A stretch of 40,849 nucleotides of DNA from a bacterium (GTDB lineage Bacteria; Bacillota; Clostridia; Lachnospirales; Lachnospiraceae), in the NCBI GenBank assembly GCA_030535455.1, contig JAUNJY010000039.1:1-40849 (forward strand). Direction: 5' to 3'. A program made the translations under genes and the position numbers. A model generated the notes under the pieces. It was not told the DNA's origin. It was given only the letters and a program-made list of their open reading frames with translations, and ran no database searches. Positions within the stretch are counted from its first letter, which is position 1; each line of letters opens with the position of its first letter. Of this stretch, positions 1-40,849 are shown in pieces.

Positions 1-344
1 TTTTTTTATTTATGGAAGAGTTGCTAGGCCTTTGTCAAGATTCCATACTACTTTTAGTCAATTATGAACGTTTGGGCATATATGATATTTACTAGCAGAT
101 GTCACCCAATTTCTATATTATTTTTAAGAAAACTGTGAACTTTTGGACATTTATAGATTGTTTTAAGTCCATATACCCGGAGTTCGACTGATTCTGTGGG
201 GATTTTCAATTACTTATTTGTGTATATGTAAAAAATGCATTACTCCCCTCATTGTTTGCTTGTGATTTTTGACGTTTTAAGACTCATAATACAAAAACGA
301 GCCAATAAGGAGTTAAACTTATAATATCAAGTACTGATGAAATT
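1..344. other. AT-rich intergenic DNA, no gene seen
   Basis: No ORF with a ribosome binding site was found. The window opens with a run of seven T, which could be the tail of a terminator belonging to a gene outside the window. An imperfect direct repeat (tgaacgtttgggcat near 65 and tgaacttttggacat near 134) is present. Nothing else could be assigned. Confidence 0.5.
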
Positions 345-399
345 GAAGATTTCAGTTGTCTATAGTCTAAGGCGTCTATAAGGAAACTTATAGGTGCCT
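345..399 (+). repeat. 55-bp direct repeat, copy 1
   Basis: This copy matches 609-663 at 52 of 55 positions. It starts with gaagatttcagttgt and ends in an inverted repeat (tataag, loop gaaa, cttata) with partly paired flanks. In this copy the outer stem is imperfect (ggcgt against ggtgcc) and no T run follows, so it would make a poorer terminator than copy 2. The two copies bracket a hairpin-rich core of about 210 bp. Confidence 0.85.
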
Positions 400-608
400 C
401 AGCTTGTCGACAATGTCGCCAAGCTTTGGATGAAATCAGGCTTTCATCCAGTGCCGAAGGAAACGATTAGTGCTCACTCGTGCAAGTCCTTATGAAACAG
501 GACCTATTCGCACTAATCCAATATCCGAAAAGCGCGGTTTCCGGATATTGATTTTAATGAAAACCTATGGTTTTCAAACTTTCCTCTAAGCAGTGCGCTG
601 GAGTGAAT
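400..608 (+). other. Hairpin-rich core between direct repeats; possible structured RNA
   Basis: At least five inverted repeats lie in series or nested: 401-406/420-425 with 408-411/415-418 inside it; 428-435/442-449; 465-473/510-518 with 486-490/499-503 inside it; 519-527/542-550; and 558-565/569-576. A further stem, 458-463/580-585, can close around three of them into a multibranch fold. No ORF with a ribosome binding site covers the region. The density of stems suggests a structured RNA or a nonautonomous repeat element. Which of these it is, and its strand, are inference. Confidence 0.45.
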
Positions 609-663
609 GAAGATTTCAGTTGTATATAGTCTAAGGCACCTATAAGGAAACTTATAGGTGCCT
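609..663 (+). repeat. 55-bp direct repeat, copy 2
   Basis: This is the second copy of the repeat at 345-399, differing at 3 of 55 positions. Here the hairpin part is perfect and is followed by a T run, so the copy ends in a good intrinsic terminator (see 633-670). Confidence 0.85.
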
Positions 664-670
664 TTTGTTT
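633..670 (+). terminator. Rho-independent terminator
   Basis: A perfect 14-bp stem (633-646 with 651-664) closes a GAAA tetraloop and is followed by ttttgttt. It would end a plus-strand transcript crossing the hairpin-rich region, which supports the idea that 345-664 is itself transcribed. Confidence 0.75.
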
Positions 671-765
671 GTGTAAAAGGCATACAGGCATATGCCGCAA
701 CATAGATTATAAGGTAATAATAGAATCCTGTATTGCATATATTTTACTAAAAGGGAGGAATGTGT

Positions 766-1326
766 ATGAAAAAGGGAGCAGCCAATGTAGCAAATATTAT
801 TACATTATTTATAGGACTTGCTTTAATGGGCTTTGGTCTTTATAAATTTGTACCAGCTCAGTCGGAGATATCAAATACACGTTTTTATACGTTTAAAGCA
901 CCTTATACAAAGTATGAAAGAGGCGTACTGATTGATAAGTGGACAGGGATTATTTGTATGATTGTTGCAGTGGTTATTTTTATCATACTTTTGATCGCTG
1001 TAATTTACACCAATAAACATACGCAGAATATCAATGGCATGAATTATCAGAATGGTATTGTAAACTGTCCGAATTGCGGGCTATCTGTAAGTACTAATTT
1101 AATTACATGTCCACGGTGTGGTGTGTCATTAGCAACTAACTCTATGCCGTACTCTTATGGTTATGCAGCTACTATGTCTGCGGGTAATATGCAGACACCT
1201 CAGCAGTTTAACGAACAGCCTGTTTCGCAACAAAAAAATGCAATGATTTATTGCACAAGCTGTGGTAATCCCCTTAATGGAGGGGAAGCATATTGCTCCA
1301 AATGTGGTAATAAAGTAAATTCGTAA
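766..1326 (+). CDS. Two-helix membrane protein with two zinc ribbons
   Basis: The product is 186 aa of unknown function. Two hydrophobic segments lie near residues 8-28 and 62-82, with a short polar loop between them. The C-terminal half carries two zinc-ribbon Cys pairs, CPNCG...CPRCG and CTSCG...CSKCG, joined by a Gln/Pro/Ser/Tyr-rich linker. The ATG at 766 is chosen over the one at 760 because gggagg at 753-758 is about 7 nt from it, while the upstream ATG nearly touches it. The membrane part is clearly paralogous to the protein at 1989-2513. A role as a membrane sensor or assembly factor is only a guess. The next gene starts 15 nt downstream, so the two are probably cotranscribed. Confidence 0.8.
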   Translation: MKKGAANVANIITLFIGLALMGFGLYKFVPAQSEISNTRFYTFKAPYTKYERGVLIDKWTGIICMIVAVVIFIILLIAVIYTNKHTQNINGMNYQNGIVNCPNCGLSVSTNLITCPRCGVSLATNSMPYSYGYAATMSAGNMQTPQQFNEQPVSQQKNAMIYCTSCGNPLNGGEAYCSKCGNKVNS

Positions 1327-1341
1327 TATGGAGGTGAGATA

Positions 1342-1668
1342 ATGAGCAGAACCATGATTGAGATACCCATGCACACTAATGATGTTAACTCTGTGCTCAA
1401 TGTGATACATACTATCTTATCTGCCAAAGGATATGTAAACAAGCTTGTAGATGGAGAAAATGTATGGGTAAAAGGGGATGCTGTGGTAAGCTCTATGAAG
1501 TGTTTTGGTGCAATATTTACCGGACACTCTGTAGTTGTACAAGCGTGGATGAAGAATGCGGTTACCGGAGAGTCTGATCTAAGTGGTTTTATAGGAGTGC
1601 TCCCTAGAAAGAGGATGAAACATGTGCTGGATAATATTGGGGAGACTCTTACTTCTATGAACCTGTAA
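1342..1668 (+). CDS. Small conserved-looking protein, function unknown
   Basis: The product is 108 aa with no signal peptide or membrane helix. It starts at an ATG preceded by ggaggtgag and lies 15 nt after the zinc-ribbon membrane protein. The sequence looks like a compact alpha/beta domain, with alternating hydrophobic strands around VNKLVDGENVWVKG and GHSVVVQAWMK and a C-terminal helix. I do not recognise the family. The tight spacing suggests it works with its upstream neighbour. Confidence 0.75.
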   Translation: MSRTMIEIPMHTNDVNSVLNVIHTILSAKGYVNKLVDGENVWVKGDAVVSSMKCFGAIFTGHSVVVQAWMKNAVTGESDLSGFIGVLPRKRMKHVLDNIGETLTSMNL

Positions 1669-1781
1669 GCCTTTGTTTTCACCGATATAAGCTATATAAC
1701 CTACCATGGGCTGAAGTCAAATACCTATTAATCTCTTATTTTGATCAAAAGTCATTTTGAGTACATATAATAAAACATAAC

Positions 1782-1833
1782 GTATTACATATGTATTACG
1801 GTGAAATGTATTACATATAACATTATAATGTTA
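1782..1833. repeat. gtattac triplet repeat and 16-bp palindrome upstream of the 1989 gene
   Basis: The motif gtattac occurs at 1782, 1793 and 1808. Immediately after lies a perfect 16-bp palindrome, taacattataatgtta (1818-1833). In a 320-bp gap ahead of a gene this could be a binding region for a regulator, but the sequence is AT-rich and chance palindromes are plausible. Confidence 0.3.
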
Positions 1834-1873
1834 CTATAATTAGTTGGTAGTGAATTTATGAAAAAAGGAAGGA

Positions 1874-1920
1874 AGAATGTTTGCGGTATGAGAGGAAATA
1901 TACTGTAAGCATTCTTTTTG
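1874..1920 (+). terminator. Possible terminator or attenuator upstream of the 1989 gene
   Basis: An 11-bp stem with two G-T pairs (1874-1884 with 1905-1915) has a 20-nt loop and is followed by tttt. It lies about 70 nt before the next start codon. It could end the 766-1668 transcript or attenuate transcription into 1989. Confidence 0.4.
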
Positions 1921-1988
1921 ACGTATACAGAAGGGAGAAACTGGAGTAAAATTACAGTAAAAAACATACATAAAAGGAGAATTGTACG

Positions 1989-2513
1989 ATGAAGAAAAAA
2001 GTAACCAAGTTAATCCTGTTAGCAAGTGCTGTTTTGGGAGCAATTGTAATACTTTTGGGAGGATATCGTTTTAAAGAAGCACAAACTATAATTGTAACGA
2101 ACAAAAATTATACCTGGACCCCGCCATTTACAGATTATGAGAACAAGATCTTCTTAAAAAAGTGGTCAGGTTTAGGTTGTATTGTAATAGGAGCAATTGT
2201 GTTGATTGTAGTGACAATATGCTTCATTTATATAAAGAAACACGCTCGAGTTAGAAAAGTGGGACAAAAGGCGGACATAGTCAAAGGCTGTACAGCTAAT
2301 GTTCAAGAGAGCAATATACAAGACAACATCCATAATATTAGAAATAATGAAGCAGATTGTATTGAGAACAGCAGAATGAATACTCCTGCGGAACTCTTTC
2401 ATATAGAAAACGAAGCGAATGAAAAGAAGAGGACTGCAAATCCCAGATTTCAACCGGAGTTATATGTCTATAGCGAGGAAGAAAACCTTAAGTTTGCAAG
2501 ACCCAAAAACTGA
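1989..2513 (+). CDS. Two-helix membrane protein, paralogue lacking zinc ribbons
   Basis: The product is 174 aa with hydrophobic segments near residues 8-24 and 61-82. Between them is a loop similar to that of the protein at 766: Y(R/K)F...Q..I..T...YT...P(F/Y)T.YE...L.KW(S/T)G.(G/I)C. The zinc ribbons are absent and replaced by a charged, Asn/Glu-rich cytoplasmic tail with no Cys pairs. An aaggaga sequence lies at a good distance before the ATG. Function is unknown. The conserved loop, rather than the tail, defines this small family. Confidence 0.75.
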   Translation: MKKKVTKLILLASAVLGAIVILLGGYRFKEAQTIIVTNKNYTWTPPFTDYENKIFLKKWSGLGCIVIGAIVLIVVTICFIYIKKHARVRKVGQKADIVKGCTANVQESNIQDNIHNIRNNEADCIENSRMNTPAELFHIENEANEKKRTANPRFQPELYVYSEEENLKFARPKN

Positions 2514-2584
2514 ATTCCTTGGCTTTATGCTAATTGTAGATTAGTAAACTTGGTATATGGAATTTGATTTAATAAAATTCAAAA

Positions 2585-2613
2585 ACATAATCCTTTCTTC
2601 AACCGCATAGACT
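2585..2613 (+). promoter_or_regulatory. Candidate sigma-E promoter of spoIVA
   Basis: The hexamer region acataat (2585-2591) and CATAGACT (2606-2613) are separated by 14 nt. This resembles the sporulation sigma-E pattern, in which the -10 is close to CATACAnT. The predicted transcript start falls about 24 nt before the spoIVA ATG. SpoIVA is a sigma-E gene in Bacillus. The -35 match is weak. Confidence 0.35.
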
Positions 2614-2643
2614 TTACTAGTGAATATAGAAAGGGGTATTCTT

Positions 2644-4119
2644 ATGGATAATTTTGATGTATATAAAGATATACAAGCTCGTACCAATGGTGAAATCTAT
2701 ATTGGAGTCGTTGGCCCTGTACGAACTGGAAAATCTACATTCATCAAACGGTTTATGGACTTACTGGTTATCCCTAATATCGAAGATACACATAGTAAGG
2801 AAAGAGCAATTGATGAATTGCCACAAAGCGCTGCAGGCAAAACGATTATGACAACCGAGCCAAAATTTATCCCAAAGGAAGCTGCTGAAATTAATATATC
2901 CGATGACGCAAAAGTTAGTATTCGCCTAATTGATTGTGTTGGCTATATGGTAGATGGTGCGAGTGGACATATAGAAAATGAGCAAGAACGTCTGGTTAAA
3001 ACACCATGGTTTGATCATGAAATCCCATTTACACAAGCAGCAGAACTTGGCACGAAAAAGGTAATTAATGACCATTCTACAATCGGCATTATTGTAACAA
3101 CAGACGGAAGCTTTGGAGACATCGACAGAGCAAATTTTGTAGCACCAGAAGAAAAGACAATTTCTGAGCTGAAACGGCTTGGGAAACCATTTGTCGTAGT
3201 CTTAAACACAAGTAAGCCATACTCGGATGAAACAATTGCTTTAGCGGATGAAATATCAACCAAGAATAAAGTTCCAGTTATGCCATTAAACTGTGCACAA
3301 CTGAAAAAGGATGATATTACGAATATTATGGAAACGGTATTATCCGAATTTCCAATTGCTCAGCTAAACTTCTATACCCCAAAATGGGTAGAAATGCTGC
3401 CTAATACTCATTGGTTAAAACAAGACTTGATCGAGGCAGTAAAGACCATCTTAAAGAAGATGACCTTGATCCGCGACATCAACCCAGGAAATCTGACTAC
3501 TGACAGTAACTTTGTTAAACAGTTCAAAATCGATAATATTGAGCTTGAAAATGGTACAGTTCGTATAAATGTGAATTTTGATGATCAATATTATTATCAA
3601 ATCCTTAGTGATCTGATTGGTGTTCCTATTTCTGATGAATATCAGCTGATAGGAACATTGAGAAAACTTGCAGGTATGAAGACTCAGTACGAAAAGATTG
3701 GTAATGCCTATGATGAAGTATTGCAGCGAGGCTACGGTGTGGTAACCCCTAGTATAGAAGAGATTTCTGTGGAAGATCCAGAAATCATTCGTCACAGCGG
3801 TAAATACGGTGTGAAGATTAAAGCACAGGCTCCATCAATCCATATGATCAAGGCAACAATCGAGACAGAGATTGCACCTATCGTAGGCAGTGAAGATCAG
3901 GCTGAAGATTTAATTTCTTATATTGTAGACAATTCCAAGAATAATCCTCAAGGAATTTGGGAAACCAATATATTTGGAAAGAGCATTAAGCAGCTAGTAG
4001 AAGACGGCATTACGACTAAAGTAAATAAACTGACTGACGAGTCCCAGCTGAAGTTACAAGACACCATGCAAAAGATCGTTAACGATAGCAATGGTGGTAT
4101 AATCTGTATTATCATATAA
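2644..4119 (+). CDS. spoIVA: Stage IV sporulation protein A (spore coat morphogenetic ATPase)
   Basis: The product is 491 aa, the usual SpoIVA length. The protein hydrolyses ATP to polymerise on the outer forespore membrane and forms the base on which coat and cortex assembly depend. Walker A is GPVRTGKS at residues 24-31, with Lys30 as in Bacillus SpoIVA. The start at 2644 follows gaaagggg, and the upstream in-frame GTG at 2620 is rejected because it has no ribosome binding site. The C terminus ends in the family-typical hydrophobic GGIICIII. The gene stands alone, which fits its own sporulation promoter, and it shows that the organism is, or recently was, a spore former. Confidence 0.97.
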   Translation: MDNFDVYKDIQARTNGEIYIGVVGPVRTGKSTFIKRFMDLLVIPNIEDTHSKERAIDELPQSAAGKTIMTTEPKFIPKEAAEINISDDAKVSIRLIDCVGYMVDGASGHIENEQERLVKTPWFDHEIPFTQAAELGTKKVINDHSTIGIIVTTDGSFGDIDRANFVAPEEKTISELKRLGKPFVVVLNTSKPYSDETIALADEISTKNKVPVMPLNCAQLKKDDITNIMETVLSEFPIAQLNFYTPKWVEMLPNTHWLKQDLIEAVKTILKKMTLIRDINPGNLTTDSNFVKQFKIDNIELENGTVRINVNFDDQYYYQILSDLIGVPISDEYQLIGTLRKLAGMKTQYEKIGNAYDEVLQRGYGVVTPSIEEISVEDPEIIRHSGKYGVKIKAQAPSIHMIKATIETEIAPIVGSEDQAEDLISYIVDNSKNNPQGIWETNIFGKSIKQLVEDGITTKVNKLTDESQLKLQDTMQKIVNDSNGGIICIII

Positions 4120-4145
4120 AGGAAACGTTAGTACATAATGTATAT

Positions 4146-4187
4146 AATAGTAGTGTTTTGGATAGACTTATCTAGAACACTACTATT
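4146..4187 (+). terminator. Stem-loop after spoIVA
   Basis: A perfect 12-bp inverted repeat (aatagtagtgtt at 4146-4157 with aacactactatt at 4176-4187) lies 26 nt after the spoIVA stop. It probably ends or stabilises the mRNA, but there is no downstream T run, so classical intrinsic termination is uncertain. Confidence 0.5.
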
Positions 4188-4290
4188 GTAGTCTAATCAA
4201 ATTGGCTGCGTAGAAGTGTTCAAAATAACTCTACAACAATATTTCATTTGCTCCATATACCACGACATGATTTTGGTAGGAGGTCATATT

Positions 4291-5412
4291 TTGAAAAGGA
4301 AAGAAATTAAATTTGCAGCGGTGATTACTGCAGTATGTGCAACGGTTCTATTATGCCCGACAACGACAAGAACTAGGGCGACTGGACAGGGTTCGCCATC
4401 TGGCCAGGCTGTTGCGGGAATTTCACTATCCATTAACAATTACTATAAAAAGACTTATTCAGACATTACATCTACTATTTCAATGACAGATGCTTTTATT
4501 GCTGCCAAAAAGGATGTAAGCCAAGAGACCAAAGAAGATACTACGAATTCACAATATAAAAATATCGGTATTGCCAATGTGACAACATATCTGAATGTCA
4601 GAGAGAAGGCGGACGAGTCATCTGAGATTGTAGGTATCCTCCCTAAAAATGGCGGATGCTATATTTACAGTATTAATAAGGATGGCTGGGCTAAAATTAG
4701 GTCTGGTGATATTACAGGCTATGTTTCAAGCAAGTTTCTTGTAACGGGTGGAGAGGTATCTGCACTTGCAAAGAAGGTTGGTTCTAGAATTGCTACGGTA
4801 AATGAAGTTACCGTTCGTATTCGAGAGAAGAAAAGTACCGACTCAGCAACACTAGCTTTAATTCCAAAGGGAGAAGAAGTGGAAGTGTTGGATGATTCGG
4901 ATGATCAGTGGTTATATGTTAGAGTTGATAATGATAAAGGTTATGTGAGCAAAGATTTGGTTGATGTAAAATATCAGCTGGCAAAAGCGACGGACTCTGA
5001 AGAAGAGGCTGCAGTAGCTGCTTCTGGAGGAAGTGTGTCTACCACCTCCACGATTCGCTCGAAAATGGTTTCTTATGCGAAGAAGTTTTTAGGTGGCAAG
5101 TACGTGTATGGCGGGACAAGTCTGACAAGCGGTATTGACTGTTCTGCATTTATGATGAGAATTTATGAACATTTTGGATATAACATTACAAGGACATCAA
5201 GATCTCAGGCAGAGGCAGGGACAACGATCAAGTTGTCAAAGGTTAAGCCAGGAGATTTAGTATTTTATGATAGAAATGGAACGATTAATCATGTTGCCAT
5301 GTATATTGGAAATGGCAAGATTATTCATGCTTCAAATCCTAGAAGTGGGATCAAGATTAGCAACATGTATTACAAAATGCCTTTTAAGGCCGTTCGTTTC
5401 TTGGAAGACTAG
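4291..5412 (+). CDS. Secreted two-SH3 NlpC/P60 peptidoglycan endopeptidase
   Basis: The product is 373 aa and cleaves peptide bonds in peptidoglycan stems, outside the membrane. The TTG at 4291 is chosen because taggaggt at 4277-4284 precedes it and translation from there gives a clean signal peptide (KRK, hydrophobic core AAVITAVCATVLL, likely cleavage near residue 30). Two bacterial SH3 domains follow, at roughly residues 91-151 and 165-228, then an Ala/Ser linker. The C-terminal NlpC/P60 domain has the Cys284, His334, His346 triad (IDCSAF, NHVAM, IIHAS). It may act in spore cortex, germination or vegetative wall turnover, and the sequence does not say which. A long hairpin begins three bases after the stop codon. 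Confidence 0.92.
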   Translation: MKRKEIKFAAVITAVCATVLLCPTTTRTRATGQGSPSGQAVAGISLSINNYYKKTYSDITSTISMTDAFIAAKKDVSQETKEDTTNSQYKNIGIANVTTYLNVREKADESSEIVGILPKNGGCYIYSINKDGWAKIRSGDITGYVSSKFLVTGGEVSALAKKVGSRIATVNEVTVRIREKKSTDSATLALIPKGEEVEVLDDSDDQWLYVRVDNDKGYVSKDLVDVKYQLAKATDSEEEAAVAASGGSVSTTSTIRSKMVSYAKKFLGGKYVYGGTSLTSGIDCSAFMMRIYEHFGYNITRTSRSQAEAGTTIKLSKVKPGDLVFYDRNGTINHVAMYIGNGKIIHASNPRSGIKISNMYYKMPFKAVRFLED

Positions 5413-5414
5413 GG

Positions 5415-5637
5415 ATTTTTCTTCCTCCCCACGTAGTCTGTGAAGGAGTTTGGGCGTTTGGAAATGCATGTTCTTCGGTTTCCTCTACAGTTTGTGTTCG
5501 GTGTTCGTGCTACGCAGACCGTTTGGTCTGTGTAGCGCGGACGCCGAGCGCAAACAGTAACGGAAAACGAAGTACATTTGCATTTTCCAAAGCGCTCAAA
5601 CTCTTATTTTAGTTTTACGAGAGGGAGGAAGAAAAAT
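5415..5637 (+). ncRNA. ~220-nt near-continuous hairpin, possible structured RNA or palindromic element
   Basis: Both ends pair (5415-5429 with 5623-5637, 15 of 15). A middle arm pairs with small bulges (5444-5483 with 5562-5605). The core is a 31-bp uninterrupted helix (5490-5520 with 5525-5555) closed by a GTTT loop. In the core, six pairs are G-T; these remain paired in plus-strand RNA as G-U but would be A-C mismatches in minus-strand RNA. This points to plus-strand RNA folding, although C-to-T drift in one arm of a DNA palindrome would look similar. It starts right after the NlpC/P60 stop, so it may also serve as that gene's 3' end. No ORF fits. Family unknown. Confidence 0.6.
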
Positions 5638-5688
5638 ATTGGCTTCCAGACGTTATGGTATGAGTTACACGATACGCAATGCGTTGCC

Positions 5689-5720
5689 GCCCATCGTAGA
5701 TGGGCTTGCAACTAAGTTGC
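5689..5720. repeat. Two small adjacent hairpins
   Basis: A 7-bp stem, gcccatc/gatgggc (5689-5695 with 5699-5705, loop gta), is followed by a 5-bp stem, gcaac/gttgc (5708-5712 with 5716-5720). Both have 3-nt loops. They sit between the long hairpin and the two-copy repeat and resemble fragments of dispersed palindromic elements. Confidence 0.4.
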
Positions 5721-5733
5721 TTATGGAGGAAAA

Positions 5734-5875
5734 ATGGCGCTGCGCTATTTTTCCTAGAGCTTCCTTGAAGGGCGGTTTGGGAAAGTGGAGTGTTGAGGGG
5801 GGGGGGGGGGATGGCGCTGCGCTGATTTTTCTTGGGGCTTCCTCGAAAGGTGGTTTGGGAGAGTGAGAAGTTGAG
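5734..5875 (+). repeat. Two-copy tandem repeat split by a 14-G run
   Basis: Unit 1 (5734-5797) and unit 2 (5811-5875) both start atggcgctgcgct and share cttcct.gaa.gg.ggtttggg and ttgag blocks, with a period of 77 bp. A homopolymer of 14 G (5797-5810) lies exactly at the junction. A 75-codon frame crosses the repeat, but its product is low-complexity and frame integrity depends on the G count, so it is not called as a gene. The remainder, 5876-6058, is G-rich with no gene seen. Confidence 0.7.
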
Positions 5876-6058
5876 AAAGGTGTGCTAAGTTTGTTTAAAA
5901 ATTGCGAGAAATGTTTGTGATTTGTGCGAGTTAGCCTTTACTTTATTGGAGGGTGTGGTATTATTTAGGGAAAAGTGGAGATGGTAGAAAAAGGTATATG
6001 GAATATAGGGTGTGAGAGTTGTTTGAGTTGAGGGATTGGGAAAAGAGGTGGACTGGCG

Positions 6059-6490
6059 ATGGATATCGTTGGGATTAGAAAGTTGGCGAATAATAAGTTT
6101 AGCTGGAGAGATAGGGCTCGTGCGGTGGGACTGGTGAAGCATTGGAATTGTCCGGAGACCCGGGAGATTGTAACTAGGCTGGCGTTATATGATCCGGTAT
6201 ATTCGGTTCGTGAGGAAGCGTTTAAGGTGGCTCATTCGTTTGGTGTATTGGTGGATGGAAAGCCTATTTTTCTTGGGAAGAAGCCGAAGGGAGACCTGGT
6301 TGAGCATATAGAAGAAAAACTTGTGCTGGTTCGGGATTCATTTGAAGGGAAATGTTCTGCTAAGGCTTTTATGGCAAAGTGGAAGCAGATGTATCCAGTG
6401 GACTTTGATATTTACGAAGGGGACCGTGGCAATAAGAAGTTGATGAAATGGATTTCGGAAGAAATACCGAAATTACCAAAAAGTAAGTAA
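6059..6490 (+). CDS. Hypothetical protein, possibly HEAT-like N-terminal helices
   Basis: The product is 143 aa, soluble, with no signal peptide. An aagaggtgg sequence precedes the ATG at good spacing. Residues 15-65 look like paired helices with charged caps (DRARAVGLVKHW, REIVTRLALYD, VREEAFKVAHSFGV), reminiscent of HEAT-type repeats. The C-terminal half is Lys/Glu-rich with aromatic residues (FMAKWKQMYPVDFDIYEGD). No catalytic motif is visible. The next gene follows after 57 nt with its own ribosome binding site, so the two may be cotranscribed. Function unknown. Confidence 0.7.
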   Translation: MDIVGIRKLANNKFSWRDRARAVGLVKHWNCPETREIVTRLALYDPVYSVREEAFKVAHSFGVLVDGKPIFLGKKPKGDLVEHIEEKLVLVRDSFEGKCSAKAFMAKWKQMYPVDFDIYEGDRGNKKLMKWISEEIPKLPKSK

Positions 6491-6547
6491 AAGAAAAGAT
6501 CTGATTACTATAAACCAGATACATAAGGAAGGTTATGGAGGTACGAT

Positions 6548-7027
6548 ATGGCGATAGAAAAAGTAAAAGCATATTTTCAAGCTTACAATATGGAGGAGCG
6601 TATACGAGAGCTTGACCAGTCTTGTGCAACTGTACAGCTTGCTGCGGAGGCACTGGGTTGTGAAGCGGGAAGAATTGCAAAAACACTTTCCTTTTTAGTG
6701 GACGGAAAGGCAATTCTAATAGTTACTGCAGGTGATGTGAAGATAGATAATGCCAAGTATAAGAAACAGTTTGGAGTGAAAGCGAAAATGCTTTCAAAAG
6801 AACAGGTGGTAGAGATGATTGGACATGCCGTAGGCGGTGTCTGTCCATTTGCTGTCAATGAGGAGGTTGGTGTATTTCTGGATGAATCACTGAGAAAGTT
6901 TGAAACGGTATTTCCGGCATGCGGAAGTAGTAATAGCTTGATCCAGCTGACAATACCAGAACTAGAGAAGTTTTCTAAGTACTCATCTTGGATAGATGTA
7001 TGTAAAGCGCCGGTAACGGTGAATTAA
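6548..7027 (+). CDS. YbaK/EbsC-family aminoacyl-tRNA deacylase-like protein
   Basis: The product is 159 aa. The family removes wrongly attached amino acids from tRNA in trans, classically Cys- or Ala-tRNA(Pro). Diagnostic segments are AKTLSFLVDGK (near residues 44-54), GDVKIDNAKYK, GHAVGGVCPFAV (near residues 97-108) and PACGSSNSLIQLTIPEL. The length equals that of a stand-alone editing domain. Many clostridial members are annotated as YbaK/prolyl-tRNA deacylase without a proven substrate, and the specificity here is not determined. The start is fixed by ggaggt at 6537-6542. A strong bidirectional terminator follows. Confidence 0.9.
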   Translation: MAIEKVKAYFQAYNMEERIRELDQSCATVQLAAEALGCEAGRIAKTLSFLVDGKAILIVTAGDVKIDNAKYKKQFGVKAKMLSKEQVVEMIGHAVGGVCPFAVNEEVGVFLDESLRKFETVFPACGSSNSLIQLTIPELEKFSKYSSWIDVCKAPVTVN

Positions 7028-7030
7028 AAG

Positions 7031-7078
7031 AGAGGTGCCACAACAAACGTTAAAATAGTTTGTATGGTACCTCTTTTT
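7031..7078. terminator. Bidirectional terminator between convergent genes
   Basis: A 10-bp stem with one G-T pair (7031-7040 with 7065-7074) has an inner caaac/gtttg helix and is followed by ttttt on the plus strand. On the minus strand the same stem is followed by tttt. It sits between the YbaK-like gene and the leftward lipoprotein gene and can serve both. Confidence 0.85.
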
Positions 7079-7138
7079 AATTTATAAAAATCTATTGTTA
7101 TCGCTTACTAATGTGGTAATCGATGCAAAAAATATAAA

Positions 7139-8176
7139 TTATTTTGTAGTTTCAACTAAAAGGTTTAAGTAACCAGCAGTATCTGCTAATGTTGCGCCAG
7201 TAATTGCATCAACTGGTTTTTCTTCTGCTGCAAGAGCAGTAACAGCGCTGATTTCCATTCCATTTACATGAGATTGGATTGCGTTGAAGTTGTCTTCGAT
7301 CGCAACTGTAGATTTTGCATGAGAAACCATAAGGTCACTATAGTATTTGTTGTTTACGCGTTTAGAAGCTAAAACCACGCCATCAGCATATCCTGCAGCA
7401 AAATCAGCATCGCTGTTAGGAACGCCTACAACGCCATCTTCGTTTGTGAGGAATTGGAATTCATCGATGTAACTTAAGATTACTTTAGTTCCGTCAGTTA
7501 AAACCGCACCAGTACCGAAAGATTTAGTTCCGTGAGGTTTGCCGTAAGAAACTTTAAGTGTTAAAGCAGAAAGGTCACCGTTATAAGTAGCTGTAGTATC
7601 GCTGTTTTGAGCAGCACGTGCAGCTTCTACGATGCTTCCAACATAGTTAGCAGTATCTGCTAATGTTGCGCCAGATACGGCATCAACAGCTTTTTCATCT
7701 TTCATTAATGTTTCAAGTTCAGCAACAGTTTTTCCAACTGTATGAGCTTGGATAGCATCAAAGTTATCGTTAATTGCTACTGTAGATTTTGCAACAGATT
7801 TCATAAGTTCACTGTAGTAAGCTGTATTTGTACGTTTTGAGCCTAATACGTTTTCTTTTGCAAATCCATCTGCAAAAGCTTCATCGCTATTTGGGACACC
7901 AGTAATGTCCGCATCTGTTCCAAAGAATTGGAATTCATCAAGGTATGCAGAAACGATTGTGTCGTTTTCTACAACTACTGTTGTAAGTGCAAATGATTTT
8001 GTACCGTGAGCAGCAGTATATACTTGTCCAATCTTAAGTGTATGTTCTGTTTTTGCTGCTTCTGGAGAAGCAGTTGCTGTAGATGGTTCGTTTGAAGTTT
8101 TGTTTGCGTCTCCACATGCAATTACGCTTGCACTAAGCATTCCGCAAAGAAGTAATGCTACAATTTTGTTTTTCAT
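7139..8176 (-). CDS. Lipoprotein with two FMN-binding (flavinylated) repeats, PplA-like
   Basis: The product is 345 aa. The signal peptide ends in a lipobox with Cys21 (SVIAC), followed by a Ser/Thr/Ala-rich spacer. Two homologous domains (about 46-190 and 205-345) share HGTKSF, Y(L/I)DEFQF, GVPNSD, SKR.N..YYS, AKSTVAI.DNF.AIQ and GATLADT. Each contains a Dxx(S/T)GAT motif, DAVSGAT (165-171) and DAITGAT (323-329), the signal by which ApbE attaches FMN covalently to the Thr (Thr171 and Thr329 predicted). The two-domain lipoprotein design resembles Listeria PplA of extracellular electron transfer. No apbE, ndh2 or eetAB is in this window. taaggagat precedes the start. Confidence 0.85.
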   Translation of the reverse strand: MKNKIVALLLCGMLSASVIACGDANKTSNEPSTATASPEAAKTEHTLKIGQVYTAAHGTKSFALTTVVVENDTIVSAYLDEFQFFGTDADITGVPNSDEAFADGFAKENVLGSKRTNTAYYSELMKSVAKSTVAINDNFDAIQAHTVGKTVAELETLMKDEKAVDAVSGATLADTANYVGSIVEAARAAQNSDTTATYNGDLSALTLKVSYGKPHGTKSFGTGAVLTDGTKVILSYIDEFQFLTNEDGVVGVPNSDADFAAGYADGVVLASKRVNNKYYSDLMVSHAKSTVAIEDNFNAIQSHVNGMEISAVTALAAEEKPVDAITGATLADTAGYLNLLVETTK

Positions 8177-8228
8177 AAAAAATCTCCTTAGTATTCGTTT
8201 TTTCAGTTATCTGAATGAATGTACTGCC

Positions 8229-8257
8229 AGTATAAGAAAAATGTCGAAGTTTGTCAA
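8229..8257 (-). promoter_or_regulatory. Strong promoter of the flavinylated lipoprotein
   Basis: Read on the minus strand, the -35 is TTGACA (8252-8257) and the -10 is TATACT (8229-8234), separated by exactly 17 nt. Transcription would start about 50 nt before the lipoprotein ATG. Confidence 0.75.
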
Positions 8258-8268
8258 CTGTTTAACAA
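8251..8268. promoter_or_regulatory. Rex-type operator over the lipoprotein -35
   Basis: The sequence TTGTCAACTGTTTAACAA matches the clostridial Rex operator TTGTTAA-N4-TTAACAA at 13 of its 14 specified positions. It overlaps the -35 hexamer of the leftward promoter, the expected place for a repressor. Rex is an NADH/NAD+-sensing repressor that releases DNA when NADH is high. The site is seen in the sequence; the regulator is inferred. Confidence 0.6.
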
Positions 8269-8367
8269 TAAAATGTTATAAAAAATGTAAAATACAGCAT
8301 AAAATAACTGTAAACAGCTATATTATAAACAAAAGTTAAGAGAATATAGATAGAAGTTATGGATTTC

Positions 8368-8385
8368 TTGTTATTGAAATAACAC
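8368..8385. promoter_or_regulatory. Rex-like operator upstream of hcp
   Basis: TTGTTATTGAAATAACAC matches TTGTTAA-N4-TTAACAA at 11 of 14 specified positions and lies 62 nt before the hcp start. With the better site at 8251-8268 it suggests joint redox control of both divergent genes. An HcpR/FNR-type regulator is an alternative. The interval 8269-8447 is otherwise AT-rich with no gene. Confidence 0.45.
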
Positions 8386-8447
8386 AATGTTGGTGGGAAT
8401 AAAAAAATCAGTTAAGAGAGATACTAACGAGAAAATGAGGAAAGAGA

Positions 8448-10133
8448 GTGTTATCAATTATGCCAAATAATATGGATTTAGAGTATCCAATGTTTTGCTA
8501 TCAATGTGAGCAGACTGCAGGAGGAAAGGGATGTACCAAACTAGGGGTCTGTGGTAAGACTCCAGAGGTTGCTAATCTGCAAGACTTATTACTTTTACAA
8601 TGCAAGGGCATTAGCTGCTATGCAAAACAATTTGTAGAACAAGGCGGTCATGTTGATAAAGACATTGTAAGCTTTATTGAAAACTGTCTGTTTACCACAC
8701 TGACCAATGTTAATTTTGATGTAGCAGTACATGTGGAATTATTAAAGGAATCACAACGCATCAAAGATCGACTCAAAGAGAAGTTTGGTAACATTAATAA
8801 TGACACTTTACATGTTACGTATACCTTGCCGGAAGAGAAGACACAGATGCTTCGTGATGCTCCAATGGCAGGAATTATGTATGATAAAAACTTGGACCCA
8901 GATATTCGTTCTTTAAGACAGACTATCATATATGGACTGAAAGGAATTAGTGCATATGGACACCAGGCGAGAGAACTGGGCTATTTTAGCGACCAGGTAG
9001 ATGACTTTTATATCCTTGCCCTAGATGCAGTAACTAACGATGATATGTCCGTTGAAGAGCTAATTCGCTGGACAATGCGTGCCGGAGAGATGTCCATTGA
9101 AGTCATGCAGACATTAGATCAGGCTAATACTGAAGTCTACGACAATCCAAAGGCTGAAAAGGTAAATGTCCATATAAAGAAAGGACCATTTATCATTGTT
9201 TCAGGACATGATTTGAAAGATCTGGATATGTTATTGGAACAGACAGAAGGAAAAGGAATCAATATTTATACTCATGGAGAAATGATCCCATGTCATGGAT
9301 ATCCGGAACTTAAGAAATATAAACATTTGGTAGGTAACTTTGGCGGTGCTTGGCAAGATCAGCAAAAAGAGTTTGATAATATTCCTGGCTGTATCCTTAT
9401 GACGACCAACTGTCTGATGCGACCACGTGACTCTTATAAAGACCGTATTTTTACGACTGCCGTTGTAGGATGGGATGGCGTAAAACATATTCCTTATAAA
9501 GAAAATGGTTACAAAGACTATAGTGAAATCATAAATAAGGCATTAGAACTTGGTGGTTTCCCAGAAGATGAAGAACCTCATGAAATCTTAGTTGGATTTG
9601 GTCATCATGAAACACTGAGCCATGCAAATGAAATTGTTGAAGCAGTAAAGAGCGGAAAGATCAGACACTTCTTCCTGATTGGAGGATGCGATGGTGCAAG
9701 ACCAGGACGTAACTACTACACAGAGTTTGCAAAAATGGTTCCAAAGGATTGTATTATCCTGACACTTGCTTGTGGAAAGTATCGTTTTAATAAATTGGAC
9801 TTTGGAGAAGTTGCCGGATTGCCTCGATTATTAGATGTAGGCCAATGCAACGACTGTTATTCTGCAGTAAGAATTGCAACTGCACTGGCAGATGCCTTTG
9901 GAACGGATGTCAACGGGCTTCCTTTATCAATCATCCTATCCTGGTATGAACAGAAAGCCGTTGCTGATTTGCTAGCCTTATTATCTCTGGGAATTAAAGA
10001 TATTTATCTTGGTCCGGTACTGCCTGCATTTATCAGTCCAAATGTACTTCAATATTTAGTAGATACATTTGGCTTAAAGCAGATCAGTAATGCGGATGAT
10101 GACCTTAAGACATGCTTGCAACAATGTGTTTAA
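8448..10133 (+). CDS. hcp: Hydroxylamine reductase / hybrid-cluster protein
   Basis: The product is 561 aa, cytoplasmic. It reduces hydroxylamine to ammonia in vitro and is implicated in NO/nitrosative stress defence as an NO reductase. An N-terminal Cys set (Cys17, Cys20, Cys29, Cys35; CYQCEQTAGGKGC...VC) binds the cubane. Likely hybrid-cluster ligands follow in order: SGHDL (His), HGEM (Glu), TNC, GGCDG, LACGK, CNDC (Cys) and WYEQKAV (Glu). The GTG start is supported by GAGG 7 nt upstream; ATGs at 8460 and 8472 are alternatives, since family members often begin close to MFCYQCEQ. A cupin gene follows 24 nt later. Upstream is a Rex-like site. Confidence 0.96.
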   Translation: MLSIMPNNMDLEYPMFCYQCEQTAGGKGCTKLGVCGKTPEVANLQDLLLLQCKGISCYAKQFVEQGGHVDKDIVSFIENCLFTTLTNVNFDVAVHVELLKESQRIKDRLKEKFGNINNDTLHVTYTLPEEKTQMLRDAPMAGIMYDKNLDPDIRSLRQTIIYGLKGISAYGHQARELGYFSDQVDDFYILALDAVTNDDMSVEELIRWTMRAGEMSIEVMQTLDQANTEVYDNPKAEKVNVHIKKGPFIIVSGHDLKDLDMLLEQTEGKGINIYTHGEMIPCHGYPELKKYKHLVGNFGGAWQDQQKEFDNIPGCILMTTNCLMRPRDSYKDRIFTTAVVGWDGVKHIPYKENGYKDYSEIINKALELGGFPEDEEPHEILVGFGHHETLSHANEIVEAVKSGKIRHFFLIGGCDGARPGRNYYTEFAKMVPKDCIILTLACGKYRFNKLDFGEVAGLPRLLDVGQCNDCYSAVRIATALADAFGTDVNGLPLSIILSWYEQKAVADLLALLSLGIKDIYLGPVLPAFISPNVLQYLVDTFGLKQISNADDDLKTCLQQCV

Positions 10134-10157
10134 AATAGAGGAAAAGAAGGTAGACAG

Positions 10158-10442
10158 ATGCAGCCGGTAAGTATAAATGCAGTAGAGAGAAGAGAGATAC
10201 TGATACACAACGATCAGTATAAGATGATATGTTTTGTCTTTGAACCTGGAAACGGTCTTCCTAACCATACCCATAATGGTCTGGCGGCAATTCAGGTAGT
10301 CAGTGGATTGGTGGAAATTGGATTTACAGATGGCACCCATCATCTATTAAAGCCGGGCGATGTGCTTGGATTTGATGCGACAATCGAGCATAATGTAATT
10401 GCTAAAGAGACAAGCAAGGTAATCGTAACGATTATTTTCTAG
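10158..10442 (+). CDS. Small single-domain cupin
   Basis: The product is 94 aa, one cupin barrel. The metal-binding motifs are PNHTHNGLAAIQVVSG (His residues plus a turn) and PGDVLGFDATIEHNV (second His). It is 24 nt downstream of hcp, with gaagg before the ATG, and the pair is closed by a terminator, so it is very likely in the hcp operon. Small cupins of this sort often act as metal-binding sensors or accessory factors. A role linked to Hcp (cluster maintenance, or handling of the NO or hydroxylamine product) is inference from position only. Confidence 0.85.
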   Translation: MQPVSINAVERREILIHNDQYKMICFVFEPGNGLPNHTHNGLAAIQVVSGLVEIGFTDGTHHLLKPGDVLGFDATIEHNVIAKETSKVIVTIIF

Positions 10443-10452
10443 TAGAATGATG

Positions 10453-10492
10453 AAAGGGCACTGTATCTTAAGCTGATATAGTGCCCTTTCGA
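10453..10492 (+). terminator. Terminator of the hcp-cupin operon
   Basis: A 15-bp stem with one G-T pair (10453-10467 with 10475-10489) has a 7-nt loop and ends in a short T tract. It begins about 10 nt after the cupin stop codon. Confidence 0.75.
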
Positions 10493-10530
10493 ATTATATA
10501 AGATATTTGGATTTTTTAATTTTTTATTAG

Positions 10531-10566
10531 GACATCTTTATCATATCATGACTTTATAAAGATGTC
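10531..10566. repeat. 11-bp inverted repeat in the racemase upstream region
   Basis: gacatctttat (10531-10541) and ataaagatgtc (10556-10566) pair perfectly around a 14-nt loop. It could be an operator or a relic terminator (a T-rich stretch lies before it on the plus strand). No function can be assigned. Confidence 0.4.
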
Positions 10567-10599
10567 TGTAACATATGGTACGAGAAATATGAATTTTCT

Positions 10600-10627
10600 T
10601 TTCAATTTCTAGAAAACATGGTATAAT
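10600..10627 (+). promoter_or_regulatory. Probable promoter of the racemase gene
   Basis: The -10 is a perfect TATAAT (10622-10627). The -35 is weak (tttcaa at 10600-10605, spacing 16). The transcript would start about 25 nt before the ATG. Confidence 0.45.
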
Positions 10628-10659
10628 CTGCAAAACAACAGGTAATATGGAGGTAGCAT

Positions 10660-11355
10660 ATGAAGACAATCAGTTTGCTTGGTGGTATGAGCTGGGAAAG
10701 CACAACCACATATTATGAACTTATAAATGAAGTGATCAAAGAGCAGTTAGGAGGCTTTCATTCTGCACGATGTATCCTTTTTAGTGTAGATTTTGATGAG
10801 ATTGAGATATGTCAGTCACAGGGAAAATGGGAAGAATGTGGGGAAATCTTATTGGAAGCAGCAAAAAGCTTAGAGAATGCTGGAGCTGATTTTATCCTGA
10901 TCTGCACAAATACCATGCATAAGGTAGTGAAACAAATTCAGGCAGGCATTCATATTCCAATCTTACATATTGCAGATGCAACGGCAGATGAGCTGATAAA
11001 TAACCACATAAAGAAAATTGCATTGCTTGGGACAAAGTATACTATGACACAAGACTTTTATAAGTCTAAACTGGTGGAGCGAGGAATTGAGGTCATGATA
11101 CCAGAGTATTGTGAGATTGAGCGTATCAATGATATAATCTTTAATGAACTTTGCATGGGAAATGTCACTAAGGAGTCGAAACAGGAAGTGCTACACATTA
11201 TGGACTCTCTTTCAAAGAAAGGGGCAGAAGGCGTGATTTTAGGTTGCACTGAGCTTGGATTGCTGATTAAGCAGGCGGATACCGATGTAAGAGTATTTGA
11301 CACCACTCTTATCCATGCTACAAAAGGCGCTCTTTATGCGATTGAAACAAAATAG
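10660..11355 (+). CDS. Aspartate/glutamate racemase family protein
   Basis: The product is 231 aa, PLP-independent. The family interconverts L- and D-amino acids, typically aspartate, using two cysteines as acid and base. Both are present: Cys82 in ICTNTMH and Cys196 in GCTEL. The N terminus KTISLLGGMSWEST is typical of the YgeA/RacD group. A ggaggt sequence precedes the ATG. The substrate cannot be told from sequence, and the family also includes hydantoin and maleate enzymes. The ArsR-type gene starts 19 nt downstream and may be cotranscribed. Confidence 0.9.
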   Translation: MKTISLLGGMSWESTTTYYELINEVIKEQLGGFHSARCILFSVDFDEIEICQSQGKWEECGEILLEAAKSLENAGADFILICTNTMHKVVKQIQAGIHIPILHIADATADELINNHIKKIALLGTKYTMTQDFYKSKLVERGIEVMIPEYCEIERINDIIFNELCMGNVTKESKQEVLHIMDSLSKKGAEGVILGCTELGLLIKQADTDVRVFDTTLIHATKGALYAIETK

Positions 11356-11374
11356 CAGCAAAACAGAAAGAACA

Positions 11375-11674
11375 ATGACCATGACAACCAAACAATTAGC
11401 AAGAATTTATAAGGCATTATCCAACGAAAATCGTCTGGAAATCTACCTTAGCATTTTACAATATGAGCAAAAGGACTTTGATACCGGATGCGACTGCATC
11501 ATAACGGAAATTAGAAACAAGCTATGTATCGGTGCACCGACAATTTCCCACCATCTAAAAGAATTAACAGATGCAGGATTGATCACAACGAAAAAACAGG
11601 GGAAATATTTGATTGCAAAGGTAAATCAGACGGTATTACATGAAATCAGACATCAGTTTGATCAGATAACATAA
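11375..11674 (+). CDS. ArsR/SmtB-family winged-helix regulator
   Basis: The product is 99 aa. A winged-helix DNA-binding fold is evident: RIYKALSNENRLEIYLSIL, recognition helix APTISHHLKELTDAGLI and wing TTKKQGKYLIAKV. The ATG at 11375 (or 11381) is chosen over the upstream in-frame ATG at 11297 inside the racemase gene, because it gives the normal family length. The ribosome binding site is weak (gaaag), suggesting translational coupling. Possible sensor cysteines lie in the GCDC segment (near residues 36-39) and at a later Cys in KLCIG, so metal or redox sensing is conceivable. A nearby inverted repeat at 11747 may be its operator. Confidence 0.88.
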   Translation: MTMTTKQLARIYKALSNENRLEIYLSILQYEQKDFDTGCDCIITEIRNKLCIGAPTISHHLKELTDAGLITTKKQGKYLIAKVNQTVLHEIRHQFDQIT

Positions 11675-11682
11675 GAAATAAG

Positions 11683-11736
11683 TGTCTTCGTTAACAGGCA
11701 GCCAAAGATGGACGTGTCTGTTGAAGGCATTTTTTT
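11683..11736 (+). terminator. Terminator after the ArsR-type gene
   Basis: The stem has two parts separated by a 3-nt bulge (11683-11689 with 11723-11729; 11693-11700 with 11715-11722) and is followed by seven T. It lies 9 nt after the regulator's stop codon. Confidence 0.65.
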
Positions 11737-11746
11737 AATCAGTCAA

Positions 11747-11769
11747 TTCGATAGTTATCGAAGTATAAT
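11747..11769 (+). promoter_or_regulatory. Promoter with an inverted repeat in the spacer
   Basis: A perfect inverted repeat TTCGATA-GT-TATCGAA (11747-11762) lies directly before a consensus -10, TATAAT (11764-11769). The -35 position holds only agtcaa. An operator placed in the spacer would block RNA polymerase, so the downstream flavodoxin/ferredoxin gene is probably repressed by a dimeric regulator, with the adjacent ArsR-type protein the nearest candidate. Confidence 0.5.
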
Positions 11770-11789
11770 AGTATAAGGAGAAGATAATA

Positions 11790-12548
11790 ATGATTTTTTA
11801 TTTTAGTGGAACAGGCAATTCAAAGTATGCAGCAGGGCAGTTGGCGAAAAGCACCAATGAGGAAATGGTGTATATGTCAAAGAAGACGATAGAAGAGGAG
11901 ACAACCTATTGTATCGCTGAAAATGAACGAATTGGGTTTGTATTTCCAATCTACTGGTATGGAGTTCCCAAAATTGTGGAACAGTTTATAAGTAAGCTTA
12001 AGCTAAGTGGGTATAAACAGCAGTATGTGTATGTCTTAGTTACCTATGGGGGCTCCTGTGGCAATACAATGACCCAGATTGCAGGGATACTTGAAAGACA
12101 AGGAATACGTCTGTCTGCCAAGTTCGGGGTAAAGATGGTCGATAACTATGTTCTTATGTATGACTTGCCATCAAAACAAGAGCAGGCAGAGACGCTTGCA
12201 AAAGCAAAGCTTCAGATTGCAGACATTGCGTCAAAAGTAGTAGAAAAGAGTGGGGAAGGGACCTATCACAAAGGAGCCATTGCACCTTTTAGTCCATTGC
12301 TGCAAAAAATCTATAAGCGCGTAGACCATGCTAAGAAGTTTTATGCTACAGACGATTGTACTCGCTGTGGGTTGTGCGAAAAAACCTGTCCAGCGGATGT
12401 GATTACGGTTTCAGAAAATGGTCCAAACTGGAGCGGAGACTGCACTGGATGCTTAAAATGTCTTCATACTTGTCCAAAACAGGCAATTCAGTTTGGAAAG
12501 GGAACCAAAAAGCGAGGACGCTATACATTTCCTGCAATAGTTGAATAA
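11790..12548 (+). CDS. EFR1-type flavodoxin/ferredoxin fusion
   Basis: The product is 252 aa, cytoplasmic, a predicted electron-transfer protein. The N terminus MIFYFSGTGNSKYAA is the FMN phosphate loop of a flavodoxin domain (about residues 1-150). The C-terminal part carries two [4Fe-4S] motifs: Cys190-x2-Cys193-x2-Cys196-x3-Cys200-Pro and Cys218-x2-Cys221-x2-Cys224-x3-Cys228-Pro. The electron donor and acceptor are unknown. It sits alone between a terminator and a promoter, 116 nt after an ArsR-type regulator, with an operator-like repeat over its promoter. aaggaga precedes the ATG. Confidence 0.92.
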   Translation: MIFYFSGTGNSKYAAGQLAKSTNEEMVYMSKKTIEEETTYCIAENERIGFVFPIYWYGVPKIVEQFISKLKLSGYKQQYVYVLVTYGGSCGNTMTQIAGILERQGIRLSAKFGVKMVDNYVLMYDLPSKQEQAETLAKAKLQIADIASKVVEKSGEGTYHKGAIAPFSPLLQKIYKRVDHAKKFYATDDCTRCGLCEKTCPADVITVSENGPNWSGDCTGCLKCLHTCPKQAIQFGKGTKKRGRYTFPAIVE

Positions 12549-12569
12549 TCTTTCACTTTCGTTTATAAT
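12541..12569 (+). promoter_or_regulatory. Promoter of the MutS-like gene
   Basis: TTGAAT (12541-12546) and TATAAT (12564-12569) are separated by exactly 17 nt. The -35 overlaps the stop region of the preceding gene. The same TTGAAT-17-TATAAT pair recurs before mutS at 14290. Confidence 0.55.
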
Positions 12570-12614
12570 AAGGTAATTTAAAAACATTGATTACGACAAA
12601 GGAGAAGCAGCTAT

Positions 12615-14285
12615 ATGGAATTTGTATACTTATTCATTGGACTCTTGCTTCTATTACTGGTTAAGAGCTACTTTGACCAGAAAAAGCATAATGAGGCCAT
12701 CCGGGCAAACATACGAGAAACTTGGGGAAAGGCCCCTTTGGAAGAATACAGCGAAAAGAAAATGGAGTTCTTAAAAGCGTATTATTGTGCAAATCATGAC
12801 AAGGATACAGATCTCGATGATATCACATGGAATGATTTGAATATGGATGAAATCTATAAACTTCTCAATCATACATCCACCAGTATTGGGGAAGAATATC
12901 TATATGCAATGCTACGAAAACTTTCCTTTGACCAGGATGTATTAAACGAACGAGGCAGACTAGCGGACTATTTTAGTACTCATGAGAAGGAACGGGAAGA
13001 GTTACAGTTTGCAATGCGACAATTTGGCAAGTTAAATGAGATTTCTCTCTATGAGTATATCAACCGAACAGATAATATCGAAGTACAGAAACCATGGATG
13101 CATTATGTATATGCCTTATCATTTTTTGCAGCAATTGGATTGATCTTTATTCATCCAGGGCTGGGCGCCATTGCAACATTTGCAGTCCTTGCAAATAACA
13201 TCATTCGTTATAATGCAACAAAAGCAAAAATTGCCGGCTATTTCAATGTATTCTCTTACCTCTTACGAATGATTGAGGGAGTAGAAATGCTTGGAAAGAC
13301 TGAGATGAAAGGGTTAGAAGGCTACACGGATCAGTTACAAAAAGATGCGAAAGCATTTCGTAAGTTTAAGCGTGGAGCAGGCATCGTTTTAGGCGGGCGT
13401 TCGGCAGTAAGCGGATTATCCGAGATCTTCTTAGACTACATCCGTATGATCTTCCATGTTGATATCATCAAGTTTAACAATATGCTTGGAGAGTTACGTA
13501 CTAATAAGCAGGTAGTCAACCGTATGTATGATCAGATCGGGTTATTGGATTCGGCTCTTGCAATTGCATCTTTCCGTGAATTGATGGGAACATATAGCAG
13601 ACCTGAACTTGTTAAGACGACAAAGCCATTTATGGAAGTAACCAATGTATATCATCCACTGATTACCAATCCAGTGAAGAATTCGATTTACCAAAGTAAG
13701 CCAGCGTTAGTAACAGGTTCCAATGCATCTGGTAAATCCACCTTTTTACGTACCGTGGCAATCAATGCAGTATTGGCTCAGACAATTGATACGTCACTTT
13801 CTGACTCCTATAAAGGAAGCTATTTTAAGATATATTCTTCTATGGCGCTTTCGGACAGCCTGTTAAATGGAGAAAGTTACTACATGGCGGAAATCAAATC
13901 ATTAAAGAGAATATTAGATCAGATGAAAAAAGGAACACCAATCCTTTGTTTTGTAGATGAAGTGCTTCGTGGAACCAACACTATCGAGCGTATCAGTGCT
14001 TCTGCTGAAATTCTTAAGAATATTGCAAAGAATAACGTATTATGTATGGCGGCAACCCATGATATCGAGCTTACGAATATTTTAGAGGATGACTATACCA
14101 ATTATCATTTCCAAGAAGAAGTGAAAGAGAATGATGTGTTATTTGATTATAAACTGTATTCTGGAAAGGCTCGATCCAAAAATGCCATTAAACTCCTAGG
14201 TATGATTGGTTACGACCGTAGTATAATTGATGAAGCCAATAAACGTGCCAATACGTTCTTAGAAACTGGCGAATGGACAAAATAA
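12615..14285 (+). CDS. Membrane-anchored MutS-family ATPase
   Basis: The product is 556 aa. The N terminus is a transmembrane segment (residues about 3-17, VYLFIGLLLLLLVKS), and another hydrophobic region lies near residues 165-195 (ALSFFAAIGLIFIHPG and GAIATFAVLANN). The C-terminal third is a MutS-type ABC ATPase: Walker A GSNASGKS (368-375), a signature-like LSDS region, and Walker B ILCFVDEVLRGTN. It lacks the MutS mismatch-reading domain with its Phe-x-Glu. Proteins of this design are known in Firmicutes as MutS-related ATPases of unknown function. It lies 142 nt before mutS but has its own promoter. DNA repair from the membrane is inference. Confidence 0.88.
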   Translation: MEFVYLFIGLLLLLLVKSYFDQKKHNEAIRANIRETWGKAPLEEYSEKKMEFLKAYYCANHDKDTDLDDITWNDLNMDEIYKLLNHTSTSIGEEYLYAMLRKLSFDQDVLNERGRLADYFSTHEKEREELQFAMRQFGKLNEISLYEYINRTDNIEVQKPWMHYVYALSFFAAIGLIFIHPGLGAIATFAVLANNIIRYNATKAKIAGYFNVFSYLLRMIEGVEMLGKTEMKGLEGYTDQLQKDAKAFRKFKRGAGIVLGGRSAVSGLSEIFLDYIRMIFHVDIIKFNNMLGELRTNKQVVNRMYDQIGLLDSALAIASFRELMGTYSRPELVKTTKPFMEVTNVYHPLITNPVKNSIYQSKPALVTGSNASGKSTFLRTVAINAVLAQTIDTSLSDSYKGSYFKIYSSMALSDSLLNGESYYMAEIKSLKRILDQMKKGTPILCFVDEVLRGTNTIERISASAEILKNIAKNNVLCMAATHDIELTNILEDDYTNYHFQEEVKENDVLFDYKLYSGKARSKNAIKLLGMIGYDRSIIDEANKRANTFLETGEWTK

Positions 14286-14289
14286 ATGA

Positions 14290-14356
14290 TTGAATGACAA
14301 TATTATGTGGGTTATAATAGAGAAAGCTGTTTTGGAGAACCATTCCGAGACAGCTT
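14290..14356 (+). promoter_or_regulatory. mutS: Promoter and leader hairpin of the mutS operon
   Basis: TTGAAT (14290-14295), 17 nt, TATAAT (14313-14318). The predicted start, about 14325, coincides with a hairpin (14324-14337 with 14343-14356, 14 bp with G-T pairs), so the mRNA would begin with a 5' stem that could protect it from decay. No T run follows, so it is not an obvious attenuator. Confidence 0.5.
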
Positions 14357-14427
14357 CTTATAATATAAATAATAAATATGTAAATAGAGTCAGTAATATG
14401 ACGTTACGATAGAGAAAGGATCTTTTT

Positions 14428-17088
14428 ATGCAAACGCAACAAAAATTAACACCAATGATGCAGCAGTATGTAGATACGAAAAAGGAATACAAAGACTGTC
14501 TTTTATTCTACAGACTTGGCGATTTTTACGAAATGTTTTTCGAGGATGCCATCACTTGTTCGAAAGAACTTGAGATTACGCTTACTGGAAAAAGCTGTGG
14601 CTTAGAGGAACGCGCTCCTATGTGCGGGATTCCGTACCATGCTGTGGAAGGGTATTTAAGCAGATTAATAAGCAAAGGCTACAAAGTAGCAATTTGTGAG
14701 CAGGTGGAAGATCCTAAGCTTGCAAAAGGGTTAGTAAAACGTGAGGTAGTACGTATCGTAACACCAGGTACGAATTTAAACACACAGACCCTGGATGAGA
14801 CAAAAAACAACTACTTGATGTGTGTTATTTACACATCCAATGCGTACGGCGTATCCATTATCGATATTACGACTGGTGACTTCTATGTGACAGAAGTGGA
14901 CTCTTCTAGAAAACTGTTAGATGAGATCAATAAGTTCACTCCATCGGAAATCATCTGTAACGAATCGTTCTATATGTCAAACGTTGACTTAGAAGATTTA
15001 AGAGAACGCCTTCATATTTCCATTTCCTCTTTGGAAAGCTGGTATTATGATGAGGAATTATGCGACCGCATCTTAAAGAAACATTTTGCAGTAGGCACAT
15101 TAGACGGATTAGGATTAAAAGACTATTCCATTGGTACAACGGCAGCAGGAACTGTGCTTCAATATTTATATGAAACACAAAAGACAAGCCTTGACCATAT
15201 CCGCAAGATTATACCATACCAGACAAATAAGTTTATGTTGATTGATAGCTCCACAAGAAGAAACTTAGAGCTTGTTGAAACATTACGTGAAAAACAAAAA
15301 CGTGGATCCCTTCTTTGGGTATTAGATAAGACAAAGACTGCCATGGGTGCCAGATTATTACGTAACTACGTAGAGCAGCCACTAATCGATGTGAAAGCAA
15401 TCAATGACCGTTTAGATGCCATTGAAGAGATTAACAATAACTATATTACAAGAGAAGAAATCAGAGAGTATTTAAATCCAATTTATGATTTAGAGCGTTT
15501 GATCAGTAAGGTAGTATATAAGACAGCAAATCCAAGAGATCTGCTGGCATTTTATAACTCTATGACCATGCTTCCATATATCAAGCAGTTACTTGAGACG
15601 TTTGAAAGCCCGCTTTTACAACAACTCTATAATGAACTTGACGGCTTAGAAGATTTATGTGACTTAATCAGCCGAAGCATTACTGAAGAGCCTCCAATTT
15701 CCATTCGTGAAGGCGGAATGATCAAAGACGGCTATAATGAAGAAGTAGACAAGCTTCGCTCTGCAAAGAAAGACGGTAAGGTATGGCTTGCAGAATTAGA
15801 AGAAAAAGAACGTAACGCAACAGAAATCAAAAACCTTAAGATTAAATACAACAAAGTATTTGGTTATTATTTAGAAGTAACCAACTCCTATAAGAACTTA
15901 GTACCAGATACATGGACTAGAAAACAGACATTAGCCAATGCAGAACGTTATATCACACCAGAATTAAAGGAATTAGAAGATATGATTCTTGGTGCGGAAG
16001 ATAAACTGACCGCATTAGAATATGACTTATTCTGTGAAGTAAGAGACCATATTGCAGCAGAGATTGCAAGAATCCAGTCTTCTGCCAAAGCAATTGCCAA
16101 TATCGATGTATTTACATCCTTAGCAACAGTTGCGCAAAATCAAAACTTTGTGCGTCCAAGCATCAATAACAAAGGTGTAATCGATATCAAAGACGGAAGA
16201 CATCCAGTTGTTGAAAAGATGATGAATAACGATCAGTTTGTATCCAATGATACCTTCCTTGATAATAAGAAGAACCGTGTTTCTATTATCACAGGGCCAA
16301 ATATGGCAGGTAAGTCTACGTATATGAGACAGACAGCCTTAATCGTATTAATGGCACAGATTGGTTCTTTCGTTCCTGCTAAATCGGCAGAAATCGGAAT
16401 TGTAGACCGTATATTCACCAGAGTAGGTGCAAGTGATGATCTTGCAAGCGGTCAGTCAACTTTCATGGTAGAAATGACAGAAGTTGCGAATATCTTACGT
16501 AATGCTACAAAGAACAGTTTATTAATCCTAGATGAAATTGGTCGTGGTACTTCCACATTTGACGGTTTAAGTATTGCCTGGGCGGTAGTAGAGCATATCA
16601 GCAATACCAAGCTTCTTGGAGCAAAGACATTATTTGCAACCCACTATCATGAACTTACAGAATTAGAAGGCGCCATCGAAGGTGTCAATAACTACTGTAT
16701 CGCAGTAAAAGAACAAGGCGAAGATATTATCTTCCTTCGTAAGATCGTAAAAGGCGGTGCAGATAAGAGTTATGGTATTCAAGTAGCCAAACTAGCAGGA
16801 GTACCAGATAACGTATTAAAACGTGCCAGAGAGATAGTAAATGAATTAAGCGATCATGATATAGCTACAAAGACAAAGAATATTTTAGAAGGAAATGTGG
16901 AAGATGTATGTGAAATGGGCCAGATGTCATTATTTGATTTTGCAGGCACCATTCCAGAACCTAAGCATAATTCCAAACATGAGGAAATCATTGATCAGAT
17001 CGACCATATCAATTTATCCAGAATGACTCCGATCGAAGCATTAAATATCTTATATGAACTTCAACTAAAAGTAAGGGATGATAAGTAA
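14428..17088 (+). CDS. mutS: DNA mismatch repair protein MutS
   Basis: The product is 886 aa, full length. It recognises mismatches and recruits MutL using ATP. The mismatch-reading motif is present as Phe33-Tyr34-Glu35 in RLGDFYEMFFEDA; connector, lever and clamp regions follow; Walker A is GPNMAGKS (623-630), with LILDEIGRGTSTFDG (Walker B) and TLFATHYHELTEL (switch His). The C-terminal tail is short, as in many clostridia. agaaagga precedes the ATG. The stop codon overlaps the mutL start by one base (TAATG), so the two proteins are translationally coupled. Confidence 0.98.
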   Translation: MQTQQKLTPMMQQYVDTKKEYKDCLLFYRLGDFYEMFFEDAITCSKELEITLTGKSCGLEERAPMCGIPYHAVEGYLSRLISKGYKVAICEQVEDPKLAKGLVKREVVRIVTPGTNLNTQTLDETKNNYLMCVIYTSNAYGVSIIDITTGDFYVTEVDSSRKLLDEINKFTPSEIICNESFYMSNVDLEDLRERLHISISSLESWYYDEELCDRILKKHFAVGTLDGLGLKDYSIGTTAAGTVLQYLYETQKTSLDHIRKIIPYQTNKFMLIDSSTRRNLELVETLREKQKRGSLLWVLDKTKTAMGARLLRNYVEQPLIDVKAINDRLDAIEEINNNYITREEIREYLNPIYDLERLISKVVYKTANPRDLLAFYNSMTMLPYIKQLLETFESPLLQQLYNELDGLEDLCDLISRSITEEPPISIREGGMIKDGYNEEVDKLRSAKKDGKVWLAELEEKERNATEIKNLKIKYNKVFGYYLEVTNSYKNLVPDTWTRKQTLANAERYITPELKELEDMILGAEDKLTALEYDLFCEVRDHIAAEIARIQSSAKAIANIDVFTSLATVAQNQNFVRPSINNKGVIDIKDGRHPVVEKMMNNDQFVSNDTFLDNKKNRVSIITGPNMAGKSTYMRQTALIVLMAQIGSFVPAKSAEIGIVDRIFTRVGASDDLASGQSTFMVEMTEVANILRNATKNSLLILDEIGRGTSTFDGLSIAWAVVEHISNTKLLGAKTLFATHYHELTELEGAIEGVNNYCIAVKEQGEDIIFLRKIVKGGADKSYGIQVAKLAGVPDNVLKRAREIVNELSDHDIATKTKNILEGNVEDVCEMGQMSLFDFAGTIPEPKHNSKHEEIIDQIDHINLSRMTPIEALNILYELQLKVRDDK

Positions 17089-19190
17089 TGAGTACAATTA
17101 CCGTATTAGATCAGCAAACGATTAATAAGATTGCAGCAGGCGAAGTAGTAGAACGCCCTGCTGCAGTTGTAAAGGAGTTAGTAGAAAACTCCATCGATGC
17201 CGGTGCCAATGCAGTTACAGTAGAGATTAAAGAAGGCGGTATCGGATTTATCAGAATTACGGACAACGGTTCAGGAATTCGTAAAGATGATATCAAAGTG
17301 GCGTTCTTGCGCCATGCCACAAGCAAGATTAAGTCCGTGGAAGACTTGCTTAGCGTTTCTAGCCTTGGGTTCCGTGGAGAGGCCTTATCCAGTATCAGTG
17401 CAGTTGCACAGGTAGAATTGGTAACGAAGAACAATGCAGACTTACTAGGAAGCCGTTACTTAATTGACGGTGGAGAAGAAAAAGGCTTTGAGGAAATCGG
17501 AAGTCCAGAAGGAACAACCTTTGTAATCCGCAATCTTTTCTATAATACGCCTGCAAGACGAAAGTTTTTAAAGTCTCCGACAACCGAAGCGGGTTATATC
17601 AGTGACTTGATCGAGCGCTTGGCAATTTCCCATCCGAATATCAGCTTTAAATTTTTAAACAATAATCAGTTAAAGCTTACCACTTCTGGCAATAATAAGT
17701 TAAAAGACATTATTTATCAGATATACGGACGAGATGTGGCTGCCAACCTGCTAGATGTGGAAGGTGAGACCGAACATATGTCGGTACATGGCTTTATTGG
17801 TAAGCCGACGATCCTTCGTGGAAACCGTAACCATGAGAATTACTATATCAATGGACGTTACATTAAGAGTCCAATTATTACTAGAGCCATCGAAGATGCC
17901 TACAAGCCATTTGTCATGCATCACAAATATCCATTTACCTGTCTGCATTTTACCATTGATCCTTTGTTTATCGATGTCAATGTGCATCCGACGAAAATGG
18001 AGCTTCGCTTACGTAATGGAGAGGAAGCGTATAAATTCGTTCATGATTTAGCAAGCAGCACGTTAAAACAGCAGGAACTGATTACTGATGTTTCCTTATC
18101 GGCACCTAAAAAACATGTGCCAGGCCAAATGCCAAACGGACAGCACAACAAGGGCCCGGAACCATTTGAAAAGAAGCGTATTGAAGCATCTAATAAGGCG
18201 CTTGAAATTGTTCATGAAGAAACTAAAGGCTTTTTGCCAGAAGAAAAAGTAAAGGAAAGCTTTCTATTTGAGCCTACCTTTAATCTGAAGGAAGCAGCAG
18301 CCATAAACCATAAACCGCTAGAGATTACGGAAATCAAAGACGAGCAGCTGAAGGAAGAATTGCTTGCGGCAGAGTCGGTAGAGGCTCCACCGGTGAAGAT
18401 TGAGCCAAAGACACTTAGAGAAGAAGTGACAAGTACCCGCTATGCAGCAGAGAGTACTATCACTTCCCAGGCAGTTGCCTCATTTGGTGTAAAAGAGATT
18501 GAAGAAATCACAGGGGAAGAAGCAAGAACCCTTAGTACAGAAAATGACGTAATTCCGGCAGAGCGTCTAGAACAGGTGAAATTGTTTGAGGAGCAGCAGA
18601 AAGAGGAGAAAAAACCAAGCTACCGAATTATCGGGCAGCTATTTGAAACCTACTGGATGATTGAGTTTGAAAACAAGTTGTTGATGGTAGACCAGCATGC
18701 GGCTCACGAAAAAGTACTGTATGAGAAACTGTTACACGATTATGACCGAAGAGAGACCTTATCCCAAGGCTTGCTTCCACCAATCGTAATGACATTGAAT
18801 TCCAGAGAGGAAGACTGCCTCAAATTAAACATGGAGATCTTCAATGACCTAGGGTTTGAAATTGACTTCTTTGGCGGCAGGGAATATGCCATTAAGGCGG
18901 TACCAGCAAACCTATACGGGTTAAATGAACAATCCTTGTTTGTAGACATGTTAGATACCCTGATTGATGAAGACAGTATTACCAAACCAACCATTGTTTT
19001 GGAAAAGGTCGCATCCATGTCCTGTAAGGCAGCAATCAAAGGAAATCAGAAGATTAATTATCATGAGTTCAAAGTCTTGTTAGATGACTTGATGGGACTC
19101 GAAAACCCATATTTCTGTCCACATGGACGCCCAATCATTATATCTATGAGCAAATATGAGGTAGAAAAGAAATTTAAACGTATTTTATAA
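17088..19190 (+). CDS. mutL: DNA mismatch repair protein MutL
   Basis: The product is 700 aa. The N-terminal GHKL ATPase has KIAAGEVVERPAAVVKELVENSIDAGA, DNGSGI and FRGEALSSISAVA; a middle transducer domain follows; a long acidic linker (about residues 345-510) joins a C-terminal dimerisation/endonuclease domain. The metal-binding nicking motif DQHAxxExxxxE is intact (535-546), with SCKAAIKGN and a final CPHGRP, so this MutL should nick DNA, as expected for bacteria without MutH. It overlaps mutS by one base and is followed by miaA after 39 nt. Confidence 0.98.
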   Translation: MSTITVLDQQTINKIAAGEVVERPAAVVKELVENSIDAGANAVTVEIKEGGIGFIRITDNGSGIRKDDIKVAFLRHATSKIKSVEDLLSVSSLGFRGEALSSISAVAQVELVTKNNADLLGSRYLIDGGEEKGFEEIGSPEGTTFVIRNLFYNTPARRKFLKSPTTEAGYISDLIERLAISHPNISFKFLNNNQLKLTTSGNNKLKDIIYQIYGRDVAANLLDVEGETEHMSVHGFIGKPTILRGNRNHENYYINGRYIKSPIITRAIEDAYKPFVMHHKYPFTCLHFTIDPLFIDVNVHPTKMELRLRNGEEAYKFVHDLASSTLKQQELITDVSLSAPKKHVPGQMPNGQHNKGPEPFEKKRIEASNKALEIVHEETKGFLPEEKVKESFLFEPTFNLKEAAAINHKPLEITEIKDEQLKEELLAAESVEAPPVKIEPKTLREEVTSTRYAAESTITSQAVASFGVKEIEEITGEEARTLSTENDVIPAERLEQVKLFEEQQKEEKKPSYRIIGQLFETYWMIEFENKLLMVDQHAAHEKVLYEKLLHDYDRRETLSQGLLPPIVMTLNSREEDCLKLNMEIFNDLGFEIDFFGGREYAIKAVPANLYGLNEQSLFVDMLDTLIDEDSITKPTIVLEKVASMSCKAAIKGNQKINYHEFKVLLDDLMGLENPYFCPHGRPIIISMSKYEVEKKFKRIL

Positions 19191-19229
19191 TCGCTTATCA
19201 GAGCTTCTAAGATGCGTTTAGGAGGATAT

Positions 19230-20174
19230 ATGAACAAACAACCGTTAGTAATATTAACCGGGCCAACAGCCGTTGGAAAGACCGAATTATCAATCAGCCT
19301 TGCAAAAAAGATAGGCGGAGAGATTATTTCCGCTGACTCCATGCAAGTATATACAAAGATGGATATCGGCACTGCAAAGATCACCAAGGAAGAAATGGAT
19401 GGGGTACCACATTACCTGATCGACGTATTAGATCCAGGTGAAGACTTTAATGTAGTCCGTTTCCAATCCATGGCGAAAGAAGCGATGAAAGAAATCTACG
19501 CAAAAGGTAAAATTCCAATCGTGGTGGGTGGAACAGGTTTTTACATCCAGGCATTATTGTATGACATCAATTTTGATGAAAATGATGCTGATACAACATA
19601 TCGTGAAGAACTAGAAACACTTGTGAAGGAACAAGGCGTGGACGTGCTTCATGACATGTTACGTAAAGTGGATGAAAAGAGTGCTGAAGCCATCCATAAG
19701 AATAACTTCAAGCGTGTGATCAGAGCCTTAGAGTTCCATCATCAGACAGGCAAGAAGATGAGTGAGCATAACGAAGAGGAAAGCCAGAAGGAAAGTGCAT
19801 ATAACAGCGCTTACTTTGTACTTACCAATGACCGCGATGTGCTTTATGACCGTATTAACAAACGTATTGATATTATGGTGAATGACGGCCTTTTAGAAGA
19901 AGTACAGGCATTAAAGGACGCAGGATACAAAAGAGACTTAGTCAGCATGCAAGGACTAGGCTATAAGGAAATCCTACAGTACTTTGATGGAGAAATCACA
20001 TTAGAAGAAGCAATCTATATTCTAAAGAGAGATACTAGACATTTTGCAAAACGTCAGCTTACTTGGTTTAGAAGAGAAAAAGAAGTGATCATGGTTGATA
20101 AGCGCGAATTAAAAGAAACTGCGGATCAACTTGCATTTATAGAGTCAGTACTAAAAGAAAAATCCATTATTTAA
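19230..20174 (+). CDS. miaA: tRNA dimethylallyltransferase
   Basis: The product is 314 aa. It transfers a dimethylallyl group to A37 of tRNAs reading codons that start with U. The N terminus has the P-loop GPTAVGKT (11-18), then SADSMQVYTKMDIGTAK and VVGGTGFYIQALL. The ATG at 19230 is chosen because taggagga lies 7-8 nt upstream, instead of the longer frame opening at 19212. Third gene of the mutS-mutL-miaA operon, an arrangement common in Firmicutes. Confidence 0.97.
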   Translation: MNKQPLVILTGPTAVGKTELSISLAKKIGGEIISADSMQVYTKMDIGTAKITKEEMDGVPHYLIDVLDPGEDFNVVRFQSMAKEAMKEIYAKGKIPIVVGGTGFYIQALLYDINFDENDADTTYREELETLVKEQGVDVLHDMLRKVDEKSAEAIHKNNFKRVIRALEFHHQTGKKMSEHNEEESQKESAYNSAYFVLTNDRDVLYDRINKRIDIMVNDGLLEEVQALKDAGYKRDLVSMQGLGYKEILQYFDGEITLEEAIYILKRDTRHFAKRQLTWFRREKEVIMVDKRELKETADQLAFIESVLKEKSII

Positions 20175-20196
20175 GACACGAAGGGACACAAATAAA

Positions 20197-21483
20197 ATGA
20201 AATCAGAATTATTTAACAGATATAAAAGCTTTGGCATCGATGAGAAATTATTAAGCTTTGCCGATAAAATCGAGGGTTCCTTAAAAGAACGTTTTGAAGT
20301 AATCGACCAAGTGGCTGAAATCAACCAGCACAAAGTTATTGCAGCAATGCAAGAACACCGTGTAAGTGACGTTCACTTTGCAGCAACTACAGGATACGGT
20401 TACAACGATTTAGGCCGTGACACATTAGAAGACGTATATGCTTCCATCTTCCATGCAGAATCTGCTTTAGTAAGACCATCCCTAACTTGCGGTACTCATG
20501 CATTAACAGTGGCATTAAGTGCAAACTTACGTCCAGGCGATGAATTATTATCTCCAGTAGGAAAGCCATACGATACATTAGAAGGCGTAATCGGTATTCG
20601 TGAGTCCAAAGGATCCTTAGCAGAATATGGAATTACTTACCGTCAGGTAGATTTATTAGAAGATGGCGGATTTGATTATGAAGGCATCAAGGCAGCAATT
20701 AACGAAAAAACGAAAATGGTAACGATCCAACGTTCCAAAGGATATCAAACAAGACCAACATTATCAGTTGAACAAATTGGCGAGTTAATCAAATTCATTA
20801 AATCCATCAAACCATCCATCATCTGTATGGTAGATAACTGCTACGGCGAATTCGTACAGACAATCGAACCAACAGACGTTGGTGCTGACCTTTGTGTCGG
20901 TTCCTTAATTAAGAACCCAGGCGGCGGATTAGCACCAATCGGAGGCTATATCGTTGGTAAAGAAGAATATGTAGAACAATGTGCATACCGTTTGACAGCA
21001 CCTGGTCTTGGAAAAGAAGTAGGAGCAACACTTGGGCTTAACCAACAGTTATATCAAGGGCTCTTCCTTGCACCAACTGTTGTAGCAGGCGCATTAAAAG
21101 GAGCCATCTTTGCAGCAAACATCTACGAAACTTTAGGCTTCCCGGTAATCCCTAACGGAACAGAACCAAGATACGACATCATTCAAGCGGTTACATTAGG
21201 ATCCAAAGAAGGAATCGTGGCATTCTGTAAAGGTATTCAGGCAGCAGCTCCTGTTGACAGTTTTGTAACTCCAGAACCATGGGAAATGCCAGGTTATGAT
21301 GCAGATGTCATTATGGCAGCAGGTGCGTTCGTGCAAGGTTCTTCCATCGAACTTAGTGCAGATGCTCCAATCAAACCACCATATGCAGTTTATTTCCAAG
21401 GCGGTCTTACTTGGTACCATGCAAAACTTGGTATCTTAATGTCAGCACAGATGATGTTAAATGACAATTTAATTACTTTATAA
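20197..21483 (+). CDS. ynbB: Methionine gamma-lyase-like PLP protein (YnbB, 'aluminium resistance' family)
   Basis: The product is 428 aa, a fold-type I PLP enzyme of the Cys/Met metabolism superfamily. The PLP lysine is expected at Lys239 in SLIKNPGGGLAPIGGY, with VDNCYGEF as the cofactor-contacting Asp segment. The family is annotated variously as aluminium resistance protein or methionine gamma-lyase, and its true substrate is not established. It follows miaA by 22 nt and ends at a clear terminator. In Bacillus, hfq lies between the two genes; here it does not. Confidence 0.9.
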   Translation: MKSELFNRYKSFGIDEKLLSFADKIEGSLKERFEVIDQVAEINQHKVIAAMQEHRVSDVHFAATTGYGYNDLGRDTLEDVYASIFHAESALVRPSLTCGTHALTVALSANLRPGDELLSPVGKPYDTLEGVIGIRESKGSLAEYGITYRQVDLLEDGGFDYEGIKAAINEKTKMVTIQRSKGYQTRPTLSVEQIGELIKFIKSIKPSIICMVDNCYGEFVQTIEPTDVGADLCVGSLIKNPGGGLAPIGGYIVGKEEYVEQCAYRLTAPGLGKEVGATLGLNQQLYQGLFLAPTVVAGALKGAIFAANIYETLGFPVIPNGTEPRYDIIQAVTLGSKEGIVAFCKGIQAAAPVDSFVTPEPWEMPGYDADVIMAAGAFVQGSSIELSADAPIKPPYAVYFQGGLTWYHAKLGILMSAQMMLNDNLITL

Positions 21484-21497
21484 GATAGTAAGCATAA

Positions 21498-21534
21498 AAT
21501 CTCCAATCGTGAAGCCATGATTGGAGATTATTTT
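21498..21534 (+). terminator. Terminator of the mutS-mutL-miaA-ynbB operon
   Basis: A perfect 11-bp stem (21498-21508 with 21519-21529) with a 10-nt loop is followed by attttac, 14 nt after the stop codon. Confidence 0.8.
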
Positions 21535-21580
21535 ACAGAGATAGCTAGCAGGAGTCGTGTCTGCCACCGGGTACATACTC

Positions 21581-21608
21581 TTGGTAACGTTAAAATTGAA
21601 TTTAAAAT
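21581..21608 (+). promoter_or_regulatory. Probable promoter of the beta-hydroxyacid dehydrogenase
   Basis: TTGGTA (21581-21586), 16 nt, TAAAAT (21603-21608). The start would fall about 20 nt before the ATG. Confidence 0.4.
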
Positions 21609-21633
21609 AATAATGACAGAATGGAGAATACAG

Positions 21634-22497
21634 ATGAAAAGAATTGGTTTTATCGGCGTTGGTATCATGGGAAAATCTATGGTACGTAATTTAATGAAAC
21701 AAGGATATGAAGTATCCATTTATGCAAGAACAAAAGAGAAAGTGGTAGATGTATTGGAAGAAGGCGCAATCTGGTGTGATAGTATTGCAGAATGCTCTAA
21801 GGGACAAGATGCAGTGCTTACCATCGTTGGGTACCCAAAAGATGTAGAAGAAGTGTATTTTGCAGAAACAGGTATTTTAGCAAATGCCAATCCAGGTACT
21901 TATGTAATTGATATGACTACATCTACTCCGAAACTAGCAGCGAAAATCTATGAGACAGCGAAAGAAAAAGGAATTATTGCCTTAGATGCACCGGTAACAG
22001 GTGGTGATACAGGGGCAAAGGCTGGAACTTTAGCAATCCTTGTTGGTAGCGATAAAGATGCATTTGATGCATGTCACCCTATATTTGAAGCGATGGGCAA
22101 AAACATTGTGTATATGGGTCATGCAGGCATGGGACAACATGCAAAGATGGCAAACCAGATTGCAATTGCTGGAACCATTGCAGGCGTAACTGAATGTTTA
22201 GTATATGCAAAAAATGTTGGACTTGATCCACAAACCCTATTAGGAGCAATTTCCACTGGTGCTGCAGGAAGCTTCCAGATGACAAACGTAGTTCCAAGAG
22301 TTTTAGATGGAGATTTAGCCCCTGGTTTCTTTATGAAACACTTTATTAAAGATATGGCGATTGCCTCTGAGGAAGCAAAAGACCACAATACTACACTTGA
22401 TATCCTAGACCATGTACTTGCTATATATAAAGAGTTAGAAGAGAAAGGCTTAGGCGACCTTGGAACTCAAGGATTGATCAAGCATTACGAAGAGTAA
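21634..22497 (+). CDS. NAD(P)-dependent beta-hydroxyacid dehydrogenase (GarR/MmsB family)
   Basis: The product is 287 aa. Family members oxidise or reduce small beta-hydroxyacids such as 3-hydroxyisobutyrate or tartronate semialdehyde. The Rossmann motif GFIGVGIMG (5-13) lies at the N terminus, the substrate-binding segment is DAPVTGGDTGAKAGTLAILVGG-like, and the catalytic lysine is Lys171 in HAKMANQ. The ATG at 21634 is supported by ggag 7 nt upstream; the longer frame from 21517 begins inside the preceding terminator. Single-gene unit with its own promoter and terminator. The precise substrate is unknown. Confidence 0.92.
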   Translation: MKRIGFIGVGIMGKSMVRNLMKQGYEVSIYARTKEKVVDVLEEGAIWCDSIAECSKGQDAVLTIVGYPKDVEEVYFAETGILANANPGTYVIDMTTSTPKLAAKIYETAKEKGIIALDAPVTGGDTGAKAGTLAILVGSDKDAFDACHPIFEAMGKNIVYMGHAGMGQHAKMANQIAIAGTIAGVTECLVYAKNVGLDPQTLLGAISTGAAGSFQMTNVVPRVLDGDLAPGFFMKHFIKDMAIASEEAKDHNTTLDILDHVLAIYKELEEKGLGDLGTQGLIKHYEE

Positions 22498-22508
22498 ATA
22501 AGTTTGGC

Positions 22509-22560
22509 AGCCCTGTTTTTTGTATTGCGCATATGCAATACAAGAAATGGGGCTATTTTT
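22509..22560 (+). terminator. Terminator with an internal TTGCGCA palindrome
   Basis: An outer agccc/gggct stem (22509-22513 with 22550-22554) encloses a 9-bp inner stem (ttgtattgc with gcaatacaa) and is followed by five T. The loop side contains ttgcgca (22525-22531), also found in the lacI upstream region. Confidence 0.75.
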
Positions 22561-22655
22561 AATGGAACTGTTCTAAAAAGAGCTAAGTTATGAACAGGAT
22601 TATAGAAAAAATCGGGCCTTACCACTGGGCAACGCTAGGGCAAAAACTCAATGTA

Positions 22656-22719
22656 TTGCGCAAAATTAGTGAATAAATGCGAAATTATGTAAGGATTATA
22701 CAGTCTGTAGATTGTGCAA
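22656..22719. promoter_or_regulatory. Candidate LacI-family operators (upstream pair)
   Basis: ttgcgcaa (22656-22663) is a perfect 8-bp palindrome with the central CG step typical of LacI-family sites. attgtgcaat (22711-22720) is a near-copy. Both lie 40-110 nt upstream of a strong promoter. The rest of 22561-22761 is AT-rich with no gene. Confidence 0.35.
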
Positions 22720-22761
22720 TATGTATATAAAATATCAATTGTGAATAATATTATATACATA

Positions 22762-22790
22762 TTGACATTGATTTTAAGCAGTGTTACTAT
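22762..22790 (+). promoter_or_regulatory. Strong promoter of the LacI-GH2 operon
   Basis: Consensus TTGACA (22762-22767), 17 nt, TACTAT (22785-22790). Transcription should start near 22797, about 43 nt before the regulator's ATG. Confidence 0.75.
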
Positions 22791-22809
22791 ATAACCATAG
22801 AACAACCGA

Positions 22810-22817
22810 TTGCGCAC
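22810..22817. promoter_or_regulatory. Candidate LacI-family operator just after the transcription start
   Basis: ttgcgcac shares seven of eight bases with the palindrome at 22656 and sits about 13 nt after the predicted start, a classical roadblock position. It suggests autorepression of the regulator and of the genes it cotranscribes. Confidence 0.4.
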
Positions 22818-22839
22818 AACAATGAGGGAAGGAATACAT

Positions 22840-23886
22840 ATGGAAACGAAGACAACCACAAAAAAGATCACACTGAATGAAATAGCAAATGAGCTAGGTT
22901 ACTCAAAATCTACGATCTCCAGAGCAATTTCAGGAAATGGCCGAATCAGCCAGGAAGTTAGGGAAGAAGTTCTAGCATGCTGTAAAGCATATGGATACAA
23001 GCCTAACTCGATCGCAAAAGGTCTTGCAAAATCCAAGACATATAATATTAGCGTGGTTTTGCCTGCGGACCAGGATTTAAATGAAATTCCGTTCTTTCAA
23101 CATTGTCTGTTAGGAATTTGCGAGATGGCTACCAGCCTAGACTACGACGTTATTGTAACAACGATCAATACGGATGATATTTCTAGATTGAAGAGAATTG
23201 TTGAAAATAAAAAAGTAGATGGAGTGATCCTTACTAGAACGGTTACAAGCGATCCTCAAGAAGAATTCTTAATGAAAAGCAATGTGCCATTTGTAGTAAT
23301 TGGTAGTTCAGAACATGATGGTATCATTCAAGTGGATAATGACCATGTAGAAGCATGCAAGGAGCTTACTTCATTGCTGATTGCTCAGAAGATGAAAGAG
23401 ATTGCTTTTATTGGCTGTAATTCCAATCATATCGTTAGTAAGAAAAGGTATCAAGGATTTCTAGAAGGCTATCGCCTGAATGAAATCTCCCCTCGTAATG
23501 ATATGACTTATCTTGAATGCAATACTAAGCTAATGGTGGAAAAAGCAGTAAGTGAAATTCTTACAAATCATATGGATTGCATCTTATGTATGGATGACAA
23601 GATATGCCACCAGGTACTTCAAAAGTTGAATGAAGAACAGGTAGTGATACCAAATGAGATCAAAGTAGCTTCGTTTTACGACAATGCACTATTAGAAAGT
23701 TATACGCCAGGTATAACGGCCTTAAAGTTCGATACAAAAGCTCTTGGCATTGAATGCTGCAGAGTGTTGCTAGACTTAATTGATGGCAAGGACGTATCGC
23801 CTCGTACCTTATTAGGTTATGATATTGTACTTAGAGGGTCGACAAAACAAGTTACAGCCTTAGGGAGAAAAGGAGAGAAAGTATGA
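22840..23886 (+). CDS. LacI-family transcriptional regulator
   Basis: The product is 348 aa. The N-terminal LacI helix-turn-helix is ITLNEIANELGYSKSTISRAISG (about residues 10-32), with a hinge helix NSIAKGLAKSKTYNISVVLP, then a periplasmic-binding-like sensor domain with typical VDGVIL and FIGCN segments. The ATG at 22840 is supported by gggaagga 7-8 nt upstream; the frame open from 22810 would start inside an operator. Its stop overlaps the binding-protein start by four bases (ATGA), so it is the first gene of the operon it most likely controls. The effector is probably a galactoside- or glucoside-type sugar. Confidence 0.93.
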   Translation: METKTTTKKITLNEIANELGYSKSTISRAISGNGRISQEVREEVLACCKAYGYKPNSIAKGLAKSKTYNISVVLPADQDLNEIPFFQHCLLGICEMATSLDYDVIVTTINTDDISRLKRIVENKKVDGVILTRTVTSDPQEEFLMKSNVPFVVIGSSEHDGIIQVDNDHVEACKELTSLLIAQKMKEIAFIGCNSNHIVSKKRYQGFLEGYRLNEISPRNDMTYLECNTKLMVEKAVSEILTNHMDCILCMDDKICHQVLQKLNEEQVVIPNEIKVASFYDNALLESYTPGITALKFDTKALGIECCRVLLDLIDGKDVSPRTLLGYDIVLRGSTKQVTALGRKGEKV

Positions 23887-25124
23887 AGAAGAAAATGGTC
23901 GCTTTAGTTCTAGGTGTTTCAATTATGGGATCAATGATCACTGGTTGTGGTAGCAAAGGCAGTTCTGATACACCAACAGATACAACAGCAACACAAGGCG
24001 GAACTACAGAGCTAACAAAGGACGAGATTACATTAAAAGTATGGGAGTCCTCAGGTCAGACAGAAGACTTCATTAAACAAGCAGGGGCAGAATTCACAAA
24101 GAAATATCCTAACATCAAAATCGAATATGCGAATGTTGAAGTTGGTGATGCCAACACTCAAATCGCATTAGACGGTCCTTCAGGAGTAGGTGCTGATGTA
24201 TTCGCAACACCAAGTAATACAATTGGTGGTCTTGTAACAGGCGGACATATCTTAAAAGTAACAAATCCTGATGATGTAAAAGGAAAAGTTGCAGCTTCTT
24301 GTGAAAGTGCAGTTACATACAATGGCGATATTTACGGTTACCCAGTATCCGATGAAACATACGCATTATTCTATAATAAAGATTTAGTAAAAGAAGTTCC
24401 AACTACTTGGGAACAAGTAGAAGAATTCTGTAAGACTTTTAATTCAAAAGGAAAATACGGAATTATCTGGAATGTTGGCGATGCTTACTACTCACCAATC
24501 TTTACTGGTAAAAACGGAAACAAATTATTTGGTGCAGACGGTACGGATGCTACAAATACATATATGAATACAGCAGATGCTGTTGAAGGTATGAAATACT
24601 TCCAATCTTTAAAACAATATTTAAATGTACCAGCAGCTGATATCTCTGACAACTCTATTTGTTTAGCAGCATTTACAAGTGGTAAGGCAGCAATGTACAT
24701 CACTGGTCCTTGGAATGTAGCTGAATGTGAAAAAGCAAAAATGAACTTTGGTGTTACAACACTTCCAAGTTTACCAGGTGATGCTAATCCATCTGCTTCC
24801 TTCTCAGGTGCACGTACAATGCAAGTTTCCGCATATTCTAATCATCCAGCAGAAGCAGAAGCATTTGCTAAATTCTTAATCTCTGATGAAATGCAACAAT
24901 TACGTTTCAAATTAACAGGTGCTATTCCATCAACTAGCATCAAAGTTGATAGCGAATACATCACAGGTTTCCAAAAACAATTACAATATGCATACCCAAT
25001 GCCTTCTATTCCAGAAGTTGATCAATTCTGGGATCCAATGAAGAGTGCATGTGCTAATATCTGGGACGGTGCAGATGTTCAAAAAGAATTAGATTCTTGT
25101 AACACAGCAATCCTTACAAAATAA
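23883..25124 (+). CDS. Sugar ABC transporter substrate-binding lipoprotein
   Basis: The product is 413 aa, MalE-type (family 1 solute binding). The signal peptide has a lipobox (MITGC, Cys22), then a Ser/Thr/Asp-rich spacer. The mature part begins LKVWESSGQTEDFIKQ, continues with YGYPVSDETYALFYNKDL, typical of maltose/oligosaccharide binders, and includes MYITGPWNV. It captures sugar at the outer face of the membrane for the two permeases that follow. It overlaps the regulator gene by four bases and is followed by a stem-loop, the usual way to keep binding-protein levels above permease levels. Confidence 0.94.
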   Translation: MKKKMVALVLGVSIMGSMITGCGSKGSSDTPTDTTATQGGTTELTKDEITLKVWESSGQTEDFIKQAGAEFTKKYPNIKIEYANVEVGDANTQIALDGPSGVGADVFATPSNTIGGLVTGGHILKVTNPDDVKGKVAASCESAVTYNGDIYGYPVSDETYALFYNKDLVKEVPTTWEQVEEFCKTFNSKGKYGIIWNVGDAYYSPIFTGKNGNKLFGADGTDATNTYMNTADAVEGMKYFQSLKQYLNVPAADISDNSICLAAFTSGKAAMYITGPWNVAECEKAKMNFGVTTLPSLPGDANPSASFSGARTMQVSAYSNHPAEAEAFAKFLISDEMQQLRFKLTGAIPSTSIKVDSEYITGFQKQLQYAYPMPSIPEVDQFWDPMKSACANIWDGADVQKELDSCNTAILTK

Positions 25125-25148
25125 TATTACATTGGAAAATGATTTCAG

Positions 25149-25187
25149 AGAAAAGCTGTTCGTCTTATCAAAGACAATAGCTTTTCT
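25149..25187 (+). terminator. Intercistronic stem-loop after the binding-protein gene
   Basis: A 9-bp stem, agaaaagct/agcttttct (25149-25157 with 25179-25187), contains an inner gtctt/aagac helix and has a weak T tract. It probably causes partial termination or protects the upstream mRNA, lowering permease expression relative to the binding protein. Confidence 0.6.
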
Positions 25188-25205
25188 TACTTAAAGGAGA
25201 ATATT

Positions 25206-26528
25206 ATGAAGACTACTTTAAATCGAGATGGCAGTTCAAAAAAGAAAGTACTGCTCACATCTATTTTATTTATGGGTTTAAGCCATATTATTTATTTCAA
25301 ACAGTATGTTAAGGGTCTGTTCTATGCATTGATCGAGTTACTTTCTCTTCTATCCATTCCTTTCTTGGCAGGGAAAATATATGGGATGATCACACTAGGA
25401 TCTCCTCAGCCTAACATACCAATCAAACTTAGAGATAATTCCATGTTCATGTTAGTAGATGGAATTATGGTACTTGCAGTAATTGGGTTGATTATTATGT
25501 GCTACGTATTATCTGTACGCGGTGCGTTAAATGAATATAAAGATTTTTGTATTTCTGGTGATATGAAAGGTAACAAAGAAGCAATGCGTTCCGTTGTAGG
25601 AAAAGCATTTCCTGTCTTTGGCCTATTGCCAACAGTTTTCTTACTTTTATTTTTCGTAGTTGTTCCACTTGTCTTCTCTGCGGCTGTAGCATTTACCAAC
25701 TATTCTGCACCACAGCATATTCCACCAAATAATACGGTAGACTGGGTTGGATTTGATAACTTTGTAACCATGTTTGGCGGACAAGCAACATGGACAAGCG
25801 CATTTACCAGAGTTGCAATCTGGACATTACTCTGGGGAGCATTAGCTACTGTAACTTGTTATATTGGCGGTCTTATCATGGCAGTAGTGTTAAATGACAG
25901 TAAGATCAAGATCAAACCAGTATTTCGTTCCATCTTTATCTTGCCATACGCAGTACCAGCATTACTAAGCATGTTAGTTTGGAAAAACTTATTAAATGGT
26001 TCTTTCGGTGTTGTAAACCGTACTTTGATGGATTTGAAATTAATTACTGATCCAATTCCTTGGTTAAGTGATGTTTGGCTTTGTCGTGTCGTTTGTGTAT
26101 TAGTAAACCTTTGGGCAGGATTTTCTTACTTCATGTTACTGATCATGGGTAATATGACAGCAATTTCTCCTGACATTTATGAAGCTGCTAGAATTGATGG
26201 CGCAGGTAAATTCGTTATGTTTAGAAAGATTACGTTACCACTTGTATTATTCCAGACAACTCCACTTATCATTATGTCATTTACCCATAATATCAATAAC
26301 TTCGGTGCAATCTACTTCTTAACCGGTGGTCTTCCAAAGGTTGCAGACAGTACACTTACAAGTGCAGGCGGTACCGATATCCTTGTAACATGGATTTACA
26401 ACTTGACAGTAACATTAATGAAATACAACTATGCATCCGTATTAGCCGTAATCATCTTTATTGTTATGGCACCATTTGCAATTCTCAGCTTTAGAAATAC
26501 AAAATCATTTAAGGATGGTGAACTATAA
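25206..26528 (+). CDS. Sugar ABC transporter permease, MalF-type
   Basis: The product is 440 aa. About eight hydrophobic segments are visible, including an extra N-terminal pair, as in MalF-like proteins. The ATPase-docking EAA loop is EAARIDGAGKFVMFRKITLPLV near residues 328-349. Together with the next gene it forms the membrane channel for the sugar delivered by the upstream lipoprotein. aaggaga precedes the ATG. It overlaps the next gene by one base (TAATG). Confidence 0.94.
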   Translation: MKTTLNRDGSSKKKVLLTSILFMGLSHIIYFKQYVKGLFYALIELLSLLSIPFLAGKIYGMITLGSPQPNIPIKLRDNSMFMLVDGIMVLAVIGLIIMCYVLSVRGALNEYKDFCISGDMKGNKEAMRSVVGKAFPVFGLLPTVFLLLFFVVVPLVFSAAVAFTNYSAPQHIPPNNTVDWVGFDNFVTMFGGQATWTSAFTRVAIWTLLWGALATVTCYIGGLIMAVVLNDSKIKIKPVFRSIFILPYAVPALLSMLVWKNLLNGSFGVVNRTLMDLKLITDPIPWLSDVWLCRVVCVLVNLWAGFSYFMLLIMGNMTAISPDIYEAARIDGAGKFVMFRKITLPLVLFQTTPLIIMSFTHNINNFGAIYFLTGGLPKVADSTLTSAGGTDILVTWIYNLTVTLMKYNYASVLAVIIFIVMAPFAILSFRNTKSFKDGEL

Positions 26529-27367
26529 TGAAAAAAACATTAGGTAAGACATTGAATCAAGCGATTGTCTGGATCTTCTTGATTTTGACAAGCTTTATCG
26601 TTCTCTACCCTTTGGTATATGTAGTAAGTGCGGCATTCTCTCCAAAACAGAATATATCAGACCTTAACGTTATTCCTTTTGGTGATGGATTTACCATAGC
26701 AAACTTTACCCAGATCTTTAAGAATACAGATTATCCATTGTGGTTTATGAATACATTGATCGTTGCAACAGTAACGATGATAGGTACCGTTTTTGTATGT
26801 GCACTTAGTGCCTACATATTCTCAAGATTTAAATTTACACTGAAAAAACCATTGTTAATGACATTATTAATTCTTCAGATCTTCCCATCTTTCGTTGGTA
26901 TGATCGCAATTTATGTAATCTTATATCGTATTAATGGTTTAGACACCTTATGGGGACTTGTCTTAGTTTATCTTGCAGGTAATATTCCGTATAACACATG
27001 GCTCGTTAAGAGTTACCTTGATACTATTCCAAGAAGTTTGGACGAAGCAGCAAGAATTGATGGTGCAAACCATATGCAGATCTTTTTAAGAGTCGTATTA
27101 CCACTTGCAAAACCAATTGTCACATTCTTATGCATTACCAGCTTTACTGCTCCATGGATGGACTATATCTTCCCTAAAATGGTATTAAGATCCTCGAAAG
27201 TACAGACAGTTGCTTTGGGACTTTACAGTTTTGTAACAGATAAGAAGAATTTATTTGCAGATTTTGCTGCTGGTGCATTGCTCATTTCTGTACCATTTAT
27301 CATTTTCTTTGTTGTGACACAGAAAATGTTAATCACTTCTTTAGGTGGCGCTGCAGTAAAAGAATAA
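26528..27367 (+). CDS. Sugar ABC transporter permease, MalG-type
   Basis: The product is 279 aa with six hydrophobic segments. The EAA loop is EAARIDGANHMQIFLRVVLPLA (about residues 175-196). It pairs with the MalF-type permease, with which it is translationally coupled by a one-base overlap. No ATP-binding subunit is encoded in the operon, so a shared MsmX-type ATPase elsewhere in the genome must energise the transporter. Confidence 0.95.
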   Translation: MKKTLGKTLNQAIVWIFLILTSFIVLYPLVYVVSAAFSPKQNISDLNVIPFGDGFTIANFTQIFKNTDYPLWFMNTLIVATVTMIGTVFVCALSAYIFSRFKFTLKKPLLMTLLILQIFPSFVGMIAIYVILYRINGLDTLWGLVLVYLAGNIPYNTWLVKSYLDTIPRSLDEAARIDGANHMQIFLRVVLPLAKPIVTFLCITSFTAPWMDYIFPKMVLRSSKVQTVALGLYSFVTDKKNLFADFAAGALLISVPFIIFFVVTQKMLITSLGGAAVKE

Positions 27368-27385
27368 CTAGAAGGAGAGTTATCA

Positions 27386-30151
27386 ATGAAACATTTTAAT
27401 AACCAACCTGGTGTTTATTGTTTAAATAAAGGCTGGAAGTTTACAGAGCAGAACCTATCAGTACTTCCACCTACGAAAAACCATGATGACGTGTATGGAT
27501 TTTCCAAAGGCGGTGCTGCAAAAGGACCTGCCGATGCAAGTTTTGATGATTCAGATTGGGAACTGGTAGAACTGCCTCATGATTTTGTTACTAAACATGA
27601 GTTTACCAAAGAGGGATCGCCAAACCAAGGGTACAAGGAACGAGGGATTGCATGGTATCGCATGCAATTCCCATTATCCGAGGAAGATAAGGGCAGGCAG
27701 ATTGAGCTGGAATTTGAAGGCATGTCTTGTGATGCTGAAATTTATATCAATGGAACGATTTTAAAACGTAGTTTTTCCGGATATAACGGATTTACTATCG
27801 ATATGACGGATATGGCTAACTTTGGTGTCATTCCAAATACCATTGCAATCAAGATTGATGCTACCGCTTGGGAAGGCTGGTGGTATGAAGGTGCTGGCAT
27901 ATACAGAAATATATGGTTAATTAAAAAGGCTCCTGTTCATATTGCTGCAGACGGTGTATTTGTGAAACCGTTACACCAAGGAAAAACAAGCTGGAATACA
28001 GAAATTGCTGTAGAGATCGAAAATACATTTGAGTTTGATCAACAAGTATGCGTAACGGCAGAATTAAGAAATCCAGAAGGCAATCTAGAAGGAACATCTA
28101 TGATAAATGGCGTTGTAGGCGGTTTTGCAACGGAATGCCTTCATACCCAAATTACAGTGGATGCTCCAGCGTTATGGAGTCCTGAAACGCCAACGCTCTA
28201 TACTGTAAAAGTTAGTGTGGCTTATGATGGCAAGGAACAGGATTATTTAACTATTCCAATTGGATATCGTACCATTTTATTAGAGCCAGAGAATGGTTTC
28301 TGGTTAAATGGCGAAAATGTGAAATTAAAAGGATTTTGCAATCATCAGGATCACAGTGGAATCGGTGTTGCAGTACCTTATTCCATTAAAGAATATCGCA
28401 TTAAGCTACTTAAAGAATTAGGGGCAAATGCATACCGTCTTGCACATAATCCGGATCCTGAAATTCTTGAAATCTGCGATCGCCTTGGCATGATGGTAAT
28501 GGAGGAAAACAGAACCTTTAGCTCTGCATCAGATAATCTAGAAGAGATAAAAGGCATTGTAAGAAGAGCAAGAAACCATCCAAGCGTGGTATTATACTCT
28601 GTATTAAACGAAGAGCCATTGCAAGGAAGCCAGAAAGGCAGAAGAATTGCAGGCCGCCTGCAAGCTACAGTGAAATCATTAGATGATACTCGACCTGTCT
28701 TAGGTGCATTAAATGGTGGATATATGGAAGAAGAGGGAGCAACAACAATTTTGGATGCAGTCGGAATTAACTATAATCCAGCACGATACGACGATTTCCA
28801 TAAGAAATTCCCTAACATTCCACTGATTGGATCAGAGACTGCAAGTGCATTTATGGTTCGTGGTGAATATGAGACGGATTATGAAAAACATGTAATCAAT
28901 TGTTATGATGATGAGGCTGCGTTATGGGGAAATACCATAAAAGAAGCATGGAAATGCGTCAAGGAACGTCCATTTGTAGCAGGTACCTTTGTGTGGACCG
29001 GATTTGACTACCGTGGAGAACCTACGCCATTTGAATGGCCAAGTGTGGCAACCTTCTTTGGGACGTATGACAGCTGCGGATTTGAAAAGGATGCATGTTA
29101 TTTCTATAAGGCATTTTGGAAGGATGAGCCAATGGTACACCTTGTATCTCCATGGGCACAAAAACAAGAAACAGGAAAGAACATAAGAGTCCTTGTGATT
29201 ACCAACTGTGAAGAAGTCGAAGTATTCTGTAACGGAGCATCTATCGGAAGAAAAGCAGCAGATGAATACGAACAAGCTGAGTTTTTGGTACCATATGAAG
29301 ATGCTGAGTTAAAAACTATCGCTTATAAAGGTGGAAATCCAGTTGCTACAGATATTCAGTTAACAGCAAAAAAACCTGTGAAACTACAGCTCACTGCTAG
29401 CCAGCCAAGTATAAATGCTGGTGGATATGATGCAGTTGCAATCAATGTGGCATTACTTGATGAGCAAGGAGTCGTAATTCCTAATACAAGTCAAAAGGTA
29501 CACTTTGAGTTGGAACATGCAGTACTTTTAGGCGTTGGCAATGGCGATCCAAACAGCCATGAGGCTGATGTAGCTATAGAAAGAACGTTATATCATGGAA
29601 AAGCACAAGCGATTATAAAAGCACAGGATGAGGAAGACCTTAAAATCACTGTTACTTGTGAAGGAGTGGAAGCGGCAACGATTATTATTCCGGTTACTCC
29701 TTATAATTCAATACCATATATCATGCCAACAGAAGAAGTGGTAGTAGATGGATGGAAATTATATTACAAGACGTTTGATAAGAAGCCGGATCCGAATCCA
29801 AAGGTTGATGCAAATGATATGAATAGCTTTGAGCCAGTTAACTTTACAGGCCTTCCTCAGGCTGAATTAGCTGGTAAGTTAGATCAGTATGGCTTATATC
29901 GTACGAAGTTTGATTTTGGCAAGGCTGAGCCAAATCGATATCTATACTTTAGTGATATCAAGGGCCATGTATGGATCTATATTGATGGTGTAGAAATGGG
30001 AAGCAGAACAGATGCTTTTGGCGGCTATATGGTGATTGATTTACCGGATGATTTTTCAGGAGAGCATATTGTATCGGTAACAATTTTAAATTCCAATGTA
30101 GAATGGCCTCAAGCCGGAATTTGTGCTCCTGTTGTAATGGGAATGAAATAA
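27386..30151 (+). CDS. Glycoside hydrolase family 2 (beta-galactosidase-like)
   Basis: The product is 921 aa with no signal peptide, hence cytoplasmic; it hydrolyses sugars delivered by the upstream transporter. An N-terminal sugar-binding domain includes GIAWYRMQFPL and WEGWWYEGAGIYRNIWL; then come an Ig-like domain, a TIM barrel with acid/base Glu409 (SVLNEEP) and nucleophile Glu484 (IGSETAS), and C-terminal Ig-like (DUF4982-type) and jelly-roll-like domains. The family includes beta-galactosidase, beta-glucuronidase and beta-mannosidase, and the specificity here is not decided. aaggagag precedes the ATG, 18 nt after the MalG-type gene. Last gene of the operon. Confidence 0.93.
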   Translation: MKHFNNQPGVYCLNKGWKFTEQNLSVLPPTKNHDDVYGFSKGGAAKGPADASFDDSDWELVELPHDFVTKHEFTKEGSPNQGYKERGIAWYRMQFPLSEEDKGRQIELEFEGMSCDAEIYINGTILKRSFSGYNGFTIDMTDMANFGVIPNTIAIKIDATAWEGWWYEGAGIYRNIWLIKKAPVHIAADGVFVKPLHQGKTSWNTEIAVEIENTFEFDQQVCVTAELRNPEGNLEGTSMINGVVGGFATECLHTQITVDAPALWSPETPTLYTVKVSVAYDGKEQDYLTIPIGYRTILLEPENGFWLNGENVKLKGFCNHQDHSGIGVAVPYSIKEYRIKLLKELGANAYRLAHNPDPEILEICDRLGMMVMEENRTFSSASDNLEEIKGIVRRARNHPSVVLYSVLNEEPLQGSQKGRRIAGRLQATVKSLDDTRPVLGALNGGYMEEEGATTILDAVGINYNPARYDDFHKKFPNIPLIGSETASAFMVRGEYETDYEKHVINCYDDEAALWGNTIKEAWKCVKERPFVAGTFVWTGFDYRGEPTPFEWPSVATFFGTYDSCGFEKDACYFYKAFWKDEPMVHLVSPWAQKQETGKNIRVLVITNCEEVEVFCNGASIGRKAADEYEQAEFLVPYEDAELKTIAYKGGNPVATDIQLTAKKPVKLQLTASQPSINAGGYDAVAINVALLDEQGVVIPNTSQKVHFELEHAVLLGVGNGDPNSHEADVAIERTLYHGKAQAIIKAQDEEDLKITVTCEGVEAATIIIPVTPYNSIPYIMPTEEVVVDGWKLYYKTFDKKPDPNPKVDANDMNSFEPVNFTGLPQAELAGKLDQYGLYRTKFDFGKAEPNRYLYFSDIKGHVWIYIDGVEMGSRTDAFGGYMVIDLPDDFSGEHIVSVTILNSNVEWPQAGICAPVVMGMK

Positions 30152-30225
30152 GGAGTTTTTGGTATTGTAATAAATATCACGTATGATTAAGGTATAATGC
30201 CCCAAAGTACAAAGGAACGATAGAT

Positions 30226-30263
30226 AGACCTCTGTCTCTAATGCGAGACAGGGGTCTTTTTTA
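30226..30263 (+). terminator. Terminator of the GH2 operon
   Basis: A 12-bp stem with one G-T pair (30226-30237 with 30246-30257) and an 8-nt loop is followed by six T. It lies 75 nt after the GH2 stop. Confidence 0.85.
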
Positions 30264-30482
30264 GTTGGATGACTACTGTGTTTAAGGCCTGTTAGTGTAG
30301 AATTGTAGTTAGAACGCGCAGGTGTATGTTCGAATTTAAGTGGAAAAACATCCAGTAAACGGGAAAACAAACATACAGCAATAGATGCTGTATCATAGAA
30401 GTATTAAGGAGAAGGAGTACATCTGTACGGATATACATTATAAATAGAAAGAAACTTCGACGATTTTTTGACTGAATTAAGG

Positions 30483-30551
30483 TGTACAAACAAAATTAGA
30501 TATGTTAAAATGTAGCGTGGAAGATTGAAAGACAAGAAAATGTAATATAAT
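30483..30551 (+). promoter_or_regulatory. Two candidate promoters of the radC-mre-min cluster
   Basis: P1: tgtaca (30483-30488), 17 nt, TAAAAT (30506-30511) with an extended TGn motif. P2: ttgaaa (30525-30530), 15 nt, TATAAT (30546-30551). Both face radC, whose ATG is at 30628. The gap 30264-30482 is AT-rich with no gene seen. Confidence 0.45.
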
Positions 30552-30627
30552 TTCTTGATAGAAACCTTTATGTCTAATCAACAATGGGGCAAATGTTTGA
30601 GGAGAGAACATAAAGGGGTGCAGTTAT

Positions 30628-31323
30628 ATGAATCAACCAAGATCCATGAAAGACTTGCCAACTTGTGAGCGACCATATGAGAAGTTTTTATCACATGGAG
30701 CAGCAAGTCTGTCAGATGCGGAACTTTTAGCTGTAATTTTACGTACTGGTACAAAATCTATGAATGTGATTGATGTCGCAAATGAAATTTTGTCATATTC
30801 TTCAGAATTTCCGGGACTTTTGGTGTTACACCATATCAGCTTAAAAGAACTGACCAATGTAAGTGGAATAGGTACAGTGAAAGCAATCCAGATCTTATGT
30901 ATTGCAGAACTGAACAAACGAATGACCAAAGCAAAAAGGAAAGATGGCGTCCGCCTCTTATCACCAGAGACAGTAGCTAGTTATTATATGGAGGACATGC
31001 GTCATTTAACTACGGAGCAAATACTGCTTGTCATGATCGATTCAAAAAGTAAGATTATCAAAGAAGACATCATTTCGACAGGCACAGTGAATGCATCTAT
31101 CTTGGCACCCAGAGAAATCTTTATCAAAGCATTATCTTTTGGTGCTGTTAATATTATACTACTTCACAATCATCCAAGCGGAGATCCCACTCCGAGTACG
31201 GAAGACATCAAAACGACGAACCGTATCAAGGAAGCCGGATCAATCATCGGAATTAAGCTTATGGACCACATCATTATTGGTGATAATAAGTATATAAGCT
31301 TAAAAGAAATAGGACTACTGTAA
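30628..31323 (+). CDS. radC: RadC-family JAB/MPN domain protein
   Basis: The product is 231 aa. A helix-hairpin-helix region (ELTNVSGIGTVKAIQILCI) is followed by a JAMM metal site, HNHPSGDPTPSTED, with His180, His182 and the distal Asp. The family was named for DNA repair, but this role was not upheld and the biochemical activity is uncertain. It is conserved just ahead of mreB in Firmicutes, as here, with 20 nt between. ggggtg precedes the ATG. Confidence 0.95.
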   Translation: MNQPRSMKDLPTCERPYEKFLSHGAASLSDAELLAVILRTGTKSMNVIDVANEILSYSSEFPGLLVLHHISLKELTNVSGIGTVKAIQILCIAELNKRMTKAKRKDGVRLLSPETVASYYMEDMRHLTTEQILLVMIDSKSKIIKEDIISTGTVNASILAPREIFIKALSFGAVNIILLHNHPSGDPTPSTEDIKTTNRIKEAGSIIGIKLMDHIIIGDNKYISLKEIGLL

Positions 31324-31343
31324 AACTAGAAGGGAGAACTTAA

Positions 31344-32378
31344 ATGACTAACAAACTATTAGGAATAGATTTAGGTACAAGTACCTTGAAAATATACAAA
31401 AAAGGTAGCGAGATTGTATTTGATGAAAAAAATGTCATTGCTGTTGAGAATAAGAAAAAAGTAATCGCTTTTGGTGACGAAGCATATGACATGCTTGAAA
31501 AAGCACCTAAATCCATCCAGGTATCATACCCTGTAAAGAACGGTGTTATCGCTGATATTGCCAATATGGAAACACTTATTGACTGTTCTTTAAAACAAGT
31601 ATTAAAAGGAAGTCTACGTGCTGGCTATATCTTAGTTGCAGTACCTACAGACATCACAGAAGTAGAAAAGAAAGCATTCTACGACTTAATCATGAATTCC
31701 AAAGCCAAAGTAAAAGGCGTTGGTATCGTAGAAAAACCTATTGCAGCTGCTCTTGGAGCAGGACTAGATATTACATGTGCAAATGGTGTTATGACAGTTG
31801 ATATCGGTGCGGATACGACTGAAATCTCCATTATGTCATTAGGTGGTATCGTAATCAGCAAGCTAATTCCAATCGGAGGAAGCAAATTAGACGAATCCAT
31901 CAAGTTATATGTTAAGAAAAAATATAACTTATTAATTGGTGATAAGACTGCTGAGGTAATTAAAAAACAATTAGCAAATGCTTATGAAACAACAGACGAA
32001 AGCATTGAAGTATACGGAAGAAATGTTGTGACAGGCCTTCCAAGCAAGATGGAAATCAGCGCAGAAATGGTACATGAAGCGATTATCGAATACATCAATT
32101 CTATTATTGATGCAATCAAGATGATCCTTGAAAGAACTCCACCAGAAATTTCATCCGATATCATCGATAGCGGTATTTATTTAACAGGTGGTTCTGCAAG
32201 CATCAAAAACTTAGACAAGTTAATCAGTAAAGAAACTGAGCTTCAAGTAAATGTTTGCAATAATCCAGCAGATGCGGTAATCAACGGTCTTGGAGCAATT
32301 ATTGAAGATTCTAACTTAAAGACTCTTACAACGATTGTTACTTCCAGTACAAATTCAATGAATCGCAGATTAAGATAA
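31344..32378 (+). CDS. mreB: Rod-shape determining protein MreB
   Basis: The product is 344 aa, a bacterial actin. It forms membrane-associated filaments that steer elongation-phase wall synthesis. Phosphate loops: LGIDLGTSTLKIY near the N terminus and MTVDIGADTTEISIMSLGG mid-protein. The adenosine-binding segment IYLTGGSASIKNLDKLI is near the C terminus. Sequence details (STLKIYKKG for the usual NTLVYVKGKG-type segment) show a divergent clostridial form. It heads the mreB-mreC-mreD-mrdA block. Confidence 0.95.
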   Translation: MTNKLLGIDLGTSTLKIYKKGSEIVFDEKNVIAVENKKKVIAFGDEAYDMLEKAPKSIQVSYPVKNGVIADIANMETLIDCSLKQVLKGSLRAGYILVAVPTDITEVEKKAFYDLIMNSKAKVKGVGIVEKPIAAALGAGLDITCANGVMTVDIGADTTEISIMSLGGIVISKLIPIGGSKLDESIKLYVKKKYNLLIGDKTAEVIKKQLANAYETTDESIEVYGRNVVTGLPSKMEISAEMVHEAIIEYINSIIDAIKMILERTPPEISSDIIDSGIYLTGGSASIKNLDKLISKETELQVNVCNNPADAVINGLGAIIEDSNLKTLTTIVTSSTNSMNRRLR

Positions 32379-32413
32379 ACATAATTGCTTAAAAAGACTT
32401 TAGGGAGGTTATT

Positions 32414-33310
32414 ATGAAACAAAAGTTTAAGTTGACCATTCCACCTAGGTATACATTAGCAATTCTGTCCTTTGTGTGCATTATCCTTGCAGTTGTATCA
32501 TTCAAATATAAGGATAGCGTGGCACCCGTAAAAACCTTGGTTGGTAGCGTTATGACACCAATGCAAAAAGGAATAAATCAAGTAGGAAGTTACGTGCATT
32601 CCAAAACGGAACTCATTACTTCCATTGAAAAACTGACAAAGGAAAACGAAACCTTACAAAATGAATTAAACGATGTAACTGCTAATAACAAAGTGTTACA
32701 ACAAGAGCAGTATGAACTGAATACATTAAGAGAACTTTATAAACTGGATCAGAAATATTCCAGTTACCCAAAAGTTGCTGCAGAAGTACTAGAACGATCA
32801 AGCAACTGGTATAGTACGATCAAAATCGATAAGGGAACCAAAGACGGATTAGCAGTTGACATGAATGTCATCGCAGGCGAAGGTCTTGTAGGTATCATTA
32901 CAGAAGTTGGTTACAACTATTCTACAGTAAGATTGATTACAGACGATAACAGCAATGTAAGCGGAATGTTCTTAAAGACAGGAGATACATGTAATGTAAA
33001 TGGTAATTTACAGCTTGTAGATTCTGGGCTTATGAACCTGAATGTAATCAAAAAAGACGCAACTGTTGAAAGCGGATATGAAGTTGTTACATCCAAGATC
33101 AGTGAGCGATTTCTTCCAAATATCTTAATTGGTTATGTAGAGACGGTGGAGACTGGTGCTGATAAAGTAACAAAGACGGGTTATATCAGACCAGCAGTAG
33201 ATTTTTCTAAATTAGATACCGTATTAGTAATAACACAGTTAAAAGAAAAACTACTAGATACAGATCCAAATGCTTCAGCTACTCCAACTCCAGATACAAA
33301 GAATAATTAA
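32414..33310 (+). CDS. mreC: Rod-shape determining protein MreC
   Basis: The product is 298 aa. A short cytoplasmic N terminus precedes one transmembrane helix (about residues 14-34), then a coiled coil rich in Leu, Glu and Asn (about 73-112) and the beta-barrel extracytoplasmic domain (VAAEVLERSSNWYSTIKIDKG onward). It ends in a low-complexity Thr/Pro/Asp tail. The protein links MreB to PBP2 and MreD. taggagg-type ribosome binding site; 35 nt after mreB. Confidence 0.95.
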   Translation: MKQKFKLTIPPRYTLAILSFVCIILAVVSFKYKDSVAPVKTLVGSVMTPMQKGINQVGSYVHSKTELITSIEKLTKENETLQNELNDVTANNKVLQQEQYELNTLRELYKLDQKYSSYPKVAAEVLERSSNWYSTIKIDKGTKDGLAVDMNVIAGEGLVGIITEVGYNYSTVRLITDDNSNVSGMFLKTGDTCNVNGNLQLVDSGLMNLNVIKKDATVESGYEVVTSKISERFLPNILIGYVETVETGADKVTKTGYIRPAVDFSKLDTVLVITQLKEKLLDTDPNASATPTPDTKNN

Positions 33311-33324
33311 GGAGTGTGAAGCAG

Positions 33325-33831
33325 ATGAAGCGAAATTTATGTTTTATAGCAACGATCATCGTTTGCTATCTGTTACAGTCAACGGTGTTTCAATATTTGC
33401 AGCTTGCACATATTGCACCGAACTTATTATTAATTGTCGTTGTGGCAATCGCCTACATTCGTGGGAAAAATGAAGCCATGTTTTACGGACTATTGTGTGG
33501 ACTTCTGATGGATTGTCAACATAGCGAAATCATAGGTATTTATACATTCTTATATATATTAGTTGGATATTTGGCAGGTTTTTGTAATAAACTTTATTAC
33601 CATGACGATTATACGATCCCAATTGCTCTTGTAGCAGTTGGGGATATCGTATTTAACATATTGTTTTACGTGATAGCGTTCTTATTACGTAACCGTACGG
33701 ATTTCTTATACTACTTTAGACGAATTATTATACCAGAGGCTGTATATACCGTTTTAATATCAATATTCCTTTATAAATTAATTCACTATTTTGTAACTAA
33801 TATAGAAAACATGTCTAGAAAGGAGTCATAA
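33325..33831 (+). CDS. mreD: Rod-shape determining protein MreD
   Basis: The product is 168 aa, all-helical membrane protein with about five hydrophobic segments. The start at 33325 is chosen because aaggagtg is at a proper distance; the in-frame GTG at 33316 lies on top of that site. It sits between mreC (14 nt gap) and the PBP2 gene (no gap), the canonical order. Confidence 0.93.
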   Translation: MKRNLCFIATIIVCYLLQSTVFQYLQLAHIAPNLLLIVVVAIAYIRGKNEAMFYGLLCGLLMDCQHSEIIGIYTFLYILVGYLAGFCNKLYYHDDYTIPIALVAVGDIVFNILFYVIAFLLRNRTDFLYYFRRIIIPEAVYTVLISIFLYKLIHYFVTNIENMSRKES

Positions 33832-36678
33832 ATGCTTGACGTTTTAATAGATAAGCTAAAGAGCTTATTAAAGTCTAGAATGTTGCCTGTTACAATTGTT
33901 TATTTTCTATTAGTATGCACTTTGATTTTTCGCCTGTTTACCTTGCAAATTGTAAAAGGAGAGGAATATGAAACATCATTTTCAAAATCCTCATCTCAGG
34001 AGCGAGTAATTCAAGCGACAAGAGGTAATATCTACGATGTAAAAGGTAGATTGCTAGCATATAATGTGTTGTCGTACAATGTTACGTTTCTGGACACCGG
34101 TGAATATACCGATTCCGCCACATTAAATGCAAAAATTCTTGAAATCATTAGGCTTTTAGAGAAAAATGGAGATCAACTTGAAGTTGACTTTAATTTGAGT
34201 ATTGATGAAAAGGGCAATATTTCTTTTGACGGTTCTGAAAAAGAAATTTTAAGATTTAAGAGAGATGTGTTCTCTCATAAAAAGGTAGATGATCTTACGG
34301 AACAGGAAATCGCAGCTACTGCAGAAGAAGTGTTTACGTATCTACAAACATCTACTGGTGTAAACAGTTTGAAATTCAAGATTTCAGACCAATACACGAA
34401 AGATTATACAAAACAAGATGCTTATAAGGTTATGTCCTTAAGATATGCCATGTATCTTAATAATTACACAAAGTATGAACCACTTGAAATCGCTACAAAT
34501 GTAAGTGATAAGACAGTAGCAGCAGTCAAAGAGTATTCCGGAGATATCTCAGGTCTTGATATCAAACAGACTACGACTAGAGAGTATTCTGCAGAGTATG
34601 CAGAATGTATGGCTCAAGTCTTAGGATATACGGGCAAGATCAGTGATGAGGCTTATCAGGAATTAGTTGACTCAGAAAGTGCTTCTGGCTACTCGAAAAA
34701 TGATCAGGTTGGTAAGACAGGGGTAGAAAAGCAATTTGATGCCCAGTTACATGGAACCAATGGTTCAGACAAAGTCTTATTAAACCAAAGTAAACGTGTT
34801 GTCGAAGTCATTGAAGGCAAACAGGCTACACCAGGAACGGATATACACCTTTCCATTGATGCAGAACTTCAAAAGAATGCATATAACATGATGGAAAAAG
34901 AGCTTGCAGGAATTCTGCTGGATAAAATCCATGAAGGTTCTGCAACGAAAGTAACTGTGAATGGAAAAGAGGATATCTATATTCCAGCTAAGGCAGTATA
35001 CTTTGCTTTGTTAGATAATGGCGTTATTGATATTTCACACTTTGCTGCAGATGATGCGACAAGTGTAGAACAAGCTGTTTACGATACGTTCCTATCTGAG
35101 CGTAAGAAGGTATTTAAGAACATCAAATCAATCCTTGATTACTCTAAGAACTCTAATTATGGAAGCCTTAGCGATCAGGAAAAAGATTATGTGGATTATA
35201 TCTATAAGATGCTTGTTAAGAACAATGTCTTAATGAGTTCCAATTATAAAGACTTAAATGATGAGAATTATACTTTATATGCTGACCATAAGATCAGTTT
35301 AGGTGAATTCTTACAATATGCTTTAAGCCAGGATAACTGGGTAGACCGTACGATCTTTTCTGACGCGGATAAGTTCTATAACTCAGAAGAAATCTATAAT
35401 GAGCTTCTTACGTACATCATTGAACAGTTATCCGATGATGGTGAATTTAGTAAGATGATTTATAAGACTTTAGTCTACAATGGAAAAATTCAAGCAAGGC
35501 AAATTTGTCTTTTATTATTTGACCAAAATGTGCTAAACTATAATAAAGATGATTATGCAGCATTAAAGGCTGGAAGTAAGTCACCATATCAGTTTATTCG
35601 TAGTAAGATTAGTAATCTTGAGATTACACCAGGCCAGTTGGCACTTGATCCATGTTCAGGTTCCGTTGTTATTACGGATCCGGATACAGGTAAGGTGGAA
35701 GCGCTGGTAAGTTATCCAGGATACGATAATAACAAGCTTGCGAATAAGATTGATGCGACGTATTACAGTTACCTGGCGAATACGGATGCATATCCATTGC
35801 TTAATAGAGCAATTCAGCAAAAGACAGCTCCAGGTTCTACCTTTAAGATGTTAACTGCATTTGCAGGTCTTGAAGAAGGTGTGATCGACACATCTACTAC
35901 ATTTGCTGATCCAGGTTATTTTGATAAGGTAACACCTAATCCACACTGTTGGAAACGTTCTGGACATGGTACAATTGGATTAGAAACTGCAATTGAAGTT
36001 TCTTGTAATGTTTATTTCTATAATGTGGGTTATCGCTTAGGATTAGTAAATGGTAAGTTTAGTAATACACAGGCACTTACTAAATTAAAGAAATATGCAG
36101 AAGAATTTGGTTTCGGAAGCAAATCTGGTGTAGAATTACCGAATGAGGCAGAAAATCAGATTTCCAATGAACAAGGTATTCCATCAGCAATTGGTCAGGG
36201 TACGAATAACTTTACCCCAGTCAATTTAGCAAAATATATTACAGGCCTTTCTAACAAAGGAACTGTATATGATTTATCCATCATTAAGGATACAGAATCC
36301 AAAGTTTATAATAAAGTTGAAGCAAAAGATTCAACATGGAATATTATCAAACGAGGAAACTACAAAGTAGTTAATAGTTCTGCAAATAACCTTAGTGGTG
36401 ACTTTAAAGGATTAGACGTAAAAGTTGCAGGTAAGACAGGTACTGCTCAGGAGAACAAGAATAAGCCCGACCATGCATTATTTGTATCTTATGCACCTTA
36501 TGAAAATCCTGAAGTAACGATGACAGTTGTTATTCCAAACGGTTACACATCTCATAATGCAGCTGAGCTTGCAGGTAATATTTATAAATATTATTTCGCA
36601 GATGATAAGACAAAGAAAGAATTAGAGAATGCTGGCGTTTCAAAGCCATCTGATAGTTCTTTATCCGAAGAGCATTAA
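33832..36678 (+). CDS. mrdA: Penicillin-binding protein 2 (elongasome transpeptidase) with large insert
   Basis: The product is 948 aa, a class B PBP anchored by a helix near residues 20-38. Transpeptidase motifs are intact: Ser669-Thr-Phe-Lys672, Ser724-Cys-Asn726 and Lys868-Thr-Gly870. Typical PBP2s have 600-700 residues. The excess sits between LQKNAYNMMEKEL (about 347-359) and LDPCSGSVVITDPDTG (605 on), where about 240 residues rich in Asp, Tyr and Lys separate two parts that normally adjoin. The frame is continuous, and comparable insertions occur in Lachnospiraceae PBP2. Follows mreD with no gap. The usual partner RodA is not encoded nearby. Confidence 0.94.
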   Translation: MLDVLIDKLKSLLKSRMLPVTIVYFLLVCTLIFRLFTLQIVKGEEYETSFSKSSSQERVIQATRGNIYDVKGRLLAYNVLSYNVTFLDTGEYTDSATLNAKILEIIRLLEKNGDQLEVDFNLSIDEKGNISFDGSEKEILRFKRDVFSHKKVDDLTEQEIAATAEEVFTYLQTSTGVNSLKFKISDQYTKDYTKQDAYKVMSLRYAMYLNNYTKYEPLEIATNVSDKTVAAVKEYSGDISGLDIKQTTTREYSAEYAECMAQVLGYTGKISDEAYQELVDSESASGYSKNDQVGKTGVEKQFDAQLHGTNGSDKVLLNQSKRVVEVIEGKQATPGTDIHLSIDAELQKNAYNMMEKELAGILLDKIHEGSATKVTVNGKEDIYIPAKAVYFALLDNGVIDISHFAADDATSVEQAVYDTFLSERKKVFKNIKSILDYSKNSNYGSLSDQEKDYVDYIYKMLVKNNVLMSSNYKDLNDENYTLYADHKISLGEFLQYALSQDNWVDRTIFSDADKFYNSEEIYNELLTYIIEQLSDDGEFSKMIYKTLVYNGKIQARQICLLLFDQNVLNYNKDDYAALKAGSKSPYQFIRSKISNLEITPGQLALDPCSGSVVITDPDTGKVEALVSYPGYDNNKLANKIDATYYSYLANTDAYPLLNRAIQQKTAPGSTFKMLTAFAGLEEGVIDTSTTFADPGYFDKVTPNPHCWKRSGHGTIGLETAIEVSCNVYFYNVGYRLGLVNGKFSNTQALTKLKKYAEEFGFGSKSGVELPNEAENQISNEQGIPSAIGQGTNNFTPVNLAKYITGLSNKGTVYDLSIIKDTESKVYNKVEAKDSTWNIIKRGNYKVVNSSANNLSGDFKGLDVKVAGKTGTAQENKNKPDHALFVSYAPYENPEVTMTVVIPNGYTSHNAAELAGNIYKYYFADDKTKKELENAGVSKPSDSSLSEEH

Positions 36679-36685
36679 TAAAAAT

Positions 36686-36716
36686 CGCACCCGCTAAGTT
36701 GTGACTTGGCGGTGTG
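36686..36716 (+). other. Stem-loop between mrdA and minC
   Basis: cgcacccgctaagt pairs with acttggcggtgtg through one bulge and a G-T pair around a 4-nt loop (36686-36716). A T-rich stretch follows 10 nt later, so it may act as a partial terminator that separates mre and min expression. Confidence 0.4.
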
Positions 36717-36770
36717 TGAATGCTTTTAAGTTTTTTCACAAAAGTAGATTATCTCATATGGGAGGTAAAA

Positions 36771-37439
36771 ATGAACCAATCAGTTATTATTAAAGGGACG
36801 AAGTCAGGGATTATTGTAGTTCTTGATGATGAAATTTCTTTCGAGGAATTAAAACATATGATTGCTGTCAAATTTAGCGACTCTAGAAAGTTTCTAGGAG
36901 ATGCACAGGTGGCAATTGCATTTGAAGGCAGGGAATTATCAACAGAGGAAGAACGCGAAATTCTTATGATTATATCTGAAAATTCTGATCTTAAAGTTGT
37001 TTGTATAGTATCGAATGACGAAGAAGCAGAAGAAAGATTTAAACGATCTCTAAACGATAAATTGTTAGCTCTAAGTTCAAGTACAGGACAATTTTATAAA
37101 GGTAATTTACGTTCCGGACAAGCACTTGAAGTTGAAACTAGTATAATTATTATTGGTGATGTAAATCCAGGAGCTAAAATTGTTTCTAAGGGAAATGTCG
37201 TAATCCTTGGCAGCCTAAAGGGGAATGTGTTTGCTGGGGCTTCTGGAAATGAGAATGCATTCGTGGTTGCGCTGGATATGCAGCCAATGCAAATTCGTAT
37301 CGCCGATATCATTGGCAGATCACCAGATAAACCTATGAAAGATTCAGTAAAGGAAGCAAAGATAGCCTTTATTGATGAAGGTAATATTTACATCGAGCCA
37401 TTGACGAAAGATGTAATAAATGATATTAATTTATATTAA
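36771..37439 (+). CDS. minC: Septum site-determining protein MinC
   Basis: The product is 222 aa. It blocks FtsZ ring assembly away from midcell. The N-terminal domain (1-90) is divergent. The C-terminal beta-helix is clear: FYKGNLRSGQALEVETSIIIIGDVNPGAKI, then GNVVILGSLKGNVFAGASGN, which binds MinD. The ATG at 36771 has gggaggt 5 nt upstream; the upstream frame from 36720 has no ribosome binding site. minD follows after 30 nt. Confidence 0.95.
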   Translation: MNQSVIIKGTKSGIIVVLDDEISFEELKHMIAVKFSDSRKFLGDAQVAIAFEGRELSTEEEREILMIISENSDLKVVCIVSNDEEAEERFKRSLNDKLLALSSSTGQFYKGNLRSGQALEVETSIIIIGDVNPGAKIVSKGNVVILGSLKGNVFAGASGNENAFVVALDMQPMQIRIADIIGRSPDKPMKDSVKEAKIAFIDEGNIYIEPLTKDVINDINLY

Positions 37440-37469
37440 CACTATATTTAATTGTTTGGAGGATGCAAA

Positions 37470-38261
37470 ATGGGTGAAGTAATAGTTGTAACTTCTGGTA
37501 AGGGTGGCGTTGGTAAAACAACGACAACTGCTAATGTTGGTACAGGCTTAGCAAAGCTTAATAAAAAGGTAGTTTTAATCGATACAGATATAGGTTTAAG
37601 AAACTTAGACGTTGTTATGGGACTTGAGAATAGAATTGTTTATAATTTAGTAGATGTTGTCGAAGGCAATTGTCGAATTAAACAAGCCTTAATCAAAGAC
37701 AAACGTTATCCAAATCTTTATTTGTTACCATCTGCTCAAACAAGAGACAAGAATTCTGTTTCTCCTGAGCAAATGAGAAAACTGGCAGATGAATTAAGAG
37801 AAGATTTCGATTATATCTTAATGGATTGTCCAGCTGGTATAGAGCAAGGTTTCCTAAATGCAATCGCAGGTGCAGACAGTGCTTTAGTAGTAACGACTCC
37901 TGAAGTATCTGCAGTTAGAGATGCGGATCGTATCATTGGATTATTAGATGCTCATGATATTAAGAACACAAGACTGATCGTTAATCGATTACGTACCGAT
38001 ATGGTAAAACGCGGGGATATGATGTCAGCAGATGATGTTGTAGAAATTCTTGCAATTGACTTAATTGGTGTTGTTCCTGATGATGAAAGCATCGTTGTTT
38101 CTACAAATCAAGGCGAGCCACTTGTTGGAACAGACGCATTAGCTGGAAAAGCATATATGAATATTTGTAGAAGAATTATTGGCGAACAAGTTCCTCTTCT
38201 AGATCTAAATGTAAAATCTGGCTTAATGAGCAGATTAGCAAATCTATTAAAGAAGAACTAA
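37470..38261 (+). CDS. minD: Septum site-determining ATPase MinD
   Basis: The product is 263 aa. ATP-dependent membrane binding recruits MinC. The deviant Walker A GKGGVGKTT has the signature Lys11 and Lys16, and DTDIGLRNLDVVMGLENR and DCPAGIEQGF follow. The C-terminal amphipathic membrane helix is LMSRLANLLKKN. Start 37470 follows ggaggat. The order minC-minD-minE is canonical. Confidence 0.98.
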   Translation: MGEVIVVTSGKGGVGKTTTTANVGTGLAKLNKKVVLIDTDIGLRNLDVVMGLENRIVYNLVDVVEGNCRIKQALIKDKRYPNLYLLPSAQTRDKNSVSPEQMRKLADELREDFDYILMDCPAGIEQGFLNAIAGADSALVVTTPEVSAVRDADRIIGLLDAHDIKNTRLIVNRLRTDMVKRGDMMSADDVVEILAIDLIGVVPDDESIVVSTNQGEPLVGTDALAGKAYMNICRRIIGEQVPLLDLNVKSGLMSRLANLLKKN

Positions 38262-38276
38262 GGAGGGTAATTAAGT

Positions 38277-38552
38277 ATGAGTTTAGCAGATTTCTTTAAA
38301 AAGAAAGCATCTGGTAATGTTGCGAAAGACAGACTTAAATTAGTCCTTGTGTCAGATCGTGCCAATTGCTCACCAGAAATTATGGAACAGATTAAAAATG
38401 ATATTATTCAAGTAATATCAAAATATGTAGAAATAGATACAACTGGCCTAGATATTAAAATTACTCAGACAGAGTCTGAGGGTAATAATGGTAGCGTACC
38501 TGCATTATTTGCAAATATACCTATTAAAGATTTAAAACCTGGGAAAAAATAA
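38277..38552 (+). CDS. minE: Cell division topological specificity factor MinE
   Basis: The product is 91 aa. The N-terminal membrane and MinD-contact region is SLADFFKKKASGNVAKDRLKLVLVSDRA, then a dimerisation domain (PEIMEQIKNDIIQVISKYVEID). It stimulates MinD ATPase so that the Min system can oscillate, so this organism probably uses MinE rather than a DivIVA/MinJ anchor. aggaggg precedes the ATG, 15 nt after minD. Confidence 0.95.
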   Translation: MSLADFFKKKASGNVAKDRLKLVLVSDRANCSPEIMEQIKNDIIQVISKYVEIDTTGLDIKITQTESEGNNGSVPALFANIPIKDLKPGKK

Positions 38553-38554
38553 GG

Positions 38555-38765
38555 ATGTAGCTACATGTTTAGTTTTAATTAGCTCCTTTGCCTTATACTT
38601 AGGCCGTCCTGCATTCGTATGAAAATACGTGTTCTGGCTGTTTTTATAAAGTATGCGGATTATAATCCGTTTCTTAGACTGCAATTGCGTTATTCGGGTA
38701 TAGCTTAACAGCCAGAACAACATTAATAAGACCATGGCAGGTGCAGTCAGATGCCTGAAAGCATG
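38555..38765 (+). other. Structured noncoding interval between minE and mgsA
   Basis: No gene was found in 38553-38808. A perfect 13-bp inverted repeat (38630-38642 with 38707-38719) encloses a 14-bp palindrome, cggattataatccg (38656-38669). Flanking it are a 12-bp palindrome (38555-38566), a cgtat-GAAA-atacg hairpin (38616-38629), and a ccatg...catgg stem (about 38732-38766) with an inner cagg/cctg helix. This looks like a multi-helix RNA leader of mgsA or an insertion relic. Many clostridia carry rodA at this spot. Confidence 0.45.
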
Positions 38766-38808
38766 GTAAAAGTACAATTACAAAAAAATAACGTTAGGGG
38801 GTAATACA

Positions 38809-39204
38809 ATGAATATTGGTTTAGTTGCACACGATGCAAAAAAGAAATTAATGCAAAATTTCTGTATTGCTTATAGAGCAATCTTAAGCAAGAATGACTT
38901 ATATGCTACTGGGACTACTGGACGTTTAATAGAAGAAGTAACAAACCTTTCTGTTCATAAGTATTTAGCTGGTCATTTGGGTGGAGAACAACAACTTGGA
39001 GCTCAGATTGAACATAATCAAATTGATATGGTCATTTTCTTAAGGGATCCATTGTCTCCAAAGTCTCACGAACCAGACGTAAATAATGTTGTCCAATTAT
39101 GTGACACGCATAACATTCCTCTAGCAACCAATTTAGCTACAGCAGAGTTATTAATTAAAGCACTCGATCGTGGCGATTTAGATTGGAGAGAAATTTTTAA
39201 ATAA
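38809..39204 (+). CDS. mgsA: Methylglyoxal synthase, with Glu at the catalytic Asp position
   Basis: The product is 131 aa. It converts dihydroxyacetone phosphate to methylglyoxal plus phosphate. Family blocks are IGLVAHDAKK, LYATGTTGRLI, GGEQQLGAQI, MVIFLRDPL and NIPLATNLATAELLI. Compared with E. coli MgsA (recalled), the equivalents of Asp20, Asp91, His98 and Asp101 are kept (Asp10, Asp80, His87, Asp90). The catalytic Asp71 in GGDQQ is Glu60 here, and FFWDPL is FLRDPL. Activity may be altered. taggggg precedes the ATG. Its place after the min genes is conserved in clostridia. Confidence 0.9.
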   Translation: MNIGLVAHDAKKKLMQNFCIAYRAILSKNDLYATGTTGRLIEEVTNLSVHKYLAGHLGGEQQLGAQIEHNQIDMVIFLRDPLSPKSHEPDVNNVVQLCDTHNIPLATNLATAELLIKALDRGDLDWREIFK

Positions 39205-39225
39205 CAAAAGTGAAAAGGGGATCAA

Positions 39226-40182
39226 ATGAACAAGAAGGTTGTATGCCTGCTATTAGGCTTGACAGTTGTTATCTCTGGATGTTCATCCGCTGACCCTGAC
39301 ATTATTAGTTATCAGTCAAACGAAACCAAACTGGTTAGTTTGGCTGAAGACACGCAAGAAAACTTGTTTTCTACAGAGTTAGCAGTGATTGATAAAAAAG
39401 AGCAAAATGCTGCAGATAAAGAAATGACTTCGAGTGCATCTATTTTAGTAAATAGATCAAATAAGGAAGTAATGTATGCAAACAATGTATACGAAAAACT
39501 GTACCCAGCCAGTCTTACCAAGCTAGCTACAGCTTTAATGACATTAAAATATGGAAACTTAGAGGACCAGGTTACGATTAGCTATGCTGCGTCCCATATT
39601 ACAGAGTCAGGTGCAAAGCTATGTGGATTTAGCGAAGGAGATCAGGTTTCCTTAGGAACACTGTTACATTTAATGCTAGTGTATTCAGGAAATGATGCAG
39701 CAATGGCTGCGGCTGATTATTTATATGAAAATGAAGAAAATTTCTGTGAAGAGGTCAATCGTGAATTAAAGGCACTTGGTGCTACCAATACACATTTTGT
39801 GAATTCTCATGGATTAGATGATAAAGAACACTACACAACAGCTTATGATTTATATCTTATTTTTAATGAATTATTCCAATATGATGAATTTAAAACAATT
39901 ATCAATGAGCAGTCATATAAAGCTGAGTATACGACAAAAGAAGGAAAGCAAGTATTAAAATACTTTGCAAATACCAATCAGTACTTGACTGGACTTACAA
40001 AAGCCCCAAATGACGTAACTGTCATTGGAGGAAAGACAGGAACTACAAGTTCTGCAGGTAACTGCTTGATCCTTTATAGTACGGATAAAAATGGTGATGA
40101 ATATATTTCTCTTGTACTAAATGCAAACGGTAAAGTAGATTTATATAGACAAATGAATCATTTATTGTCTAAAGTTTCTTAG
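39226..40182 (+). CDS. Lipoprotein D-alanyl-D-alanine carboxypeptidase (class C PBP)
   Basis: The product is 318 aa. It trims the terminal D-Ala from peptidoglycan stems. The N terminus is a lipoprotein signal (VVISGC, Cys19), so the enzyme is lipid-anchored instead of using the C-terminal amphipathic helix of typical DacA. Motifs are intact: Ser96-Leu-Thr-Lys99, Ser154-Gly-Asn156 and Lys269-Thr-Gly271. It is shorter than DacA because the C-terminal domain is missing. It follows mgsA by 21 nt and ends with a terminator. VanY/DacA-family alternatives were considered; the motifs favour the peptidase S11 family. Confidence 0.93.
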   Translation: MNKKVVCLLLGLTVVISGCSSADPDIISYQSNETKLVSLAEDTQENLFSTELAVIDKKEQNAADKEMTSSASILVNRSNKEVMYANNVYEKLYPASLTKLATALMTLKYGNLEDQVTISYAASHITESGAKLCGFSEGDQVSLGTLLHLMLVYSGNDAAMAAADYLYENEENFCEEVNRELKALGATNTHFVNSHGLDDKEHYTTAYDLYLIFNELFQYDEFKTIINEQSYKAEYTTKEGKQVLKYFANTNQYLTGLTKAPNDVTVIGGKTGTTSSAGNCLILYSTDKNGDEYISLVLNANGKVDLYRQMNHLLSKVS

Positions 40183-40197
40183 ATTAGACATTGGAAA

Positions 40198-40235
40198 AAA
40201 TAACTAAAACCAGTTGAGTTTTAGTTATTTTTATT
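40198..40235 (+). terminator. Terminator of the mre-min-mgsA-dac cluster
   Basis: A perfect 13-bp stem (40198-40210 with 40218-40230) with a 7-nt loop ends in ttttt. Preceding A residues give the mirror-image T run on the other strand. Confidence 0.85.
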
Positions 40236-40322
40236 ATATACTTTTTATAGATACATATTGAAAATAGCTTATAAATTTGTAACTTTAAACATTTCCATGT
40301 AGTCATATAAGGAGGAGTTATT

Positions 40323-40742
40323 ATGGTTCAGATTGTTGCTGGTGAGAAAGGGAAAGGAAAGACAAAACTGTTAATTGCCAAAGCGAATGAAGATGTATTA
40401 CAGATTAATGGCGATCTTGTTTATATTGACAAGAGCAATCGTCATATGTACGAATTAAGCAATAAGATAAGACTTATCAATTCTAATGATTATTTTGTTT
40501 CTAATGCTGATGAATTCATTGGCTTTTTATGCGGTGTAATATCTTCTAATCATGATCTTGAAAAAATCTATGTAGATAGTTTCTTAAAGTTAGCATACAT
40601 AACCGAAGAAAATATCGAATCTGTCCTAACAAAACTTCTCGATATATCCAATCATTTTAAAGTTGATATTGTTGTTTGTATATCATCATCTAAGAAGAAA
40701 ATTCCTGACAATTTCCTTGATTCTGTAATTATTGCATTGTAA
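40323..40742 (+). CDS. Small P-loop protein of unknown function
   Basis: The product is 139 aa with no membrane segment. The N terminus has a Walker A-like loop, GEKGKGKT (7-14), then alternating strands and helices: LVYIDKSNRHMYEL, IYVDSFLKLA (a likely Walker B-like Asp) and VDIVVCISSSKK. The architecture suggests a minimal nucleotide-binding protein. Similar small proteins are found in clostridia with misleading names such as twitching motility protein. aaggagg precedes the ATG. It stands alone between two terminators, after the shape cluster. Confidence 0.8.
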   Translation: MVQIVAGEKGKGKTKLLIAKANEDVLQINGDLVYIDKSNRHMYELSNKIRLINSNDYFVSNADEFIGFLCGVISSNHDLEKIYVDSFLKLAYITEENIESVLTKLLDISNHFKVDIVVCISSSKKKIPDNFLDSVIIAL

Positions 40743-40774
40743 ATTAAGAGGAATGCTTAAAATAGAGAGAAAAA

Positions 40775-40799
40775 AGACATCGTAATTTTTACGATGTCT
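40775..40799 (-). terminator. Leftward terminator
   Basis: An 11-bp stem (40775-40785 with 40789-40799) is preceded on the plus strand by A residues, so on the minus strand it is followed by six T. This implies a leftward gene beyond the right edge of the window. Confidence 0.6.
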
Positions 40800-40807
40800 C
40801 AGACTGT

Positions 40808-40849
40808 AGACAACTAACCCCACCAGATTGGTGGGATTAGTTGTCTTTT
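40808..40849 (+). terminator. Rightward terminator
   Basis: A 17-bp stem with one mismatch (40808-40824 with 40830-40846) and a 5-nt loop is followed by T residues that run to the end of the window. It ends the transcript of the small P-loop gene. Confidence 0.8.

Follow-up and report, generated by a model that had tools for sequence, protein, structure and literature searches.

A long hairpin behind an NlpC/P60 gene of a Lachnospiraceae genome as a probable copy of a dispersed palindromic element of gene 3' ends

What is a perfectly begun palindrome of 223 nt doing directly behind the stop codon of a protein-coding gene? The question is raised by positions 5415-5637 of the 40,849-nt stretch of DNA analysed here (the window). 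An initial annotation had described a long plus-strand hairpin at this place, and the description was borne out: the sequence folds as a single hairpin of -138.3 kcal/mol, compared to -58.7 +/- 4.6 for shuffled sequences (z -17.3), and none of 200 shuffles was as stable. The core helix was found exactly as claimed, with 31 unbroken pairs (5490-5520 with 5525-5555) closed by the loop GTTT, six of the pairs being G-T and five of these having T on the left. This bias towards T on the left arm holds in the core but not in the complete fold, where 12 of the 97 pairs are G-U and T lies on the left in 6 of the 12. The start of the hairpin is indeed flush with the end of the gene, as its perfectly paired 15-nt outer arm begins at 5415. 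A slightly larger stretch (5385-5665) read on the minus strand also folded stably (-119, z -11.8), and the palindrome is therefore strong for both strands. The parts of the locus are as follows.

4216..5412, plus strand: host gene, an ORF of 398 aa for an SH3_3 and NlpC/P60 protein (PF00877, 1.3e-26; PF08239, 3.1e-21), stop TAG at 5410-5412
5415..5637, plus strand: complete hairpin; the orthologue behind the same gene in genome G001 is 89% identical
5415..5429, plus strand: outermost left arm, 15 nt, perfect complement of 5623-5637
5438..5608, plus strand: scored at 142.8 bits by R1, the covariance model of the family, whose alignment includes the window copy
5470..5478, plus strand: conserved outer motif, left half, GTTCTTCGG; T.T and G.A mismatches
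5482..5490, plus strand: conserved CCTCTACAG; left half of the T.C/C.A loop and of the A.A mismatch
5490..5520, plus strand: 31-bp core helix, left arm; the middle part varies strongly among copies
5521..5524, plus strand: loop GTTT
5525..5555, plus strand: 31-bp core helix, right arm
5555..5563, plus strand: conserved CAGTAACGG; right half of the T.C/C.A loop and of the A.A mismatch
5568..5576, plus strand: conserved CGAAGTACA; outer motif, right half
5623..5637, plus strand: outermost right arm, perfect complement of 5415-5429
5638..5875, plus strand: tail of small hairpins and two 51-nt direct repeats with GCTTCCTTGAAGG-like motifs

By eye, the tail resembles the AAAAGACGAGTTTCCTAA tail of other copies and is a candidate part of the element only. 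It contains a run of 14 G at 5797-5810, flanked by the direct repeats (5747-5797 and 5825-5875). Elsewhere in the window, positions 369-413 and 620-664 form a 45-nt inverted repeat (73% complementary, 206 nt spacing), both arms of which contain a palindrome of their own (TATAAGGAAACTTATA).

Searches against described structures and mobile DNA were negative. The window had no match above the Rfam 15 gathering thresholds; in nine other loci, searched with E up to 1, only microRNA precursor models fell over the hairpins, far below threshold, and Rfam models of group II introns matched neither in the window nor in these nine loci. Blastn with the window hairpin found nothing in the plasmid and phage sets. 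A viral origin was considered and rejected: a loose form of the family pattern occurred in 66 viral contigs, a number of the order expected by chance (a rough estimate), inspection by eye of the folds below -45 kcal/mol revealed no nested hairpin, and two stricter subfamily patterns were present in no viral contig.

The hairpin is not a solitary structure. Blastn with the window hairpin, a check which the initial annotation had proposed, returned a second place in its own genome (G000) and three in G001, i.e., in two of the 61 genomes searched. The words CTCTACAG and CAGTAACGG, 40-70 bases apart, were found at 8 places in G000, 11 in G001, one in G003 and none in G002, and the same two-word pattern read backwards at none. 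Twenty sequences from such places make up alignment A1, from which the covariance model R1 was built. R1 was run on eight genomes and then on fetched stretches together with the window, and its 149 matches were reduced to 85 places by dropping 63 that were opposite-strand counterparts of retained places and one that was a repeat. These lie in G000 (18), G001 (23), G003 (3), G126 (8), G314 (5), G326 (27) and G327 (1), with no match in G002. Genome G039, a member of another family of the same order which had no role in building the model, contributed 14 further places, and the window hairpin is accordingly one of 99 covariance-model places in eight genomes of its order.

The hairpins are mostly 150-360 nt in length and share a core, roughly 110 nt long, in which mismatches are conserved; some of the 99 places are truncated. 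Six places in G000 are short or weak (L164 at 2511, L168, L169, L171, L172 and L173), and at L207, where the scores of the strands hardly differ (39.9 and 38.2), the minus strand was used in later tests. By eye, four copies (L226, L199, L175, L144) have extra partial tandem copies of one arm next to the hairpin; the left arm of L183 (2564-2756) has an insertion of ~19 nt that would form a small hairpin; and L166 is followed by a tandem array with a unit of ~80 nt containing AAAAGACGAGCAAGATGGC, like the tail motif of other copies.

The distribution of the family is patchy. With a stricter filter, which loses weak matches, R1 carriers numbered 6 of 397 genomes in the bacterial family and 3 of 392 in the order; a second model, R2, run across the phylum, found the window's own genome only, of 398. 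A strict-pattern contig scan, which may leave out records of the window's own genome, returned 10 stretches, all in one MAG (isolate S3R_St_47), where they are spread over 9 contigs. In the literature searched (open-licence PMC papers only) no description of such a family was found, and it is apparently undescribed.

The other proposed check, a covariance model, addresses whether pairing is maintained among the copies. In A1, 92.3% of the cells pair, and in 38 of the 55 pairs both sides have changed. Covariation amounted to 0.495, compared to 0.157 +/- 0.011 in shuffled alignments (0 of 500 as high) and 0.076-0.104 in slid ones; it thus exceeds both kinds of control, as is expected of a structured RNA element. 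The initial annotation had named an absence of other copies, together with arms that diverge without pairing, as the outcome that would speak against it; the opposite was found, with many copies in which pairing is kept, and its candidate of a nonautonomous palindromic element gains support. The same data dispose of an ordinary intrinsic terminator or a chance palindrome, to which only the location at a gene end would be suited: with 99 places and their covariation, a z of -17.3 and no U run 3' of the right arm, this explanation is refuted by the family and is extremely improbable.

Within each copy the arms are complementary. From copy to copy their sequence varies, in some groups throughout and in others only in part; the largest group of G000 and G001 has conserved outer arms, and the G314 copies are, by eye, alike in the core and in little else. 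Orthologous copies have likewise kept the core and changed the arms. Across four orthologue pairs, 27 base pairs have changed on both sides with Watson-Crick pairing kept; the rest comprise 5 one-sided changes to G-U, 11 one-sided mismatches, 6 others, 168 unchanged pairs and 3 gapped ones. At the rpsP-KH locus (orthologues L166 and L182) six pairs have both sides changed. Hypermutation of the arms was considered, and no mutator is needed: in eight host gene pairs the 4-fold sites have diverged as well, by 0.24 overall (196 of 812; 0.06 to 0.50 per gene pair). Transitions make up 13 of the 27 double changes and 60 of the 196 differences at 4-fold sites (p 0.08). These arms also bear on the idea that the hairpin makes up the body of a small RNA processed from the 3' UTR. 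The stable fold of the plus strand and the small-RNA-like size are compatible with such a molecule. However, a shared target for pairing with the arms is unlikely, since these are unconserved among copies and orthologues, and several copies per genome stand behind unrelated genes; we regard a processed small RNA as very unlikely.

What is conserved, apart from pairing, is a set of mismatches. The assertion that the mismatches of the window hairpin are almost all G-U was not upheld: beyond the core helix those of the conserved part are T.T, G.A, a T.C/C.A double mismatch and A.A, types which were read in the window's own group of five copies and several of which recur in other groups. A census of 81 copies in seven groups found the C.A mismatch in 14/14 copies of group A, 12/13 of B, 5/5 of C (which includes the window), 27/27 of D (G326), 14/14 of G039, 4/4 of the G126 group and 3/4 of G314. 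It is the majority state in all seven groups, positional homology being assumed in the two four-copy groups. The T.C beside it is present in A (14/14), C (5/5) and D (27/27), and in 6 of 13 copies of B, where 6 more have T.T; G039 is without it and has T.G there in 12 of 14 copies. The G.A mismatch is fixed in groups A and C, in G314 and in the G126 group. Since the columns adjoining the mismatches change pairwise while the mismatches themselves stay unpaired, these are probably read by something.

The second common property of the copies is their position. The nearest upstream ORF is in sense at 88 of the 99 places (76 of the 85 R1 places and 12 of the 14 in G039), a missing ORF being scored as antisense (L157 upstream, L160 downstream). 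The downstream neighbour displays no strong preference (38 sense, 47 antisense or missing, among the 85 places). Considering open frames of at least 90 codons, a sense stop lies within 250 nt of the hairpin base at 80 of 99 places, with a median distance of -1 nt, as against 47 of 99 and a median of 107 for stops on the convergent side; between -10 and 25 nt of the base the numbers are 39 and 5, respectively. A negative distance means that the predicted stem reaches into the gene, in part because it is extended by chance. The base GGCTG(G/T)CGC of subfamily A begins, by eye, -1 to 8 nt past the stop. There are 11 convergent pairs of hairpins, 127-704 nt apart, and in 9 of them a sense gene lies upstream of each member, which indicates that each gene has its own copy. 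The suggestion that the window hairpin forms part of an unusual 3' end is supported as well. As the orientation is a sense one, the element, or its insertion, would appear to read the direction of transcription.

Terminator-like hairpins were sought around the copies with a crude finder, which placed one between stop and core in 5 of 76 copies and one within 400 nt downstream in 7 of 76, compared to 0 of 76 in shuffled sequence. In G039 such a hairpin lies between stop and core in 4 of 12 copies, and the rpsP-KH copy L002 lies, by eye, behind one. In view of the terminator-like hairpins in G039 and the few downstream ones, transcription of the element is not secured.

Other structures observed near copies include a c-di-GMP-I riboswitch (L177, 15582-15670, 78.1 bits), a match to sRNA SpF59 on the minus strand (L177, 1781-1849, 53 bits; cut-off 37.2) and a below-threshold match to the cspA thermoregulator, also on the minus strand (L160, 2825-3182, 53.9 of 78 bits). 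A different repeat (GGATGAAATCAGG... GATTAGTGCTCATTCG...) was seen by eye at L221, L178 and L179: behind mgtE in G000 and beside two G001 elements.

Thirty host frames were scanned against NCBIfam, and the named host genes are mostly unrelated housekeeping genes, among them guaB (in G001 and G003), trxA, serS, pheS, trpS, glmS, a gyrA-like topoisomerase gene, glyA, pyrG, dnaJ, aspartate kinase, thiI, prmA, ilvA, mgtE, prfA, tuf, ispG, ribF and trpD. At the pyrE locus the element sits behind a small ORF that follows pyrE. ABC-F genes are hosts in G000 and in G326, the latter just below the NCBIfam cut-off. The hosts of L160, L193, L203 and the window have NCBIfam matches only under the cut-off, and those of L142 and L205 have none at 1e-20; by Pfam, SH3-NlpC/P60 genes are hosts in the window (G000) and once in G314.

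One possible explanation of such a position is that the hairpin is a regulatory 3' UTR element encoded by the host, for example a barrier to 3'-5' exonucleases or a site for an RNA-binding protein through which housekeeping genes are co-regulated. The protein site would then consist of the conserved mismatches, and the arms would need only to pair. The sense orientation behind stop codons, the very strongly maintained pairing, the C.A majority throughout the groups and the recurrence of guaB, ABC-F and NlpC/P60 hosts in different genomes all agree with this. It is at odds with the patchy distribution, with empty sites and decayed copies within one genus and with the inverted copies of gene ends (both described below), and we consider it rather unlikely.

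Whether selection acts on RNA had been argued in the initial annotation from the G-U pairs, which stay paired on the plus strand only. A crude count over 83 copies yielded 436 G.T and 218 A.C pairs, with an excess of G.T in 62 copies and a deficit in 14; it was not relied on, because inherited pairs are counted many times, and it probably takes in flanks whose sense strand is rich in G and T. A1 alone, with one conserved U.G column left out, has 32 G-U and 21 A-C. In 76 of the 99 copies, when only mostly Watson-Crick columns predicted on both strands were admitted, 84 G-U and 60 A-C cells were counted (p 0.055), in 60 and 53 columns, respectively (p 0.57); by majority type, 12 columns are GU and 11 AC. 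At the level of the family the argument from G-U pairs to selection on plus-strand RNA is therefore not supported. The drift from C to T on one arm, offered as an alternative source of the G-U pairs, is not needed either: of the 84 G-U cells, 40 have T on the left arm.

As there is no clear preference for G-U over A-C, pairing is seemingly kept about equally on both strands, which would be in line with a structure acting at the DNA level: folded single-stranded DNA recognised by a recombinase or a single-strand transposase, its orientation resulting from the targeting of terminators. Group IIC introns are known to target transcription terminators. The G039 copies with a terminator-like hairpin before the core, and L002, suit this proposal; the scarcity of such hairpins between stop and core elsewhere (5 of 76) and the lack of any Rfam group II intron in the window do not. 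It overlaps with the explanation preferred below, from which it differs in what is selected, and taken by itself it is unlikely. The hairpin may be an RNA element or a DNA element guided by transcription or terminators.

Evidence for gain and loss was obtained by comparing six G001 gene ends with those of relatives by eye. Behind guaB, G001 has the element and G003 a different copy, and the site is empty in both G000 and G002. The element is absent behind mgtE in G000, where a terminator-like hairpin lies a few bases past the stop; the site behind the small ORF that follows pyrE is empty in G000 and G003, and G000 also has an empty site behind the MarR-like gene of L184. At prmA the G000 copy is without its apical part, and at ilvA G000 has a decayed copy; G002 and G003 are empty at both. 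Copies without the apical part include L164 (at 2511) and L168, two further ones of G000, and L208; the ends of the L164 deletion fall, by eye, in CAG repeats on both sides. For G314, six of ten loci were judged against sister genomes by eye, L249, L253, L258 and L265 being left out (wrong frame): the sites behind the gyrA-like gene (G1109 and G1110), glyA (G1110) and the NlpC/P60 gene (G1111) are empty in the sisters, and two G1109 loci carry a different hairpin. Presence/absence polymorphism of the MITE type was thus seen by eye at orthologous sites behind guaB, mgtE, the ORF behind pyrE, the gyrA-like gene and glyA. No clear target-site duplication was seen by eye at the filled and empty sites, whose flanks are too diverged.

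The origin of the arms is suggested by G314, where the host gene's end recurs in inverted form in four of the five copies. Aligned with the reverse-complemented downstream sequence, the gene ends show identities of 38/47 (L204), 43/57 (L203), 33/41 (L205) and 20/24 (L206); the matches begin up to 5 nt before the end of the stop and extend into the gene, that of L205 passing through the stop. An unanchored test of 88 copies gave a mean of 10.99 for own gene ends and 10.03 for crosses, with 5 copies above the 99% point where 0.9 were expected. Permutation within genomes gave 0 of 20000 for the inverted sequence and, for the controls, 1420 (direct), 17579 (reversed) and 14963 (complemented). The anchored test was repeated on 83 copies, after L178, L163, L170, L240 and one of L185 had been dropped for doubtful upstream genes (L170 had matched via the element's own end, not a gene end); own partners scored 7.96 and partners permuted within genomes 6.99 (1/50000). 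G326 alone yielded 53/50000, G314 alone 436/50000 (five copies allow little less) and all genomes except G314 108/50000; when both were left out the result was not significant (4866/50000). That every genome has inverted gene-end copies was therefore rejected, significance being restricted to these two. The match at L167 may be due to chance, and the window copy has no significant inverted copy of its gene's end (p 0.43). Inverted copies of gene ends are thus shown in G314 and supported, by a weaker excess, in G326.

At the gyrA-like locus of G314 the sister genomes keep the end of the gene without the palindrome, so that the gene is the original and the right arm its copy. The two loci of G1109 with a different hairpin (L252 and L263) have another core, GCAAATTTATCC...GGATAAATTTGC, directly behind the stops of two genes, with a longer middle in L263. 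The sequence downstream of L252 is, by eye, the end of the gene upside down (score 15, no null). An exact search for this core found one place, in one of seven genomes. Judging from these sequences, L252 suggests that insertion of this kind may be more general and extend beyond one element.

Taken together, we believe that the window hairpin belongs, with reasonable probability, to an undescribed family of nonautonomous palindromic elements dispersed at the 3' ends of genes, the arms of which derive in part from the host gene; the window copy displays the core and the maintained arms. The element would move, as the presence/absence patterns suggest, and a putative enzyme would recognise its core. 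Either during insertion or afterwards, through fold-back copying, the sequence left of the core would be duplicated in inverted form to give the right arm; arms made in this manner would be locus-specific and could take in the last part of the host gene. From then on the hairpin would form part of the 3' UTR of its host's mRNA, which the stable stem may protect or, at the least, hardly harm. A more specific and only tentative version is that a mobile hairpin core, wherever it lands, builds new arms by fold-back copying from the 3' end of its host gene. The product would be a palindrome specific to that gene, which has the core at its centre and spans the stop codon; self-primed reverse transcription of the mRNA end could be one route. 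The use of the same genes as hosts in different genomes (guaB in G001 and G003, ABC-F in G000 and G326, NlpC/P60 in G000 and G314) would be explained by a host function too. If the arms are copied from the target, insertion would itself create palindromes where genes end; if the host is what keeps the element, core metabolic and translation genes bear a new kind of 3' UTR element. For either reading, the copies and empty sites described here are a defined set of test cases.

Of the known kinds of repeat, compared here through the portions of their published accounts that were consulted, the nearest in behaviour is YPAL (RU-2) of Yersinia and Erwinia, an element of conserved sequence. It is a dispersed palindromic repeat of about 168 bp, recently mobile to judge by filled and empty sites; its targets span or adjoin dyad symmetry, with target duplications of 3-26 bp, and it is expressed with upstream genes ('co-translated') and might influence stability (PMC2229807). 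The section on YPAL in that account describes neither arms that are divergent but paired nor an inverted host gene end (PMC2229807). Dispersal as a palindrome and the occurrence of filled and empty sites are shared with the present family. In contrast, the window hairpin has 223 nt, the others mostly 150-360 and the arms are unconserved, a distinction drawn from the description of YPAL; the target duplications made by YPAL were not clearly seen here by eye.

ERIC is a repeat of largely conserved sequence. ERIC (IRU), Efa-1 and other SLS families are mostly intergenic, have many copies and are predicted to form stem-loops, that of ERIC being a single long one (PMC2267715), and ERIC, as RU-1, has 127 bp (PMC2759123). 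PMC2267715 contains none of the terms 'covari', 'compensatory' and 'stop codon'. From these, as far as the portions consulted describe them, the present hairpins differ in length and in having a conserved core with unconserved arms. The bcr1-bcr18 repeats of Bacillus cereus are interspersed, often in UTRs, some being MITE-like and some having a conserved secondary structure, and only bcr3 was correlated with decay rate (PMC3446304). Compared by description alone, they belong to another host group, and anchoring at stop codons is not in the part of the bcr account consulted.

REP and REPIN sequences, which are associated with a RAYT transposase, are, in the material consulted, extragenic palindromes with units of 20-40 bp, also in alternating orientation. 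The present hairpins are longer than such units, and 9 of the 11 convergent pairs have a sense gene for each hairpin. The attC site of integrons has 57-141 nt, a size which the window hairpin exceeds, and group IIC introns are set apart by the absence of an Rfam intron structure in the window and the nine loci. Neither a conserved core with locus-specific arms nor inverted copies of gene ends were found described among the kinds compared, within the portions of their accounts consulted. The bacterial palindromic repeats compared are described as families of conserved sequence, whereas here it is the core and the pairing rule that are kept, and the sequence of the arms can change.
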